Source of the DNA: Paenibacillaceae bacterium
Lineage (GTDB): Bacteria > Bacillota > Bacilli > Paenibacillales > Paenibacillaceae
DNA length: 64,000 bases
Direction of reading: 5' to 3'
Assembly: GCA_004134985.1 (NCBI GenBank)
Contig: REGQ01000064.1
Coordinates: 248,001 to 312,000 of the forward strand
Shown here: one piece after another, positions 1-64,000 of the stretch
Position numbering within the stretch: the stretch's first letter is position 1
How the letters are laid out: every line of letters starts with the position of its first letter
Program-made: the position numbers and the translations under genes
Notes under the pieces: model-generated
Database searches by the model: none
What the model saw: the letters and a program-made list of their open reading frames with translations, nothing else
Told to the model about the DNA's origin: nothing

Positions 1-321
1 GACAATCTGCGGGAAAAACTGCAGGATATGCGCAAGCAGCTGACAGAAATGAAAAACAAACGCGAAATATTAAATGCCCGCTACAATGCTGCAAAAGCAC
101 AAAATGAAATTAACCGTGCCATGAACGGCTTTGGCACAGATACAGCCGCAGCTGGTCTTAAAAGAATGGAAGAGAAAATGCTTAGCATGGAAGCACAAGC
201 CGAAGCAAGCAATGAACTGAACAACAAAGGCAAATCGCTTGATGATGAATTTGAAAAGCTGGGCAGCAACAAAGCAGTGGAAGATGAACTCGCCGCCTTG
301 TTGAAACAGTACGAAAAATAA
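1..321 (+). CDS. PspA/IM30-family protein, C-terminal part (5' end outside window)
   Basis: The reading frame is open from base 1 to a TAA at 319-321, so only about 106 C-terminal residues are visible. They are charged, Ala/Glu/Lys-rich and predicted to be helical throughout. Segments such as KREILNARYNAAKAQ and NRAMNGFGTDTAAAGLKRME resemble the coiled-coil C-terminal half of PspA/IM30/LiaH proteins, which coat and stabilise the stressed cytoplasmic membrane. No signal peptide or membrane segment is seen in the visible part. A strong terminator follows at once, so this is the last gene of its transcript. The family call rests on sequence resemblance and the coiled-coil character. The N-terminal amphipathic helix that would settle it lies outside the window. 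Confidence 0.8.
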   Translation, partial: DNLREKLQDMRKQLTEMKNKREILNARYNAAKAQNEINRAMNGFGTDTAAAGLKRMEEKMLSMEAQAEASNELNNKGKSLDDEFEKLGSNKAVEDELAALLKQYEK

Positions 322-342
322 AGACGAGATTCGTTTACAAGC

Positions 343-389
343 AAAAAGGGGCATTCTGTCAGGTTCATACCTGAGGAAGGCCCTTTTTG
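343..389 (+). terminator. Rho-independent terminator after the PspA-like gene
   Basis: An AAAAAGGGGC arm and a GGCCCTTTTT arm form a long stem, with an inner TCAGGT/ACCTGA hairpin, followed by T-rich sequence. It lies 21 bases after the stop codon. Confidence 0.8.
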
Positions 390-525
390 TCTCTTAGTAT
401 TCGGTTGAAAACCCTCTCTCACGCCCCATAGCCATGTCCCACCCACTCACCAGAAGATAAGCAAAAAAATCCATGAGAGGCAATTCTGAAGCGTCTGAGA
501 AGATTATCCACTCACCAAGCAGACC

Positions 526-1221
526 TTATTGTGTGATGTCGCTTTCCAGCGACTGAATTTGCCAGTCAATCGGTGCTTTTCCAATCGATTGAAGAAAGGC
601 ATTTGCCCGCGAGAATGGACGGCTCCCGAAAAACCCGCGATGCGCCGCAAATGGGCTTGGATGTGCAGAAGTGATAACACAATGCTTCTCCTCATTGATA
701 AACGCCGCCTTGTCCTGGGCATGCTTGCCCCAGAGGATAAAGACAACCGGGGTATCCCGCTCATTAAGTGCATGGATAATACGATCGGTAAACTGCTCCC
801 ATCCGAGACCATGATGAGAATTAGCCTTGCTGGCCTGCACGGTAAGCACAGCATTCAGCAGCAGTACACCCTGCTTTGCCCAATCAATCAAATAGCCATG
901 ATTCGGAATCGAACAGCCCAGATCTTCCTGCAATTCCTTATAAATATTTTTCAATGATGGCGGAACACGCACGCCAGGCTGCACTGAAAAGCTTAGTCCA
1001 TGAGCCTGGTTCGGTCCGTGATACGGATCTTGTCCCAAAATAACAACGCTCGTGTCTGCAAAGGACGTGTAATGAAGCGCATTAAAAATATCATGCATAT
1101 TGGGAAAAATGGTTTGGTTGCGATACTCTTCAGCGATATGCGTTCTTAACTTGCGATAATACGGCTGCTCCAGTTCAGACTGAAGCAATTCGGCCCAATC
1201 ATTTTGGAAAATAGCTGCCAT
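526..1221 (-). CDS. ung: Uracil-DNA glycosylase
   Basis: Family 1 uracil-DNA glycosylase of 231 residues, the usual length. It removes uracil from DNA to start base excision repair in the cytoplasm. The water-activating loop GQDPYHG is at residues 63-69, with the catalytic Asp at 65. The DNA-intercalation loop [10 protein letters not shown] is at 187-196 (most homologues have HPSPLSA). The ATG start is preceded by AGGAGA at good spacing and by a strong sigma-A promoter, so the gene appears to be a single transcription unit. Confidence 0.97.
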
Positions 1222-1266
1222 CAGTATGTTCTCCTAAGTCAAATTTTATTTATAAGCTGCCTTTAT

Positions 1267-1295
1267 ATTATAGGCGATCGTTTTCTTGGTAACAA
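1267..1295 (-). promoter_or_regulatory. Sigma-A promoter of ung
   Basis: On the minus strand TTGTTA and TATAAT are separated by 17 bases, about 45 bases upstream of the ung start codon. Confidence 0.7.
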
Positions 1296-1361
1296 TAAGA
1301 AGATCACATCTCTGGATAACGCTGCCATCTGTACAAGTCCTTGCGCGCAGCAATCGGCTTA

Positions 1362-1390
1362 TTGACACATTTCATGAAAAAAGTTATGCT
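1362..1390 (+). promoter_or_regulatory. Sigma-A promoter of the small Cys-rich gene
   Basis: TTGACA at 1362-1367, a 17-base spacer, then TATGCT at 1385-1390. It lies 40 bases upstream of the ATG at 1431 and points away from ung. Confidence 0.75.
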
Positions 1391-1430
1391 TACAAGGCAT
1401 TTGTTAAACTAATGAAGTAGGTGGGACAAC

Positions 1431-1691
1431 ATGGCTTTTAAACCGGTTATTAAACAGATCGAAGCTTCTGACCAGAACGAAGACACTGGCTTGCATCAAT
1501 TTATCATTACCTTGTCAGATCATTCCAAATGCCGTCTATTCTTCAGTAAAAATCCGGACTGGAAGATTATCGGTGTCAATCGCCTTTTGAATATTCCCTG
1601 CCCAATTTGTCGAAAAGACTACTATTGCAATTGCATGAGCAATTACGCCCAGGAATTCGAACAGCAGGTGCTGAGCAGGAACTTGATCTGA
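1431..1691 (+). CDS. Small Cys-rich protein of unknown function
   Basis: An 86-residue protein that I do not recognise. It has its own TTGACA/TATGCT promoter, a good GTAGGTGGG ribosome binding site, and a strong terminator right behind it, so it is very likely a real monocistronic gene. The middle (residues about 22-55) looks like a beta-rich fold. It is followed by a cysteine cluster CPICRKDYYCNC (Cys57, Cys60, Cys66, Cys68) that could bind one zinc ion, and a short helical tail. No signal peptide or membrane segment is visible. A small zinc-ribbon-like cytoplasmic protein is the most that can be said. Confidence 0.85.
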   Translation: MAFKPVIKQIEASDQNEDTGLHQFIITLSDHSKCRLFFSKNPDWKIIGVNRLLNIPCPICRKDYYCNCMSNYAQEFEQQVLSRNLI

Positions 1692-1700
1692 TTCGCCTTT

Positions 1701-1739
1701 GCAAATAACCGCCCGATCTGTGATCGGACGGTTATTTGC
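1701..1739. terminator. Bidirectional terminator between converging units
   Basis: An 18-base-pair stem starting GCAAATAACCG with loop TGT, A-rich on one flank and T-rich on the other. It serves the small Cys-rich gene (+) and the agr-like operon (-), which converge here. Confidence 0.85.
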
Positions 1740-1771
1740 GTTTGGGGTACTGCCACAACTGCCTGTACGGA

Positions 1772-2182
1772 TCAAATTTTGCTCATATTCGACGAGGTGT
1801 TCAGTCGGTGACGTGCACCCTCACTATAGGCGTCTGAAGTCATCTGGACACTCGTAATCTCTGCACGGTGTGCGGTGGATACCGGAGCGCTCGGCGCATC
1901 CTTGCCAACAGGCTGTTTTTCAAAATAAAGCCGGTGACGCTCCGTATCAAACAGTTCGACCTTCTCCATCTGAACCAAGTAACAGCGATCCACCTTTTTG
2001 AAACCTTCCAACTCAAGAAAGCGCTCGTGCTCCTCGAACGTGGAAACTCTAGCATACAGCTCATCCTTGGTTTGATAGTAGATCTCTCCGCGAAAACTCC
2101 GTGAAAACAGAATATCTGAGGTATCCAAATAAATTATGTCAAACTCCTTCTTGCTGTAACGTTTGACAACTGGGATTTTCAA
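1772..2182 (-). CDS. Stand-alone LytTR-type DNA-binding regulator of the agr-like operon
   Basis: A 136-residue protein, last gene of the agr-like operon. Residues about 5-90 resemble a LytTR DNA-binding domain, the beta-rich output domain of AgrA and LytR: acidic beta strands, then FEEHERFLELEGFKKVDRCY, matching the family pattern in which a helix is followed by F..VDR/HRSYLVN. No receiver domain precedes it, so it cannot be phosphorylated like AgrA. Residues 91-136 are a polar, probably disordered tail. The likely start is TTG at 2182, with AAGGCGGTG (one mismatch to the ideal site) inside the end of agrD, 8 bases upstream. Its position suggests it is the output of the peptide signal. How the signal reaches it is unknown. 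Confidence 0.75.
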   Translation of the reverse strand: MKIPVVKRYSKKEFDIIYLDTSDILFSRSFRGEIYYQTKDELYARVSTFEEHERFLELEGFKKVDRCYLVQMEKVELFDTERHRLYFEKQPVGKDAPSAPVSTAHRAEITSVQMTSDAYSEGARHRLNTSSNMSKI

Positions 2183-2188
2183 ACCTGA

Positions 2189-2323
2189 TTACACCGCCTT
2201 TTTGGTTCTGAGTTCTTCCGGAATTTCAGGCTTATTAATTAGGAAATACGATCCAGTAAGAACAAAGAGACCGGCAACACTGATTAGCATAGCTGAAATG
2301 AGGGAGTACACCTTTTTTTTCAT
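2189..2323 (-). CDS. agrD: AgrD-like cyclic lactone autoinducer precursor, serine type
   Basis: A 44-residue peptide gene. It starts ATG at 2323 behind GGAGGAGAAAAG and overlaps the agrB stop by ATGA. Layout: a lysine-rich start (MKKK), a hydrophobic leader (residues 5-23), a core SYFLI (25-29), and a conserved acidic tail NKPEIPEEL (30-38). It aligns directly with Staphylococcus aureus AgrD, where CDFIM is followed by DEVEVPKEL. The predicted ring is therefore Ser25 to Ile29, cut by AgrB after Ile29. The peptide has no cysteine at all, so ring closure would be an ester (lactone) rather than a thioester. A serine-based lactone is known from Staphylococcus intermedius. The N-terminal extent of the mature signal cannot be read from sequence. 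Confidence 0.82.
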   Translation of the reverse strand: MKKKVYSLISAMLISVAGLFVLTGSYFLINKPEIPEELRTKKAV

Positions 2324-2841
2324 GTTTTCTTTTCTCCTCCAAATGGCAATAATACTGCCTGAATTATATATGTAATCGCAAGTAACTCCGAAACAACGAG
2401 GAAGTTGATCGCTACTACGGCAGCAGACAAAGCTTTGAGTACCGGGTAATAGCGCACGGGTATTCTTGCGTACTTGTCATAATTCGCAGGAGCAAACCAA
2501 AGCATTGCAATAAACGACAACCCGGTGAGGACATATACTACAGTGCTTGAAACAGGAATATGAGGAATGACGACCAATACGCATGTGGAAACGATCGTGC
2601 ACCATACCCCTGACTTCAGATGAAATCCACCGGATAAATAGCGAATCATGGAGAACATCAGCAGAACAATTAGCGTGTCCACAAATTTTCCTGTCAAGGC
2701 GCCAATAAGGAGCGCAGCGGCAGCTGTAGAGAACGTATTGAAAAGAATATGCAGCGCGTATTGAATAACAGGAATGGATGGCGCTTGCGCGCCTGACGCA
2801 ATAATCCGGTCATGCAAGCCTGTCGCAATTCTGTTAAGCAT
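2320..2841 (-). CDS. agrB: AgrB-like membrane cysteine protease (autoinducer peptide processing)
   Basis: A 173-residue integral membrane protein, typical for AgrB. AgrB cuts the C-terminal tail of AgrD and forms the peptide ring at the inner face of the membrane. The conserved catalytic pair is present: His74 and Cys81 in YLSGGFHLKSGVWC, seven residues apart as in S. aureus (His77/Cys84). Several hydrophobic segments follow. It overlaps the upstream membrane-protein gene by 8 bases and agrD by 4, so all are translated from one message. Family assignment is firm. Confidence 0.92.
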   Translation of the reverse strand: MLNRIATGLHDRIIASGAQAPSIPVIQYALHILFNTFSTAAAALLIGALTGKFVDTLIVLLMFSMIRYLSGGFHLKSGVWCTIVSTCVLVVIPHIPVSSTVVYVLTGLSFIAMLWFAPANYDKYARIPVRYYPVLKALSAAVVAINFLVVSELLAITYIIQAVLLPFGGEKKT

Positions 2842-3499
2842 CCTCTCTGTCCTTTCTCCTCGAATAATACATGAACAGTGGCACCGTTAGTGCAAAAATA
2901 GAAGTCGCAACGATGGCATACCCTTTGTAGTCGTCCCGCAGCACGAGCGCAGCGGAAACTGCCAAAAGAATTGTTGCTATAATGACCACAATCAGCACTT
3001 CATTCGTTCCGCTTATTTGGACATAGGCGCGGTGATCTACCGGCACATAATCAAACCCAAAATTCATTAGATAGATCAATCTGCTGACTGCAATGACAAG
3101 CACTGCGCATAATAATTGCACCGATGCTGATACCATCGAATCTCCGCCTTGAATCGACTCCAACGTGACGCCTTGAAACAGAGACAGCAAGAAAATCGTA
3201 ATCCCCTGAATGGCAAATCCGATCACAAAACTTGCAAAATTCATCAGAATTGAGTAATACCAGGGTACACGAAACAATATCCATACGACCAAAATCATCA
3301 GTACAAGCTGAATATAGGATGACAGCTCGCCAATGTCCGAGGACAGTCTTGTAATGTAGGATACCTGGCTCATCATGATGGAGACCATTAATGTTGTTGC
3401 CAGCCGCTCTGTTATTTGAAAGCGAAACAAAGTGAACATCAGCATAAAAATCGAAAAATATTCAATCGAAGACCCGATGACAAAAAAAACATACTTCAC
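2834..3499 (-). CDS. Polytopic membrane protein in AgrC position, without kinase domain
   Basis: A 221-residue protein consisting almost wholly of six or seven predicted membrane segments, ending in a short basic tail (YYSRRKDREDA). In size and topology it resembles the peptide-sensing part of AgrC, but the histidine kinase (H-box and ATP-binding domain) is missing and the next gene, agrB, already begins. The start is probably GTG at 3499 with GAGGAG about 10 bases upstream. It could be a receptor, a peptide exporter or immunity factor, or an anti-activator that holds the LytTR protein, as membrane partners do in streptococcal LytTR regulatory systems (HdrM, BrsM). I do not recognise a specific family. 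The functional link comes from operon position only. Confidence 0.7.
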   Translation of the reverse strand: MKYVFFVIGSSIEYFSIFMLMFTLFRFQITERLATTLMVSIMMSQVSYITRLSSDIGELSSYIQLVLMILVVWILFRVPWYYSILMNFASFVIGFAIQGITIFLLSLFQGVTLESIQGGDSMVSASVQLLCAVLVIAVSRLIYLMNFGFDYVPVDHRAYVQISGTNEVLIVVIIATILLAVSAALVLRDDYKGYAIVATSIFALTVPLFMYYSRRKDREDA

Positions 3500-3621
3500 A
3501 ACCGACGCGCTCCTCTACTTGATCTAGTTGACTACTGATATCTATGCGCCACTTGCGTTCAAACAAAATATTTCAGCCATCTGACCTGCCCCTTTTCTCT
3601 GTAAAACTTGCAATTGAAGTG

Positions 3622-3664
3622 TTGAATCAATAGTAAATCAAATATAACACCAGAAGTGATTCAA
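3622..3664. promoter_or_regulatory. Perfect inverted repeat upstream of the agr-like operon
   Basis: TTGAATCA at 3622-3629 and TGATTCAA at 3657-3664 are exact inverted copies 27 bases apart, about 125-165 bases upstream of the first agr-operon gene. This could be an operator for the LytTR protein. No confident -35/-10 pair was found. The remaining bases of 3500-3695 hold nothing else I can name. Confidence 0.35.
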
Positions 3665-3695
3665 GTAAATGACCCCGGTCTTTAGGACAAAATAA

Positions 3696-3740
3696 AAAAC
3701 ATCGCACAGCCGTCGTTTTCACGATAACTATCGATGTTTT
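3696..3740 (-). terminator. Probable terminator of the XRE/membrane-protein pair
   Basis: AAAACATCG and CGATGTTTT pair across a long loop, followed on the minus strand by TTTATTTT. It lies beyond the tRNA remnant, downstream of the 100-residue membrane protein gene. Confidence 0.5.
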
Positions 3741-3750
3741 CACTTCCTAT

Positions 3751-3836
3751 GATGCCAAGGACCGGGATCGAATTCGTACGGTGGTCACCTACCGCAGGAT
3801 TTTAAGTCCTGTGCGTCTGCCAGTTCCGCCTCTGAC
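3751..3836 (-). pseudogene. Decayed tRNA-Leu copy
   Basis: This stretch is a clear copy of the intact tRNA-Leu(TAA) at 4603-4691. The D-arm, anticodon arm (still TAA) and variable-arm region are nearly identical. The acceptor stem is destroyed at both ends (TCTGACC where the real gene has ACCCCGGC), the T-arm has base changes and the encoded CCA is lost, so it cannot fold into a working tRNA. It may be a remnant of gene duplication or of insertion at a tRNA. Confidence 0.85.
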
Positions 3837-3843
3837 CTTTCTT

Positions 3844-4146
3844 CTAATACCTGTTATTATAGAAAAAGAACGAAAGGGACCAGCCCCCTATTTGAATAAA
3901 TAAAAGGATACCTAGCACGGCTGGAACAGAAAACTCCACACCTAATAGGTATAAAATAAATAAAAAATAGCTTGCTCCTAATGTAATAAACCAGGAAGTA
4001 CTATGCGATTTGGCTACAATGACTTTTAATCTTTCATCTATCCCTCTGTTCTTGGCTGCTTTTTTGAGCCCCCACCATATACCAACGCCCCCTGCAGAAG
4101 CGCCGACAAGTATGCCGAGCAAGCCAGAAAGCTGTACCATATTCAT
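3844..4146 (-). CDS. Small membrane protein paired with an XRE regulator
   Basis: A 100-residue protein with about three hydrophobic segments (residues about 5-26, 52-70 and 74-95) and a basic loop between the first two. I recognise no family. Its start overlaps the stop of the upstream XRE regulator (ATGA), a typical arrangement for small XRE regulator plus membrane protein pairs in Bacillales. Its stop codon is only 8 bases from the tRNA-Leu remnant. A role as a sensor or modulator of its regulator is inference. Confidence 0.75.
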
Positions 4147-4352
4147 GACTCCTCACTTCCTTCCTCAAAAATAAACACGTCTTCAATTGTGCAACGAAAT
4201 GCTTTAGCGATCTTATAAGCTAATTCCAATGATGGATTATACCGGCCACTTTCGATGGAGATGATCGTTTGCCGAGAAACGCCAACTTGATGAGACAAAT
4301 TCTCCTGCGTCCATCCATTTGCAGCCCTTAATTCCTTCAAACGATGCTTCAT
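4143..4352 (-). CDS. XRE-family transcriptional regulator
   Basis: A 69-residue protein made almost only of a Cro/C1-type helix-turn-helix (residues 3-58). The recognition helix region is [14 protein letters not shown], and the ending [10 protein letters not shown]-like CTIEDVF is typical of YozG/YgzD-sized regulators. It is the first gene of a two-gene operon with a strong promoter overlapped by GTAAAG/CTTTAC repeats, so autoregulation is likely. The ATG start has a GGGGCAGGGA region upstream. Confidence 0.9.
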
Positions 4353-4370
4353 CCTATCCCTGCCCCTCGT

Positions 4371-4420
4371 GTAAAGCGACCTTTACGTAAACTATACTTT
4401 ACATTTATATTTAATGTCAA
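4371..4420 (-). promoter_or_regulatory. Promoter with repeated GTAAAG/CTTTAC operator sites
   Basis: On the minus strand TTGACA (4415-4420) and TATAGT (4391-4396) are 18 bases apart. The palindrome GTAAAG-CGAC-CTTTAC lies at 4371-4386 around the expected transcription start. Further CTTTAC copies lie near 4398 and 4427. This layout fits self-repression by the XRE protein. Confidence 0.65.
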
Positions 4421-4474
4421 GTGGCCTTTACAATTTATTCTTCACGCTAAACATTCTTTTTTCTATGATAAATA

Positions 4475-4535
4475 AAAAAATCCTGCTTCATCATTTACGT
4501 ACATTTGTACGAATAATGATGAAACAGGATTTTTT
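4475..4535 (-). terminator. Terminator of the tRNA cluster
   Basis: An imperfect palindrome of about 60 bases: AATCCTG-TTCATCATT arm, inner GTAC/GTAC, AATGATGAA-CAGGATT arm, with A and T runs on both sides. It lies downstream of tRNA-Leu on the minus strand. Confidence 0.75.
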
Positions 4536-4602
4536 ATTATGTAGACGTTCAGTAATTTAACCGCAATCGTAAAGCGCTAGGCTTTACTGGGTTTGGTAAA
4601 GA

Positions 4603-4691
4603 TGGTGCCGAGGACGGGAATCGAACCCGTACGGTGGTCACCCACCGCAGGATTTTAAGTCCTGTGCGTCTGCCAGTTCCGCCACCCCGGC
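4603..4691 (-). tRNA. tRNA-Leu (anticodon TAA)
   Basis: 89 bases including encoded CCA. The acceptor stem GCCGGGG pairs with CCTCGGC, the anticodon loop is CTTAAAA, and there is the long variable arm typical of tRNA-Leu. Last gene of a three-tRNA transcript. A broken copy lies about 850 bases downstream. Confidence 0.97.
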
Positions 4692-4701
4692 ACAGATAAA
4701 T

Positions 4702-4778
4702 TGGTGGGCCCTGAGGGACTCGAACCCCCGACCAATCGGTTATGAGCCGACCGCTCTAACCAACTGAGCTAAGGGCCC
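4702..4778 (-). tRNA. tRNA-Ile2 (anticodon CAT, lysidine-modified type)
   Basis: 77 bases including CCA. The acceptor stem GGGCCCT/AGGGCCC pairs fully. The anticodon is CAT, but the body (TTAGCTCAGTTGGTTAGAGC, stem CGGCTCATAACCG) resembles Bacillus tRNA-Ile2, whose CAT is converted to read ATA by TilS, rather than elongator tRNA-Met. Confidence 0.88.
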
Positions 4779-4807
4779 TAAAAGGGGTACTCCATCAATT
4801 TTAAAGT

Positions 4808-4884
<77 letters not shown>

Positions 4885-4925
4885 ACAATGTCATTGTTAA
4901 ATATTTCTCAATGGCGACAAGAATT

Positions 4926-4955
4926 AATATACTACATAATCGTATGGTAAGTCAA
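4926..4955 (-). promoter_or_regulatory. Sigma-A promoter of the tRNA cluster
   Basis: Minus strand TTGACT (4950-4955), 18-base spacer, TATATT (4926-4931), about 40 bases upstream of tRNA-fMet. Confidence 0.7.
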
Positions 4956-4978
4956 TCCTTTTTTTAAAATCTCTTGGA

Positions 4979-5143
4979 TCAGGGGACAAATCGGACACCA
5001 TACCTGCCTTTGCGCGAGCGAAATACTTCGATCTCGCGCGGTGTTTCATACCCGTACACCCACCAATCGTTTTCCATCCGCTGCACAAGACATCCTGCCT
5101 GAAACTTTGATTCATACAACCGTACCCAGTATACCCATGCCAT
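4979..5143 (-). CDS. Small aromatic-rich protein, 54 residues, unknown function
   Basis: A short gene reading MAWVYWVRLYESKF..., with ATG at 5143 and stop TGA at 4979. A perfect AGGAGG lies 8 bases upstream of the ATG (a GTG at 5146 is a possible alternative). The product is rich in Trp, Tyr and Arg (MENDWWVYGYE in the middle, RSRKGRYGVRFVP at the end) and looks like a small beta-sheet protein. No signal peptide or membrane segment is seen. It sits between the ABC operon terminator and the tRNA promoter. Good ribosome binding site and residue composition support it; the function is unknown. Confidence 0.6.
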   Translation of the reverse strand: MAWVYWVRLYESKFQAGCLVQRMENDWWVYGYETPREIEVFRSRKGRYGVRFVP

Positions 5144-5224
5144 CACTTCCGCCTCCTGCTTTTTCTATTTAGCGTACCCATTTTACGACAAAACAAGCAA
5201 CAAACAGCAAGAAACATCCACAGC

Positions 5225-5258
5225 AAAAACCGTACCCATCAAAACGGGTACGGTTTTT
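5225..5258. terminator. Terminator of the five-gene ABC operon
   Basis: AAAAACCGTACCC pairs with GGGTACGGTTTTT across a short A-rich loop, 28 bases after the solute-binding protein stop. The T-runs on both sides make it usable in both directions. Confidence 0.85.
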
Positions 5259-5286
5259 CGGTTTGAATCAAACGCGCGGCAAAAGT

Positions 5287-6786
5287 TTAGTATACCGATT
5301 CGGTAACCGTTGGAGATGCTTCGCCAGTCGTTTCAGTTCCTTCGCCGCCAGAGCTCTCCGGAGATTCCATCTCCTGCAGCTTGGCATCGCCTTGGGTTTC
5401 CCACTCGGCAAGTGCTTCTTTGACTGTTTTCTTCTCTTCCATCACTTCCTGGAAGAATTGTTGTCCCATCCAGCGCACTTCATCGATATTTGGCTTGCTT
5501 CTGTAGAGCTCAGAATAAACATCGGTAGTCGGCGGAGTTGGTTTCATGGAATAGAAAGCTGGCAAGTTGTAACTCATGCCTTCCCGCTCTTTCAAAAACT
5601 CTTTGCGGGAAACCATCTCATTCACACTTCTCGATTTCAACTTCGCCCATTCTTTTCCATTTAGAAACTTAACATAATCCCAAGCGCCCTTTGGATTTTG
5701 CGCCTTGGCATTAATCCCAGTCAGGGCGCTCAAGTAAACATTGCCGCCCACACCAGGCAGCTCGTCATGAAACGGATGGCTAACGACATCCCAATCGATC
5801 ATTTGGAAATCTTCGACACCAGCCTGATTGTTGCTCGCTCGTTTCAAATCACCCAAGTAATAATAGTCGCCAATCATCATCGCTACACGGCCGGCCAGAA
5901 ACATGTCATTGGCGTAAGGATTGAAAGGTCTGTCTTCTTTGTACATGCTTTGGTTATCATTTTGGGACGGCATGATCTTATCCCGGTACAGTCCGGAAAT
6001 CGTATCCCATACTTTTGCCCAGTTATCGGAATTGACGAGCATTTTCTCGCCCTTGTCATCGAACACTCGCAACTGAAGCGGTTCTGCGAACGTCTGAGTG
6101 TCCCAGAAACCATCGCCGCCCCATCGGTTAAGCTGCAAGCCGAATTTCCGTTCATCGCCCTCACCGCTGGCTACCTGGCGCGCTAGATTCATAACATCAT
6201 TCCAACTCATGCCATCGGTAGGAGGGGATAGCTGAAGATCCTGGAAAATCTTCTTGTTGTAGAACAATGCAGATGAGGTAAAGGTCGGTGTCAGCGCAAA
6301 TATTTTGTTGTCGCCTGCATCTTTAATGCCATCGATGACAGCAGGAACATAATCTGTTACATCAAATTTATCTTGCGTAATGAATGGGTCAAGTTCTGCC
6401 AATAAGTTATCCTGTACGAGACTGCGCAGCATATTGTACTCAAATATGACGACATCGACCGGATTGTCGCCGGTCAGCAGTTTTTTCATCTCATCGTAAG
6501 GATTTGGCATGTCATTACGTTCGCCGTTTTGAGGGTAACGCATTGTTTCCTGATTAATCGCAGGAACAATTTGAATTTCGATATTTTTGTTGAATTCATA
6601 CATGTCAGTGTACTGCTGACGGAAATAGGACTCACTATCCTCGCCGCCATAGAGAACCCCGATGCGAAGCACTTTATTCTCCCCATCTGCGCCACCTTCA
6701 TTGCGTGAGCAGGCAGATAGCAAAGTCAACAGCATAATAACTGATAACATCCCAAAAACAAATTTACGAATCCCTTTGGCCCTCAT
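5287..6786 (-). CDS. Extracellular solute-binding lipoprotein (family 1 type)
   Basis: A 499-residue protein with a basic N-terminus, a hydrophobic signal (FVFGMLSVIMLLTLLSAC) and a lipobox ending at Cys26, so it should be anchored on the outer face of the membrane. The body resembles the carbohydrate-type solute-binding proteins of ABC importers: LRIGVLYGG early, VDVVIFEYNML, a middle ALTPTFTSSALFYNKKIFQD typical of this fold, and VAMMIGDYYYLGDL. The last 35 residues are a Ser/Thr/Glu-rich tail. It follows the ATPase gene by 2 bases and is the last gene of an exporter-type operon with no importer permeases. The ligand is unknown, and a sensory or substrate-handling role for the exporter complex is possible. 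Confidence 0.85.
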   Translation of the reverse strand: MRAKGIRKFVFGMLSVIMLLTLLSACSRNEGGADGENKVLRIGVLYGGEDSESYFRQQYTDMYEFNKNIEIQIVPAINQETMRYPQNGERNDMPNPYDEMKKLLTGDNPVDVVIFEYNMLRSLVQDNLLAELDPFITQDKFDVTDYVPAVIDGIKDAGDNKIFALTPTFTSSALFYNKKIFQDLQLSPPTDGMSWNDVMNLARQVASGEGDERKFGLQLNRWGGDGFWDTQTFAEPLQLRVFDDKGEKMLVNSDNWAKVWDTISGLYRDKIMPSQNDNQSMYKEDRPFNPYANDMFLAGRVAMMIGDYYYLGDLKRASNNQAGVEDFQMIDWDVVSHPFHDELPGVGGNVYLSALTGINAKAQNPKGAWDYVKFLNGKEWAKLKSRSVNEMVSRKEFLKEREGMSYNLPAFYSMKPTPPTTDVYSELYRSKPNIDEVRWMGQQFFQEVMEEKKTVKEALAEWETQGDAKLQEMESPESSGGEGTETTGEASPTVTESVY

Positions 6787-6788
6787 TT

Positions 6789-7670
6789 TTATTCCTCCAG
6801 TAGTTTTGGCGCAGTAATAATAATTTTCTCGCCGTCAAATTCCATCGAAGCCTTATCTTTAATGTTCATTTTGGTCAAATAATCTTTCGGAATTTGCAGC
6901 CTGCCTACCCGATCAACAACGACATATTCCTCATGCACGCTTTGTATTCCGAGCTGATTATGCTGCATTTCAGCCGCCTGATCCAAATTCGGATTGCGTT
7001 TGATAAATTCCGTGCTGGTTAAACCGTCCCGAATCGCCACAACCCGATCCACCTTGCTCGCAAGGGACAAATCATGCGTGACGATGACGATTGTAATCCC
7101 GATTTCCCGATTCAGCCGCCTGAAAATATCCATAATTAAATCGGATGTGCGGCTGTCAACCGAACCTGTCGGCTCATCAGCAAGCAGCATCTGCGGACGA
7201 TTGGACAACGAGATCGCAATGGCGACCCGCTGCTGCTCGCCCCCGGATAACTGATGCAGCTTATTATGCATCCGCTCTTTGAGACCAACCCACTCCAGAA
7301 GCTGCTTGGCATACGGGCGATCCAGTTTGCCGGCAAGCATCATGGGCATTTCCACATTTTCCAGTGCTGTCAAATACGGCAGCAAGTTACGGGCATTGTT
7401 CTGCCAGATAAAACCGACGGTATCACGCTTGTATTGAACCAATTGCTCATCGGTTATTTTCAGCAGATCCCAATCTCCGACTTTGACTTGGCCGGCAGAG
7501 GGGCGGTCAAGCCCCCCCAATGTATTGAGGAGCGTAGATTTCCCGCTTCCGCTGTTGCCGATGATCGCCATCATTTCGCCTTTACGTACAGACAAATTCA
7601 GACCTTGCAGCGCAACAACTTCCAGTTCGTCAGTTTTATAAATTTTAACAAGGCCTTCACAGTGTATCAT
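6789..7670 (-). CDS. MacB/LolD-type ABC ATPase with C-terminal AbrB-like domain
   Basis: A 293-residue protein. Residues 1-225 are a complete ABC ATPase: Walker A GNSGSGKST (38-46), signature LSGGEQQ (141-147), Walker B MLLADEP (161-167), H-loop His199. Residues about 249-289 form an AbrB/SpoVT-like swapped-hairpin module: VVVDRVGRLQIPKDYL, then KDKASMEFDGEKIIIT. This pattern is normally found at the N-terminus of transition-state regulators such as AbrB. The gene is 6 bases after the large FtsX-like permease and 2 bases before the lipoprotein gene. Its job is to power the permease. The AbrB-like tail is unusual and may dimerise the ATPase or bind a partner; its DNA-binding ability is untested. 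Confidence 0.92.
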   Translation of the reverse strand: MIHCEGLVKIYKTDELEVVALQGLNLSVRKGEMMAIIGNSGSGKSTLLNTLGGLDRPSAGQVKVGDWDLLKITDEQLVQYKRDTVGFIWQNNARNLLPYLTALENVEMPMMLAGKLDRPYAKQLLEWVGLKERMHNKLHQLSGGEQQRVAIAISLSNRPQMLLADEPTGSVDSRTSDLIMDIFRRLNREIGITIVIVTHDLSLASKVDRVVAIRDGLTSTEFIKRNPNLDQAAEMQHNQLGIQSVHEEYVVVDRVGRLQIPKDYLTKMNIKDKASMEFDGEKIIITAPKLLEE

Positions 7671-7676
7671 CCTGTT

Positions 7677-10580
7677 CTATCGCTCCTCTCCCATTTTGAC
7701 AGCCTGATGCACACGCAATCTGCGAATATGAAGCAGCAGCAGTGAAGCGCCAGCCAACATCATGAACCCTACGACATAATACAGCTGTGTTGTGTCCTTG
7801 GAATCAAACACGACCCTGAATGGCGGGACAGAACCAGCCACATTCTCTGCGGTTTGCAGGAAGGGCAGAAACAGCACACTTGCCAGCTTGCCGATCAGAA
7901 TGCCGAGTCCGATAGAAAGTCCTGCAGTAAAAACCTGCTCAAGCAGCAGCATCCCCGTCAATTGCTTTTTGGAGAGCCCCATCGCCCGCAGCACCCCGAA
8001 CTGCACGACACGTCCCGACAGGTTGAAAAACCAGTACAGGATGTAGCCCGCCAGTGAAACGACTACGGAAACGAGAAATCCAAGACTCAAAATCCCGAAC
8101 ACTCCGCCGCGGGTTGGATGTTTCGACTGGGTGGACAGCTCGATTCGCACATCATCTACTGAAGCCAGTTCAATTCCCTTTTTCGTCAACTCTTCCATAA
8201 TAGGACCGGTCTTGGCATGTTCCTCCATCTTTAACCAGACCTCATATGGAATCATTGGCAGTTGGTCAAAGATGTAGTCCAGATTCGCAATAATAAACGG
8301 CGCATTATCCGGGTAGAGACTAGGCCAGTAGGGCAAAATTCCGACGACTACAAACTCTACCATGCCTTCTGAGAAGCTTGCAGAAACCGCATCGCCTACC
8401 TCAAGTTGATATTTCTTCGCTACTCCTGCCGGAATGATCGCGGCATGTTCATAGAGCCCAAGCGCGTTCAAGTATAGATAAGGATGGGACGGGAACAGCT
8501 CCCGAGGCAGCCAGGCCACCTTGGAAAATGGCAGATTATCAATCCCCATAATGTTGCCCTGGCCGATGGACTTGCCGGAAATAACAACATTCGCCTTCGT
8601 TTGCAGCACACGGGCAGCCGCCTCTACGCCATCCAGCGTATTGAAAACTTCAAACGGCGGTTCATTGAAATTAACTCTTGTCGGCGTTTGAGGAGCGCCT
8701 CCGGGACCGCCTGGGTTGCCGCCTCCCGGATTGCCGCCTCCTCCGCCTCCGCCGTTTCCTCCACCGCCATTTCCGCCGCCTGGATTGCCGCCGCTATTGG
8801 GCTTCGGCATCTCTGGCGTGCCTTCCCATACCGTTTTAATAATGACATCGGTACCGTATTTATACAAAGTGCGCTCCGTTGAATTCAGATCAATTGTCCG
8901 AGCTGCCGAAGCATTGTAAACACCCAGTCCGAGCGTCAATATAAGGAGGATCATCAAAGGATAATACGATCTGGATGATCTCGATAATTGAGTCAGTGTC
9001 AAAAATAGCGGCACAGGCAGGAACTTCTTGCCCAGCTTATTAAACAGCCACAGCAGCCAAGGGAATATTCTCAGGAAGCATAGCCCCATCGCGAAAATGG
9101 CAATTGCCGGAACAAAGAACAGAAACGGCTGAACATTCAACTGATCCGTTGTCATTCCCGTCTGGAACGAAATCATTTGCCGTTCATTAAACATATACCA
9201 GCCATACCCTGCCACGCCGAGCAGCGCTACGTCCAGAAACCATCGCTGCCAGAACGGCCTGCGGTCTGAGCGGGCGAGCTGCTGCTTATAGTTGACAATC
9301 GATGAGCGAGCATACATAATCGCTGGCACAACCGTAGCCAGCAAAGCAAGGAGAATGGCTGCGGCTCCCGCAATAATCGCTTCATTCGAAAAACCGACTG
9401 GAATCGATTTGCGGTCGACGAATGTCAGGAATCCATTCGCCGAACCGATGCTTTTGGCCATAAACCAGCCCAGCATCGGACCGAGCGCAAAGGCGACCCC
9501 GCCAAGCAGCAGCCCCTCCAATAAATAAATCCAGATAATTTGAAACGTTCCAGCCCCTCGGCTCCGCAGCACGGCGATATCACTGCGCTGTTTATCCAGG
9601 GACTGTCTGGCGTTCATGGCAATAAAATAAAATACCATCGCAATCATCGGTGCCGCGAGCGTGAACAACAGTGTCGTCAATTGCAAACTTTGCTGCTTGA
9701 ACTCTGAAAGCAAGGAAGCGAATGAGAGCTCTACGCGCGTGTCCTTCAACTGCTGATAGAGTACAACATTAAGTCGATCCAGCGTTCTGCTGAGCGGCGC
9801 AAGCTGGCTGGTCTGAATTTCTCTCAGATCAAATGCATAGTACCAATTGGCCGTATGAAGCGGCACTTTCATTTTTTCCAGCAGTTGAGTACGGAAGACT
9901 TCTTCGCTGATTTGCAGCGAATTCATCATCCCTTCCAGACCTTGATACCAGAACGGGTCCGTATCATTAAGAGGCTTGTATGCGCCGACGATCTTCACCT
10001 TCAAGGTGAGATTCAAGCCGCCGTAAACCGGGTATTCAAATATATCGCCGATATGTACATCGCTGCGGTACATCGCTTCTTCCATAATGACCGCTTCAAT
10101 CAGACCATCGGCCCCTGCTTTATTCTCAAACCAGCGACCTTGCATCATCTCGGTTTGATCCGTCAATCCCGACATTGTCGTAATCGACATTTGCCGCTTG
10201 CGGCTGGCATCTACTTTGGTCGGGTCTTCCGGTGAAATTTCGGTACTGCGAATCGACATATTTTCAACGAATGTTTGATGATTGAAGCCAATTAGCGCTG
10301 GAACCTCATCATTTATATATTTTCTAACATTCGCCAGGGAAGTCAGATCAGTCTGGTTGCCGCCCGTTGCCTGATAACGCATCAGCAGCGAGCCAGCAGG
10401 CAGGCCATCACTTTTCTCCTGCAAGGTCTGTGCAACAACACGTTTTAATGATCCGTCCGCGTACATTGGAATGCTTGTCGCGAATGCTACTGCCATGACA
10501 AGACCAGCCAACGTGCTAAGCGTCAACCAGCGCGTATTCCACATTTTGCGGAACAGGAATCGAAACAACGGAACTCCCAT
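7677..10580 (-). CDS. Large FtsX-like ABC permease with glycine-rich extracellular segment
   Basis: A 967-residue permease. It has an N-terminal membrane helix (about 15-38), a large outside domain, three FtsX-type helices (about 300-430), two more helices (about 475-575), a second outside domain, and C-terminal FtsX helices (about 840-955). This is the double-FtsX architecture of MacB/LolCE-like machines that move lipids, peptides or proteins. The second outside domain opens with a Gly/Asn/Pro-rich run of about 30 residues (near 600-635), an obvious flexible linker. It lies 3 bases after the adaptor gene and 6 before the ATPase gene. The substrate is unknown. Confidence 0.9.
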   Translation of the reverse strand: MGVPLFRFLFRKMWNTRWLTLSTLAGLVMAVAFATSIPMYADGSLKRVVAQTLQEKSDGLPAGSLLMRYQATGGNQTDLTSLANVRKYINDEVPALIGFNHQTFVENMSIRSTEISPEDPTKVDASRKRQMSITTMSGLTDQTEMMQGRWFENKAGADGLIEAVIMEEAMYRSDVHIGDIFEYPVYGGLNLTLKVKIVGAYKPLNDTDPFWYQGLEGMMNSLQISEEVFRTQLLEKMKVPLHTANWYYAFDLREIQTSQLAPLSRTLDRLNVVLYQQLKDTRVELSFASLLSEFKQQSLQLTTLLFTLAAPMIAMVFYFIAMNARQSLDKQRSDIAVLRSRGAGTFQIIWIYLLEGLLLGGVAFALGPMLGWFMAKSIGSANGFLTFVDRKSIPVGFSNEAIIAGAAAILLALLATVVPAIMYARSSIVNYKQQLARSDRRPFWQRWFLDVALLGVAGYGWYMFNERQMISFQTGMTTDQLNVQPFLFFVPAIAIFAMGLCFLRIFPWLLWLFNKLGKKFLPVPLFLTLTQLSRSSRSYYPLMILLILTLGLGVYNASAARTIDLNSTERTLYKYGTDVIIKTVWEGTPEMPKPNSGGNPGGGNGGGGNGGGGGGGNPGGGNPGGPGGAPQTPTRVNFNEPPFEVFNTLDGVEAAARVLQTKANVVISGKSIGQGNIMGIDNLPFSKVAWLPRELFPSHPYLYLNALGLYEHAAIIPAGVAKKYQLEVGDAVSASFSEGMVEFVVVGILPYWPSLYPDNAPFIIANLDYIFDQLPMIPYEVWLKMEEHAKTGPIMEELTKKGIELASVDDVRIELSTQSKHPTRGGVFGILSLGFLVSVVVSLAGYILYWFFNLSGRVVQFGVLRAMGLSKKQLTGMLLLEQVFTAGLSIGLGILIGKLASVLFLPFLQTAENVAGSVPPFRVVFDSKDTTQLYYVVGFMMLAGASLLLLHIRRLRVHQAVKMGEER

Positions 10581-10583
10581 ACG

Positions 10584-11714
10584 TTATCGACCTACAACTT
10601 TCTGTCCCGGTTGCAAGCCCTCTAGGATCTCGATTTGTGTGGAGGTCTGCTGTCCTACGCCTACATCAACCTCCCGTTTGCCGTTTTCATCCACAACTTG
10701 AACGTACGTGCGCGCGCCAATTGTACGCAATGCAGAGATTGGAATAACAACCGCATTTTCCTTGCGCTTCGTTACGATAGTAATGGACAATGGCGTTCCC
10801 CGGTTCAATCCTTCAGGGGCTTTGTCTAAATCAACAAGCACGAAATTTTCCGGCTTATTGCCCGGGTCTCCGCCGCCTGGCGCGCCGCCGCCGTTATTGC
10901 CATTGTTGCCTTCTGTATTCATCGGAAGCTGCTTCAGCTTGCCGGTAAACTGGCCTGCATTGTTAATATCCACTGTAACCGGCATTCCGACAGCAATGCT
11001 GGCAAGCTTATCCTTAGCCACCGTCGCTGCTACTGTCAGCTTGCTTGTATCGGCAATAATGCAGATTGGGTCGTAAGCCTTGACAGTATCGCCCTTTTTG
11101 GCGGTCAAGCTGACGACCGTGCCTGAGAATGGTGCTACAAGCGTGGCTTTGGCGATGTCTTCCTCCAGATCCGTCAATGCTTGGCGGCCCTGCTCGAACA
11201 CAATTACGGCTTCTTCAAACTTCACCGGATCCATTTCATCGCGCTGACGCAGTGTTTCTTTCATTTGCACTTCCTGAGAGCGAAACTGCAAATGTTTGAG
11301 CCGCAAATCTTTCACCATATCATCCACATCAAGTTCACCGATTACATCACCGGCTTTAACCACATCGCCAACTTTAACATTCAGCGATTTTAATCGTTTG
11401 TTTTCCATTGTAAAAAACAGTGTTTCTTCCTGCATTGAAATGAGGTTACCGGTACCTTTGACTTCTGTTTTCAGTGTTGTGGTCGTAACCTCATGCTCCG
11501 GTTTTTTTGAGATTTGGGACGGGGTTATTGCCGGCAGCACCTCTTCTTCTGCCTCAGCAGGCAATAAGGAACATCCGCTTGCTGCGACAAGCGACATGCT
11601 GAGCAGTGCCACGCAAGCTCCTTTCTTCCATCTGCTGCGGCGCGGAAAAGTCGTTGTCTCCCGCTCCCTAGTGTGTAAGTTAGACGAATTTTCCGTCCAC
11701 CATTTCGTAGACAT
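10584..11714 (-). CDS. HlyD/MacA-type efflux adaptor lipoprotein
   Basis: About 376 residues. I chose ATG at 11714 because GGAGG lies 8 bases upstream; an earlier in-frame ATG at 11744 is possible. It has a basic N-terminus, a hydrophobic signal and lipobox AASGC, so it should be membrane-anchored outside. A coiled-coil hairpin (VKDLRLKHLQFRSQEVQMKE region) is flanked by lipoyl-like halves (VKVGDVVKAGDVIGELD and LVAPFSGTVVSLTAKKGD), as in MacA and YknX. A Gly/Asn-rich insert lies near the middle of the barrel domain. It overlaps the upstream ATPase gene by 35 bases. The role is to couple the permease to its substrate or the cell wall space. Confidence 0.9.
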   Translation of the reverse strand: MSTKWWTENSSNLHTRERETTTFPRRSRWKKGACVALLSMSLVAASGCSLLPAEAEEEVLPAITPSQISKKPEHEVTTTTLKTEVKGTGNLISMQEETLFFTMENKRLKSLNVKVGDVVKAGDVIGELDVDDMVKDLRLKHLQFRSQEVQMKETLRQRDEMDPVKFEEAVIVFEQGRQALTDLEEDIAKATLVAPFSGTVVSLTAKKGDTVKAYDPICIIADTSKLTVAATVAKDKLASIAVGMPVTVDINNAGQFTGKLKQLPMNTEGNNGNNGGGAPGGGDPGNKPENFVLVDLDKAPEGLNRGTPLSITIVTKRKENAVVIPISALRTIGARTYVQVVDENGKREVDVGVGQQTSTQIEILEGLQPGQKVVGR

Positions 11715-12546
11715 GGTCTGCAACCTCCAGAATCGTAGGATCATGCGTTGTCATGCAAATCGTAACGCTCTCCGTTTGAATAATGTTTCTAAACACAGCA
11801 ATAATTTGAGCAGACATCTGGGAATCCAGTTCAGCTGTAGGCTCATCGGCCAGCAAAACCCGCGGCCGATGGGCGATCGCCTTGGCAATAGCCACCCGCT
11901 GCTGCTCCCCCCCTGACATTTCAAAAGGACGATGATGCATCCGTTTTCCAAGTCCAACCATCTCCATCACTTCCGTGACACGAGATTTCCATTCCCCTCT
12001 GGGAACCTTGGCCATACGAAGCGACAGTTCGACATTTTCATAAGCTGACAACAAAGGCATCAAAGCATAGGCCTGAAAAATAAACCCCATGTCCCTGCGT
12101 CTAATTATTGTTCGCTTGTTATCACTCAGCTTGTGAATCGGCAAGCCATTAAACCAGATTTCTCCTTTGGTCGGCTGATCAAGTCCTCCGATCAAGTTAA
12201 GCAGCGTTGTTTTTCCTGAACCTGAACGTCCCCGAAGCATAATGAGACGATTTTGATCCAACTGCATGTTGATTCCCTTAAGGACGTGAAGCGGCTGACC
12301 TCCTACTTGAAAGGTCTGTTCCACTCCGGATACGACCAGGATCGGCTCTTTGGAAAGCTGCGTCTGCGGCTTATTGTCCACAGGCTTGCTTTCTGGCTTG
12401 GTCTCTGGTTCCACTTCAAGCTCTTTCTCACTCTTCCCCTCAATTGCACCTGCTTGTGTTATTTCCTCAGCGGCCCCAGCTAAAGCCGCCTCAGAAGGCG
12501 GCTCAACTACCGGGGTGCCAGACTTGCTGCGTTGCCACCATGCCAT
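11680..12546 (-). CDS. MacB-type ABC ATPase with charged N-terminal extension
   Basis: A 288-residue protein. Residues 1-66 are an extra Glu/Lys/Pro-rich, probably disordered extension. The ABC domain follows: Walker A GRSGSGKT (106-113), signature SGGEQQ (211-216), Walker B RVLLADEPT (about 229-237). It is the first gene of the five-gene operon and has a strong GGAGGAGAG site before its ATG. This operon therefore encodes two different ATPases, so the permease may use a mixed ATPase pair. Confidence 0.9.
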   Translation of the reverse strand: MAWWQRSKSGTPVVEPPSEAALAGAAEEITQAGAIEGKSEKELEVEPETKPESKPVDNKPQTQLSKEPILVVSGVEQTFQVGGQPLHVLKGINMQLDQNRLIMLRGRSGSGKTTLLNLIGGLDQPTKGEIWFNGLPIHKLSDNKRTIIRRRDMGFIFQAYALMPLLSAYENVELSLRMAKVPRGEWKSRVTEVMEMVGLGKRMHHRPFEMSGGEQQRVAIAKAIAHRPRVLLADEPTAELDSQMSAQIIAVFRNIIQTESVTICMTTHDPTILEVADHVYEMVDGKFV

Positions 12547-12660
12547 CGTATATTTCTCTCCTCCTTCCCATATATCCCAATTAAACTTTCATTATATCGT
12601 ATAGACGGTGCAGAAAGGGGAAAAGTTACATATTCCAGATATGGAAACCTTAAAGTTTTG

Positions 12661-12702
12661 TTAAAAAAACATAAAACTCGTCTGCAAATGCTGCAAACGA
12701 GT
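12661..12702 (-). terminator. Terminator of the ABC-2 exporter pair
   Basis: On the minus strand ACTCGTTTGCA pairs with TGCAGACGAGT around a GCATT loop and is followed by TTTATGTTTTTTT. It lies 50 bases after the permease stop. Confidence 0.75.
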
Positions 12703-12751
12703 GATTTAACGGTCGATTTTTGTCATATTGGCATGAAATGCGGAACATAAA

Positions 12752-13894
12752 TCAGCGGGTTTCAGCCTTCCAATTATAGAATCTTGAGCCAATCAAAAAC
12801 GTAATGAGACCCCATGCGGCCAGAATGCCCATGTTAATCCAGTAGTCTGCATGAAAAATTCCGTTTCCATAAACAAAAGTTTCACGGACGCCATCAGCAA
12901 AATACGTCAGAGGCAGGACAATGGAAATCGGCTTAATATAGTCAGGCAGCATATTCAATTCAAAAAAGATGCCGCTCAAAAACATCATCACAAAACTGAG
13001 TAAATTTGCCATGCCAAAATAACTGTCCATCGTTTTGCTCAAGGCGGCAATCATAAAGCCAATTCCTGAGAATGCAAGTGTGCCAACGATAAACATTAGC
13101 AGAAATGCCAGCGGATCAACATTCAGATTGGCTTTAAAGAACAGCACGCCGATGGCCGTCAAAATGACGAGCTGAATCGTGCACAAAATAAACCGGACCG
13201 CCATGCTGCCCATCCCGAACAGCTCCATCCGGATTGGCGTCATCTTAAGCCGCTTCAGCAGCCCATTGCGACGCATCTCCACCATACCGATCATGCCGAA
13301 CAGTCCAGATTGGGCAATCGATAAAGCAATCATCCCCGTCAACAAAAAATCATTGTAGCCCAAGCTGTCGCTTCCGGAAGAAACATAATCACTGTTCAGA
13401 CGAATTCGCTGCGGGAGTTCCGTTCCTTCGTTAGCCAACGAATAATTCGTATGCAGCACGAAAGTGTCCATGATCCCACTGATCGCTTGCGAGGTGGCTC
13501 CATTCATCTTCTCTTTATTAAAGATAAGCAGCAATTCCCCATTTTCCTGTACAGCTCCCAAAATGACCGCCGCATCAATCTCCTTGTCTTTAAGCCATTG
13601 CTCAGCCTGCTCACGTGTCACGGAACCCGCGGCTTGCTCCGCTTCCTTGAAAGTAAACATCTCCATTTGCGTCAGGCCTTGTTTTAGAGCATCTGTCACC
13701 GCATTTGGCTCCGATTCCACAATGGCTAGCTTGGCCGAAAAATCTCCCCCGCTGCTCCTCCCAAAAATAATCATAAAGATTACCATTAGAAAAACCGGAT
13801 ATAGAATGGACCAAAACCATACCTGTTTTTCCCGAAACGTCATTTTCAAATTGGCTCCGAACAGTTTCTTGAATTGTTGTCTGCCCTGCTTCAC
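12752..13894 (-). CDS. ABC-2 type exporter permease
   Basis: About 380 residues. I chose GTG at 13894, two bases after the ATPase stop, because GGAGGG lies 7 bases upstream; ATG at 13909 inside the ATPase gene is the alternative. One N-terminal membrane helix (WFWSILYPVFLMVIFMIIFG), an outside domain, then five C-terminal helices give the ABC-2 layout of drug, Na+ or polysaccharide exporters. It works with the ATPase encoded just upstream. The substrate cannot be read from sequence. Confidence 0.9.
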   Translation of the reverse strand: MKQGRQQFKKLFGANLKMTFREKQVWFWSILYPVFLMVIFMIIFGRSSGGDFSAKLAIVESEPNAVTDALKQGLTQMEMFTFKEAEQAAGSVTREQAEQWLKDKEIDAAVILGAVQENGELLLIFNKEKMNGATSQAISGIMDTFVLHTNYSLANEGTELPQRIRLNSDYVSSGSDSLGYNDFLLTGMIALSIAQSGLFGMIGMVEMRRNGLLKRLKMTPIRMELFGMGSMAVRFILCTIQLVILTAIGVLFFKANLNVDPLAFLLMFIVGTLAFSGIGFMIAALSKTMDSYFGMANLLSFVMMFLSGIFFELNMLPDYIKPISIVLPLTYFADGVRETFVYGNGIFHADYWINMGILAAWGLITFLIGSRFYNWKAETR

Positions 13895-13896
13895 GC

Positions 13897-14838
13897 CTAA
13901 TCCCTCCATTCCTTGCCAGTAAAAGCGATAAATACGTCTTCAAGACTCATTTCGCGAATAGATACTTGTTCCACTTGAATGCTCTGTTCTATTGTGTAAC
14001 TAAACAGATGATGAAGTGTCAGCTCCGGCTGAACAGACCACAGCACAAGCCGGTTGCCGTTGCGCTCTACATGGGTAACCGACGGATGGACAAGTGATTC
14101 CACCTGCTGAGCCTCAGCTTCGCCTCCTGTGAAGGAAAGATGAATCTCGCGCTCTTTGGTTAAATGGCCGATTAAAGCTTGCGGCGTATCGACCGCAACG
14201 ATGCTGCCTTGATCCACAATACAAACCCGGTCGCTCAACTTTTCCGCTTCCTCCATGTAATGTGTTGTTAAAATCGTCGTTTTCCCGAGCTGCTTAAGTT
14301 TCAATATAATGTCCCATATATTGCGCCTTGCCTGCGGGTCGAGTCCTGTCGTTGGCTCATCGAGAAAAATGAGATCCGGGTCATTAATGATAGCCAGACC
14401 GATTGCCAGCCGCTGCTTCTGACCGCCGGAGAGCTTTACAACCCGTTTCCCGCGATGATCGGTTAAATTTATGAGGCTCATAATTTCCTTTACTGGCAAC
14501 TGGCGGTCGTAAAATGAGGCGAACACCTCCAGATTTTCCTCCACTGTAAGCAAATCAAATAGCGCGCTCGCCTGCGGCTGCACCCCAATTTGCAATTTAA
14601 TCTCGTCTGCCTGACCTGCCCAGCTCTTATTTAAAATGATGATTTTTCCTTCATCAGGCAGTTGCAGCCCTTCAATCATTTCCAGCGTGGTCGTTTTGCC
14701 AGCTCCATTCGGGCCGATAATCGTAAATATTTCCCCTCTTTCTACTTTGAAACTGATTTCTTCCACCGCTGTCACCTTGCCAAACGTCTTGCGCAGCTTG
14801 CTGACTTCCAGCACGACTTCTTGCGCTAACTGTTCCAT
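13897..14838 (-). CDS. ABC exporter ATPase (NatA/CcmA-like)
   Basis: About 313 residues from ATG at 14838, chosen because GGGGGT sits about 10 bases upstream and the length then fits the family; the frame stays open to an ATG at 14934. Walker A GPNGAGKTT (42-50), signature LSGGQKQR (136-143), Walker B LIFLDEPTTGLD (about 157-168), H-loop TTHYMEEAEKL. The C-terminal 90 residues are the small DrrA-like domain of ABC-2 ATPases. Encoded directly upstream of its permease. Confidence 0.92.
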   Translation of the reverse strand: MEQLAQEVVLEVSKLRKTFGKVTAVEEISFKVERGEIFTIIGPNGAGKTTTLEMIEGLQLPDEGKIIILNKSWAGQADEIKLQIGVQPQASALFDLLTVEENLEVFASFYDRQLPVKEIMSLINLTDHRGKRVVKLSGGQKQRLAIGLAIINDPDLIFLDEPTTGLDPQARRNIWDIILKLKQLGKTTILTTHYMEEAEKLSDRVCIVDQGSIVAVDTPQALIGHLTKEREIHLSFTGGEAEAQQVESLVHPSVTHVERNGNRLVLWSVQPELTLHHLFSYTIEQSIQVEQVSIREMSLEDVFIAFTGKEWRD

Positions 14839-14943
14839 TTTCCGCGTGACCCCCGATCGTTTTTTTGGCTGGCCGCTATCCATGGCGCTACCAACTATAA
14901 TAGCAAATACCCGGTACCCGCCAAACGGTCCCAAGCATGGAAA

Positions 14944-14969
14944 AAACCTCCGTCTGCAGACGGAGGTTT
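14944..14969. terminator. Terminator of the pyrimidine operon
   Basis: A perfect palindrome AAACCTCCGTCTG/CAGACGGAGGTTT with A/T runs on both sides, 43 bases after the pyrE stop codon. Confidence 0.85.
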
Positions 14970-15011
14970 CTATTTTAATGATCTTTTTGATTCATTGCTT
15001 AATCTGGTTAA

Positions 15012-15659
15012 TTATTTGCCGAACGATTGCGGATCCTCGCGCCAGGATTGTAAAATCTTCACTTCTTCATCACTAACGGTGCCCAGTTCATGAGCCGTTT
15101 TAATCAGCGCGGAATAACCGGAAAGCGTGGCCAGCGGAATTCCTTCCGCAACGAAAGCTTCTGCAGCCGCTGCGAATTGATAAGTGAAAATAGCCAATAC
15201 TGCAGCAACTTCGCCCCCCGCTTCCTGTACAGCAAGTGCAGCTTTGAGCGAGCTGCCTCCGGTACTGATCAGATCTTCAATAACGACGACCTTCTGGCCT
15301 GCTGCCAGTTTGCCTTCTATCTGATTCTGTTTGCCGTGGCCTTTGGCCTTGTCGCGAATATAGATCATCGGCAGGTTCAACTTGGCGGCTACCCATGCAG
15401 CATGGGGGATGCCTGCGGTGGCTGTTCCAGCAATCACTTCCGCGTCAGGGTAACGCTCACGGATTATTGCAGCGAACCCTTCAGCGATCAAATCACGAAC
15501 TTCAGGGTGTGACATCGTCAGGCGGTTATCACAATAAATCGGCGATTTGAGCCCTGACGTCCAAGTGAACGGCTCATTCGGCCGCAGAGCGACCGCACCA
15601 ATATCCAGCAAGCTGCGGGCAATATCATAAGGCAGTTGTTCCAGTCTGTTCGTTGTCAT
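15012..15659 (-). CDS. pyrE: Orotate phosphoribosyltransferase
   Basis: A 215-residue cytoplasmic enzyme that joins orotate to PRPP, giving orotidine 5'-phosphate, step five of UMP synthesis. The PRPP-binding motif VVVIEDLISTGGSS lies near residues 124-137, and the catalytic Lys-rich loop IRDKAKGHGKQNQIEG (about 99-114) is present. Last gene of the pyr operon, 2 bases after pyrF. Confidence 0.96.
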   Translation of the reverse strand: MTTNRLEQLPYDIARSLLDIGAVALRPNEPFTWTSGLKSPIYCDNRLTMSHPEVRDLIAEGFAAIIRERYPDAEVIAGTATAGIPHAAWVAAKLNLPMIYIRDKAKGHGKQNQIEGKLAAGQKVVVIEDLISTGGSSLKAALAVQEAGGEVAAVLAIFTYQFAAAAEAFVAEGIPLATLSGYSALIKTAHELGTVSDEEVKILQSWREDPQSFGK

Positions 15660-15661
15660 TT

Positions 15662-16396
15662 TTACACCATCTCCTCGATTATGGATTCCAAAGCAGCACG
15701 GGGATCGTCAGCGCCTGTAATCGGCCGACCGATGACCATAAAGTCCGTGCCTTGCCGAAGCGCTTGTGCAGGCGTCAGTACACGAGCCTGGTCGCCAATC
15801 GTTGATCCCGCCGGTCTGATGCCGGGCGTCACAGTCTTGAAGCCGCTGCCGCACACCAGTTTCACTGCTGCCGCTTCCTGTGCGGAGGCAACTACACCGG
15901 CCAGACCTGCCTGCTTCGCAAGTTTGGCATATCGGACAACTGCGGCTTCAACCGTGCCTGCAATGCCGATCTCATCATTCATCGTTGACTGGCTGGTGCT
16001 TGTCAACTGGGTGACTGCTATGACGAGCGGCCTCTCCTGACCGTTGCCTGCAAGCGCTTTGTCCACCCCTTCCAGCGCCGCTTCCATCATGGTGACCCCG
16101 CCTGCCGCATGCACATTGAACATGTCAACCCCGAGCCGGGCAATGCTGGATGCACCGCCCTTCACGGTATTCGGAATATCATGCATTTTCAGATCAAGAA
16201 ACACTTTGTAGCCTTGTTCTTTCAATCGCGATACAAAAGAAGGGCCTGCAGCATAGTAGAGTTCCATGCCCACTTTAATGTAACATGGCACCCCTGCCAG
16301 TGCGCCTAGCAGTCTGTTGGCCGCGGCGGCATCCGGGTAATCAAGCGCCACCATAATTTTCCCAGCCGCCTGCTCCGCTGTCAGCTGTTGTTGCAT
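15662..16396 (-). CDS. pyrF: Orotidine 5'-phosphate decarboxylase
   Basis: About 244 residues from ATG at 16396, where AAGGAG lies 9 bases upstream; upstream in-frame starts give non-homologous extensions. It converts OMP to UMP. The catalytic signature is FLDLKMHDIPNTV (Asp-Lys-x-x-Asp), with ALDYPD near the start and the phosphate loop FMVIGRPIT at the end, as in class I enzymes. About 200 bases separate it from carB and hold no gene. Confidence 0.96.
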   Translation of the reverse strand: MQQQLTAEQAAGKIMVALDYPDAAAANRLLGALAGVPCYIKVGMELYYAAGPSFVSRLKEQGYKVFLDLKMHDIPNTVKGGASSIARLGVDMFNVHAAGGVTMMEAALEGVDKALAGNGQERPLVIAVTQLTSTSQSTMNDEIGIAGTVEAAVVRYAKLAKQAGLAGVVASAQEAAAVKLVCGSGFKTVTPGIRPAGSTIGDQARVLTPAQALRQGTDFMVIGRPITGADDPRAALESIIEEMV

Positions 16397-16607
16397 TTTC
16401 ATCCGCTCCTTCATCTGAATAATGGGCATGCAAGAAGGCCATTCGTCGACGCGCCCGCCCCCTGTACCGGGTAGCAGGGCTGCGAGATACGCTGGCCATT
16501 GCATTGGCGAGCGTGAATGCAAGGCTGACCTGCCCCTGCATCCACGCTCTTGTTGCCTATTTCAACGGCTAACCTTCCTCATGAGGGCCAAACCGTCTTC
16601 ATTGTTA

Positions 16608-19600
16608 TTACTTATGAACGGGCATTGCACGAGACGAGAAGTTGATCGTCTGCAGCATGTTCAGCAGCGCGCTCACAGTGTCCAGTGACGTCATACAAAC
16701 AACGCCGTTCTCAACCGCCTCACGACGGATACGGAAACCGTCACGCTCAGGCGCTTTTCCTTTGGTCAACGTATTGACTACAAAGTGAGCTTTGCCGCCG
16801 CGAATCAAATCAAGAATATTCGGTGTGCCTTCGCTCAGCTTATTGACGCGGGTAACCAGCAGACCCGCCTCTTCCAGCATCGTCGCCGTGCCGCCGGTAG
16901 CATAGATATGATACCCAAGTCCATAGAATCCGCGCAAAATTTCGAGTGCTTCCTCTTTATCCTTGTCAGCTACAGTAGCAATGACACCTCCGGCTTGCGG
17001 GATCCGCATGCCTGCCCCGATCAAACCTTTGTACAGTGCTTTCGCATATTGAACATCGCGTCCCATGACCTCGCCTGTCGATTTCATCTCAGGTGTCAGC
17101 GTAGGGTCAACGCGGCGCAGTTTGGCAAACGAGAAGACCGGCACTTTGACGGACACATAATTATCCTCAGGCCATAGTCCTTCCGTGTAGCCCAAGTCAG
17201 CAAGCTTGCTGCCCAAAATCGCTTTGGTAGCCAAATTCGCCATCGGAATATTCGTTACCTTGCTCAAGAATGGTACGGTACGCGAGGAACGCGGGTTAAC
17301 CTCAATCACGTACACCTGTTCCTTGTAAATAACGAACTGGATATTGACCAGACCAAGCACTTTGAATTCTTTTGCAATTTTAATCGTGATGTCGATAATT
17401 TGCTGTTTGATATCATCAGAAAGCGACTGTGGCGGATAGACCGCAATCGAGTCGCCGGAGTGAACGCCTGCGCGCTCAACATGCTCCATAATACCTGGGA
17501 TAAGCACAGTCTCTCCATCGCAAATCGCATCCACTTCCGCTTCTTTGCCAAGCATATAGCGGTCAATCAGCACCGGATGTTCCGGGTTGATCTTGACAGC
17601 TTGCACCATGTAACTGAGCAGTTCCTCATCGGAGTACACAATTTCCATTGCCCGGCCGCCGAGCACGTAAGATGGACGAACCAGCACTGGATAGCCCAAA
17701 CCGCTCGCTGTATCGACAGCTTCATCAACCGTGATGACAGTTTTGCCTTCTGGCTGAGCAATTTCGAGTTTGCGCATCAGAGCTTCGAATTTTTTGCGAT
17801 CTTCTGCGGAATCAATCGATTCCAGACTGGAGCCGAGAATCCGGACGCCTGCTGCATGAAGCGGCGCTGCCAGGTTGATCGCCGTTTGACCGCCAAATTG
17901 AACGATAACGCCGATCGGCTTCTCCTGCTCGATCACATTCATAACATCTTCAAAGAACAATGGTTCAAAATAAAGGCGGTCTGACGTATTGAAGTCCGTC
18001 GAGACGGTTTCCGGGTTATTATTAATAATGACGGCTTCATAGCCAGCATTTTGAATGGCCCAGACGGCATGTACAGTCGAATAGTCGAATTCAATCCCCT
18101 GCCCGATCCGGATCGGTCCTGATCCGAGCACAAGCACCTTCTCCTTGCTGGAAGGAGCCACCTCGTTCTCTACTTCATAAGTCGAATAGTAGTAAGGCGT
18201 AGTTGCTTCAAATTCTGCAGCGCATGTATCGACCATTTTATAAACCGGACGAAGGTTGTTATTCAGACGAAGCGCGCGCACTTCGCTTTCTGTCGTCAAT
18301 GAAGTCGCATTGCCTTCACTGCGCAGTTCGGCGATCGAACGATCCGTCAATCCGATCCGCTTGGCGCGGTACAACAGTTCAGGACTGAGCTGCGCCGTTT
18401 GGCGGACTTCATCTTCAAATTCGATGATCTTCTCGATTTTATCAAGGAACCACCAGTCAATGTTTGTCAAATCCTGAATATCCTGCAGCTTCCAGCCGCG
18501 GCGGAACGCTTCAGCCACCAGAAACATCCGCTCATCGTCAGGTTTTTGCAAACGCGTGCTGAGCACTTCATTATCCAAGGTTTCCGCATCTTTCAAGTGA
18601 ATGCGATGGGCGCCAATTTCAAGCGAACGTACCGCTTTGTGAATCGACTCTTCGAACGTGCGGCCAATGGCCATCACCTCGCCGGTTGCTTTCATCTGTG
18701 TGCCCAGCTTGCGGTTGGCAGAGATGAACTTGTCAAACGGCCAGCGCGGAATTTTGGAGACGATGTAGTCCAGTGTTGGCTCAAAGCAAGCATATGTTTG
18801 TCCTGTCACCGGATTGACGATCTCATCCAGTGTGTAGCCAATCGCAATTTTAGCTGCCATCTTGGCAATCGGATAACCGGTTGCTTTCGAGGCCAATGCC
18901 GATGAACGGCTGACACGCGGGTTAACTTCAATGACAAAATATTGGAAGCTTTGCGGGTCAAGTGCGAACTGAACGTTACAGCCGCCCTCGATGTTCAGTG
19001 CACGAATAATTTTCAATGAAGCCGAACGAAGCATTTGATATTCACGATCGGACAGCGTTTGGCTAGGCGCCACAACGATGCTGTCGCCCGTGTGAACGCC
19101 AACCGGGTCGAAGTTTTCCATGTTGCACACTACGATACAGTTATCGTTCGCATCACGCATAACTTCATATTCGACTTCCTTCATGCCGGCAATGCTTTTC
19201 TCAATCAAACATTGGCCGATTGGGCTGTAGCGAATACCTGAAGCTACCGTTTCCAGCAGTTCCTCTTCAGTTGCACAAATACCGCCCCCTGTTCCGCCAA
19301 GCGTGTACGCAGGGCGAACAATGATCGGATAGCCGATTTCATTGGCAAACGTGACAGCTTCTTCGACAGAAGTGACAATCGTGCTCTCCGGAACAGGCTG
19401 TTCCAGTTCGCGCATCAAGTCACGGAACAAGTCCCGGTCTTCGGCTTTTTCAATTGCCGTCAACTGCGTACCGAGCAGCTTGACATTCTCCTGCTCTAAC
19501 ACGCCTGCACGAGCTAATTCCACCGCCATGTTAAGTCCAGTCTGCCCTCCAAGTGTCGGCAGCAGTCCATCCGGTCTTTCCTGACGAATGATCTGGGATA

Positions 19601-19820
19601 CGAACTCAAGCGTAATCGGCTCGATATACACTTTATCAGCCATATTCGTATCGGTCATGATCGTGGCAGGGTTGCTGTTGATCAACACAACCTCCATACC
19701 CTCTTCTTTCAATGCTTGACAAGCCTGCGTACCGGCATAATCGAATTCTGCGGCCTGTCCGATAACAATCGGGCCGGAACCGATCACTAGAATTTTTTTC
19801 AATTGATTATTTTTGGGCAT
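16608..19820 (-). CDS. carB: Carbamoyl-phosphate synthase large chain
   Basis: A 1070-residue protein with the expected tandem architecture: two homologous ATP-grasp halves ([19 protein letters not shown] near the start and [19 protein letters not shown] at about 560) and a C-terminal MGS-like allosteric domain (about 930-1070). It makes carbamoyl phosphate from ammonia, bicarbonate and two ATP, receiving ammonia from CarA. The ATG at 19820 overlaps the carA stop by 14 bases and has GGGGAG upstream. Corresponds to pyrAB of Bacillus. Confidence 0.97.
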
Positions 19821-20952
19821 ATTGAAGCTCCCCTTTCAGCGTCTCCGATAGATACGCTTGCCGCGGTTTTTGCGGATTATTGCGTTTATGTTCGCGAATC
19901 ATCTCGATGAATTGGTCAAACAAGTAACTGGAATCAAACGGTCCCGGCGAAGCTTCCGGGTGGTATTGCACGGTGAAAGCCGGGTATTTCTTATGTTTCA
20001 AGCCTTCAATTGTACGGTCATTATTGTTGATATGCGTCACAGCCAGTTCGGTATTGGCGATTGACTCGTCCAAAACGGTGTAGCCGTGGTTCTGCGAAGT
20101 AATGTAGCAGCGTCCGCTGGACAGTTCCTTAACAGGATGGTTTCCCCCGCGATGTCCGAACTTCAGCTTCGTTGTGTCTGCGCCGCAAGCGAGCGCGAAC
20201 AGCTGATGGCCAAGACAAATGCCGAAAATCGGGTATTCACCGAGCAATTCCTTGATCGTTGCTACAGCATGCATCGCATCTTTCGGATCCCCAGGTCCAT
20301 TGGAAAGCTGGATGCCGTCAGGATTCAGGCGACGAATTTGCTCTGCAGTCGTATCATGCGGGACAACTACGACATCGCAATTGCGCTGAGTCAGTTCACG
20401 CAGAATACCGCTTTTGGCTCCGTAGTCGATCAGGACGATCCGCTCGCCGTTACCTGGACTCGAAAATACGTGCTTGGTGGAAGTACGGGCAACTTGATCG
20501 CGCATCATTGGCGCTGAGCCAAGTCGCTCTTGCAGTTCTTCGATCCGTTCCGCGCCTGTCGTGAGCACGCCCTTCATTGTGCCGTGATGGCGAAGAATAC
20601 GGGTTAACATCCGCGTATCGATTTCGCTGATACCAACAATGCCGAATTCCTTCAACAGGTAGTCCAGCGAATTTTGTGCGCGCCAGTTGCTTGGCACCGG
20701 CTCGTGACGGCGTACAACAAACCCATGAATATGAGAAGCGATTGCTTCGAAGTCATCGCGAGCAACGCCATAATTTCCGATTAGCGGGTAAGTCATAGTT
20801 ACAATCTGTCCACAGTAAGACGGATCAGACAATACCTCTTGATAGCCTGTAATTCCTGTATTGAAAACAACCTCTCCGATTGTTTGGCCTTCCGAGCCGA
20901 ATGCCTGCCCGGTAAACAAGGTGCCGTCTTCCAATAACAATCTTGCTTGCAT
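19807..20952 (-). CDS. carA: Carbamoyl-phosphate synthase small chain (glutaminase)
   Basis: About 381 residues from ATG at 20952 (GGAG 8 bases upstream). The N-terminal CPSase domain starts [17 protein letters not shown]. The C-terminal class I glutaminase has the nucleophile motif FGICLGHQ and the His/Glu pair in [11 protein letters not shown]. It frees ammonia from glutamine for CarB. Corresponds to pyrAA of Bacillus. Confidence 0.97.
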
Positions 20953-21023
20953 TTCTATCACTCCTTGAATCCTAGTTGGCTTTAATTTGTATAATTTCCT
21001 ACTTGCCTAGTTATCATTAAATA

Positions 21024-22313
21024 TTACTGTTCCTGCCAAACAACCTTGCCGTCAACGATGGTCATGACCGGCCAGCCGCTGAGCTTCCAGCCGCCAAATG
21101 GCGTATTGCGTCCTTTGGAAACGAAGCTTTGAGGATCAACCTCGCGCTCGGAATCCAAATCGACAACCGTCACGTCAGCAGGCGAACCCAGGGCCAGCGT
21201 TCCACTCTCCAGGCCGAATACGCGGGCGGGATCTTCCGTCATACGCTGAAGCAGGAAGCCAAGGCTCCATTTGCCAGTTGCGACGAATTTGGTATACAGC
21301 AGCGGGAAAGCTGTCTCGAAGCCGACGATACCGAACGGCGCAAGCTGCATGCCCCGGGCCTTCTCCTCTTCGCTGTGCGGAGCATGATCCGTCACGACGA
21401 TATCGAGCGTGCCATCCTCAAGCCCTTCAATTACTGCCTGAACATCTCGCGGTGTACGCAGTGGAGGATTCATCTTCCAGTTCGCATCCATCCCTGGAAT
21501 GTCTTCATCGGAAAGAACAAGGTGATGAGGACATACTTCAGCGGTCACACGGATACCAATCTGCTTCGCCTGACGAATGAGGCGCACCGATTGTTCCGTG
21601 CTGACATGGCATACATGATAATGGACGCCAGTTGCCTCGGCGAGCAGAATATCACGGCCAACATGGATCGCTTCCGATTCATTCGGAATGCCTTTAAGTC
21701 CGTTGTCGCGAGCAAATTTGCCTTCGGAAACGGCAGCGCCTACGACAAGCGAGTCATCTTCGCAGTGAGCGATGACCGGCATATGGCATGCTGCGGCGCG
21801 CGCCATGGCATCTTTCATCATCTGTGCATTTTGGACGCCTACGCCATCATCTGTAAAGCCGATTGCGCCGGCCTCCTTCAGTGCTTCGAAGTCTGTCAAT
21901 TCACGTCCCAGCTCATTTTTAGTAATCGCTGCGTACGGCAGAACACGGACGATGCCTTCCGAAGCGGCTTTATCTATAATGTACTTTACGGTTTCAGGCG
22001 TATCTGTCACAGGTCTTGTGTTCGGCATGCAGGCGATTGTTGTAAATCCGCCTTTCGCCGCAGAAAGCGTGCCAGTTGCTATATCTTCCTTATATTCAAA
22101 CCCGGGGTCGCGCAGATGAACGTGCATATCGATGAATCCTGGCGAAACCAGCTTGCCGCTGATGTCAACCGTCTCATCTCCCGTCTCTGCAGCCGGTACA
22201 GTCTCGCTGTTCACGATCGCTGCTATCCGGCCATCCTCGATACGAATGTGTTTTTTCTCCAGTTTACCGGCTTCCTTGTCCCATACCAGTCCATTTACCA
22301 ACCATAATGCCAT
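21024..22313 (-). CDS. pyrC: Dihydroorotase
   Basis: About 429 residues from ATG at 22313 (AGAGGAG about 11 bases upstream), matching B. subtilis PyrC (428). Zinc amidohydrolase that closes carbamoyl-aspartate to dihydroorotate. Metal-binding motif IDMHVHLRDPG, then AHCEDDSL, HVSTEQS and VTDHAPHS in the usual order. It follows pyrR by only 30 bases; in Bacillus pyrP and pyrB lie between them. Confidence 0.96.
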   Translation of the reverse strand: MALWLVNGLVWDKEAGKLEKKHIRIEDGRIAAIVNSETVPAAETGDETVDISGKLVSPGFIDMHVHLRDPGFEYKEDIATGTLSAAKGGFTTIACMPNTRPVTDTPETVKYIIDKAASEGIVRVLPYAAITKNELGRELTDFEALKEAGAIGFTDDGVGVQNAQMMKDAMARAAACHMPVIAHCEDDSLVVGAAVSEGKFARDNGLKGIPNESEAIHVGRDILLAEATGVHYHVCHVSTEQSVRLIRQAKQIGIRVTAEVCPHHLVLSDEDIPGMDANWKMNPPLRTPRDVQAVIEGLEDGTLDIVVTDHAPHSEEEKARGMQLAPFGIVGFETAFPLLYTKFVATGKWSLGFLLQRMTEDPARVFGLESGTLALGSPADVTVVDLDSEREVDPQSFVSKGRNTPFGGWKLSGWPVMTIVDGKVVWQEQ

Positions 22314-22343
22314 TTGCTGTCTCGCTCCTCTCAACCTGCAATC

Positions 22344-22991
<648 letters not shown>

Positions 22992-22992
22992 C

Positions 22993-23134
22993 TAAAAAAA
23001 ACTCCTTGCGGCAATCGCAAGGAGTTTGCATGCGGATAGAAAGGTTTTCTTCTATTTGCCGAAGAAACCTCTTCCGTCATTCACGCTACCTTGCCAGTCT
23101 CACGGACTGAATTAAAGGTACTGCATTCATTAAG
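22993..23134 (-). promoter_or_regulatory. PyrR-dependent attenuator in the pyr leader
   Basis: The minus-strand leader holds, in order, a PyrR-binding-loop-like element (TTCAGTCCGTGAGACTGGCA, 23092-23111), an antiterminator-prone AAGAGGTTTCTTC/GAAGAAAACCTT region (23041-23072), and a terminator CTCCTTGCG/CGCAAGGAG followed by eight T (22993-23025). The anti-antiterminator, antiterminator, terminator order is that of Bacillus pyr attenuators. PyrR bound to UMP would favour termination. Confidence 0.8.
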
Positions 23135-23138
23135 AAGG

Positions 23139-23167
23139 ATTATCCCACGTTCGACAAAAGAAGTCAA
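23139..23167 (-). promoter_or_regulatory. Sigma-A promoter of the pyr operon
   Basis: Minus strand TTGACT (23162-23167), 17-base spacer, GATAAT (23139-23144), just upstream of the PyrR-binding element and 12 bases beyond the dapL stop. Confidence 0.75.
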
Positions 23168-23179
23168 TAGCTGCTGTGA

Positions 23180-24415
23180 TTACAAACTGAGCTTGCGGAT
23201 GCGTTCCACAGCCCGTTCCGTGTTTTCCCTGCTTCCGAAAGCGGTTAACCGGAAATAGCCTTGTCCGCTTTGCCCGAAGCCGACACCTGGTGTCCCTACA
23301 ATGTGGGCTTCCGACAACAGTTTGTCGAAAAATGCCCAGGAATCAAGGCCATTCGGTGTTTTCAACCAAATATATGGCGCATTGACCCCGCCGTATACTT
23401 GCAACCCGAGCGATTTCAGACCATCGCGGATAATTGCTGCGTTAGTCATATAATAGTCCACCAACGTGGCAATCTGCTCCCTGCCTTCCGGAGAGTAGAT
23501 AGCAGCGGCACCGCGCTGCGTCACATAGGACACCCCGTTAAACTTGGTCGTATGCCGCCGATTCCACAGATCATTAACAAGCACTTCCTGACCGTTGGCA
23601 TCTTTGGCTTTCAACTCGCGCGGCACGACGGTATACGCGCAGCGTACGCCAGTAAACCCTGCCGTTTTGGAAAAGCTGCGAAATTCGATTGCAACTTCCT
23701 TTGCGCCTTCAATTTCGTAGATCGTGTGCGGAACATCCTCTTCCTGAATATAGGCTTCATATGCCGAATCGTACAGAATAATGCTGTTGTTCGCTTTGGC
23801 ATACTGCACCCACTGTTCAAGTTCCGCTCTGGTCAGCGTCATCCCAGTCGGATTGTTCGGATAGCACAAGTAGATCAAGTCGACGCGGCTAGTTGGCTGG
23901 GCTGGCTTGAAATCATTGTCTGCGTTGCAAGACAAGTAGGTGATATTGTCATAGCGATTGGTTGCCGAGTTGAAGGTTCCCGCACGGCCAGCCATCACAT
24001 TCGTATCAACATACACCGGATATACCGGATCTTGCACAGCAACAATGCTGTCCTGACTAAAAATTTCCTGGATATTGCCAACATCGCATTTGGAGCCATC
24101 GCTTACGAATACCTCGTTCGTATCAAGTGATACTCCCCGCGTTTTATAATCGCCGTCAATAATTGCCTGGATTAAGAAATCATATCCTTGCTCTGGTCCG
24201 TATCCACGGAAGGACCCGCTGTCAGCCAACTCGTCCACCGCTTCATGCATCGCATTAATGACCGCATCCGGCAAACTGCGTGTCACATCTCCGATGCCAA
24301 GGCTGATCAGTTCCGCCTCTGGATGATCCTGAATGAACTTGGTGCGGCGTTTTGCAATTTCCGAGAACAGATAACTTCCTTGAAGCTCTAAAAAATGCTG
24401 GTTTACATTTGCCAT
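23180..24415 (-). CDS. dapL: LL-diaminopimelate aminotransferase
   Basis: A 411-residue class I/II PLP aminotransferase. Characteristic DapL segments are present: [39 protein letters not shown], and the PLP lysine in [18 protein letters not shown] (Lys250). DapL makes LL-diaminopimelate directly from tetrahydrodipicolinate, bypassing the acylated dapD/dapC/dapE route used by Bacillus, and so feeds lysine and MurE. It lies between the rluD-like gene and pyrR, where Bacillus has no gene, and has its own probable promoter. Confidence 0.92.
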
Positions 24416-24458
24416 AGTCGATCACCTTTCCGTTCTTTGTTGTGCCGCCAGGCAACAT

Positions 24459-24486
24459 ATTGTATCGCCTGCGGTCGCTGTTACAA
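24459..24486 (-). promoter_or_regulatory. Probable sigma-A promoter of dapL
   Basis: Minus strand TTGTAA (24481-24486), 16-base spacer, TACAAT (24459-24464), about 45 bases upstream of the dapL start. Confidence 0.5.
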
Positions 24487-24606
24487 GCATATCTTGTTTT
24501 GCGAGCACACTTAATGAAGAATGTAACGAAAAGTTTGCACTTTCTGGCGAATGAAACAGGCATTGCCCGGGAAATTCTCTGCTTTAAAACCCCTCTGCTC
24601 TCACAC

Positions 24607-25554
24607 TTATCTGCCGCGCAAAATGGCAAGCGTCTTTTCCATGTCCTCTGGCAGAGGCGCTTCAAAGAGCAGCCTCTCCCCTGTGCGGGGATGGTCAAAG
24701 CCAAGTGCTGCCGCATGCAGCGCCTGGCCTTTGAATGCGATCGTCTTGCTGCGTCCATACACCGGGTCTCCAGCGAGCGGAAAGCCGATATATTTCATAT
24801 GAACACGGATTTGATGCGTGCGTCCAGTTTCAAGCTGCAATTCCACCAGTGTGAAATCTCCGATGCGTTCAAGCACGACAAAATGCGTTACCGCATGCTT
24901 GCCTCCGCGGTCTGTCACAGTGTACATTTTGCGATCCTGAGGATCACGTCCGATTGGAGCGTCAATCGTTCCCTGGTCATGCGGAACGTTGCCATGGACG
25001 ATCGCAATATATTTGCGTGTAACACTGTGCTCCTTTAACTGCTCGGCGAGCGATTGATGCGCCGCGTCATGCTTGGCAGCCATCAGCAGCCCGGAAGTGT
25101 CTTTGTCAATGCGGTGCACAATGCCAGGGCGCAGCACGCCATTAATGCCAGACAAATCCTTGCAGTGATACATTAAAGCATTCACCAGCGTGCCAGCAGC
25201 ATGTCCTGCAGCCGGATGAACAACCATCCCCCGCTGCTTGTTAACCACAATAACATCGCCGTCTTCATAAACAACCTTAAGCGGAATATTCTCCGCTGCA
25301 ATCGTCGCTTCTTCAGGTTCCGGTATCGTCAGCGATATTTCATCTGCAGAGGCAACGCGGTAATTGGCTTTGGCCGGTTTGCCATTAACAAGCACCTGTC
25401 CGCTTTTAATCCATTCCTGAATTTGGGTCCTTGATACGCCTTCCTCTTGAAGACTGTCCATCATATACTTATCAAGCCGTTCGGCTGTATGCTCTTCCGC
25501 AACGGTCCATTCCAATTGGTCTTCAGGAAACCGGCTGTTGTTTGTTTGCGTCAT
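24607..25554 (-). CDS. RluA/RluD-family pseudouridine synthase (YlyB)
   Basis: About 315 residues from ATG at 25554 (GGAG 7 bases upstream, inside the end of lspA; overlap 32 bases). The N-terminal S4 RNA-binding domain (about 20-85) is followed by the catalytic domain with HRIDKDTSGLLMAAK, where the Asp is catalytic, and the ending RTHQIRVHM. It converts uridines to pseudouridine, probably in 23S rRNA; exact sites are unproven for this lineage. Same place as ylyB after lspA in Bacillus. Confidence 0.93.
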   Translation of the reverse strand: MTQTNNSRFPEDQLEWTVAEEHTAERLDKYMMDSLQEEGVSRTQIQEWIKSGQVLVNGKPAKANYRVASADEISLTIPEPEEATIAAENIPLKVVYEDGDVIVVNKQRGMVVHPAAGHAAGTLVNALMYHCKDLSGINGVLRPGIVHRIDKDTSGLLMAAKHDAAHQSLAEQLKEHSVTRKYIAIVHGNVPHDQGTIDAPIGRDPQDRKMYTVTDRGGKHAVTHFVVLERIGDFTLVELQLETGRTHQIRVHMKYIGFPLAGDPVYGRSKTIAFKGQALHAAALGFDHPRTGERLLFEAPLPEDMEKTLAILRGR

Positions 25555-26041
25555 TATTGTCTCCATTCGATTCCGGTTTGTTTTCATCTTTCATGCTGAG
25601 CAGCGTATCCAAAATGATAAGTCCGACACCGATGACAATGCCCGAATCGGCAATATTAAAAATCGGGAAGACGTAGCTGCCAAACGTAAACTGCAGAAAA
25701 TCCACTACCTCGCCTTTCCAGGCCCGATCCAAGAAATTGCCCAGCGCGCCGCCGAGCACCAGCCCAAGAGCGGCAAGCAGCATCGGTTTGCCGGAATGAC
25801 GGTTCATATAGATGTATCCGACGATTCCAGCAATCACAATAGAAGTAATAATAATAAAAAACGTCATTTGATTTTGCAAAATGCCAAAGGCTGCACCGCT
25901 GTTTCGATGTGAGGTAATAATAAAGAAGTTCCCAATAACATTGATCTTTTCATTGATTTCAAGTTTTGTTTCAATGACGCGCTTCGTAATAAAGTCAATA
26001 ATGAAAACCACTAATGCAATCCAGTAATAAAAATACTTCAA
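25523..26041 (-). CDS. lspA: Lipoprotein signal peptidase (signal peptidase II)
   Basis: About 172 residues. I chose TTG at 26041 because GGAGGGG lies 6 bases upstream and the protein then starts in its first membrane helix, as usual. Four membrane helices. Catalytic aspartates lie in GGALGNFLDRAWKGEVVDF and FPIFNIADSGIVIG. It removes signal peptides from prolipoproteins, including those seen in this window. Overlaps the rluD-like gene. Confidence 0.94.
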   Translation of the reverse strand: MKYFYYWIALVVFIIDFITKRVIETKLEINEKINVIGNFFIITSHRNSGAAFGILQNQMTFFIIITSIVIAGIVGYIYMNRHSGKPMLLAALGLVLGGALGNFLDRAWKGEVVDFLQFTFGSYVFPIFNIADSGIVIGVGLIILDTLLSMKDENKPESNGDNNDANKQQPVS

Positions 26042-26276
26042 TCTGTTCCCCTCCAGCTCTTGGACTTGACAGACAAGGCGGACATGCCGCAATGCCTGAT
26101 TCAAGTGTAGCACAATCAAGGTTTTTACAGCCAATTATTCATTCTGCATCCTGTAAGCCAAGCTGGGCAAGCAAGCGCTTGGTAAAAGTTAAACACGCCC
26201 TCCTCCATTAAAATTACCACTCAAGGGCAACAATAAAGCAGCAATTCATTTGACTTTTGAAATGAGGGACTTATGG

Positions 26277-27008
26277 ATGAAAACCGCCAGGAATACTGAT
26301 TTGCATAAGTGTCATGAACGCCTGCTTCAGGATCGACAGATGCTTACAGAGCAGCTGGCAGCAAGCGATCATTACGGGCTAGGACAATCACTTCGCGATG
26401 GGACAGGCGAACTGAGTGTTATCGACAACCATCCGGCCGATGTAGCTACCGAAATATATGAGCGCAGTAAAGACTCCGTGCTGCTAGAACAGGAAGAACT
26501 TCACTTGCAGCGGATCGAGGCTGCTTTGCAAGCGTGGGAAGATGGCACTTATGGCCAATGCCTCACCTGCAAAGCGTCGATCCCGCAAGAGCGATTAAAT
26601 GCCTTGCCTGACACACTCTACTGTATTGAGCATGCGCCCCGGCAGGAACTGTCAGAGCGCCGGCCTGCAGAGGAATCGGTAATGCCTCATCCCTTTGGCC
26701 GCTCCAGCAGAGATGGCTCCGAAGAACCTGGCATCGATGGCGAAGATGTGTGGCAGATTGTGGAGCGGTGGGGCACGTCGGACTCCCCGGCCATGGCGGA
26801 GCACGATGTTGACGACTATGACCAATTGATGATTGAAGCAGATGAAAACGACGGATACGTTGAATCACTGGAAAGCTTTCTGGCTACCGATATTACCGGC
26901 AGCCATGTCACCGTTGTTCCGAACCGCAAATACAGAGAATACCTCGCACAAGGCGAAGGTGATACAACACTGTCCAGCTTTGACGATGAGTCAGATATCG
27001 GCACCTGA
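26277..27008 (+). CDS. TraR/DksA-type zinc-finger protein (YteA/YlyA family)
   Basis: About 243 residues, the only plus-strand gene in the central part of the window. ATG at 26277 has GAGGG 8 bases upstream; the frame is open from a TTG at 26250. Residues about 10-120 match YlyA/YteA: a coiled-coil start, NHPADVATEIYERSKD (a family hallmark), then a zinc finger with Cys95, Cys98, Cys116 and His119 (CLTC...CIEH instead of four cysteines). The long acidic C-terminal half is typical of these Bacillales proteins. In B. subtilis ylyA, in the same location, encodes an RNA polymerase-binding factor for spore genes; that role here is inference. Confidence 0.85.
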   Translation: MKTARNTDLHKCHERLLQDRQMLTEQLAASDHYGLGQSLRDGTGELSVIDNHPADVATEIYERSKDSVLLEQEELHLQRIEAALQAWEDGTYGQCLTCKASIPQERLNALPDTLYCIEHAPRQELSERRPAEESVMPHPFGRSSRDGSEEPGIDGEDVWQIVERWGTSDSPAMAEHDVDDYDQLMIEADENDGYVESLESFLATDITGSHVTVVPNRKYREYLAQGEGDTTLSSFDDESDIGT

Positions 27009-27034
27009 TCACGCCGCATAGGCTTCTTCCGATG

Positions 27035-27370
27035 TTAATAGGACTTCCCTTCAAGCTGTCGTTGAACGATTTTAACTATCTCTGCAATATAATCGCCAAT
27101 AATCGGAAGGTTAAGCGCACCGAGCAGCTGCAGAACGTACAAGATGGTGGCGGCAAAAAAGGTAAAGCCAATAGCGATTCCTACGCCGCGGGCAATACCC
27201 CCGAGCATATTCCGCCACATGAGCGACCAGGGGCGGTTTAGCAATTGCACATAATCCGCAATCATGGAACGCTCCATCTCCACTGTTACTTTCTGCAGCC
27301 TGCGCTCAAGCGCATCCAGTGATTTTCTCAGCTTAACCGTCTCCTCTGGCTCTTGTCCTTCCCCGCTCAT
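27035..27370 (-). CDS. Small membrane protein, DUF5665-like
   Basis: About 111 residues from ATG at 27370, with GGTGGAGGG just upstream; an in-frame start at 27391 is less likely. Charged coiled-coil region (TVKLRKSLDALERRLQKV), then DYVQLLNRPWSLMWRNMLGGIARGVGIAIG leading into one or two hydrophobic segments. The pattern resembles the DUF5665 family seen beside ileS in related Bacillales. Function unknown. It lies directly downstream of ileS on the same strand, converging with the ylyA-like gene. Confidence 0.8.
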   Translation of the reverse strand: MSGEGQEPEETVKLRKSLDALERRLQKVTVEMERSMIADYVQLLNRPWSLMWRNMLGGIARGVGIAIGFTFFAATILYVLQLLGALNLPIIGDYIAEIVKIVQRQLEGKSY

Positions 27371-27444
27371 GGCTTCCCTCCACCTACGCACGAATGCAGC
27401 ATACGCTCGTCATGGCGAGCCTTTATTTCCCTATTATGCCCTGA

Positions 27445-30400
27445 TTAGCGAACGGAAATTCCAATATGCTTGTCACCGATTTGCACACGTTCCATATCAG
27501 CCGACTCTGCAAATTCCACCGCAGTAAGCAGAACATTGTCCCGCAGTACATGATCAAACCGCTGCAGCGCTTCTGTTAATTCGCTGTCCACATCCAAAAT
27601 AAGATGAGCGCGCTTTTCAATTGGAAGATCCCGCTTTTTACGTGTATCCTGAACAGCCCGGATCACTTCCCGCACCCAGCCTTCCTGTTCCAGTTCCAGC
27701 GTAATTTCCGTGTTAAGCGCCACAGTCAACTGATTGCCTGAAGCCGAGGCAAAGCCCGTCTTCGCCTGTTTGTCAACCAGCAGCTCATCTGCGCTTACTG
27801 TCAGCTGTTCATCCTCAATTTGGAGCACTAGCTGTCCAGACTGTACTGCTGCGCGGGTTTGCTCAGGCTGGAGCGCCTTCAGCTGCGCCTGAATCGGGCC
27901 GACGAATTTGCCGTATTTTTTACCTGCAACCTTAAGATTCAACTTGAGGGTAAAATCGACAAAACCACTGTCATCCGTTTCCACAATAATCGATTTGACG
28001 TTGATTTCTTCTTTGATGATCGCCTCGTAATCGGCCAGATGGAAATCACGGTCAAGTGAAACGATCAGCTCCGATAGCGGCTGACGGGTTTTAATACTGC
28101 TTTCGTTGCGGACATTGCGCGCCAGTTCAACGATTTGTCTAGCTGTATCCATATCACGTTCCAGCGCTTCGTCAATCGCCGACTCATCCGCTTGCGGATA
28201 ATCAGCCAGATGGACGCTTGTCGTGCCGCCAAGGTTGAGATAAACATCATCGGCAAGCAGGGGCGCGTATGGGGCCAGCAATTTGGCCAACGTTTGCAGC
28301 ACAGTGTGTAAAGTCTGGTAAGCATTCACTTTGTCCTCGCTCAGACCGCTACCCCAGAAACGATCCCGCGACCGACGAATGTACCAATTGCTCATTTCAT
28401 CGACAAAACTTTCCAGACGTTTGGCAGGGTTCAGGAAATCATTGGCTTGCAGCCCCTGATTCACTTGTTTGATCAGGCTGTTCAAACGAGACAGTACCCA
28501 GCGGTCAAGGTTGTTGTCGGAAGTCTGAGCTTCATGCGCTGCAGGATCATAACCATCGATCGAGGCATAAAGCGCATAGAAAGCATGCGTATTGACTATC
28601 GTGTCAATTACCTTGGATTTGGCTTCGCCGACAATGCCTCTGGAGAAACGCTTGCTGTTCCAAGGCACACTGTCGGACAACAGCGCCCACCGGAAAGCAT
28701 CTGTTCCATACTCATTGATGATTTCCCAAGGATCGATTACATTGCCTTTGGATTTGGACATCTTCTGTCCATTTTCATCCAGTATATGACCGGTCGAAAT
28801 AACCGCTTTGTACGGCGCCTGACCGTTATACAGCGTCGATACCGCCAGCAGGCTGAAGAACCAGCCCCGCGTCTGATCGACCCCTTCGCAAATGATATCG
28901 GCAGGATACTGCTCCTTGAAGCGCTCCTCATTCTCAAACGGATAGTGGTGTTGAGCAAATGGCATCGACCCGCTGTCAAACCAGACATCGATCACTTCGG
29001 AGGTCCGCTTCATTGTCCCTGCAGCGCAATGCGGGCAGCTCAAATGCACTTCGTCAACATAGGGCTTATGAAGTTCCAGATCATCAGCCAGCGGTCCGAT
29101 TGAGCGGGCTTTCAAGTCGGCGAGACTTCCTGGCGCATATTCGCCATGGCAGCTGTCGCAAACCCATACATTCAGCGGTGTGCCCCAATAGCGATTGCGG
29201 CTAATATTCCAATCAACAAGCTCTTCCAGAAACTTGCCGAACCGTCCTTCGCGAATATGCGAAGGGTACCAGTCAACACTGTTGTTGTTTTTGATCAATT
29301 GATCTTTGACTGCCGTCGTTTTGATGAACCAGCTTTCCATCGCGTAGTAGATGAGCGGTCCTTTGCAGCGCCAGCAGAACGGGTAGCTATGTTCATAGCG
29401 CTCTTTGCTGAAGAGGAGCCCACGCTCACTCAACATTTTGACGATGTCCACATCACAGTCCTTCACGAACCGACCAGCCAGCCCGGCCACTTCCTCCGTA
29501 TAATTGCCGGCACGATCGACGACACTCAGCATGCTGATACCGTTTTGCTGTGCGACCTTGTAGTCGTCTTCCCCGTGCGCAGGAGCGATGTGTACAATGC
29601 CTGTTCCGCTCGTATCGCTAACAAAATCGCCTGCTATGACTTTGTAGCCGTCTGACAACGCCGCATAGCGGAATGGCGGCTCATAACTGAGCCCGAGCAG
29701 ATCCGCCCCCTTGACGACGCCGAGCACTTCATAGTCGCCTTTTACAACACTTTCAACCAGATTTTCGGCAACGATTATAATCTCGTCCTCCAGCTTGATC
29801 CGGCTGTAGTTCAAAGCCGGGTTAACAGCAAGCGCCACATTGGCAGGCAGCGTCCATGGCGTTGTCGTCCAGGCCACAATTGCTTCATCGCGATCTTTCA
29901 GCCTAAATTTAACCGTTGCGCTTAAATCCTTAACATCCTCGTAGCCTTGGGCAACTTCATGGGAGCTCAAAGTTGTCTGACAGCAAGGGCAGTATGGACT
30001 TACACGATGGCCGCGATAAAGCAGCCCTTTGTTATGAATCGTCGACAGAATGTGCCAGACGCTTTCAATATAGTTGTTGGTCAGCGTAATGTATGGATTG
30101 TCGAGATCCGTCCAATAGCCGATCGCCTCGGTTAATTCCCGCCATTGCTTCTCATATTCGAACACGCTGTCTTTACACTTTTTAACAAATGCTTCAACAC
30201 CGTACTTTTCAATTTCATCTTTGCCTGAGATGCCAATTTGTTTTTCAACCCCCAGCTCAACAGGCAATCCATGCGTATCCCATCCCGCTTTACGGACAAC
30301 CCGGTAGCCAGCCATTGTTTTGTAACGGCACAGGAAATCCTTGATTACCCGGCCCAGTACATGACCGATATGCGGGGCACCATTCGCTGTCGGCGGCCCT

Positions 30401-30531
30401 TCATAGAACACAAAATTCGGTTTGCCTTCACGCTGCTCGATCGATTTTTTGAACGTCTCCTCTTGCTTCCACTTTTCAAGTACCCGCAATTCTCTTGTGC
30501 GGGCACGCTCCTTCACGTCTACACGCTGCAT
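27445..30531 (-). CDS. ileS: Isoleucyl-tRNA synthetase
   Basis: A 1028-residue class Ia synthetase. HIGH-type motif GAPHIGHVLG near residue 55, KMSKS in DENGQKMSKSKGNVIDP, an editing domain between them, and the anticodon-binding domain with a DUF5915-like C-terminus. The length fits the longer eukaryote-like IleS2 form, which tends to be mupirocin-tolerant, rather than the 920-residue Bacillus enzyme; the C-terminal Cys4 zinc site of IleS1 is not seen. It is controlled by an upstream T-box. Confidence 0.95.
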   Translation of the reverse strand: MQRVDVKERARTRELRVLEKWKQEETFKKSIEQREGKPNFVFYEGPPTANGAPHIGHVLGRVIKDFLCRYKTMAGYRVVRKAGWDTHGLPVELGVEKQIGISGKDEIEKYGVEAFVKKCKDSVFEYEKQWRELTEAIGYWTDLDNPYITLTNNYIESVWHILSTIHNKGLLYRGHRVSPYCPCCQTTLSSHEVAQGYEDVKDLSATVKFRLKDRDEAIVAWTTTPWTLPANVALAVNPALNYSRIKLEDEIIIVAENLVESVVKGDYEVLGVVKGADLLGLSYEPPFRYAALSDGYKVIAGDFVSDTSGTGIVHIAPAHGEDDYKVAQQNGISMLSVVDRAGNYTEEVAGLAGRFVKDCDVDIVKMLSERGLLFSKERYEHSYPFCWRCKGPLIYYAMESWFIKTTAVKDQLIKNNNSVDWYPSHIREGRFGKFLEELVDWNISRNRYWGTPLNVWVCDSCHGEYAPGSLADLKARSIGPLADDLELHKPYVDEVHLSCPHCAAGTMKRTSEVIDVWFDSGSMPFAQHHYPFENEERFKEQYPADIICEGVDQTRGWFFSLLAVSTLYNGQAPYKAVISTGHILDENGQKMSKSKGNVIDPWEIINEYGTDAFRWALLSDSVPWNSKRFSRGIVGEAKSKVIDTIVNTHAFYALYASIDGYDPAAHEAQTSDNNLDRWVLSRLNSLIKQVNQGLQANDFLNPAKRLESFVDEMSNWYIRRSRDRFWGSGLSEDKVNAYQTLHTVLQTLAKLLAPYAPLLADDVYLNLGGTTSVHLADYPQADESAIDEALERDMDTARQIVELARNVRNESSIKTRQPLSELIVSLDRDFHLADYEAIIKEEINVKSIIVETDDSGFVDFTLKLNLKVAGKKYGKFVGPIQAQLKALQPEQTRAAVQSGQLVLQIEDEQLTVSADELLVDKQAKTGFASASGNQLTVALNTEITLELEQEGWVREVIRAVQDTRKKRDLPIEKRAHLILDVDSELTEALQRFDHVLRDNVLLTAVEFAESADMERVQIGDKHIGISVR

Positions 30532-30561
30532 TGCGATTCCATCCTTTCATCATCAGAAAAT

Positions 30562-30860
30562 AAAAAGACCCGTCCCTGAAAAGGGACGAGTCTATGCTCG
30601 CGTTACCACCCTAATTCTGCCGTTCGACCTCAAAGCTTCAAACGACAGCACCTTAGCGCACAACCGGGCATACGCGTTATGCGTATACAACTGCACCGGT
30701 TAGCCGTCCTGTTAACGAAGGACATCCGTCGACGCTTACTGCAAATTCGGCGTCGCTTCTCAGGGCTGATTTTCAAGCGGCGTTTGAACGTCGGCTTTCA
30801 GCTGATGCCGACTCTCTGAAGATCAATTACGCCCTTTACTCTTCCCGTCATTGAAGTTAC
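30562..30860 (-). promoter_or_regulatory. T-box leader of ileS
   Basis: Minus-strand leader of about 300 bases. The T-box core AGGGTGGTAACGCG is at about 30598-30611 and is followed by a terminator GACTCGTCCC/GGGACGGGTC with T-run (30562-30592). The stem I region carries the AGAGAGTCGG element. A candidate isoleucine specifier ATC followed by A is at 30770-30768 (inferred from position). Uncharged tRNA-Ile would stabilise the antiterminator and allow ileS transcription. Confidence 0.92.
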
Positions 30861-30877
30861 TATTTTGAATATTAATA

Positions 30878-30906
30878 TATATACTCTTTTGTCCGTTATT
30901 TGTCAA
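30878..30906 (-). promoter_or_regulatory. Sigma-A promoter of the ileS T-box leader
   Basis: Minus strand TTGACA (30901-30906), 17-base spacer, TATATA (30878-30883), just before the start of the T-box leader. Confidence 0.75.
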
Positions 30907-30978
30907 CGGCGCTGCAAGCTGCACTTGTTCAGCCTATTGTGCACATCGCTCAGCATTCCCATACTCCGCAATACAGCG

Positions 30979-31467
30979 TCAGTCCCGATCTGCCACCTCG
31001 GAATGTCCGGATTCCAGCGAATCCCATCCGTCATTGCTAAGCAGGTCCAACTGCGCCTCGACAAGCATTCGAAAACGCGAACGGTAGATGGAGGCTTGCT
31101 TACGTAATTCCTCGACTTCCAGCGCCACTTTTCGCGATTTGGCCAAGGACTCGTTAATGATCCGGTCAGCGTTCTTCTCCGCTTCCTTAATGATCAACTG
31201 CGCTTCCTTCTTTGCATTGTTCTTCAGTTCATCAGCTGCCTCTTGGGCTACGATGATCGTTTTGCTAAGCGTGTCTTCAATGTTGGAGAAATGATTAAGC
31301 TTCTCTTCCACACTCAACAGCTGCGTTTGCATTTCCTTGTTTTCCCGAATCAAAGCTTCATAGTCTTTAATAACCTGATCGAGAAACTCATTGACCTCGT
31401 CCTCGTCGTAGCCACGAAGTCGGCGACCGAATTCTTTATTATGTATGTCCAATGGCGTCAGCGGCAT
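30979..31467 (-). CDS. divIVA: Septum- and pole-targeting protein DivIVA
   Basis: A 162-residue protein. N-terminal lipid-binding domain PLTPLDIHNKEFGRRLRGYDEDEVNEFLD is diagnostic: the Phe/Arg/Arg tip binds curved membrane. Two coiled-coil regions (about 30-60 and 65-140) give the elongated tetramer. It recruits Min and sporulation proteins to poles and septa. GGAGGTG precedes its ATG. Located between ylmH and ileS as in Bacillus. Confidence 0.96.
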   Translation of the reverse strand: MPLTPLDIHNKEFGRRLRGYDEDEVNEFLDQVIKDYEALIRENKEMQTQLLSVEEKLNHFSNIEDTLSKTIIVAQEAADELKNNAKKEAQLIIKEAEKNADRIINESLAKSRKVALEVEELRKQASIYRSRFRMLVEAQLDLLSNDGWDSLESGHSEVADRD

Positions 31468-31549
31468 TGGCGCACCTCCTATTTGAATGACGATTGCCTA
31501 CTGCATGCTCAGAAATATTCGACAGCTGGAGTCAATTTCCTGCATAAAG

Positions 31550-32335
31550 TCAAATAAACTTGCCTGCTTTGACACGAATCCGGCCTTTTTTGGTCGGTCC
31601 ATCGGTTTCCATCACTTTAAACCGTCCAAACCCCTGGATAGAAACGACATCCCCGGCACGCAGCAGCTTGGAGGGGTCTTCCTCCACTTTCCAATTGACC
31701 CGGCATCTGCCGGCGCGGATCACATCAGCGATCTTCGCCCGGCTTTGGCGGCACACATCGCTGCAGGTCGCATCCAGACGCAAAGAAGCCACCGTAAAGT
31801 TCATTTCCTCCAGTTCCTGCCTGGCAATTCTCAGGCTAGTCAGCGGAAGAATGTCTGTCAGGACATGAACACGGTGTACCTGCCTCAGATGAATGTTCAG
31901 ATAATCGGCAATTTCATCGGAAACGAGGCAATGACAGCCGTCCTCATGAACATGGATGTCTCCCACCCGATCCCGCTTTATGCCAAGGCCAAGAATTGCC
32001 CCCATATAATCGCCGTGGTCCAGCTCCGAGCCGCTGCGCTCGCCAAGCTGAACAGCCAGCACTGAAATGGCCGTTCGTTCCTCATCCCATTGGCGGTATT
32101 CCGGAACGATCAGCGCGCGCTGACGCTCTGCGCCGGAATAACCGCCATCGAAGCGAACAAACACATCCGGCTCCCGATTGGCAAGCGAAGTCACGATAAA
32201 GCTTTGCCGGGGATCGAGAAATCCAGTGAGAGTTGTCTCATGATATTTGCTTGCCCGCTCGGTCCATTCCCATGCACGATCGACAAAAATCCGCTCATCA
32301 GGATGGAAATGAGTATAAATTTCGCTTTTCATCAT
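31550..32335 (-). CDS. ylmH: S4-domain RNA-binding protein YlmH
   Basis: A 261-residue protein with a C-terminal S4 domain (about 185-245: LRLDATCSDVCRQSRAKIADVIRAGR, then LLRAGDVVSIQGFGRF) after an alpha/beta N-terminal domain. B. subtilis YlmH binds ribosomal material and acts in ribosome quality control and cell division. Its ATG overlaps the ylmG stop by one base (TAATG). Confidence 0.93.
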   Translation of the reverse strand: MMKSEIYTHFHPDERIFVDRAWEWTERASKYHETTLTGFLDPRQSFIVTSLANREPDVFVRFDGGYSGAERQRALIVPEYRQWDEERTAISVLAVQLGERSGSELDHGDYMGAILGLGIKRDRVGDIHVHEDGCHCLVSDEIADYLNIHLRQVHRVHVLTDILPLTSLRIARQELEEMNFTVASLRLDATCSDVCRQSRAKIADVIRAGRCRVNWKVEEDPSKLLRAGDVVSIQGFGRFKVMETDGPTKKGRIRVKAGKFI

Positions 32336-32616
32336 TATCTCGCCAGAAACTGAATTACCGCAATCAACCCGGCCGCGACGAATTGCAGCGCAAATACGGC
32401 AACAATTGGGGAAATATCGAACATCCCGCCGATAGGAGGAATAATTCTACGGAAAATAGACAAGTACGGCTCCACAAGCTTGCCCAGCATTTCGCCAATA
32501 AAGCTTTCACGGGCGTTTGGCAACCAGGATAGCAACACATATCCAATGATCATAAAAGTATATACGGTTTGCAGTGTACTAATAAAACTCTCAATTTGTG
32601 GCAATGCCAAGGTCAC
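32335..32616 (-). CDS. ylmG: YggT-family membrane protein YlmG
   Basis: A 93-residue protein with two hydrophobic segments (about 12-30 and 65-90) around the conserved loop [32 protein letters not shown]. Encoded between sepF (4-base ATGA overlap) and ylmH, as in most Firmicutes. Linked to membrane and division functions by context; no enzymatic role is known. Confidence 0.93.
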
Positions 32617-33071
32617 CTCATTTTTTTGTAGTCTTGCTCTTCAGCCAGCATTTCCGTAATGGCTCCCTGAATTTCAACGGTATCCGGAGTGCAGAGGAAA
32701 ATATTAGGCCCAAGCTTTGAAATACTGCCATTTAAAGCATAGACAGTTCCGCTTAGGAAATCAACAATCCGCACCGCCTGATCGGTTCTGACCCGCTGCA
32801 AATTGACAACTACCGAGCGCCGTGACCGCAAGTAATCGGCAATTTCCTGGGCTTCGTCGTAAGACCTCGGCTCGTTAAGAACCACTCGCACATTTTTCTG
32901 GGCGTGGATACTCACGATATTATTCCCTTTTGCATTGTTTTTACGTGTGTCAAGTGGAGTTGGCTCACTGTCCTGTTCCTCCGAATTGACTAATTTGTTA
33001 TTGTCGCGTTCCACCGCTTCATCATCGTCCTGCAAGCCGAAAAAATTCATAAATCGGTTCATGACACTCAT
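32613..33071 (-). CDS. sepF: Cell division protein SepF
   Basis: A 152-residue protein. N-terminal amphipathic membrane-binding helix ([13 protein letters not shown]), an acidic linker, and a C-terminal domain (about 60-145, [31 protein letters not shown]) that forms rings and binds the FtsZ C-terminal tail. It assists FtsA in anchoring the Z-ring. Overlaps ylmE and ylmG by 4 bases each. Confidence 0.95.
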
Positions 33072-33802
33072 GATTTTTCCTCCTTTTTGCCAACAAGAAC
33101 AGTTCCCAAACGCAGCCAGGTGGCTCCCTCTTCAACCGCTACCTCAAAATCATTGGACATTCCCATTGACAATCCTAGTATTGGATTAGGTAAAATCGCT
33201 TGTTTGTTAAGGTCGTCGCGCAGTTCCCGCAAGCCGCGGAATACCGGCCGTGTCTGCTCAGGCTCCGCTTCGAAGGGAGCCATCGTCATCAAACCTGCTA
33301 CAGCAAGATTGGGAAACTGTCTCATCCCCGCCACAAATGCCGGCAGCTGCTCAGGAGCAAGTCCCTGCTTGGCCTCTTCACCAGACACATTGACCTGAAT
33401 AAAGCACGGGACAGTGATGTCAAGCTGCGCGGCACGCTTGTCCAGCGCACTGGCGAGTGATTCACGATCCAGCGAATGAATGTAGGAAAACTTCCCGACG
33501 ACATCTTTGACCTTGTTGGTCTGCAACGATCCGATAAAGTGCCATACAGCTTGTCTGCGATGGTTTGCCTCGTCTGACTCCAAAGCGGGATCAGAGCTGA
33601 TTGCCCGCCATTTTTCTTCCGCATGCTGCCATCTATTCTCACCTAAATGAACATAACCAGCTCGAAGTACATCCTGCGCCACCGCAGTCTCCACATATTT
33701 GGTTACCGCAATGACTTGAATATCGGCACGCATCCGTCCACTACGCAAGCAGGCATCTTGAAGGCGCCGCTCCACATTTTCGATTCTGTCCGCTAATTGC
33801 AA
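33068..33802 (-). CDS. ylmE: YggS/PLPBP-family pyridoxal phosphate homeostasis protein (YlmE)
   Basis: A 244-residue single-domain PLP-binding protein. The PLP lysine lies in [11 protein letters not shown] (Lys36), with [40 protein letters not shown] and [23 protein letters not shown] following, all family motifs. It has no known catalytic activity and keeps B6 and amino acid pools balanced. Probable TTG start at 33802 with GAGGTGAT upstream. Part of the ylm operon. Confidence 0.94.
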
Positions 33803-33811
33803 AAGAATCGA

Positions 33812-34672
33812 TCACCTCACTTTCATGCCAATCCAACTGGCTATTCGCCCTGTTCGCCCGTTTTCTTTACGATGGGAGAAGAACAGATCGGCTTGACAAC
33901 TGGTGCATCTCTCCGTTAATTCGATATGCATCGGCAATATTCCTGCTTTTATCATAATCTGTCGGTTAATTTCTTTCAAGTTAAGCTGCGCTTTTTCACC
34001 GGAAATGGACAGTTTAAGCATCGTCCCCCGCTCTATGTCCGCAAGTTCCAGACGGTCCAGCAGTTCATTCACCCTGGCAATGACAGGCGCATCCACTTCA
34101 TAGCAACAGTCGCCAATCGCCGGACCGATTGCCGCCTGAATCTGCTCAGGGACGCAACCATACTCGGCTTTCATCGCCTCTACGGTCCGGGCGGCAATAC
34201 TCTGCACCGTGCCCCGCCATCCCGCATGCGCGAGTGCGATGACGCGCCTGTAGCTGTCATAGAAAAACAGCGGCACACAATCAGCATAAAATGAGGTGAG
34301 CAGAATGCCTTCCTCGTTCGTCATTAGAGCATCCGTATCGGCGAGCGCGCTCAACCTGTCCGCTCGTCCTCTGCCGCGGTCTGCATGTGAAACGCGATGT
34401 ACATGCGAGCCGTGGACCTGCTCCCCGCAGGTCCACGCCTCAAACGGCCAGCCCAACGCTTCCGCCACCCGTTGGCGGTTAGCTATGACATGCGCCGGAT
34501 CATCGCCGACATGCAGCCCCATATTCAATGATTGCCAGGGTACTGCACTGTGTCCGCCGCTGCGCCCTGTCATGCCTGCTGTCAGTCCCTCATTCTCTTT
34601 CAGCCATGGGGTCAGCCAAAAAAGCGACGGGCTGTCAGCATTGGCATGCTGCTTGCAATTAAACGGTTCCAT
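33812..34672 (-). CDS. pgeF: Purine nucleoside/peptidoglycan-editing copper oxidase-fold protein (YlmD, PgeF)
   Basis: A 286-residue DUF152 (laccase-domain) protein. The metal-binding residues are visible in GEQVHGSHVH, LLTSFYADCVPLFF and IALAHAGWRGTVQS (His, Cys, His). Members are reported as purine nucleoside phosphorylase/deaminase enzymes and, in Escherichia coli, as correcting faulty peptidoglycan precursors; which activity applies here is unknown. It lies between ymxH and ylmE, as in Bacillus. Confidence 0.92.
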   Translation of the reverse strand: MEPFNCKQHANADSPSLFWLTPWLKENEGLTAGMTGRSGGHSAVPWQSLNMGLHVGDDPAHVIANRQRVAEALGWPFEAWTCGEQVHGSHVHRVSHADRGRGRADRLSALADTDALMTNEEGILLTSFYADCVPLFFYDSYRRVIALAHAGWRGTVQSIAARTVEAMKAEYGCVPEQIQAAIGPAIGDCCYEVDAPVIARVNELLDRLELADIERGTMLKLSISGEKAQLNLKEINRQIMIKAGILPMHIELTERCTSCQADLFFSHRKENGRTGRIASWIGMKVR

Positions 34673-34726
34673 TCGCTCACTCCTTCCTTTTTAGTGTAAC
34701 ATATGCCTTCTGCAAGCTGCCACCCG

Positions 34727-35026
34727 TCAGGTCGCCGACCGCATGAAAAACTCCTGCTCCGACGGCCGATAGACACCAATTTCCTCCAGTCTTACCAGCA
34801 CGACGTCCTCCCCAATTTTTACAATATTGCGCCATGGAATTACGACCTCCGTACCGCCCCCGAACAAGCCAAAAAACTTTGAATTGCTTGGCACGACGAT
34901 GGAGTCGATGCGGCCATTATGCAAATCGAGCGCCAGATCGCTTATAAATCCGAGTTTTTTGCCGTCGACGATATTAATCACATCTTTGGTTTGAAAATCA
35001 GATATTTTCAACGGTTCGCTCACCAC
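34727..35026 (-). CDS. ylmC: YlmC/YmxH-family PRC-barrel protein
   Basis: A 99-residue PRC-barrel-like protein: SDFQTKDVINIVDGKKLGFI is the opening strand pair, then LALDLHNGRIDSIVVPS and VVIPWRNIVKIGEDVVLVRL. The family is annotated as sporulation-associated by context (next to sigG). Function unproven. First gene of the ylm group, after the sigG terminator, so it has its own promoter, which I could not pinpoint. Confidence 0.9.
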   Translation of the reverse strand: MVSEPLKISDFQTKDVINIVDGKKLGFISDLALDLHNGRIDSIVVPSNSKFFGLFGGGTEVVIPWRNIVKIGEDVVLVRLEEIGVYRPSEQEFFMRSAT

Positions 35027-35100
35027 TTTTCGCTAGAATCCTGTTCCTTCTCTCTTACCTAACTATATGTCCCAAGCTGAGAAATTGTCCTGTCCACACA

Positions 35101-35131
35101 AAAAAAACGGCGCATCAGCGCCGTTTTTTTT
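35101..35131. terminator. Terminator after sigG
   Basis: AAAAAACGGCGC pairs with GCGCCGTTTTTT around ATCA, flanked by A/T runs. It lies about 130 bases after the sigG stop, separating sigG from the ylm genes. Confidence 0.85.
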
Positions 35132-35258
35132 GTGAAATACAGTTAGAGGAGCAAACTGCAATACTGGCTTGCACATTACCGCACCAACGAATGCTTATGC
35201 TGCCGAGCGGACAGCACAGCCATTTGTTTGAGCGTCTTTCACTTTACATATACTCGCT

Positions 35259-36041
35259 TTAAGTTTTCACATGCTTTTGCATTTGCTGTATCGCTGATTT
35301 TTCGAGTCTGGACACTTGTGCCTGCGAGATGCCGATTTCATCGGCTACTTCCATTTGCGTTTTCCCTTCGAAAAACCGCATCGACAAAATCATCTTTTCA
35401 CGCTCATTTAGTTTATGCATGGCTTCGCGGAGCGCAATTTCCTCAATCCAGGTGACATCTTTGTTTCTGTCATCGCTAATCTGATCCATTACATAAATCG
35501 GATCGCCGCCGTCATGATAAATCGGCTCAAACAATGAAACCGGGTCTTGAATCGCATCAAGCGCGAATACGACATCTTCTTTGGGCACATTCAGCGCTTC
35601 TGAAATTTCAAAGATGGTCGGTTCCCTTGAATTCTGGTTCGTAAGACTATCCCTGACCTGCAACGCCTTATAAGCGATATCCCGCAAGCTTCGCGATACA
35701 CGAATCGGGTTGTTGTCCCGTAAATATCTTCGTATTTCACCAATAATCATCGGGACAGCGTAAGTTGAAAATTTGACATTTTGTCCAAGATCAAAATTAT
35801 CAATGGCTTTCATGAGTCCGATGCAGCCGACCTGAAACAGGTCGTCAACGAATTCCCCGCGGTTATTGAACCGTTGAATCACACTGAGCACAAGCCTCAA
35901 GTTGCCATTAACCAATTTCTCTCTGGCTGCCCGCTCATTCCGCGTTTGCAACGCCGTGAACAATTCCCTCATTTCGACGTTTGTCAGAACAGGCAGTTTC
36001 GCGGTATCCACTCCACAGATCTCAACTTTGTTTCGGGCCAA
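35259..36041 (-). CDS. sigG: Forespore sigma factor SigmaG
   Basis: 260 residues from TTG at 36041, which has GGAGGT 7 bases upstream and gives the same length and N-terminus (RNKVEICGVDTAKLPVL) as B. subtilis SigmaG; a longer frame upstream is not homologous. Regions 2 (REKLVNGNLRLVLSVIQRFN), 3 and 4 (QMEVADEIGISQAQVSRLEK) are complete. It drives late forespore gene expression. Preceded by a possible SigmaF/G-type promoter in the sigE-sigG gap. Confidence 0.97.
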   Translation of the reverse strand: MARNKVEICGVDTAKLPVLTNVEMRELFTALQTRNERAAREKLVNGNLRLVLSVIQRFNNRGEFVDDLFQVGCIGLMKAIDNFDLGQNVKFSTYAVPMIIGEIRRYLRDNNPIRVSRSLRDIAYKALQVRDSLTNQNSREPTIFEISEALNVPKEDVVFALDAIQDPVSLFEPIYHDGGDPIYVMDQISDDRNKDVTWIEEIALREAMHKLNEREKMILSMRFFEGKTQMEVADEIGISQAQVSRLEKSAIQQMQKHVKT

Positions 36042-36074
36042 CGTGATTACCTCCCAAGGAGAAACATTAATGTA

Positions 36075-36103
36075 CATTATCCCCTTGGCACCCTTTTTTA
36101 TTC
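36075..36103 (-). promoter_or_regulatory. Possible SigmaF/SigmaG-type promoter of sigG
   Basis: Minus strand GAATA (36099-36103), then 14 bases, then GGGGATAATG (36075-36084), close to the GGnnAnAnTR -10 pattern of forespore sigma factors. The spacing is one base short of usual, so this is tentative. It lies just upstream of the sigG ribosome binding site. Confidence 0.4.
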
Positions 36104-36105
36104 GT

Positions 36106-36828
36106 TCAAACCATTTTGTTAAACTCTTTGCGCAGTCGCTTAATGATTCTTTTTTCCAGTCTTGAGATGTAGGATTGCGAGATTCCAAGCAGATCTGCCA
36201 CGTCTTTTTGCGTCTTCTCCTCGCCGTCTGTCAAGCCAAAACGAAGCTCCATAATAATGCGTTCCCGATCAGTCAGTTTCTCCAATGCCTTATGAAGCAG
36301 CTTGCGGTCGACCTGCTCTTCAATATTGCGGTAGATCGTATCATTTTCTGTGCCGAGCACGTCTGAAAGCAGCAGTTCATTTCCGTCCCAGTCAATGTTC
36401 AGCGGTTCGTCAAAGGAGACTTCCGAGCGAATTTTGCTGTTGCGCCGCAAATACATTAAAATCTCATTTTCAATGCAGCGGGATGCGTACGTAGCCAGCT
36501 TGATTTTCTTCTCGGGATCAAATGTGTTGACGGCCTTGATCAGCCCGATCGCACCGATTGAAACCAGGTCCTCAATGTTAATGCCGGTATTTTCAAACTT
36601 GCGGGCAATGTATACGACAAGACGCAGATTGCGCTCAATAAGCATCGCTCGGATTGCCGAATCGCCTGAAGGGAGTCTGCCCAGCAGATATTCCTCTTCT
36701 TCTCTGGACAAAGGGGGCGGAAGTGCCTCGCTTCCCCCGATATAATAGATTTCTTCGCTTTTTAATCCGAATAAAAAGAGCAGACGGTAATATGATAACT
36801 GCAGGACCAATTTCCACTTTACGACCAT
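36106..36828 (-). CDS. sigE: Mother-cell sigma factor SigmaE (pro-form)
   Basis: A 240-residue pro-SigmaE. Residues 1-28 are the membrane-associating pro-sequence; the processing region [13 protein letters not shown] is conserved exactly with B. subtilis, where SpoIIGA cuts just before it. Regions 2.1-2.4 ([20 protein letters not shown]) and 4.2 ([20 protein letters not shown]) are intact. Encoded right after its protease gene spoIIGA, and followed by sigG. Confidence 0.98.
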
Positions 36829-36858
36829 ATGGCTCGTTCCCTCCCTGTCTGTCGACCG

Positions 36859-37809
36859 TCAACCAGTTAACGGATCTTGAGTTAAGCTTTCGATCAGTGA
36901 CGGATGTATAATTGCCTGATAGGCTCCGTCTGACACCAATTTTCCGCCATCCAGACCAATCAGTACTCTATGGGTTTTGCAGCTTCTTCCCTCCTGTTCA
37001 ATTTCGACATAATCCGGCTTGATCGCAAGCATGAACTGTGTTCCGCGATTCACGCCGCGATAAGGAATCAACCTGAGACGATCTTGCCATTCACACGCTT
37101 CATCACCAAAATCAGCAACCACTTTGTCAACCTGCGCTTCCCGAATTCTAATAAGCCAGGAGGCAGGCAATTCTTTTTCCCAAATCGCAGCTTCCATTAC
37201 CATAACAGGCGTTCTGGTCAACGGATCACGCAGATGATTGCCAGTATCAATAAGTCCCCTGAAGCGCCATTCCCTTCCGTCAATAGCAACGGTCACTTCT
37301 GCGATGTACGATTGCAGCTCTTCACGCTGCTTTCGACCTTTCAGCACAAGTCGGTAAATAATTAACGATATAGCGAACGCGCCGCCGAGAAACAACAGGC
37401 CAAACCGGAAATTGATTCCGGGACCGCCTGTCCGCATCAGCCAAATGCCGTTCCAAACCTCAGATGAGTTCTGGAGCAAGTAGTAGATGCCAAGCACACC
37501 GCCAGCCGCTGCAAAGTTAACCCCGTAAAACGCCGCTATATTGCGAATAAAAAACTGCAGTCCGCTGAACCCAAATGCTACCCAAAGCATGAGGAGCGAC
37601 AACCCGAACTTGATGATAAAAGTGAACATGAAAGCAACTGGCGGCAAAAACATCAATACGACATAGCTGGCCCCAATTCCGGCAGAGGCGGCAATCCGGC
37701 TCCAGCGGGGTCTAATCCCGCGAACCCAGGCCGTCATGAGCAGGACGGCACCGTCAATGACCAAATTAACCAAAAACACCAGATCCACATACACAACCAG
37801 TTGGCTCAC
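36859..37809 (-). CDS. spoIIGA: Pro-SigmaE processing protease SpoIIGA
   Basis: A 316-residue membrane aspartic protease. Five hydrophobic segments occupy residues 1-150. The C-terminal domain carries the active-site motif FRGLIDTGNHLRDPL (one Asp per chain, acting as a dimer). It is activated by SpoIIR from the forespore and frees SigmaE in the mother cell. The start is uncertain: GTG at 37809 touches its own AGGAGG site, and a GTG at 37794 is an alternative. First gene of the spoIIG operon. Confidence 0.94.
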   Translation of the reverse strand: MSQLVVYVDLVFLVNLVIDGAVLLMTAWVRGIRPRWSRIAASAGIGASYVVLMFLPPVAFMFTFIIKFGLSLLMLWVAFGFSGLQFFIRNIAAFYGVNFAAAGGVLGIYYLLQNSSEVWNGIWLMRTGGPGINFRFGLLFLGGAFAISLIIYRLVLKGRKQREELQSYIAEVTVAIDGREWRFRGLIDTGNHLRDPLTRTPVMVMEAAIWEKELPASWLIRIREAQVDKVVADFGDEACEWQDRLRLIPYRGVNRGTQFMLAIKPDYVEIEQEGRSCKTHRVLIGLDGGKLVSDGAYQAIIHPSLIESLTQDPLTG

Positions 37810-37873
37810 CCTCCTGCCATTTGCGCGACGGGATTTACGATCCGGACGGGCCGCTTCGGTTACGGTTGAAACA

Positions 37874-37907
37874 AGTATATTAAAATACTATTTCAATGTC
37901 TGTCTAA
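37874..37907 (-). promoter_or_regulatory. Spo0A-activated spoIIG promoter with 22-base spacer
   Basis: Minus strand TTAGAC (37902-37907) and TATACT (37874-37879) are 22 bases apart, the unusually long spacing known for the Spo0A-dependent spoIIG promoter of B. subtilis. TTAGACA overlapping the -35 and TACGACA at 37934-37940 each differ by one base from the Spo0A box TTCGACA. Confidence 0.55.
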
Positions 37908-38294
37908 ACATGCCGTCATGTTCGATCTTTTTTTGTCGTATAAACGGTCTCTAACTCAAAACCGCTGCGATGCACAAATTGTGCCGCACGACGACGAAAA
38001 CACAGCTGAAGGCTGACCATGCACAGGGAGCAGTATGCTGCGGCGGATAATGGCTGCCACGCTCAGGAAGCGATATCGCTGCGGATAATGGCTGTGCAGG
38101 CTTAGGGGGAGGCAATAGGCGCGGGAGGTCATTCATGAGGGCATAGCGTCTCTGCAGCGGCCAGGACACTTGCGTGAGTGGGCACAAGCATGCAGTTAGA
38201 TGACACAGGCGCACTGAGCGCGGCAAGACTGCGTAACAGAGTGGGAAAGAACAATAAGGATCTGAGTAAGAACGAGGCTCTTGAGGGGCCGCTG

Positions 38295-38418
38295 GGCCGT
38301 CAGATACGATGCAGTTGTGAGCGATCGCAAGGCCGTCAGACACGATGCAGATGTGAGCGATCGCAAGGCCGTCAGATACGATGCAGATGTGAGCGATCGC
38401 AAGGCCGTCAGACACGAT
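38295..38418. repeat. 36-base tandem repeat, about 3.4 copies
   Basis: Units start at 38295, 38331, 38367 and 38403 (partial). Each unit reads GGCCGTCAGA, then (T/C)ACGATGCAG, then (A/T)TGTGAGCGATCGCAA, with only single-base differences, and contains the palindrome GCGATCGC. An open frame on each strand through it is a by-product of the 36-base period (12 codons). Around it, 37951-38294 holds only shorter repeats, such as two copies of GCTGCGGATAATGGCTG-like sequence near 38040-38095, and no gene. Confidence 0.85.
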
Positions 38419-38454
38419 GAACGGACGAAGGCAGGAGGGCAGGACTGTCCAAGC

Positions 38455-38632
38455 GGACACACGTTCCGTTATTTGGCCAAAATCGCACGAAAATTGATTT
38501 TCGAGGACACACGTTCCGTTATTTATCCAAAAAACCCCATAATCCACGCTTTTTACAAAAATAACGGATCTGGTGTCCGCCAAAGTCCACTTTAAGCGTG
38601 TTTCGGCCTGATTAGCGGAACGTGTGTCCGCT
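38455..38632. repeat. Dispersed GGACACACGTTCCG repeats, two direct and two inverted
   Basis: GGACACACGTTCCGTTATTT occurs at 38455-38474 and 38505-38524. Inverted relatives are AAATAACGGATCTGGTGTCC at about 38559-38578 and AGCGGAACGTGTGTCCGC at about 38614-38631. The pairs could form long stems. No protein gene is seen from 37951 to 38797. Confidence 0.8.
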
Positions 38633-38797
38633 CAGCTAGCGAGTCCCTCTGGGAATCAAAAAAAAACGTTTAACCATACTATTTACTCTGCCACTCGTCT
38701 CTCTCCATCCATCGTACATTTCTGCTTCTGATCCCTGCACAGCTTTCTAGCCCACGCTCAGTGCGTGTCAGGTTGCCAGACGGGATCATCCGTCCAT

Positions 38798-38853
38798 ATA
38801 AAAAATAAAAGGCTGCACTGCGCAGAATTAACTTCTGCTTCAGTGCAGCCTTT
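38798..38853 (-). terminator. Terminator of the division and cell-wall cluster
   Basis: AAAGGCTGCACTG pairs with CAGTGCAGCCTTT, with an inner GCAGAA/TTCTGC hairpin, about 45 bases after the ftsZ stop; A and T runs flank the stem. Confidence 0.88.
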
Positions 38854-38898
38854 AAGCTGCTATCCTTATGATATGGCATCAATTCTGCCACAGCAGGA

Positions 38899-40020
38899 TT
38901 AACGGTCACCACGCGGGCGATTTCGCAAAAATGCCGGAATGTCCAATTGATCACCGCTCGTACTGTTGCCAAACGGCTTAAGCGGCGCATTGTTGTTCAC
39001 ATTCCGCGACTCTGCCGCCGTATCAGATGATTGACCTGGAGTCTTGCGGACATGCTGAACCGGACCGTTGTTCTCAAAACCGGTGGCGATGACCGTAACT
39101 TTAATCTCATCCTTCAACTCATCGTCAATAATGGCGCCAAAAATCATATTTACTTCCGGATCGGAAGCTTCAATAACGATTTCTGCCGCTTCATTCACTT
39201 CATACAGAGAGAGGTTTGCTCCACCTGTAATGTTCATAATGACACCGCGGGCACCATCGATCGATGTTTCCAACAGCGGGCTCATAATGGCTTTGCGGGC
39301 AGCATCTGCCGCACGGTTCTCTCCGGTAGCTTCACCGATCCCCATCAAGGCAGATCCACGCTCCGTCATAATAGTCTTCACGTCAGCAAAGTCAAGATTG
39401 ATAAGTCCAGGCACTGCAATCAAATCGGAAATGCCCTGTACCGCTTGACGAAGGACATTATCCGCTTGACGGAATGCTTCCATCATTGGCGTTTTCTTGT
39501 CGACGATTTCAAGCAGTCGATCATTCGGGATAACGATTAATGTATCCACTTTTTCTTTCAGCGCCTCGATGCCAAGCTCGGCTTGTCCAGAGCGCTTGCG
39601 TCCTTCAAAAGTAAACGGTCGCGTAACAACGCCAACCGTAAGCGCACCGCACTCACGGGCAATCTCAGCGATGACAGGCGCAGCGCCTGTTCCCGTGCCG
39701 CCGCCCATACCTGCAGTTACGAACACCATGTCGGCGCCCTTCAGCGTATTGGCTACCAAATCACGGGATTCCTCGGCGGCTTTTTTACCGACCTCAGGAT
39801 TCGCTCCCGCTCCAAGACCACGCGTCAGTTTGTCGCCAATTTGCAATTTATGCTCTGATTTGGCAAGATGGAGCGCTTGGGCATCGGTGTTCACCGTAAT
39901 GAATTCCACACCTTTAACACCGTTATCGATCATTCGGTTAACTGCATTGCTGCCGCCGCCGCCAACGCCGATTACTTTGATTTGCGCCAACTGCTCCATA
40001 TCGAAATCGAATTCCAACAT
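38899..40020 (-). CDS. ftsZ: Cell division GTPase FtsZ
   Basis: A 373-residue tubulin-like GTPase that forms the Z-ring. Tubulin signature GGGTGTG at residues 106-112, [16 protein letters not shown] at the start, the T7 loop [11 protein letters not shown], and a linker ending in the conserved partner-binding peptide [14 protein letters not shown] used by SepF, FtsA and EzrA. GGGGGAAA precedes the ATG. Follows ftsA by 15 bases. Confidence 0.98.
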
Positions 40021-40035
40021 ATTAATTTCCCCCGA

Positions 40036-41277
40036 TCAAATGAATTCGCTAAACATATTTTTCAATCGTTCGAACAGTCCGGGTTTGGAGGGCGCATTGG
40101 AACCCGCTTTTCGGCCCCCCAGTTTTTTAGGCGCGCTGGCAGGGCGATTCTTCATATATTTCAACACATATTGAATCATTCCGACGCCACTGGTGAACGC
40201 TGGATCACGCACACCAATATAATCCGGTACGGCTATGCGGACAGAGGACTCCAGTTCGCTCTGCGCCAGAGGCAATACACCAGACATGGATACTGTGCCG
40301 CCGGTCAGTACATAGCCGCCGATCTTCTCACCGTATCCAAGCCTTCTGACCTCTTGGGCAATCATCTGGAAAATCTCCTGCATCCGCGGTTCGATAATAT
40401 TGGCAAGATCAACCTGGGAAAATTCTTTCTCCACATTGCTTCCCATCCGCATGACCTTGAATTTCTGATCTTCTGCCGCGCTGTCGATCAAAGCGCAGCC
40501 GTATTTCAGTTTAATTTTCTCCGCTTGCTCGGTCTGGGTCCGAAGTCCGTAGGAGATATCATTGGTGACATATTCCCCGCCAATCGGCAAGGTTGACGTA
40601 GCCACAAGACCGCCTTGCTCAAAAATCGCCAAAGTACATGAGCCCGCACCGATATCGACCAGCACGGTTCCCATCGTCTTCTCATCTTTCGTTAAAGACA
40701 TTTGTCCTGATGCCAGCGACATCAGAATAACGCCTGAAATATGCAGTTCAGCTTTCTCGATACAACGCATCAAATTATGTATCGCAGTCTTGGCCCCCGT
40801 AACTACGGTTGCTTCTACCTCCAGGCGGACGCCGATCATCCCGCGTGGATCAGAGATGCCGTCCAGACCATCAACGAGAAATTGCTTGGGAACAAGACCA
40901 ATAATTTCGCGCTCAGGAGGCAGTGCAACCACCTTGGCGGCCTGAAGCACGCGATCGATATCATCTTCACCGATTTCCCGGTCTTCATTCGATACCGCAA
41001 CTACGCCATGATTGGTTTGCAGTCCAATATGATTGCCCTGAATACCGATGTAAACATCGGATATTTGAATGCCAACCATGCGCTCCGCGTGATCCACAGC
41101 GTTACGGATGGATTGCACGGTTTGGTCAATGTCTACGATTGCTCCTTTACGGATGCCCTCCGAGTCAGCCGATCCAACCCCAATAATATTAATGGCTCCA
41201 TTGGTCACTTCACCAATAATTGCGCGAACCTTGGACGTACCGATGTCCAAACTTACGATGATGTCGCTGCTGCTCAA
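40036..41277 (-). CDS. ftsA: Cell division actin-like protein FtsA
   Basis: About 413 residues from TTG at 41277, with GGAGGT 8 bases upstream; the open frame upstream is not homologous. Actin-like ATPase that anchors FtsZ to the membrane. SSDIIVSLDIGTSKVRAIIG starts the first phosphate loop, VDIGAGSCTLAIF the second, and the C-terminus ends in an amphipathic membrane helix (LFERLKNMFSEFI). Nearly 300 bases separate it from divIB, with no gene, so a local promoter is likely. Confidence 0.96.
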   Translation of the reverse strand: MSSSDIIVSLDIGTSKVRAIIGEVTNGAINIIGVGSADSEGIRKGAIVDIDQTVQSIRNAVDHAERMVGIQISDVYIGIQGNHIGLQTNHGVVAVSNEDREIGEDDIDRVLQAAKVVALPPEREIIGLVPKQFLVDGLDGISDPRGMIGVRLEVEATVVTGAKTAIHNLMRCIEKAELHISGVILMSLASGQMSLTKDEKTMGTVLVDIGAGSCTLAIFEQGGLVATSTLPIGGEYVTNDISYGLRTQTEQAEKIKLKYGCALIDSAAEDQKFKVMRMGSNVEKEFSQVDLANIIEPRMQEIFQMIAQEVRRLGYGEKIGGYVLTGGTVSMSGVLPLAQSELESSVRIAVPDYIGVRDPAFTSGVGMIQYVLKYMKNRPASAPKKLGGRKAGSNAPSKPGLFERLKNMFSEFI

Positions 41278-41575
41278 TCCATGGCACCTCCGTTTCACAA
41301 GAAATATAAAAAGATTGAAATCAAGCGCAACGGCTTTCGCTTTCCTCCGAAGGAGGAGCGATGCGTTTCGCAAAGAAATACAAGCCAGTTTAGAGTGCTC
41401 AAACCTTTAAATACTTGTATTTAACAAACACGCTGTACTACTAATTCAACATACTTTATATTTTCCCTCTTTTTTCAACAATTTTTTTGCACGAAAACCA
41501 CTGCCAATTGCAGGTAATTGATCAAAGCAGCTTATCTGCAAAATTCCATACCTTAAATTCTATCATTCTTTATAA

Positions 41576-42349
41576 CTATTGAGTAGAGTCTTTTTCATTA
41601 GAATCTTCACTTTCTTCCAATTCCAGTTCGAAAGGCTTATATGTGTCTGCAAGCAACATCGTCACTCTGCCTGGTTCCTGCGTCTCAATAACCGCTTCCA
41701 GCTTGTCCACCTTCTCCTTCAACAAGGAGGTCGCCGTAATAATTTCGAACCGCGTTCTAGTATAAATCTTGATGCGGTCGGGGTAGGAGTTCGATGGAAT
41801 CGGAATAATCTCCGAGAAATCAGACAGCACTTCGGGACGAATTTCCGCCAGCACACTGCTTATGTTCGCCTTCCCTGTCTCATCAGAACGCCATCCGCTC
41901 AACACAGGCTTGTCCACGATAAAATCCCGCTTTGTCAGCGTAATATCGGTGCCGCTTTCGAGAATCGCTGTAATTTCCCCATCCGTTGACAATTCAAAGG
42001 CGACTGCCGGATACTCCTGAACCTGAATGTTGATTTCCCCTGGGAATTTCTTCGTCACTGTTACCTTTTCAACTGGAGCAAGCTCGGCAATGCGCTCTTC
42101 GATTTTTTTGCCGGAGGCGCCAAAGAACGCATCGCCAACCTGAATGGAAGAAGCTGCAATGACCTCATCGGTCGTCACAAACAATTCGCCCGTAATGTTA
42201 ATCGAGGAGATTTTACTAATAGCTGAATTAAAGAAAAGAACAGCCAGCAGCACGACGAACAGGAGAAAAAGCACGATCAGCAGCCTGCGGCTGCCTTTGC
42301 GTTTGACAGCATCCCCGCCCCCCCGCAGAACGGGCATCGATTGCAACAT
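41576..42349 (-). CDS. divIB: Cell division protein DivIB/FtsQ
   Basis: About 257 residues from ATG at 42349 (AAAGGGG 7 bases upstream); an in-frame start at 42388 is possible. Short cytoplasmic part rich in Arg/Lys, one membrane helix (LLIVLFLLFVVLLAVLFF), a POTRA domain (ISSINITGELFVTTDEVIAAS) and the beta domain. It forms the DivIB-FtsL-DivIC complex that controls septal wall synthesis. Preceded on the transcript by the murA terminator. Confidence 0.92.
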   Translation of the reverse strand: MLQSMPVLRGGGDAVKRKGSRRLLIVLFLLFVVLLAVLFFNSAISKISSINITGELFVTTDEVIAASSIQVGDAFFGASGKKIEERIAELAPVEKVTVTKKFPGEINIQVQEYPAVAFELSTDGEITAILESGTDITLTKRDFIVDKPVLSGWRSDETGKANISSVLAEIRPEVLSDFSEIIPIPSNSYPDRIKIYTRTRFEIITATSLLKEKVDKLEAVIETQEPGRVTMLLADTYKPFELELEESEDSNEKDSTQ

Positions 42350-42393
42350 GACTTGTCCCCTTTCCGGATGCACAAATGACTCGTGCAATGGTT

Positions 42394-42433
42394 AAAAAAA
42401 ACGTCCGGTCCCCCAGATTGCGGAGGAAACCGG
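42394..42433 (-). terminator. Probable terminator or attenuator between murA and divIB
   Basis: Minus strand CCGGT-TTCCTCC and GGGGGA-CCGG arms around GCAATCT, followed by TTTTTTTT. It would reduce read-through from murA into divIB, or require a further promoter for divIB. Confidence 0.65.
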
Positions 42434-42450
42434 CAAATGTATGATAGTGT

Positions 42451-43731
42451 TTACCCAGGTATCACTTGACCTGAAACCGAAGCGTAGCGGGTCATCTGTG
42501 CACCCAGCCGTTGAAAAGTGGATTCGATGCATTCGTACCCCCGATCGATATGATGAATTTCTTCTACGATCGTCCTGCCCTGCGCAGCGAGTCCTGCAAT
42601 GACCAGCGCTGCTCCTGCGCGCAAATCTGTGGCCGTTACTGTTGTGCCGTGCAGCTTGCTCACCCCTCTAATGAACGCGGAGTTCAGGTCAACGTGAATA
42701 TCTGCCCCCATCCACGACAGTTCATTAACATGCTTGAACCGGCCTTCGAATATGGTCTCTTTAATTATACTGACACCATCTGCGATAGCGAGCAGCACCA
42801 TGACCTGGGCTTGCAAGTCTGTAGGAAAAGCCGGATAAGGCGATGTTACAATGCGTTCAATCGCTTTTGGCCTGCATGTGCTATTGATTTTTATTATATC
42901 ACCGTCGATTGCGACTTGCACACCTACTCTGCGCAGAACATGAATCAGCGAAGCCAAGTGGGAAGGGTTCGTGTTCTGCAGCGTAACCTGGCCGCGCGTA
43001 ACAGCCGCCGCCACCATAACCGTACCGGTCACGATTCGGTCCGGGATGATCCGATACCGACAGGGAACAAGCTTGCTCACCCCTTCGATACGGATAACAT
43101 CTGCCCCAGCTCCCGTAATGCGCGCTCCCATCTTGTTAAGAAAACGCTGCAGATCCTGAATTTCCGGTTCGCGAGCAGCGTTGACAATCGTCGTTGTTCC
43201 CTCTGCAAGCACAGCCGCCATCATCAAATTCTCCGTCGCGCCCACACTTGGGAAATCAAGCACAATTTCGGTGCCGATCAGTTTCTTTGCCCGGCATATG
43301 ATCCGATTGCCTGTTTCTTCAATATCAGCCCCAAGCGCTGTCAGCCCTCTGAGATGAAGATCAATCTTCCGCTCCCCGATTGCACATCCGCCGGGCTGGT
43401 AGATTTGAACCTCACCAAATCTTGAAAGAAGCGGTCCCATTAAAAAGATGGAAGACCTCATTTGCCGCATGAGTGGTTCCGGTACATGCGCTGAATTTGC
43501 AAATCGCGTATCAACAGTGACCGTCTGTCCGACGTGTTCTGCCTGACAGCCCAACCCCCGCAAGATTTCGAGCATCACCTCGATATCAAGCAACCGCGGC
43601 ACATGCTCAATTGTTACTTCTCCTTGTACGAGAATGCTTGCAGCCAAAATCGGCAATGCGGCATTTTTCGCTCCTTGGATAACAATGGTTCCTGAGAGAG
43701 GTTTCCCACCTTCAATCACCAATTTGTCCAA
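42451..43731 (-). CDS. murA: UDP-N-acetylglucosamine 1-carboxyvinyltransferase
   Basis: A 426-residue enolpyruvyl transferase, the first committed enzyme of peptidoglycan synthesis and the fosfomycin target. The catalytic cysteine is Cys116 in YQPGGCAIGERKIDLHL. The inside-out alpha/beta barrel is shown by six repeated segments. The start is TTG with GGAGGTG 6 bases before it. Located between murB and divIB. Confidence 0.97.
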   Translation of the reverse strand: MDKLVIEGGKPLSGTIVIQGAKNAALPILAASILVQGEVTIEHVPRLLDIEVMLEILRGLGCQAEHVGQTVTVDTRFANSAHVPEPLMRQMRSSIFLMGPLLSRFGEVQIYQPGGCAIGERKIDLHLRGLTALGADIEETGNRIICRAKKLIGTEIVLDFPSVGATENLMMAAVLAEGTTTIVNAAREPEIQDLQRFLNKMGARITGAGADVIRIEGVSKLVPCRYRIIPDRIVTGTVMVAAAVTRGQVTLQNTNPSHLASLIHVLRRVGVQVAIDGDIIKINSTCRPKAIERIVTSPYPAFPTDLQAQVMVLLAIADGVSIIKETIFEGRFKHVNELSWMGADIHVDLNSAFIRGVSKLHGTTVTATDLRAGAALVIAGLAAQGRTIVEEIHHIDRGYECIESTFQRLGAQMTRYASVSGQVIPG

Positions 43732-43746
43732 TGTGTCACCTCCGAT

Positions 43747-44652
43747 TTACCGCTCACCTACCACCAGCACTTCCGGCACCAATTCAATATTGAATTGTTC
43801 CTTGACCGTATGCCTGATATGAGTCATGAGGGCGAGAACATCCTCAGCTGTCGCTTGGCCTGTGTTAATAATGAAATTGGCGTGCAGCCCGGATACCTCG
43901 GCCCCGCCGAGCCGAAAGCCTTTTAATCCGGCTTGCTCGATCAGCTGCGCGGCGTAGCCCTCGCTCGGATTGCGGAATACACTGCCAGCACTTGCCAATT
44001 GCAGCGGCTGGGTGCGCAGCCTTCGCGCTTTATTGGCCGCCATCGCTGCTGCGATTTGTTGCGAATCGCCCTGCTCCAACTCGAATGTGGCTCCGATTAC
44101 AAAACCCGGCCGGTCGTGCAATATGGAATGTCGGTAGGAAAATTTCATTTCTTCACGACCGTATTGAACCAATTCCCCTGTTTCCAATACAATTTCGGCT
44201 GATTTTAATATTCGTGACACATCCGATCCATGGGCGCCGGCATTCATATAAACCGCTCCACCTACCGACCCAGGAATACCGCCGGCAAACTCCAGACCGG
44301 TCAATCCCTTCTTCCCCGTCATCACAGCCAGTTTGATAAACGAGTAAGATGCGCTGGCATGTACCAGGTTCCCTTCAAAACGTAAATCATCCATCCCCCG
44401 TCCGAGCTTGATTACAACTCCGCGAATGCCACGGTCGCTGATCAGCAGATTGGAACCTCTACCGAGCTGCTTCCAGGGCATTTCATAGCGGTAAAGCAGC
44501 TGTATTGCATTTACAAGCTGATCTTTGCTCCCTGGAATGATAAGGATGTCGGCAGGGCCGCCAATTTTCCAAGTCGTAAATTGGGCTAAGGACTCATCGA
44601 ATCGGACTTCCCCGACATCGGCATGGATCAGCTTGTCTTTAAGCTGCTTCAT
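43747..44652 (-). CDS. murB: UDP-N-acetylenolpyruvoylglucosamine reductase
   Basis: 301 residues from ATG at 44652, with GGAGGC 8 bases upstream; the open frame upstream is not homologous. FAD-dependent reductase that makes UDP-MurNAc. TTWKIGGPADILI and GRGSNLLISDRGIRGVVIKLG bind FAD; GIPGSVGGAVYMNAGAHG and the catalytic Ser in LASAGSVFRNPSEGYAAQLIE are intact (type IIb). In Bacillus murG precedes it; here a 350-base gap does. Confidence 0.96.
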   Translation of the reverse strand: MKQLKDKLIHADVGEVRFDESLAQFTTWKIGGPADILIIPGSKDQLVNAIQLLYRYEMPWKQLGRGSNLLISDRGIRGVVIKLGRGMDDLRFEGNLVHASASYSFIKLAVMTGKKGLTGLEFAGGIPGSVGGAVYMNAGAHGSDVSRILKSAEIVLETGELVQYGREEMKFSYRHSILHDRPGFVIGATFELEQGDSQQIAAAMAANKARRLRTQPLQLASAGSVFRNPSEGYAAQLIEQAGLKGFRLGGAEVSGLHANFIINTGQATAEDVLALMTHIRHTVKEQFNIELVPEVLVVGER

Positions 44653-45002
44653 AAACAAAAGCCTCCTTACCTGGTTTTCAAAATACGCTCTTTTCGGAAA
44701 GGGATGAACACTGAAGCGGGAATCGGCATTTCGGATACCAACCGTCCACGCTTGGGTAGCGGTCACGATTATAAGGTATCTTATGCCTGCCCTCGATAGA
44801 GTGTTACAGTCGCCTATTGCCGAACCTAGCGCTGCTGCAGATTTCATGCTATTTTCAGTTTAAAAAATTCAAGTCTAGCGTATCCACTAGTATCATTCGA
44901 AGAATCCGTCGAAATTAAGGGTATGCGAAGTACGCCAACCCCGTTCAAATTGCTACACGGAAGCGCCACAGCTGCCTTGCGGCATTCCAACCCATAAAGA
45001 GT
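44653..45002. other. Gene-free gap where murG would be expected
   Basis: 350 bases between spoVE and murB. No reading frame resembling MurG (UDP-GlcNAc transferase, with its GGGTGGH start) and no clear terminator or promoter were found. Only short open stretches are present. Confidence 0.7.
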
Positions 45003-46100
45003 TCACCTGGAATAACGGGATATATTAAGCAAAATGCCAAGTGCGGTTAGCATGAGCGTAAGCGACGATCCCCCATAACTTACCAGGGGCAGCGTAATGC
45101 CGGTTACCGGCATCATGCCGATCACAACCCCGATATTGATGATCACTTGCACTGCTACAATACCGGTAATGCCGACTGCCAGCAAGCTTCCGAAGGAATC
45201 GGATGCGGTAATCGCCGTCCTCATGCCACGCCACACCAGAATCAAAAACAGAAGAATGATGGCGGTGCCGCCAATAAACCCAAGTTCCTCCGCGATAATC
45301 GCAAAGATGAAGTCGGTCTGCGGCTCAGGCAAATAGCTGTACTTCTGACGGCTCATCCCCAGTCCCAGCCCGATCAGTCCGCCCGGACCGATCGCGTACA
45401 GCGACTGAATCGCCTGATAGCCGGCGCCAAGCGGGTCCTGCCACGGGTCCAGAAATGAGGTGATCCGCTGCAAGCGGTAAGGAGCTGCCGCAATTAGCCC
45501 GACCAGTCCAGCTACGCCAACGAGCGCCAGCCCTCCCAGATGGGCAAGCCGGGCGCCAGCCGCATAAATTACGAGCAGCGACGCCCCCATCATAACCGTG
45601 CCTGTGCCCAGATCGGGCTGCAGCATAATCATACCAAACGCCGCACCCAAAATAGCCAGCGGCGGGAGCAGTCCCCGCGTAAAGGCTGTAATCTGATAGC
45701 GGCTTGTTGAAAGCATTTTGGCCATAAATATAATCATAGCCAGCTTCATAAATTCCGAAGGCTGAATACCGAATGAGCCGATGCCGAGCCAGCTTCGTGC
45801 CCCGCCGCGCACGACGCCAATGCCCGGTATTAATACGATGATTAGCAGTCCGAAGCATACCACCAACCCAATGCGGGACACTTTCTTCCACAGTTGATAG
45901 TCCGTATTCATCGTCAGAACCATCGCGCCAATGCCTAGCAGCGCAAACAGCATCTGCCGTTTGACGTAATAGAACGCATCCCCATGCTCATTGAAGCTTA
46001 GTACGGCGCTGGCACTGTAGACCATTACCAGGCCGATCGACAAGATAAGCAAAATTGAAACAATCATCCAAACATCCGGTGCGGACCGGGCTTTAGCCAT
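45003..46100 (-). CDS. spoVE: SEDS-family glycosyltransferase SpoVE/FtsW
   Basis: About 365 residues from ATG at 46100 (AAAGGGTG upstream), matching B. subtilis SpoVE (366). Ten membrane helices typical of SEDS peptidoglycan polymerases, with GLVMVYSAS near the start, PSEFMKLAMI, and the C-terminal MPVTGITLPLVSYGGSSL. It polymerises lipid II with a partner penicillin-binding protein (PbpB or SpoVD, both nearby). Whether it serves the septum or the spore cortex cannot be decided from sequence. Confidence 0.94.
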   Translation of the reverse strand: MAKARSAPDVWMIVSILLILSIGLVMVYSASAVLSFNEHGDAFYYVKRQMLFALLGIGAMVLTMNTDYQLWKKVSRIGLVVCFGLLIIVLIPGIGVVRGGARSWLGIGSFGIQPSEFMKLAMIIFMAKMLSTSRYQITAFTRGLLPPLAILGAAFGMIMLQPDLGTGTVMMGASLLVIYAAGARLAHLGGLALVGVAGLVGLIAAAPYRLQRITSFLDPWQDPLGAGYQAIQSLYAIGPGGLIGLGLGMSRQKYSYLPEPQTDFIFAIIAEELGFIGGTAIILLFLILVWRGMRTAITASDSFGSLLAVGITGIVAVQVIINIGVVIGMMPVTGITLPLVSYGGSSLTLMLTALGILLNISRYSR

Positions 46101-46145
46101 TGCACATGCACCCTTTGCATAAGAAAGTAGGGACAATCCCCCTAC

Positions 46146-47597
46146 TTACAAGGTATGCGCCGAATGTTTAAACATGTCCCCTCGCTGCTCGTATGACTTA
46201 AACATATCCCAGCTTGCACAGGCTGGTGACAAAAGCACAGTGTCACCTTCCCGGGCAAATGCAGCGGCGGCTTGTACAGCCGCAGACAGCGTCGCTTCGG
46301 CGCTATCTACAGGTTCGACCACTTCTACATCGGCTAAACCTGCCAGCTCCGCGACATGCTGCAATTTATGCCGTGTCTCGCCTAGCAAGACTATCGCCTT
46401 GATGCGATTTTTCAGCAGCGGCAGCAGCTCCATGTAATCGGAGCCGCGGTCAAGTCCCCCAGCAATCAGGACAATATCGCCCTTAAGCGATTGAACGGAC
46501 ATGATCGTTGCCGTCGGGTTGGTTGCTTTGGAGTCATTGTAGTAGTGGACGCCCTGCTTCGTGCATGTAAACTCCAGCCGGTGCTCCACCGCCCGGAAAT
46601 CCCGAAGCGGCCGCGCAAGCAGCGCCGGCGCTACGCCGGCAGCGAGACAGATCGCCGCTGCGGCCATCGCATTCGCCGCATTATGCTTGCCCGGAATTCC
46701 CAATTCATCAACTGCAACAATCGTATGCAGGGTGCCCTGGGAGTCCCGGTACATCATATGCCGCTGCGGCTCGCCCTGCTGGTCGCCGCCTGAGAGGTCA
46801 GCGCCAGCATAGGCTGCCGGATAAGGCGGCTCAATAAACACGCCTTCCTGCAGGCGCTCTGCAAGCGAGAACGGCAGCTTGCGGCCCGCACATTGCTCAG
46901 CCAACCGCCGGCAGATGGCGTCATCCCAATTGAAAACTGCGGTATCCTGCGGCCGCTGGTTGGCGAACAATTTGGCTTTGGAGGCAATGTAATCTGTCAT
47001 TCCGCCATGATAATCAAGATGGGTTTCAACGACGTTCAGCAGCGCCGCAATTCGGGGAGCAAAGTCAGTCGTTCCTTTTAACTGAAAACTGCTCAGTTCA
47101 GCAACGATCCAATCCCCTTCCTGCACCTCCTGTGCTGCCTCACATAGCGGTCTGCCGATATTCCCGGCAACGATCGCATGTATTCCCGCATCGGCAAGCA
47201 GTTCGCCGACCCAGGTCGTCGTTGTTGTTTTGCCGTTAGAGCCTGTAATACCGATCATTGGCGCAGTCGTCAGCTTGCCGGCAACCTCGACCTCCGTCAC
47301 GACCTCGATGCCCTGTGCGAGCGCATCCTGCACTGGCGGGACATGGTAGGGAATGCCGGGGTTTTTAACCAGCAGCTCGGTATCCGAGGTAACCAGCCCT
47401 TCCGGGTGGGAACCGCAAATCACTTCTATGCCTAATGTCTCAAGCTCTTCCGCTTCCGGGCATTGCTGCCGATCATTGCGGTCGTTCACCACGACAAGCG
47501 CTCCGGCATTGTGAAAAACTTTCGCAACGCTGACCCCGCTTCTCGCCAACCCGAGGACCACCACACGCTGATTCCGGTAAGTGGAAGGATGGTTCAT
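46146..47597 (-). CDS. murD: UDP-N-acetylmuramoyl-L-alanine--D-glutamate ligase
   Basis: A 483-residue Mur ligase, slightly long for MurD (about 450) because of a Gly/Asp-rich insert around residues 255-290 (DLSGGDQQGEPQR). ATP loop ITGSNGKTTTTTWV, substrate region SSFQL, and NDSKATNPTAT are conserved. It adds D-Glu to UDP-MurNAc-L-Ala. Located between mraY and spoVE as in Bacillus. Confidence 0.96.
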   Translation of the reverse strand: MNHPSTYRNQRVVVLGLARSGVSVAKVFHNAGALVVVNDRNDRQQCPEAEELETLGIEVICGSHPEGLVTSDTELLVKNPGIPYHVPPVQDALAQGIEVVTEVEVAGKLTTAPMIGITGSNGKTTTTTWVGELLADAGIHAIVAGNIGRPLCEAAQEVQEGDWIVAELSSFQLKGTTDFAPRIAALLNVVETHLDYHGGMTDYIASKAKLFANQRPQDTAVFNWDDAICRRLAEQCAGRKLPFSLAERLQEGVFIEPPYPAAYAGADLSGGDQQGEPQRHMMYRDSQGTLHTIVAVDELGIPGKHNAANAMAAAAICLAAGVAPALLARPLRDFRAVEHRLEFTCTKQGVHYYNDSKATNPTATIMSVQSLKGDIVLIAGGLDRGSDYMELLPLLKNRIKAIVLLGETRHKLQHVAELAGLADVEVVEPVDSAEATLSAAVQAAAAFAREGDTVLLSPACASWDMFKSYEQRGDMFKHSAHTL

Positions 47598-47625
47598 AAG
47601 TAGACAACTCCTTTTTCAACAAAGC

Positions 47626-48591
47626 TTATAATCCCCGCTGCAGCAGCAGGCCAAGACCTGCGAGCAGCAAGCCTACGAACCAGAACGTTGTAACGACACG
47701 CCATTCCGACCAGCCTGACAGCTCGAAGTGGTGGTGAATCGGACTCATTTTGAAAATTCGTTTGCGACGCAGCTTGAATGAGCCTACTTGCAGGACAACT
47801 GACAAAATCTCAATTACGAACACGCCGCCAATTACGATGAGCAGCAGCTCGGTTTTGGTCAAAATCGCAACTGCGGCAAATCCGCCACCGATGCCAAGCG
47901 AGCCCATATCGCCCATAAATACCTTTGCAGGATGGGCATTGAAAACGAGAAAGCCAAGAACGGCGCCGACCATCGCAGCTGCGAACACCGCCGATTCGTA
48001 CTCCGACAGCTGCAGTGCGATGAGGATGTAAGCCCCGAAAGCGAGGGCGCTGGTGCCGGAAAGCAGTCCATCGACACCATCGGTAAAGTTGACCGCATTG
48101 CTGGTTGCCAGCAGCATCAGGATAACGAACAAGTAGTAGAACCAGCCCAAATCGATGCCGCTCCAAGAGCTGCCCGGCAAGGTAACCACCGTACTGTGAT
48201 CCATTGAATACAGCAGTACGCATAAAATAATGGAAAATAACAATTGACCGCCCAGCTTCTGTCTGGCAGTTAAGCCGAGCGACCGTTTGAAAGCAATTTT
48301 AATATAGTCATCCAGAAACCCGACAAGCCCAAATCCGAGCGATGCGGTGAGCAGCACCCAGAAATCCGTCGTTTTATCGGAAAACTTCAGAAATGACAGG
48401 CAAAGCGCAATCATAATAATAATGCCGCCCATTGTCGGCGTCCCTTGTTTCTTCAAATGGCTTTGCGGGCCATCCGTACGAACCTCCTGCCCGAACTTCA
48501 ACCGGCGAAGCAGCGGGATGAACAAGGGCCCGAGAATAACGGCAAGCAGAAATGAAACAGCTATCGCGAGTAAAATGACCTTCATGTCCAT
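47626..48591 (-). CDS. mraY: Phospho-N-acetylmuramoyl-pentapeptide transferase
   Basis: A 321-residue, ten-helix membrane enzyme that moves phospho-MurNAc-pentapeptide to undecaprenyl phosphate, giving lipid I. GTPTMGGIII, the acidic FLDDYIKI, TDGVDGLLSGT and the carrier-binding SPIHHHFEL region are intact. ATG follows GGGGG. Confidence 0.97.
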   Translation of the reverse strand: MDMKVILLAIAVSFLLAVILGPLFIPLLRRLKFGQEVRTDGPQSHLKKQGTPTMGGIIIMIALCLSFLKFSDKTTDFWVLLTASLGFGLVGFLDDYIKIAFKRSLGLTARQKLGGQLLFSIILCVLLYSMDHSTVVTLPGSSWSGIDLGWFYYLFVILMLLATSNAVNFTDGVDGLLSGTSALAFGAYILIALQLSEYESAVFAAAMVGAVLGFLVFNAHPAKVFMGDMGSLGIGGGFAAVAILTKTELLLIVIGGVFVIEILSVVLQVGSFKLRRKRIFKMSPIHHHFELSGWSEWRVVTTFWFVGLLLAGLGLLLQRGL

Positions 48592-48606
48592 TGGTTTTCC
48601 CCCTCT

Positions 48607-50097
48607 CTACTTCTCCAGCGCCCGCACGACATCTTCCATCCGCATGCCGCGCGAGCCTTTGACGAGCACAAGATCATTCGGCTGCAGCCAACTTCTCAGC
48701 GAAGCGGCCAAAGCCGCCTTATCCTCGAAATGACATACCGCCCCGTCCGCAAACTGCGGAGCGGCCGATTCAGAAGCAAAGCGGCTTAAAGGACCGTAAA
48801 ACAGCACTCGGTCCGCCTTGCTCGGTGTAATATAGCGGCCAACCGACCGATGAAGCTCAGCTTCTTCCGGCCCGAGCTCCAGCATATCGCCAAGCACCAG
48901 CCACTTGCAGCCGAATCCTTCCAACTGCTCCGCCATGTCGATTGCCGCCTTCATTGCTGTAGGACTCGCATTGTACGCATCATTAAGCAATGTCGCGCCA
49001 TTAAATGCGTCAATCTGTTCAATCCGCATTGCACTGAGCTTTAAACCTGCAAGCCCCTCCCGGATACGATCAACCGGCACCCCCATGTTCCAGCCAATGG
49101 CGATCGCCGCAGCTGCATTCATCACATTGTGCACGCCTGGCACCGGAATGCGCCAATCAGCCTGTGAGATGTCATGCGCAGCAGCTGTTCGCTCTTCCGC
49201 GGACGAGGCGCCTGGCCCCTCAGACGGCTCTGAGGGAGAGACACTTACGGCTGAAACCGCGGCCTTCAGTTTGAAACTTGCGCCTGCCGCCTCAATTGCT
49301 GCACCTGCCACCTGCCAACTGCAAGTGTCGCCAAGTCCGAATGATTGAAGACTGACCGCCTCCTGCACAAAGCCTTCCTTGCCGAGCCCTTCCTGCAGCA
49401 GCGGCTCATCGCCATTGTAAATGATCACGCCATGCGGCCTGACACTCTCAGCCAGTTCCAGCTTGGCGGCAGCAATGCCTGCCCGCGAACCAAGCTGCAG
49501 CAGGTGCGCATCGCCGATATTGGTAATGACAGCATAGTCGGGATGGGCAATGGCGGCCAGCTCGGCGATTTCGCCAAACCCGCTCATCCCCATCTCCAGC
49601 ACCAGAACCTCTGTCTGCTGATCCATTTCGAGAATGGTCAATGGGAGACCAATATGGTTATTGAAATTGCCAGCGGTCTTGTGTACGCGAAAAACGGTGG
49701 CGAGCACAGCCGCCACCATATCCTTCGTTGTCGTCTTGCCGTTGCTGCCCGTAATGCCGATTACCTGCACAGGCAATTCCAGCCGATATGCTGCAGCCAA
49801 CTGCTGCAGCGCAGCCAATGGATCAGCAACCAGCACCAAATTCCAGTCCGCCAATTCAGGAGGAACCGGCCGCTCCTGCTGCCAAAGCGAAGCCGCTGCC
49901 CCTTGCTCGCGCGCCACTGCCGCAAAATCATGACCATCAAACCGTTCACCGCTCAGCGGAACAAACAGGCGTCCCGCCCCCGCTTTCCGTGAATCAGTCG
50001 TTACTCCTGCAAAGTTTGCTTGCGCTGTTTTCTCATCGCCAGCAAACAATGTTCCTCCGCACAACACGGCAAGTTCTCCAATTGTTTTCGTAATCAC
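48607..50097 (-). CDS. murF: UDP-N-acetylmuramoyl-tripeptide--D-alanyl-D-alanine ligase
   Basis: A 496-residue Mur ligase that adds D-Ala-D-Ala. ATP loop ITGSNGKTTTKDMVAAVL and ILNDAYNASPTAMKAA-like motif are conserved. An Ala/Ser/Glu-rich insert of about 35 residues lies near 283-318, inside the central domain, and explains the extra length. The start is GTG, overlapping the murE stop (GTGA). Confidence 0.96.
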   Translation of the reverse strand: MITKTIGELAVLCGGTLFAGDEKTAQANFAGVTTDSRKAGAGRLFVPLSGERFDGHDFAAVAREQGAAASLWQQERPVPPELADWNLVLVADPLAALQQLAAAYRLELPVQVIGITGSNGKTTTKDMVAAVLATVFRVHKTAGNFNNHIGLPLTILEMDQQTEVLVLEMGMSGFGEIAELAAIAHPDYAVITNIGDAHLLQLGSRAGIAAAKLELAESVRPHGVIIYNGDEPLLQEGLGKEGFVQEAVSLQSFGLGDTCSWQVAGAAIEAAGASFKLKAAVSAVSVSPSEPSEGPGASSAEERTAAAHDISQADWRIPVPGVHNVMNAAAAIAIGWNMGVPVDRIREGLAGLKLSAMRIEQIDAFNGATLLNDAYNASPTAMKAAIDMAEQLEGFGCKWLVLGDMLELGPEEAELHRSVGRYITPSKADRVLFYGPLSRFASESAAPQFADGAVCHFEDKAALAASLRSWLQPNDLVLVKGSRGMRMEDVVRALEK

Positions 50098-51587
50098 GCC
50101 AACAAACTCCTTATCGCTTCTTTGGCTGCCATCCGATCATCAAAATCAAAGGTTTGCAGGCCAATGATCTGATAAGTTTCGTGACCTTTCCCCGCAATCA
50201 ATACTACATCTTCCGGGCTTGCCATTTCAACCGCTTTTTGTATTGCTTCCCGCCGATCAACAATCAGATCGTAGCGTTCTTGCGAAACCTCGTCTATTTT
50301 CAAACCGTTTTCGATATCATCCAAAATCCGCAGCGGGTCCTCGGTTCTCGGGTTGTCGGAAGTGACGAACAGATGATCCGCATAACGGGCCGCAATCTGC
50401 CCCATCAGCGGGCGTTTGGTCCGATCCCGGTCTCCACCGCAGCCGAATACGCACAGGACGCGGCCAACTGCGCACTCCTTGACAGCAGCCAGCACATTTT
50501 CCAAGCCATCCGGCGTATGCGCATAATCCACAATGACTGCATAAGGCTGACCGGCATCCACCGATTCGACACGGCCCGGAACACCGGGAAGCTTCTCCAG
50601 CGAAGCCTTGATCGTTTCCAGCGGAATACCTTCAATCAGCCCCGCTGCAATTGCCGCCAACGCGTTGTATACGTTGAACTTGCCGACCATTCGCAGCGCG
50701 ATGTCCACGCTTCCCCTGAACGTGCTTACCTGAAACGACGTTCCACGCGCGGTGATGCGAATCGCGCTGGCTCTCACATCGGCTTCATGATCCACGCCAT
50801 AAGTTATCACTTCGGCGGCCGTCTGCCGCGCAAACGCAGCGCTTGCCGGATCATCGGCATTCAATACGGCATAGGCATGCTCGCTCCCACCCGATTTCTC
50901 TGAGTGATAACTGTTGCCAAGCCGGGAGAACAACAATCCCTTGGCTGCCTGATATTGTTCCATCGTATGATGATAATCAAGATGATCCTGTGTCAGATTC
51001 GTAAAGATCGCCGTCTTATAGGCAACCCCCTTAACCCGGCCCTGTTCAAGGGCATGAGAGGAAACCTCCATGACACAATAATCTGTTTGTCTTACAACCA
51101 TATCCGCCAAATACCGCTGGAGATCAAGCGCTTCGGGCGTCGTACCTTTCATCGGCAGCGCTTGGCCGTCATAACGCATTTCAATCGTGCCAATGACGCC
51201 GGCGCGATGTCCTGCGTCATGCAGCAGTTGCTCCAGCAAATAGGTGATCGTCGTTTTGCCATTTGTGCCGGTGATACCGATCATCTTGAGCTGCTGTGAC
51301 GGGTGATTGAAGAAATGATCGGCAAACATCGCCATAGCCAGCCGGCTGTCCTTCACCACGATCTGCGGTACCGCAAGCGGCAGCTCACGCTGCACGACCA
51401 GTGCCGCAGCGCCTCTGGCGACCGCTTCCGGAGCAAAATCATGCCCATCCTGCGTATGGCCCGGCAAGCAAATAAACAAATCACCGGGCCCTACGTCGCG
51501 TGAATCAATTTTAACATCTATAATTGCCGTATCTTCTCCCACGAGCCGCGCTGTCGTTAATATATTCGCAAACTCCTTTAGTTGCAC
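50094..51587 (-). CDS. murE: UDP-N-acetylmuramoyl-tripeptide synthetase
   Basis: A 497-residue Mur ligase. ATP loop GITGTNGKTTITYLL. The motif that selects the third residue reads SDNPRTEDP, that is DNPR, the form typical of meso-diaminopimelate-adding enzymes. This fits dapL in the same window and Gram-positive A1-gamma peptidoglycan. GTG start behind AAGGAGG. Confidence 0.97.
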   Translation of the reverse strand: MQLKEFANILTTARLVGEDTAIIDVKIDSRDVGPGDLFICLPGHTQDGHDFAPEAVARGAAALVVQRELPLAVPQIVVKDSRLAMAMFADHFFNHPSQQLKMIGITGTNGKTTITYLLEQLLHDAGHRAGVIGTIEMRYDGQALPMKGTTPEALDLQRYLADMVVRQTDYCVMEVSSHALEQGRVKGVAYKTAIFTNLTQDHLDYHHTMEQYQAAKGLLFSRLGNSYHSEKSGGSEHAYAVLNADDPASAAFARQTAAEVITYGVDHEADVRASAIRITARGTSFQVSTFRGSVDIALRMVGKFNVYNALAAIAAGLIEGIPLETIKASLEKLPGVPGRVESVDAGQPYAVIVDYAHTPDGLENVLAAVKECAVGRVLCVFGCGGDRDRTKRPLMGQIAARYADHLFVTSDNPRTEDPLRILDDIENGLKIDEVSQERYDLIVDRREAIQKAVEMASPEDVVLIAGKGHETYQIIGLQTFDFDDRMAAKEAIRSLLA

Positions 51588-51637
51588 AGCCGTCGCCTCC
51601 TTCCCATGATGCTCTATTGCTTATTATATAATTATAG

Positions 51638-53578
51638 TCAATGCTCATCCGTTTCAACATCCCCTGCGCCTAAATAAACGCGAATGGTTGAACCGCGCTC
51701 CACACGAGCGCCGGCCGCAGGCGCCTGCTGAATAACCGTATTGCCTGTGCCTGCCGAGACGAGATTGAAATTCATATTCAAATCTTCATAGATATGCGAT
51801 ACCGTTCTGCCAACAAGGTTGGGCACAACGACAATGGGCGTTTCTCCGTATTTGTAGTTCTTCTCAAGCTGATTTTCACGCGGAGGCACCCCGAGGGCAC
51901 CGAGCGCATCTGCCATAATATTCCGAACAATTGGGGCTGCGATCAGCCCGCCAAACTGCAGTCCTTGAGGGTTATCCACCGCCACATAAACGACCAGCTG
52001 CGGGTCATCAGCAGGCGCAAAGCCGACAAAGGATACAATATGCTCTGTTGTGGAATAACGTCCATTGATGACCTTTTGCGCTGTGCCCGTTTTTCCGCCC
52101 ACACGATAGCCGTCAATGAAGGCGTTGCGTCCTGTCCCTTTGGCTACCACGCTTTCCAGCGCTTCCCGCACCTCCTTGGACGTTTCCTCGGAGATGACTC
52201 TGCGCACCTGCTCCGGCTCCAGCGTTTCGACTGTCTTCCCGGTAACCGGATCGATCCACGCTTTGGCAACGTGCGGCTTATACAGAACCCCGCCATTAAT
52301 GGCTGCGGAAACGGCAGCAACTTGTTGAATCGGAGTAACCGATACACCCTGCCCAAAGGCGGTCGTCGCCAGCTCGACAGGACCGACCTGGCTTAATTTA
52401 AAGAGAATCCCGCTTGCTTCCCCCTGCATATCGACACCAGTTTTTGTACCAAATCCAAAATTTCGGATATATTCAAACAACGTTTCTTTTCCAAGCCGAT
52501 TGCCGAGTGTGACAAAACCCGGGTTACAGGAATTTTCCACAACTTCAAGAAAAGTTTGCGATCCGTGCCCGCCCTTTTTCCAGCAGCGCAGCCGTGCTCC
52601 CCCAACTTCAATATGGCCGGGATCAAAGAACCGCTCGTGTTTCAAATCCACTTTATTTTCCTCAAGCGCAGCGGACAATGTAATAATTTTAAAGGTTGAG
52701 CCCGGCTCATATGTCATCCAGATCGGCAGATTGCGGTTGTAAATTTCCGAGGGAACTTCACGAAACTTCTCCGGCTCATAGGAAGGACGGCTCGCCATCC
52801 CTACAATTTCGCCATTTTGCGGATTCATGGCAATAGCTATAATGCTGTTCGCCTGAAACTGCAGCATGGCCTGATCCAGTTCGCGCTCCATGATCGTCTG
52901 TACCTGCTTGTCGATGGTGAGTTGCAAATTCAACCCATCCCTCGGCTGACGATACGCGTCGGAAGAACCCGGCAATTGCCGACCGGCGGCGTCCGACAAA
53001 AACGAGACACTTCCGGCAATCCCTCTCAGTCGCTCATCATAAGTCAATTCAACGCCCGTAAGGCCCTGATTGTCAATGCCGGTAAATCCGAGTACATGAG
53101 CGGCCAGATTCCCGTAAGGATAATATCGCTTGTTGTCCTCTGCCACAACGATGCCCGGCAAGTTCAGCTCTCTTATCTCCTGGGCTTTGTCGGTAGTAAT
53201 TTTTCGCCCGCCCGGACTGAGACTGACAATATATTGTTTCTTCGTAATTAATGCCAACAATTTTTCTTCCGACATGTCCAGCGCAGCTGCAAGCTTGGCA
53301 GCCGTTGATTTGGCATCCTTAACCTGGACAGGGATCGCCATAATCGTAGGTGAACTAATATTGTAAGCCAGCTTCTCACCCTTGCTGTCGAGAATCTCGC
53401 CCCGCTTGGCAATATGAGGAATTTCTCTCCGCCAGGAATCCTCCGCCCGTTCGGACAGCTCGCTTCCCTTGACAATTTGAACATATCCCAGCCGAGCAGC
53501 GAGCGCCCCGAAGAGCAGCAGCATAAATACCAGAGCGGTGAACAAGCGCCGCCTTACCGTAACACTGGAGACTTTCAC
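51638..53578 (-). CDS. spoVD: Sporulation penicillin-binding protein SpoVD
   Basis: 646 residues from GTG at 53578 (GGGAGGGGG 7 bases upstream), the same length as B. subtilis SpoVD. One N-terminal membrane helix, a dimerisation domain, a transpeptidase domain (YEPGSTFKIITLSAA with Ser-x-x-Lys; VGGKTGTAQKV), and a single C-terminal PASTA domain (VVVPNLVGRTVSHIY...). Class B PBP that cross-links spore cortex together with SpoVE. Its presence beside pbpB supports an endospore former. Confidence 0.95.
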   Translation of the reverse strand: MKVSSVTVRRRLFTALVFMLLLFGALAARLGYVQIVKGSELSERAEDSWRREIPHIAKRGEILDSKGEKLAYNISSPTIMAIPVQVKDAKSTAAKLAAALDMSEEKLLALITKKQYIVSLSPGGRKITTDKAQEIRELNLPGIVVAEDNKRYYPYGNLAAHVLGFTGIDNQGLTGVELTYDERLRGIAGSVSFLSDAAGRQLPGSSDAYRQPRDGLNLQLTIDKQVQTIMERELDQAMLQFQANSIIAIAMNPQNGEIVGMASRPSYEPEKFREVPSEIYNRNLPIWMTYEPGSTFKIITLSAALEENKVDLKHERFFDPGHIEVGGARLRCWKKGGHGSQTFLEVVENSCNPGFVTLGNRLGKETLFEYIRNFGFGTKTGVDMQGEASGILFKLSQVGPVELATTAFGQGVSVTPIQQVAAVSAAINGGVLYKPHVAKAWIDPVTGKTVETLEPEQVRRVISEETSKEVREALESVVAKGTGRNAFIDGYRVGGKTGTAQKVINGRYSTTEHIVSFVGFAPADDPQLVVYVAVDNPQGLQFGGLIAAPIVRNIMADALGALGVPPRENQLEKNYKYGETPIVVVPNLVGRTVSHIYEDLNMNFNLVSAGTGNTVIQQAPAAGARVERGSTIRVYLGAGDVETDEH

Positions 53579-53700
53579 TTCTCTTCCCCCTCCCGAACGA
53601 CGGCTCATGACGCGCATGAGAAAGTCGCTTTCATTCCAGCCTATTCGGGACAACCGGGGGATAGAACAAGCTTGTAGCCAGGCCGGAAGCAATCTATGGA

Positions 53701-56055
53701 TTACACGTCGGGATCATCTGCATCCGCATTGGGATCGTTGGCGCCAGACTCATCGCCGTTATTCTGATCTTCCGTTGTCGATGAATTGTCGCCGGTGTCT
53801 GAATCGCCATCCGAGTCCGGGTTGCCTGCAGCGCCATCGGTTTCTTCATCCGTATCATTCAACTCGTCTGCTGGCAAATCTTCAAGCTTGACATCGGGCG
53901 GAGCGAGCCTCAGCCTCAGTACCGCTTCCCCGTTGACTTTATCCTGGGTTTGCGACACCACATAACCTTCGCCTTCCATCACACAGCGCACATCGAGCAG
54001 TGAACATACTTCAAGCGCATCGCGCAAGGAGATGCCTGTCATATCCGGAATGGCAATTTGCTTGCGCTCCTCCGTGATGAGATAAATCCGCTGGTTGGTC
54101 GGCACAATGGTGCCTGCCTTCGGAATTTGCTGCAGCACCGTCTTTCCTTTACCTACAGTATCATACGACAGAGAACGCTGCTTCAACTCGTTTTGCGCCT
54201 GCACGGTGTTCAGATCCATCAGATCAGGCACTGCAATCGTCCGCTTGCGGTTGGCGGTCACTTCGCCGTCTTCGCCCTCATGAATTACGCTTGTCGGCGC
54301 TACGCCCAGATGGCGCAAACTCTTCTCTACGATTTGTTTGAATACCGGCGCAGCTACCTTACCGCCTCCGGCGTAGCGGTCATTTGGTTCGTCAACAACG
54401 ACATAGACAACAATTTTCGGATCTTCTACCGGAGCGTAGCCGATAAACGAAACGACAAACTTGTTGGTCGAATATTCTTTACTACCCGATATAACCTTTT
54501 GGGCCGTACCGGTTTTGCCGGCTACGCGATAGCCCTCAATAAAAGCATTTTTCCCTGTTCCGATTTCTTTGTCGGATACGACCTGCTCCAAATACTCACT
54601 AACCTCGCGCGAGGTTTTCTCCGAAATGACCTGACGGACCATCTTCGGCTGTGTTGTGACAACTTCTTTGGTGATCGGGTCTTCTATTGATTTCACAAGT
54701 ATTGGTTCCATCAGCCTGCCGCCATTGGCGACAGCTGCGACAGCAGCAACCTGCTGGAGCGGTGTAACCTGAACCCGCCCTTGACCGTATGTAGCCGTAG
54801 CGACTTCGGTTTTAATATTAAAGTTAAAGTTAACTAATCCGGATACTTCTCCAGGAAGTTCGATACCTGTTTTTTTAGAGAATCCAAAATTTTGAATATA
54901 CTCCATTAATTTAGCCGCGCCCATCTTCTCATATCCCAACTTGACGAACGCGAGGTTACTGGAATGTTTCAGGCCGTCCAAATAAGAGATTTCTCCCCAA
55001 CCATAGCTATTGTGATCGCTAATTTTCGATTTGCCCAAATACATTGTACCTGACATGTAAGTATCCTCGGGATCGAAAATGCCTTCCTGAACCGCCCCGG
55101 CAAGCGTCACAATTTTAAAGGTGGAGCCAGGCTCATACAGCGAGCGAACCGCATGGTTGGCGAACCCTTCCGGATTTGCCTCCCAATATACATTCGGATT
55201 AAAATCCGGATAATTGGCCATACCGAGAATTTCCATTGTATTCGGATCAGCGGCAATAGCTGTCGCGCTTTTCGGCTTGTATTTCTCGGTCACTTCTTTT
55301 AATGCCTCTTCAATATACCATTGAATGTCGGTATCAATCGTCAATTTCAGATTTTTCCCGTCCTTCGCCGGCTTGTATTCCAACTGCCCGTCAGCCAGTT
55401 GCAGTCGCTTGCCATCCTTTTCATATTTGATGAGACCGTCTTCTCCCCTGAGTTGTTCATCATAAAATAATTCCAGTCCATATCTTGCTTCGTCTGTTTT
55501 TTGCATATAACCCAAAACATGCGAAGCAAGTGTGTTTTTCGGGTAATAGCGTTTCTGCTGCTTCAGAAGATAGACTCCGACGCTTCCTTTCTCACCGGTC
55601 TTCTTGCGCAGTTCATCTGCTAGTTCCTCCACCTTGTCAGCGAGCTCCCGGTCGATCTTCCAACCCTCGCTGTGCACTTCGCGCTGCACGACATAGTCGA
55701 CTCCGTTTTCCCGCTTCTTGTTTACATCTTCCTGCAGCTTGACAATCGGTTTGCCCAAAATTTGATGCAGCCCGTTAACGACATCATCCTCAATTTTCAA
55801 TTCATGAATGCGCTTTGGATTAATGGCCACCGTATAGGCAGGCACATCCATTGCCAGCAAATTTCCGTTGCGGTCAGCAATCGTGCCGCGGGAGGCGATG
55901 ATCGGTTCTGAGGTGACCCATGTCTTGCGCGCTTCGCCGAGCCAGAAATCCGCATGTACAACTTGAACAACATATACTCTTCCCAGCAGGACGGCAAAAA
56001 GGAGGGTTATGACCCCTCCGACCAGCAGCGTACGTAATTTAATCCGTTTTGTCAT
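53701..56055 (-). CDS. pbpB: Division penicillin-binding protein PBP2B (FtsI-type), long acidic tail
   Basis: A 784-residue class B PBP required for septal wall synthesis. One membrane helix (about 9-31), pedestal domain, transpeptidase with Ser311-x-x-Lys314 (EPGSTFKIV), Ser-Ser-Asn at 365-367 and Lys-Thr-Gly at 514-516, then two PASTA domains (about 605-720). The last 55 residues are an acidic Asp/Glu/Asn/Ser tail not usual in Bacillus PBP2B. Encoded between ftsL and spoVD. Confidence 0.95.
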   Translation of the reverse strand: MTKRIKLRTLLVGGVITLLFAVLLGRVYVVQVVHADFWLGEARKTWVTSEPIIASRGTIADRNGNLLAMDVPAYTVAINPKRIHELKIEDDVVNGLHQILGKPIVKLQEDVNKKRENGVDYVVQREVHSEGWKIDRELADKVEELADELRKKTGEKGSVGVYLLKQQKRYYPKNTLASHVLGYMQKTDEARYGLELFYDEQLRGEDGLIKYEKDGKRLQLADGQLEYKPAKDGKNLKLTIDTDIQWYIEEALKEVTEKYKPKSATAIAADPNTMEILGMANYPDFNPNVYWEANPEGFANHAVRSLYEPGSTFKIVTLAGAVQEGIFDPEDTYMSGTMYLGKSKISDHNSYGWGEISYLDGLKHSSNLAFVKLGYEKMGAAKLMEYIQNFGFSKKTGIELPGEVSGLVNFNFNIKTEVATATYGQGRVQVTPLQQVAAVAAVANGGRLMEPILVKSIEDPITKEVVTTQPKMVRQVISEKTSREVSEYLEQVVSDKEIGTGKNAFIEGYRVAGKTGTAQKVISGSKEYSTNKFVVSFIGYAPVEDPKIVVYVVVDEPNDRYAGGGKVAAPVFKQIVEKSLRHLGVAPTSVIHEGEDGEVTANRKRTIAVPDLMDLNTVQAQNELKQRSLSYDTVGKGKTVLQQIPKAGTIVPTNQRIYLITEERKQIAIPDMTGISLRDALEVCSLLDVRCVMEGEGYVVSQTQDKVNGEAVLRLRLAPPDVKLEDLPADELNDTDEETDGAAGNPDSDGDSDTGDNSSTTEDQNNGDESGANDPNADADDPDV

Positions 56056-56065
56056 GGCAGCACCT

Positions 56066-56464
56066 CTACTCTGCCATTGCAGTCTGACCAGAAGCTTTTT
56101 CGACTTCCAGCGTAATGGTGCTATCAGACTGCACCATGCCTGCTTCCAGCGCCTTGCTGCGAATTACATCAGGATCGCTCAACTGCTCAACTTTCTTCTG
56201 CAGCTCTTTCATTTCAACCGCCATCGCGTCTTGTTGACTGGTCATCTCACGGATATCGAGGTTCATCTGATAAATCTGCGCATACTTCAGTATTATCGTG
56301 CCCGCTATAATGACGCATGCCACTATTGTAAACATATACAACAGCTTTTCTTGAACAGACAGCGTCTTGCGACGGACAATGACGCGTTTCTTCTCTCGTA
56401 CAATCTCTTTTTCTTCAGGACGTTTGTTAGGCTGAAGCGCCAGATTGCCATGCATATAGGACAT
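56066..56464 (-). CDS. ftsL: Cell division protein FtsL
   Basis: A 132-residue protein: a basic cytoplasmic N-terminus (EIVREKKRVIVRRKT), one membrane helix (about 42-62), and an extracellular coiled coil (about 70-115). Partner of DivIB and DivIC. Sequence conservation in FtsL is low, so the call rests on topology, length and position between rsmH and pbpB. Confidence 0.9.
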   Translation of the reverse strand: MSYMHGNLALQPNKRPEEKEIVREKKRVIVRRKTLSVQEKLLYMFTIVACVIIAGTIILKYAQIYQMNLDIREMTSQQDAMAVEMKELQKKVEQLSDPDVIRSKALEAGMVQSDSTITLEVEKASGQTAMAE

Positions 56465-56558
56465 TAATTATTCCCCCTCTTTCCGTTTGAATTGTGCGTG
56501 CTGTACTCTGCGGATTAACGCGGCTCACCCATCTCTTTTTGGCTGTTGGCTTGGCAAG

Positions 56559-57506
56559 TTACAGTTTTTCGGCGACCCGCAGCTTCGCAGAACGCGCGCG
56601 CGGATTAGCTTCTAACTCTTCCTCACTCGGTACAATCGGTTTGCGTCCCACCAGCTTCAATGTGCCCGGCTCACTGATATAAACCGGAAAATCCGGCGGA
56701 CTGGTACGCCGTTCCAAATAACTGGCAAAGGTATGCTTGCAGATGCGGTCCTCCAGCGAATGGAAGGTAATGACCGCCACCCGGCCGCCTGGCTTCAGAC
56801 AGCGAACCGCTTGCTTGAGCGCTTCTTCCTCGGCTCCAAGTTCATCATTGACTGCGATTCGAAGCGCTTGGAAGGAACGTTTCGCAGGATGCGGACCGCT
56901 CCGACGCGTCGCTGCCGGGATACCTGCCTTAATAATCTCGACAAGCTCGCCTGTTGTGGTGATTGGACTGCGCGCTCGCGCCTGTACAATGCCTCGGGCG
57001 ATCTTCCGCGCAAAACGCTCTTCGCCATAGTTGTGAAGAATGCGGGACAATTCCTGCTCCTCCCACTCATTGACGATGATATGCGCGGTCAATTCTCCCT
57101 GCCTGTCCATTCTCATGTCCAACGGAGCATCGTGATTGTAGCTGAATCCCCGATCCGCCTCATCAAGCTGCGGACTGGATACACCCAGATCAAACAAAAT
57201 GCCGTCCACCTGGGGAACGCCGTCTGCCATCGGCACATCAGCGCCACACAGCACTTGCTCCAGTTCCCTGAAATTCGTTTTAACAAACGTAATTTGATTT
57301 ATGTAGTCCGCCAGCCGTTTGCGTGCATTTTCCAGCGCCCACTCATCCTGATCCAGCACAATGAGTCTTCCGCCTGCACCCAGTCTGGAAACAATTTGTT
57401 CGCTGTGACCGCCGCCACCGAGCGTACAATCGACATAAATCCCATCCGGCTTAATCGCAAGCCCTTCAACAGCTTCCGTTTTAAGCACTGTAATATGGTG
57501 AAACAC
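56559..57506 (-). CDS. rsmH: 16S rRNA (cytosine-1402-N4) methyltransferase
   Basis: A 315-residue SAM-dependent enzyme. [31 protein letters not shown] (SAM site), [11 protein letters not shown] and [13 protein letters not shown] are family hallmarks. It methylates C1402 in 16S rRNA and is the second gene of the dcw cluster. GTG start with GGAGGG 6 bases upstream. Confidence 0.97.
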
Positions 57507-57573
57507 AAGCAGCCCTCCTGGCTCGTTTTTCTCTAAGCTGTCGCCCTACAGACGCTAAGCTGTCCTGTTTTCC

Positions 57574-58011
57574 TCAAAAGTTAAAATCAAGATCGACCAA
57601 TTTCTCAGCGATTTCATTAAACGTTTCTTCCGATTGCTGAAAGTACCCTTCCCAAGTCGACTTGCTCCAAATTTCCACGCGATTGGTCACGCCAAGCACA
57701 ATACAATCTTTATCAAGCTTGGCATATTCCCGCAAATTCCCCGGTAAATTTACCCTTCCCTGTTTATCCAGTTCGCATTCTGTTGCGCCAGAGAAAAAAA
57801 AGCGGGTAAATGCGCGGGCATCAGACTTCATGAGCGGCAAAGTTTTCAGTTTTTTTTCAAGGGCGCTCCATTCGCTCATCGGGTAGACGAACAAACAGTG
57901 ATCAAGTCCGCGGGTAACAACAAATGAGGTGCCGAGTGCGTCACGGAATTTGGCGGGGATAATCATCCGCCCTTTTTCATCCACGCTATGCTGATATTCT
58001 CCCATAAACAT
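57574..58011 (-). CDS. mraZ: Transcriptional regulator MraZ
   Basis: About 145 residues from ATG at 58011. Two AbrB-like halves: [21 protein letters not shown] and [22 protein letters not shown], each with the DxxGR motif. MraZ forms a ring and binds repeats upstream of its own operon, repressing dcw transcription in Escherichia coli. A matching repeat array lies just upstream. First gene of the dcw cluster. Confidence 0.96.
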
Positions 58012-58020
58012 GCGGATCCG

Positions 58021-58066
58021 CCACCTCTTCCCCCTGTTGCCCCACTTTCCTCCACTTTCCACCACT
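58021..58066 (-). promoter_or_regulatory. Candidate MraZ-box array
   Basis: Minus strand GTGGTGGAAA, GTGGAGGAAA, GTGGGGCAAC in phase with a 10-base period, then GGGGGAAGAGGTGG. This matches the evenly spaced TGGG-type repeats bound by MraZ, and overlaps the leader of mraZ. Confidence 0.65.
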
Positions 58067-58094
58067 TATGAACAGTAATTCGCCACACAAAATA

Positions 58095-58121
58095 AAAATC
58101 CTGCTTCATCAGCAGGATTTT
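58095..58121 (-). terminator. Terminator of the bshC-ahcY unit
   Basis: AAAATCCTGC pairs with GCAGGATTTT around TTCATCA, with flanking A/T. It lies about 85 bases after the ahcY stop and separates it from mraZ. Confidence 0.8.
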
Positions 58122-58204
58122 CTCGGATATTTACCAAAGTAATTTCTTCCAAATGGAAAATCGACTTCGGTTTTATTATTAAATTATGAAAATGAATCGT
58201 TAAT

Positions 58205-59464
58205 TTAGTGTGACGCCCAGCTTTGCAAATAGCTTTTTTGATCATCGCTAAGCTGGTCAATGCCTGTGCCAAGCGACTCCAGCTTGTATCTGGCCACTTG
58301 CTCATCCAGCTCATAAGGAACGTTAACCACTTTACTGCCGATCGCTTCATATTGCTCATTCACAAACTTAAGCGACATCGCCTGAAGTGCAAATGTCATA
58401 TCCATAATTTCGGCAGGGTGTCCGTCTCCAGCCGCAAGGTTGACGAGTCTTCCTTCGGCAAGCAGATAGATGCTGCGGCCATCCTTCAGCTTGTACTCTT
58501 CGATGTTGCGGCGCACAACCCGCTTTTCAAGTGACAGCGCCTCAAGCTCCGGCTTGTTCACTTCAATGTCAAAGTGGCCGGCATTGGACAAAATCGCCCC
58601 ATCCTTCATCACTTCGTAGTGCTCGCCGCGGATAACATCGCGGTTGCCCGTTACAGTTACGAAGAAGTCGCCTTGCTTGGCCGCTTCCAGCATCGGCATG
58701 ACCGCAAAGCCGTCCATATAAGCTTCCACAGCTTTGATCGCGTCGATTTCCGTGACAATGACATTCGCGCCAAGCCCCTTGGCACGCATGGCCACGCCCT
58801 TGCCGCACCAGCCGTATCCGACAACGACAACCGTTTTGCCCGCTACAACAAGGTTTGTCGTACGGTTGATGCCATCCCATACCGATTGGCCTGTTCCATA
58901 GCGATTATCGAACAAATATTTGCAGAATGCATCATTAACAGCAACCATCGGGAACTGCAGGGAACCATCGTTCTCCATCGCTTTCAAACGAAGAATTCCG
59001 GTTGTCGTTTCCTCGGCGCCGCCGCGTACGTTGGAAAGAAGGTCCTGGCGCTCCGCATGAAGAATGCTGACCAGGTCGCCACCGTCATCAATAATCAAAT
59101 CCGGTTTTGTTTCCAATGTTTTAATAAATAGTTCTTTGTATTCGGCCGGATCAGGATTGTATTTGGCAAATACCCGGATACCGTCCTCCACAAGCGCCGC
59201 GCATACATCATCCTGAGTGGAAAGCGGGTTGCTGCCGGTAATCGTTACTTCTGCGCCTCCAGCTTGAACCACCTTTGCCAAATAGGCCGTTTTCGCTTCC
59301 AGATGAAGTGAAATCGCCACCTTCAGTCCCTTAAATGGCTGCTCCTTCTCGAATTGCTCCCGAATCCGGTTCAGTACCGGCATGTGGGCCTGCACCCATT
59401 CAATCTTTAAATGCCCTTCAGGGGCAAGCGACATATCACGAACGATGCTTTGCTGTTCACTCAT
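58205..59464 (-). CDS. ahcY: S-adenosylhomocysteine hydrolase
   Basis: About 419 residues from ATG at 59464 (GGAGGAA upstream). It splits S-adenosylhomocysteine to adenosine and homocysteine with tightly bound NAD. Dinucleotide loop [21 protein letters not shown], substrate residues in [18 protein letters not shown] and [10 protein letters not shown], and the C-terminal Lys/Tyr-containing [15 protein letters not shown]. It is the short form without the 40-residue insert of proteobacterial enzymes. Bacillus uses Pfs and LuxS instead. Encoded 21 bases after bshC. Confidence 0.95.
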
Positions 59465-59485
59465 GCTTATCCATTCCTCCAATAA

Positions 59486-61153
59486 TTATAAGTATACAAT
59501 GTGGTGGCCGCCACGCCAGTCATGGGGCACTTCAAATAGTTGTTTAATCCACAAGCATTCATAGCGCGCCCAATACTCCGCAAAGTTAATAACCCGCTCC
59601 TGGGGTTTTCCATCCGGCCAAAGCACGGTTTGCAGGCGGTCCAGCTGACGCAGCGCCCTCTCATGCTTTTTGCTTATCTCATCATTGACCCTGCCGCGAA
59701 TAAATTCAATTTGGGCAACGATCTTCCGCTTGTTCGTCTCCACCAGCGCAGCGATCGGGGGCCTGCCGTCAGCCGCCATTTGCAGCAGCGGTTCATACAG
59801 TTCCATCATTGCGCTGGTCACCTCGTCAAACCGGCCATCCAGCGAGGGATCGCCCCACTCCTCAAGCAGTTCCCTCTTACGCGGCCCCACTCTGGACATG
59901 ATGTCCGACAGCGAAGGCAAGCCGAATCTTTCCATATGCTTCTGGCTGGTCGGTTCAATGATCGTAAATGACATTCGGGGGACAACAATCGGCATTTCCA
60001 TGCCAAACACTTGGAAGGCTTTGCCTGTCATCGCCCAGTATGCAATTTCTCCTGGACCGAGCACTGTAGCCAGAACCGGCAGCACATAATCCTGCATAAT
60101 AGGCCGGGTAAGAACATTGTTGCTTAATCGTTCCGGGTGCTCCTCGGCAATCGTCATCAATTGTTCGGAAGACGCGCTGAACAGCCCTTTTCGGTCTGCA
60201 AATTCACCCTCACTCTTATGCAAGAGTATGCGGTCTCCCGAGTAATCGTTACTGCTGTTGTTGTCATCTTCAAGATAGACGAACAAGTTGGCGCTTCCCG
60301 GAGCAGCCGCTGCCTGTACATCATATTCCATCCCGGCAATTTGCGCCGCGGCTTCTGCCAGCGCCGACTCAAGCTCGTCGTTCTGCGCAATCAGCCGCTT
60401 GAACATTGGCGATTCCAGCCGCCGTAACGACGGATCATCGGCATCAAGCAGCACAAGGCCTTCCTGACCGAACAACCAGCTCATTATGCCGGCGAACATC
60501 TCAGGCAGCGAGTCGGCTTGCTCCGCAAGCGCATGCAGCCTGTTCATGAATTCCGGCTTGTACTCATAATCTGGAAGGGCGGCAGCAAGCTGCTGCAGCG
60601 CACGATCCCAGTCAGCCTGAAGCAGCTTCGTACGGCTGACGGAGGTACGGTTGGCAGCGGAGCGGTTTACGGACAGCTTTTGCAACGAAGGCTTCGAGGA
60701 AACAAGGTAAGTATGACCTGCTTCTTCCCAGTCATGATCCTCGCCCGCAATCCAGAATATCGGGACAACAGGCCGCTGCAGGTCGGCAGAAGCGCGACGA
60801 GCAGCCTGAATAATAGAAACCGCCTTATGAATAACCATCAGCGGTCCGGTCCATAATCCCGCTTGCTGTCCGCCGACAATCGCGAGCGCTCCCGCTCCGA
60901 GCAATTGGATATTGTGAGCGGCACGGCCTGATGGCTCTTGCCACTTACTGTTATATATATGCAGTGCATCTGCAAGTTCGGATGCATCCGCACGGCTCGA
61001 TACTGTCTGATCAAGCCGTTTGGCCCGTCGTTCCCAGGAGGCAGGCTCTTCAGGATGGTACCCGAACAGTTCCGCCACACGCGGGTCTTTCTGATGCACA
61101 TAGGCGTCCGTCAGTCGGGGGCCTGCCGGCAAATCGAATCGTTCCCACTTCAT
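59486..61153 (-). CDS. bshC: Bacillithiol synthesis cysteine-adding enzyme
   Basis: About 555 residues from ATG at 61153 (GGAGGT 12 bases upstream); the open frame upstream is not homologous. BshC joins cysteine to glucosaminyl malate to complete bacillithiol, the main low-molecular-weight thiol of many Firmicutes. HxGH/KMSKS-like Rossmann core: GGQQAGLWTGPLMVIHKAVSI, FWIAGEDHDWEE, and a C-terminal coiled coil (VNDEISKKHERALRQLDRL). Just upstream of mraZ as in Bacillus (yllA), with ahcY in between. Confidence 0.95.
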   Translation of the reverse strand: MKWERFDLPAGPRLTDAYVHQKDPRVAELFGYHPEEPASWERRAKRLDQTVSSRADASELADALHIYNSKWQEPSGRAAHNIQLLGAGALAIVGGQQAGLWTGPLMVIHKAVSIIQAARRASADLQRPVVPIFWIAGEDHDWEEAGHTYLVSSKPSLQKLSVNRSAANRTSVSRTKLLQADWDRALQQLAAALPDYEYKPEFMNRLHALAEQADSLPEMFAGIMSWLFGQEGLVLLDADDPSLRRLESPMFKRLIAQNDELESALAEAAAQIAGMEYDVQAAAAPGSANLFVYLEDDNNSSNDYSGDRILLHKSEGEFADRKGLFSASSEQLMTIAEEHPERLSNNVLTRPIMQDYVLPVLATVLGPGEIAYWAMTGKAFQVFGMEMPIVVPRMSFTIIEPTSQKHMERFGLPSLSDIMSRVGPRKRELLEEWGDPSLDGRFDEVTSAMMELYEPLLQMAADGRPPIAALVETNKRKIVAQIEFIRGRVNDEISKKHERALRQLDRLQTVLWPDGKPQERVINFAEYWARYECLWIKQLFEVPHDWRGGHHIVYL

Positions 61154-61314
61154 GGCGCAGTATTGACCTCCAGTACAATGAATCAATGACACTCTGAATC
61201 GATTGTACACAACCAGACCCTCACCGTCAAAACCAAATAACCCGGCTTTTGCTGCAAAAGCCGGGGAATAAGAGAGCAAGCGGCATATTTTCGCAAAAAA
61301 CCGGCTTCATCCCT

Positions 61315-61710
61315 TTAGGCAACCAAAAAAACTTTGCCAATCCCGATAAGCATCAGCAATATGTAAAAAAAGCCCATTGCAAAAAATCCAACCCGCCAGA
61401 CCGCTCTCGTTACCCGCTTGATATCGAGCACTCCTTTTGAACGATACTGCAAGTTGCCAAGCAAACCTCCGCCAATAAGCATAATGAGCAGAATGCCGTA
61501 AAACCCGAAACTGCTTCCAAAAATAAGATTGAATAACACCGCTACGCAGCCGATCAGCAATGCGGTTGTCACATCCATTGCATTGCGTATTGCCTTCTTT
61601 CGATTCCCGGTGACTGCACTACTCCCCAAATAAACAAGTATAAAAGGAACAACGGGAATGAGAGCAAGGGAGGCATAAAAATATTTTGCGCTATCCCAAA
61701 ACCACTGCAT
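61315..61710 (-). CDS. Small membrane protein, DUF3397-like
   Basis: A 131-residue protein with four predicted helices (about 10-30, 47-67, 69-85, 103-128). The start MQWFWDSAKYFYASLALIPVVPF and the middle RNAMDVTTALLI resemble the DUF3397 family of Bacillales. Function unknown. Located between panE and bshC, where several relatives carry this family. Confidence 0.8.
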   Translation of the reverse strand: MQWFWDSAKYFYASLALIPVVPFILVYLGSSAVTGNRKKAIRNAMDVTTALLIGCVAVLFNLIFGSSFGFYGILLIMLIGGGLLGNLQYRSKGVLDIKRVTRAVWRVGFFAMGFFYILLMLIGIGKVFLVA

Positions 61711-61734
61711 GCTGCTGAGCTCCTCTCACCCGAA

Positions 61735-62667
61735 TTACTTTAAGATCGCTTTGACCAACGCTGTCACTGCCTCATTCAACGGTGCCGCCATCCCCCGTTT
61801 CGCTGCAAGCGCGGCAATCTTTCCATTCAACCAATCGATTTCCGTGCTGCGTCCACTCTTCACATCTTTAAGCATGGAGGACTCATTCTGCGCTGTAGCC
61901 TGGCACACTTGCAGCAACCGCTGCCATTCTCCATCCCGGTCCTCCTTAGCAATATCTAACACAGCCGCAGTTTCATTAAAAAGCGCCTCCATCAACGCAA
62001 TCCGGACCGGTTCAGCCGGCAAATCGCCGTTTCGCAAACCATAAATCGCTGTAAGCGGGTTGACTACCGCATTAATGAGTAATTTTTGGTTAATTCTAAT
62101 GTTCATCTCATTCGACAATAAAACGTCAATTCCTGCCTTTTTCACGGTATTTAGCAACATTTTTTGCTTTTCTTCATCTTGTTCGTCCGATTCCAGCCAA
62201 AGTTGCCCGATTCCGGTATGACTGACCGTGCACATATCATGACGCAGCGCTCCTTCCGTCGTGACCGCGACGCTGAAAGACAAATGCGGCAGCGCAGCGC
62301 GCAATGCTTCCATATGTCCGATACCGTTCTGCAAACAGAGCACGGGAGCAGATGCATCCGAAGTTGCCATGATAGCGGCCGCGCGTTGAATAACGTGCAG
62401 CATCTCTTCGTCAATATGCTGCTGCTTGACAGCCAGCCATACGGCATCAAACGCGGTGTCGCCGTATGCAAATCCGTCGCTGGCCGGCATCGCCTGCACT
62501 GCGATCACGCTGCTGCCGCCCTGCTCCAGCAATGTGATGCCGTCTGACGTCAAGCGCAGCGCTTGTTCTGCCGTTCTCGTCAGCACGAGCACCTGGTTTC
62601 CTGCGCGAGCCAGTCTGGCTGCATAGAGCAGCCCGATCGCTCCGCCGCCTATTATACAAAAATTCAT
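61735..62667 (-). CDS. panE: 2-dehydropantoate 2-reductase
   Basis: About 310 residues from ATG at 62667, with GGAGGA 8 bases upstream. NADPH-dependent ketopantoate reductase for pantothenate (vitamin B5) synthesis. N-terminal Rossmann loop CIIGGGAIGLLYAARLARAG, LCLQNGIGHMEAL, and the catalytic Lys in RINQKLLINAVVNPLTAIYGLRNG. Corresponds to ylbQ at the same place in Bacillus. Its upstream region is filled by the hairpin repeat array. Confidence 0.93.
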   Translation of the reverse strand: MNFCIIGGGAIGLLYAARLARAGNQVLVLTRTAEQALRLTSDGITLLEQGGSSVIAVQAMPASDGFAYGDTAFDAVWLAVKQQHIDEEMLHVIQRAAAIMATSDASAPVLCLQNGIGHMEALRAALPHLSFSVAVTTEGALRHDMCTVSHTGIGQLWLESDEQDEEKQKMLLNTVKKAGIDVLLSNEMNIRINQKLLINAVVNPLTAIYGLRNGDLPAEPVRIALMEALFNETAAVLDIAKEDRDGEWQRLLQVCQATAQNESSMLKDVKSGRSTEIDWLNGKIAALAAKRGMAAPLNEAVTALVKAILK

Positions 62668-62683
62668 CTTTATCCTCCTAAAG

Positions 62684-62900
62684 TTTTTGCGAAGCAAAAA
62701 CTCACTTCGTAAGCATTACTTTGTTTTTGCGAAGCAAAAACTCACTTCGTAAGCATTACTTTGTTTTTTCAAAGCAAAAACTCACTTCGTAAGCATTACT
62801 TTGTTTTTGCGAAGCAAAACTTACTTCGTAAGCATTACTTTGTTTTTGCGAAGCAAAACTTACTTCGTAAGCATTACTTTGTTTTTTCAAAGCAAACTCT
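62684..62900. repeat. Six-unit hairpin repeat array, 39-40 base period
   Basis: Units start at 62684, 62724, 62764, 62804, 62843 and 62882. Each opens with a tight hairpin, TTTTTGC-GAA-GCAAAAA or the variant TTTTTTC-AAAGCAAA, followed by CTCACTTCGTAAGCATTACTT. The variants follow the order A A B A A B, so a three-unit block has itself been duplicated. GCGAAGC is known as an exceptionally stable DNA mini-hairpin. It lies within 20 bases of the panE start, in its leader or promoter region. The last unit is degenerate. Confidence 0.88.
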
Positions 62901-63315
62901 TGTGCCTAAGCGCCAGTGCCCAGGCGAGCGTCTTCATCCATTAATGACGGCTCAAAGGAACAATTAGCGGTTGATGAATGCGAGCTAGGGGAGGATCCTG
63001 CGCTAACGCTTGCCACAGCTCTTAAATGGCCTCAAATGAGCTTTTTGCAACTCTAACGCTTGTCACAGCGCTTATTCCCCCCATGGACGGCCAAAATCAT
63101 GCGATTTTCTAGAAATAAGGTGGCTCAGTTTCCTTACAATATGTATGAGGCTGAATTTCCCTAAATAGCGCCGCTCATCAGCGTTAGAATTCCGCATGAT
63201 GCGGATTCTGTAACGCCGTCGCGGCGACTACCGTTCTTTTTCCACCCCGCGCTCGTCTCCCCGCGCGGGGCTCGGTCACAAGTCGGCGGTCAAACCTCGT
63301 TATTTATTATGACAT
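62901..63315. other. Gene-free region with short repeats
   Basis: About 415 bases without a credible gene. Two copies of CTAACGCTTG(C/T)CACAGC(T/G)CTTA lie near 63003-63025 and 63053-63075, with an inverted AGCGTTAGA near 63179. The sequence 63215-63280 is rich in CGCG. No promoter for panE could be placed with confidence. Confidence 0.6.
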
Positions 63316-63365
63316 AAAACCGCCCGCAACCGCTCCCTAAATTAGTTAGGGGCGACTACGGGCGG
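63316..63365 (-). terminator. Terminator of the ylbO-like gene
   Basis: Minus strand CCGCCCG...CGCCCCTAA pairs with TTAGGGAGCG...CGGGCGG and is followed by TTTTATG, about 35 bases after the stop codon. Confidence 0.75.
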
Positions 63366-63398
63366 CAAATATAATGCTGTAGGACTGTTCGAATCCAA

Positions 63399-64000
63399 CT
63401 ATTCGATGCGTTCCAGATTTCCATTCGCGTCCATTTTGAATCTGGATTTGACCTCTTCCTCTTCACTCATGCTAGCAAGCCGTCTGGCGCGATCCATAAT
63501 TTGAATTAAAGTCTTGTAATCATCATTTACGGTACGATAGTCAGTTTGTACATTGTCCACTTCACGCGAGAGCTTCTCATTATTTAAGCGAAGATCGAAC
63601 AATTCCTCATTTTTCTCTTTCAAATCTTTTTCCAGCACTTTAATGTGACGGCTTAAATCATGATACGTAGTTTTCCAGCTGCGCAAAAACCTGATTACGG
63701 CATCAATCGTAATTGATTCTTCGGATACCAAATCGCCTCTAAATTCCTGCCCCGGTTCTCCGACTTCCAGACTGGCTACGGATGATACATGCGTCACCGA
63801 CGCAAGCGAAGACTGTTTTCGCAAATAATTTCGTTTCTGGCGCTGCTGCTTGGAAAGTTGAATCGCTTCTTCATGTCTTTTGCGCACACAACTGTTCCAC
63901 CTGAAACCGCAGGCAGCAGAGGTTCTGCCAATTCGCTCCCCAACCTCCTCGAATGCCGCCAATTGAGTACTACCCTCCCGGATATGCCGCAGCGTTACCT
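63399..64000 (-). CDS. ylbO: RsfA/YlbO-family forespore regulator (5' end outside window)
   Basis: The frame runs to the window edge: residues ahead of [21 protein letters not shown] read [13 protein letters not shown], which matches the Myb/SANT-like DNA-binding domain of RsfA and YlbO. A linker follows, then a C-terminal coiled coil (about 90 residues, [21 protein letters not shown]). RsfA is a prespore regulator in B. subtilis. The position upstream of panE and bshC matches ylbO, which is why that symbol is used. About 40 N-terminal residues are missing. Confidence 0.88.

Follow-up and report, generated by a model that had tools for sequence, protein, structure and literature searches.

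A widespread agr variant with a kinase-less sensor and a bare LytTR regulator in Paenibacillaceae, and a possible phosphate-free route for its peptide signal

A four-gene operon in the genome of a Paenibacillaceae bacterium is a real and widespread variant of the agr system and not a one-off truncation. It encodes an AgrC-type sensor domain with no kinase attached (here called M), followed by AgrB (B), AgrD (D), and a LytTR protein without a receiver domain (L). Among peptide quorum-sensing systems that signal through a two-component phosphorelay, agr is the textbook example. We propose, with a probability of about 60%, that the variant is a self-contained agr-type peptide-signaling operon that works without phosphate. 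In this scheme, AgrB would trim AgrD to a small lactone peptide and export it, and M, judging by its homology to AgrC, would bind the peptide outside the cell. Peptide-bound and free M would differ in the hold of their inner face on the bare LytTR protein, which M would touch directly and, by analogy with the LytTR Regulatory Systems, would keep inactive until the peptide arrives. Free LytTR protein would then activate its own operon and other targets.

The operon occupies the minus strand from 3499 to 1772 of the window (i.e., the whole 64,000-nucleotide stretch analyzed), with M, agrB, agrD, and the LytTR gene in transcription order (Table 1). The M and agrB genes overlap by 8 nt and agrB and agrD by 4 nt, with 6 nt between agrD and the LytTR gene; agrB already starts within the 3' end of M, which leaves no space for a kinase behind M. 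A preliminary description of this DNA had claimed the order membrane protein-AgrB-AgrD-LytTR, with the genes overlapping or a few bases apart, and a regulator consisting of a bare LytTR domain. The coordinates and the Pfam and NCBIfam matches agree with the order, and the LytTR match (PF04397; E value, 2.2e-6; 28.2 bits against a cutoff of 22.6) spans residues 16 to 93, whereas a Pfam search of the 136-residue protein found no receiver (Response_reg) domain. The predicted core of AgrD is SYFLI, followed by NKPEIPEEL. Its ring residue, at a position that we take from the canonical AgrD layout, is Ser, and a lactone rather than a thiolactone would therefore be expected. The promoter call is weak, as the region has eight such sigma-A-like sites where 4.5 would be expected. 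The inverted repeat downstream of the LytTR gene, of which the pattern scan reports only the inner stem (1713 to 1727, plus strand only), is probably a bidirectional terminator.

Table 1. Features of the operon in the window and related features at other loci
Feature	Position	Strand	Basis or details
M, kinase-less AgrC-type sensor (putative receptor)	2834..3499	-	ORF, GTG start, 221 aa
AgrB, peptide-processing membrane protease	2320..2841	-	173 aa; PF04647, E 1.6e-18
AgrD signal precursor	2189..2323	-	44 aa; TIGR04223, E 2.5e-5, 24.3 bits (cutoff, 19)
L, bare LytTR regulator	1772..2182	-	136 aa, TTG start
Sigma-A-like promoter, TTTACT-17-TATATT, TG before second hexamer	3641..3669	-	pattern scan
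Inverted repeat between LytTR gene and convergent gene 1431-1691	1701..1739		read from sequence
MrpR-type SPbeta repressor gene near operon	L311, L314-L318, L320 (viral); L054, L144, L300, L134, L064 (chromosomal)		
LytTR-GGDEF-EAL	L086:5190-7004 (G035); L321:2927-4735, L322:1671-3569, L323:1533-3341 (L321-L323 from G174, G177, G234)		

No Pfam family, DUF3021 and DUF2154 included, matched the window M up to an E value of 1. Its AlphaFold2 model (mean pLDDT, 94.9; pTM, 0.90) has seven long helices, for which positive-inside reasoning suggests an N-out/C-in orientation. A profile of 45 M sequences (A1) aligned with a profile of ten long-tailed AgrC sensors (A4) over 206 columns (E value, 1e-21; probability, 99.4), while the control comparison with AgrB, another membrane family, gave a probability of 0.6. 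The A4 members had been found with A1, so the alignment confirms a co-linear homology but is not an independent discovery. By these profiles, M is an AgrC-type sensor domain minus its kinase. The earlier proposal that the protein in the AgrC position stops after its membrane segments is thus upheld, both by its 221-residue length without a kinase and by the profile comparison with AgrC sensor domains. The window M is 43 to 47% identical to its six closest matches.

The kinase-less state of M is widespread and appears to be old. The M profile found matches in 210 of 296 Paenibacillales genomes, with no more than 10 candidates scored per genome, so that copy numbers are lower bounds; in 22 low-scoring genomes, all 40 of the places listed lay in frames of 209 to 273 residues. 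Among 213 distinct M copies (M domains under 170 aa were dropped), 207 end within 26 residues past the domain and 6 carry 244 to 262 more residues. M is followed by AgrB and then LytTR at 117 of the 213 loci (AgrD not being required), a recurrence beyond chance, and 6 further loci have little downstream sequence left. A LytTR gene was not seen downstream of M-B at 24 loci. Neither B nor L follows M directly in 39 copies, nor in 11 more for which little sequence remains, although some of these are tandem copies and some lie on short stretches. Conservation of the gene order, which the preliminary description had left to be checked, extends through Paenibacillaceae and beyond. One genus accounts for eight M-B loci without a LytTR gene downstream (L196-L198, L202, L204, L205, L213, and L218). 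Tandem arrays of M, some of which have a single AgrB-LytTR set nearby, occur at L057 and L058 (both in G045) and at L060 and L061 (both in G037); L057 has five full copies in a row and a broken sixth. The closest named AgrB (57%) belongs to Paenibacillus montanisoli (L127), and a search of the 10.5 kb around it found no M or LytTR up to an E value of 1. A 425-aa M frame in G021 that looked kinase-bearing was rejected as a long upstream frame.

Relatives with longer proteins do exist. The A1 search of 299 genomes of the class, again with no more than 10 candidates scored per genome, revealed tail-less copies and, outside Paenibacillales, 12 M places in frames of 388 to 487 residues, of which 11 were kept, since our own profile failed to recover the M of L299. 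Pfam recognized HATPase_c or HATPase_c_5 in the tails of four of these (L295, L296, L297, and L298). The other seven (L288-L294) have tails of about 200 residues with no Pfam-recognized ATPase, and we therefore speak of long tails and not of kinases; possibly, these tails are degenerate kinases. At L289, L290, L291, and L293, a receiver-length LytTR gene lies downstream of a tail without a recognized ATPase. All five loci at which four genes were seen (these four and L297) have the order C-B-D-A. Within Paenibacillales, six long-tailed M proteins come from three genomes of a single genus (L062, L063, and L080); all three that were run against Pfam contain HATPase_c, and the one neighboring 199-residue regulator tested contains a receiver, and its LuxR-type match falls short of the cutoff.

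In a tree of 130 M sequences (near-duplicates of the Paenibacillales set and M domains under 190 aa were dropped), a branch (98/96) sets off the eleven long-tailed proteins of other orders. The six single-genus proteins group with a tail-less copy from their own genus (100/94) and are surrounded by tail-less relatives. Support is weak at some of the deeper forks, some branches are long, and the tree is midpoint rooted, so we claim two separate long-tailed groups and no direction of change. The preliminary description had held that relatives with a kinase in the first gene would mean truncation here. Such relatives were found, but they give no reason to call the window M a recent truncation, because the tails of other orders lie on one side of a branch and the single-genus kinases lie among tail-less proteins.

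The sensor tail and the receiver are present or absent together. Across 181 distinct AgrB loci, a tail-less M accompanies a bare LytTR protein at 130 and no visible LytTR at 27; a long tail accompanies a receiver-LytTR protein at 5, no visible LytTR at 10, and a bare LytTR protein at none. No M was found at 7 loci, and a tail-less M stands with a receiver-LytTR protein at 2, namely, L300 (which has a bare LytTR gene as well as a receiver-LytTR gene) and L301 (receiver-LytTR only). Fisher's test on the 5, 0, 2, 130 table gives a P value of 5.6e-8, which overstates the association because the loci are related and not independent.

A link between M and L was also seen in a mirror-tree comparison of 79 nonredundant operons, drawn from 149 related loci, with plain identity as the distance. 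The correlation was 0.81 for M-L, 0.68 for M-B, and 0.67 for B-L; the highest value thus belongs to M and L, even though the B and D genes lie between them. Partial correlations were 0.66 for M-L given B, 0.33 for M-B given L, and 0.26 for B-L, none of which was reached in 500 permutations. M-L exceeded M-B in 999 of 1,000 locus resamplings, and the ranking was the same with distant pairs only. With the rest of M held constant, correlations with L were 0.25, 0.21, and 0.19 for the inner loops, 0.27 for the last helix, 0.08 to 0.18 for the other helices, and 0.00 to 0.05 for the outer loops, the sides being our own assignment by the positive-inside rule. The same inner loops gave 0.12, 0.02, and 0.15 (loop 145-164) with AgrB, and the last helix gave 0.21; since loop 145-164 and the last helix also correlate with AgrB, the inner-face signal is only partly specific to L. 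The pattern is suggestive of contact with L at the inner face and with the peptide at the outer loops, although the contrast is modest. Co-variation, which cannot separate contact from shared function, supports but does not show a direct contact between M and L.

The source genome contains four M copies, three AgrB genes, and thirteen LytTR genes. One module (C22:418000-426000; L056) has the order M-D-L without AgrB, and its AgrD core, SYLFI, differs from the window core in having F and L exchanged. A module on contig C61 has the order M-B-D-L with an AgrD of the Lys type (see below). A further module (C22:273000-281000) has the order B-M-L and adjoins an MrpR gene; it matches the IMG/VR contig L311 in gene lengths, start sequences, and MrpR score, and the source genome therefore appears to carry the L311 provirus. 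Contig C19 carries an AgrC/AgrA-like pair, i.e., a kinase with HATPase_c_5 and a receiver-LytTR protein. A 71-aa frame near this pair matched a loose AgrD pattern but does not resemble an AgrD.

The C19 pair bears on the possibility that the window operon is a decayed agr system, in which M and L are leftovers of an AgrC sensor and an AgrA output, while an intact pair elsewhere acts as the reader of the peptide. An AgrC-type kinase next to a receiver-LytTR protein, with no AgrB seen in the 8 kb around the pair, is what such a reader could look like, and the preliminary description had regarded a full pair responding to this peptide as evidence against its proposal. A pair was thus found, but its kinase gave no match to the M profile up to an E value of 10. 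Decay also sits poorly with the presence of M in most of the genomes searched, with its conserved order and overlapping genes, with the level of identity between the window M and its closest matches, and with the presence of the operon in phages. We regard decay as very unlikely. It seems equally improbable that M recruits a separate histidine kinase or another enzyme in trans and that phosphate passes through an unlinked regulator. In a single genus, the same sensor continues into a kinase and a receiver-type regulator adjoins, which indicates that this sensor can drive a kinase, but L has no receiver to be phosphorylated.

Unlikely, too, is a role of M as a helper of AgrB and AgrD in maturation, export, or self-immunity, with the LytTR protein governed by its amount or by another signal. 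The M gene directly adjoins agrB, and the 24 M-B loci at which no LytTR gene was seen to follow would suit a helper. M is, however, an AgrC sensor domain that co-varies more strongly with L than with B; M-D-L (L056) and M-D (L076) modules stand without AgrB beside them, and some arrays have several M genes per AgrB. The phosphate-free circuit, if true, would mean that a membrane receptor for a peptide can control a LytTR protein with no phosphate involved, and its built-in ligand would link agr to the LytTR Regulatory Systems. The four-gene unit is small enough to be rebuilt in Bacillus subtilis.

The operon also occurs in temperate phages, close to genes for an integrase or the MrpR repressor. 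A search with AgrB matched 8 phage records, and the four examined (Harrison, Emery, Davies, and Abouo) encode M, B, D, and a LytTR protein that bears a peptidase or hypothetical annotation; M is present twice in Emery and Davies. Pfam placed the LytTR proteins of Harrison and Abouo over the cutoff and those of Emery and Davies below it; our own LytTR profile recognized all four. An integrase gene adjoins the operon in Abouo and Davies. The window M found nothing in the phage records by tblastn, scanning viral sequences with the Harrison AgrB revealed no relatives, and a scan with the Abouo M retrieved just one record, which matched at 100% identity and has the same length as Abouo. In IMG/VR, queried with a window-type AgrB, a tail-less M stands beside B at 12 of 12 AgrB loci, several of which are on contigs that are near copies of one another, and a bare LytTR gene is present at 11; in the remaining case (L312), the contig ends just after agrB. 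L310 looks chromosomal because its neighbors are shared with Thermobacillus.

Directly upstream of the operon in seven contigs of 127 to 218 kb lies a gene for MrpR (PF22822; E values, 1.2e-22 to 1.3e-28), which the consulted text of one study describes as the SPbeta master repressor (PMC10516654). L316 has a MazF-like gene as well, below the model cutoff. None of the seven MrpR-bearing viral records, which may be fragments, had an AimR match over the NF038310 cutoff; five had sub-threshold matches (best E value, 1.6e-5) covering 33 to 75 of 365 positions, and of 14 controls, 4 matched, 1 of them over the cutoff. The gene neighborhood suggests that the operon may occupy the place of arbitrium as a communication module in MrpR-bearing phages. 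Arbitrium (AimR-AimP of SPbeta phages), as presented in the same text (PMC10516654), is likewise a peptide communication system linked to MrpR in temperate phages, but it uses an imported hexapeptide and AimR, whereas the operon has a putative membrane receptor and an agr-type peptide. If the phosphate-free scheme holds, Paenibacillus and Brevibacillus phages would gain a testable form of peptide communication near repressor or integrase genes.

At four loci, the gene right after M-B-(D) encodes a LytTR-GGDEF-EAL fusion (Table 1), whose LytTR domain was over the Pfam cutoff in all four. Extra M genes at these loci adjoin XRE-LytTR proteins, in which Pfam placed the LytTR domain over the cutoff at L086 and below it at L322 and found none at L321, where our own profile sees it. 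LytTR is the constant part across these outputs, which raised the reading that LytTR is the receiver module. In this reading, LytTR itself would be the signal receiver, docked by the kinase-less sensor, with outputs that vary among LytTR alone, XRE-LytTR, tandem LytTR, and LytTR-GGDEF-EAL; as a new reading of agr peptides, it would serve on chromosomes as well as in an arbitrium-like lysis-lysogeny module of SPbeta-type phages, and it would include a large Lys-ring subfamily, in which Lys would take the place of Cys or Ser in closing the ring. We put it forward tentatively, as a possibility that we would not yet favor.

The Lys-ring subfamily refers to AgrD. Among 107 tail-less loci with a recognized AgrD, the ring position holds Cys or Ser in 48; in 51 it holds neither, and a Lys follows one place on; in 8, a Ser follows one place on; and none falls outside these classes, which were drawn after the sequences had been seen. 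Of the 181 AgrB loci, the 66 with no recognized AgrD were dropped. Lys-type precursors occur, for example, at L115, L157, L041, and L055 and in phages (L124-L126), and resemble KPAIHSPEAPKEL; their signals are possibly lactam or linear.

Compared with canonical agr, the operon shares AgrB, an AgrD with a Cys/Ser ring residue (Ser here), an AgrC-type sensor domain, a LytTR output, and the C-B-D-A gene order found in the relatives of other orders, but its sensor has no histidine kinase and its regulator no receiver. The LytTR Regulatory Systems HdrRM and BrsRM likewise combine a receiver-less LytTR protein with a kinase-less membrane partner in one operon. According to the available text of a study of these systems, four of the five in Streptococcus mutans have a DUF3021/DUF2154-type membrane protein, the regulator gene lies upstream of the membrane gene, and direct repeats 11 to 13 bp apart lie just upstream of the -35 element (PMC6193735). 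The window M, in contrast, has no DUF3021/DUF2154 match, lies upstream of the regulator, and is encoded together with a peptide of its own. The likeness to HdrRM and BrsRM drawn in the preliminary description therefore stands as a working principle, but not as membership. Neither Agr as a whole word nor Paenibacillus occurs in the main text of that study (PMC6193735).

ATPase-less AgrC-like proteins in three phages have been known since 2014: Hargreaves et al. (PMC3901668) described them beside AgrB in Davies, Emery, and Abouo, and the consulted text on these phage agr cassettes, unlike the present results, mentions neither a LytTR partner nor a wide chromosomal family. In the sections consulted, AgrB appears in two phage genome papers as no more than an annotation (PMC4168068; PMC4909266), and Brevibacillus and Paenibacillus genome papers name AgrB or cyclic lactone autoinducer clusters with the receptor unmentioned (PMC9867215; PMC10938842). 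A description of a bare-LytTR agr family was not found in the consulted text of the open-licence PMC literature.

Regions upstream of M were also inspected for LytTR-type repeats. No LytTR-like period or repeat was found in 154 such regions, and no clear LytTR-type direct repeat lies upstream of the window operon. One clade of 28 loci, which does not include the window, has a conserved promoter with a possible imperfect repeat, offset by 23 bp, that overlaps the -35 element (0.475, against a maximum of 0.432 in 200 shuffles and 0.451 in a cross-locus control); because the cross-locus value is near that of the repeat, these are conserved blocks and not a proven repeat. Autoactivation of the operon is suggested by this promoter and its possible repeat. 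In the VN motif, the Asn of most bare LytTR proteins is replaced by Gln in the window L. Just upstream of M, at about 3750 to 3833 of the window, lies a degenerate copy of the tRNA-Leu gene at 4603 to 4691, which ARAGORN does not call; tRNA-Leu-like sequence is likewise placed at L130 (Thermobacillus) and L078.
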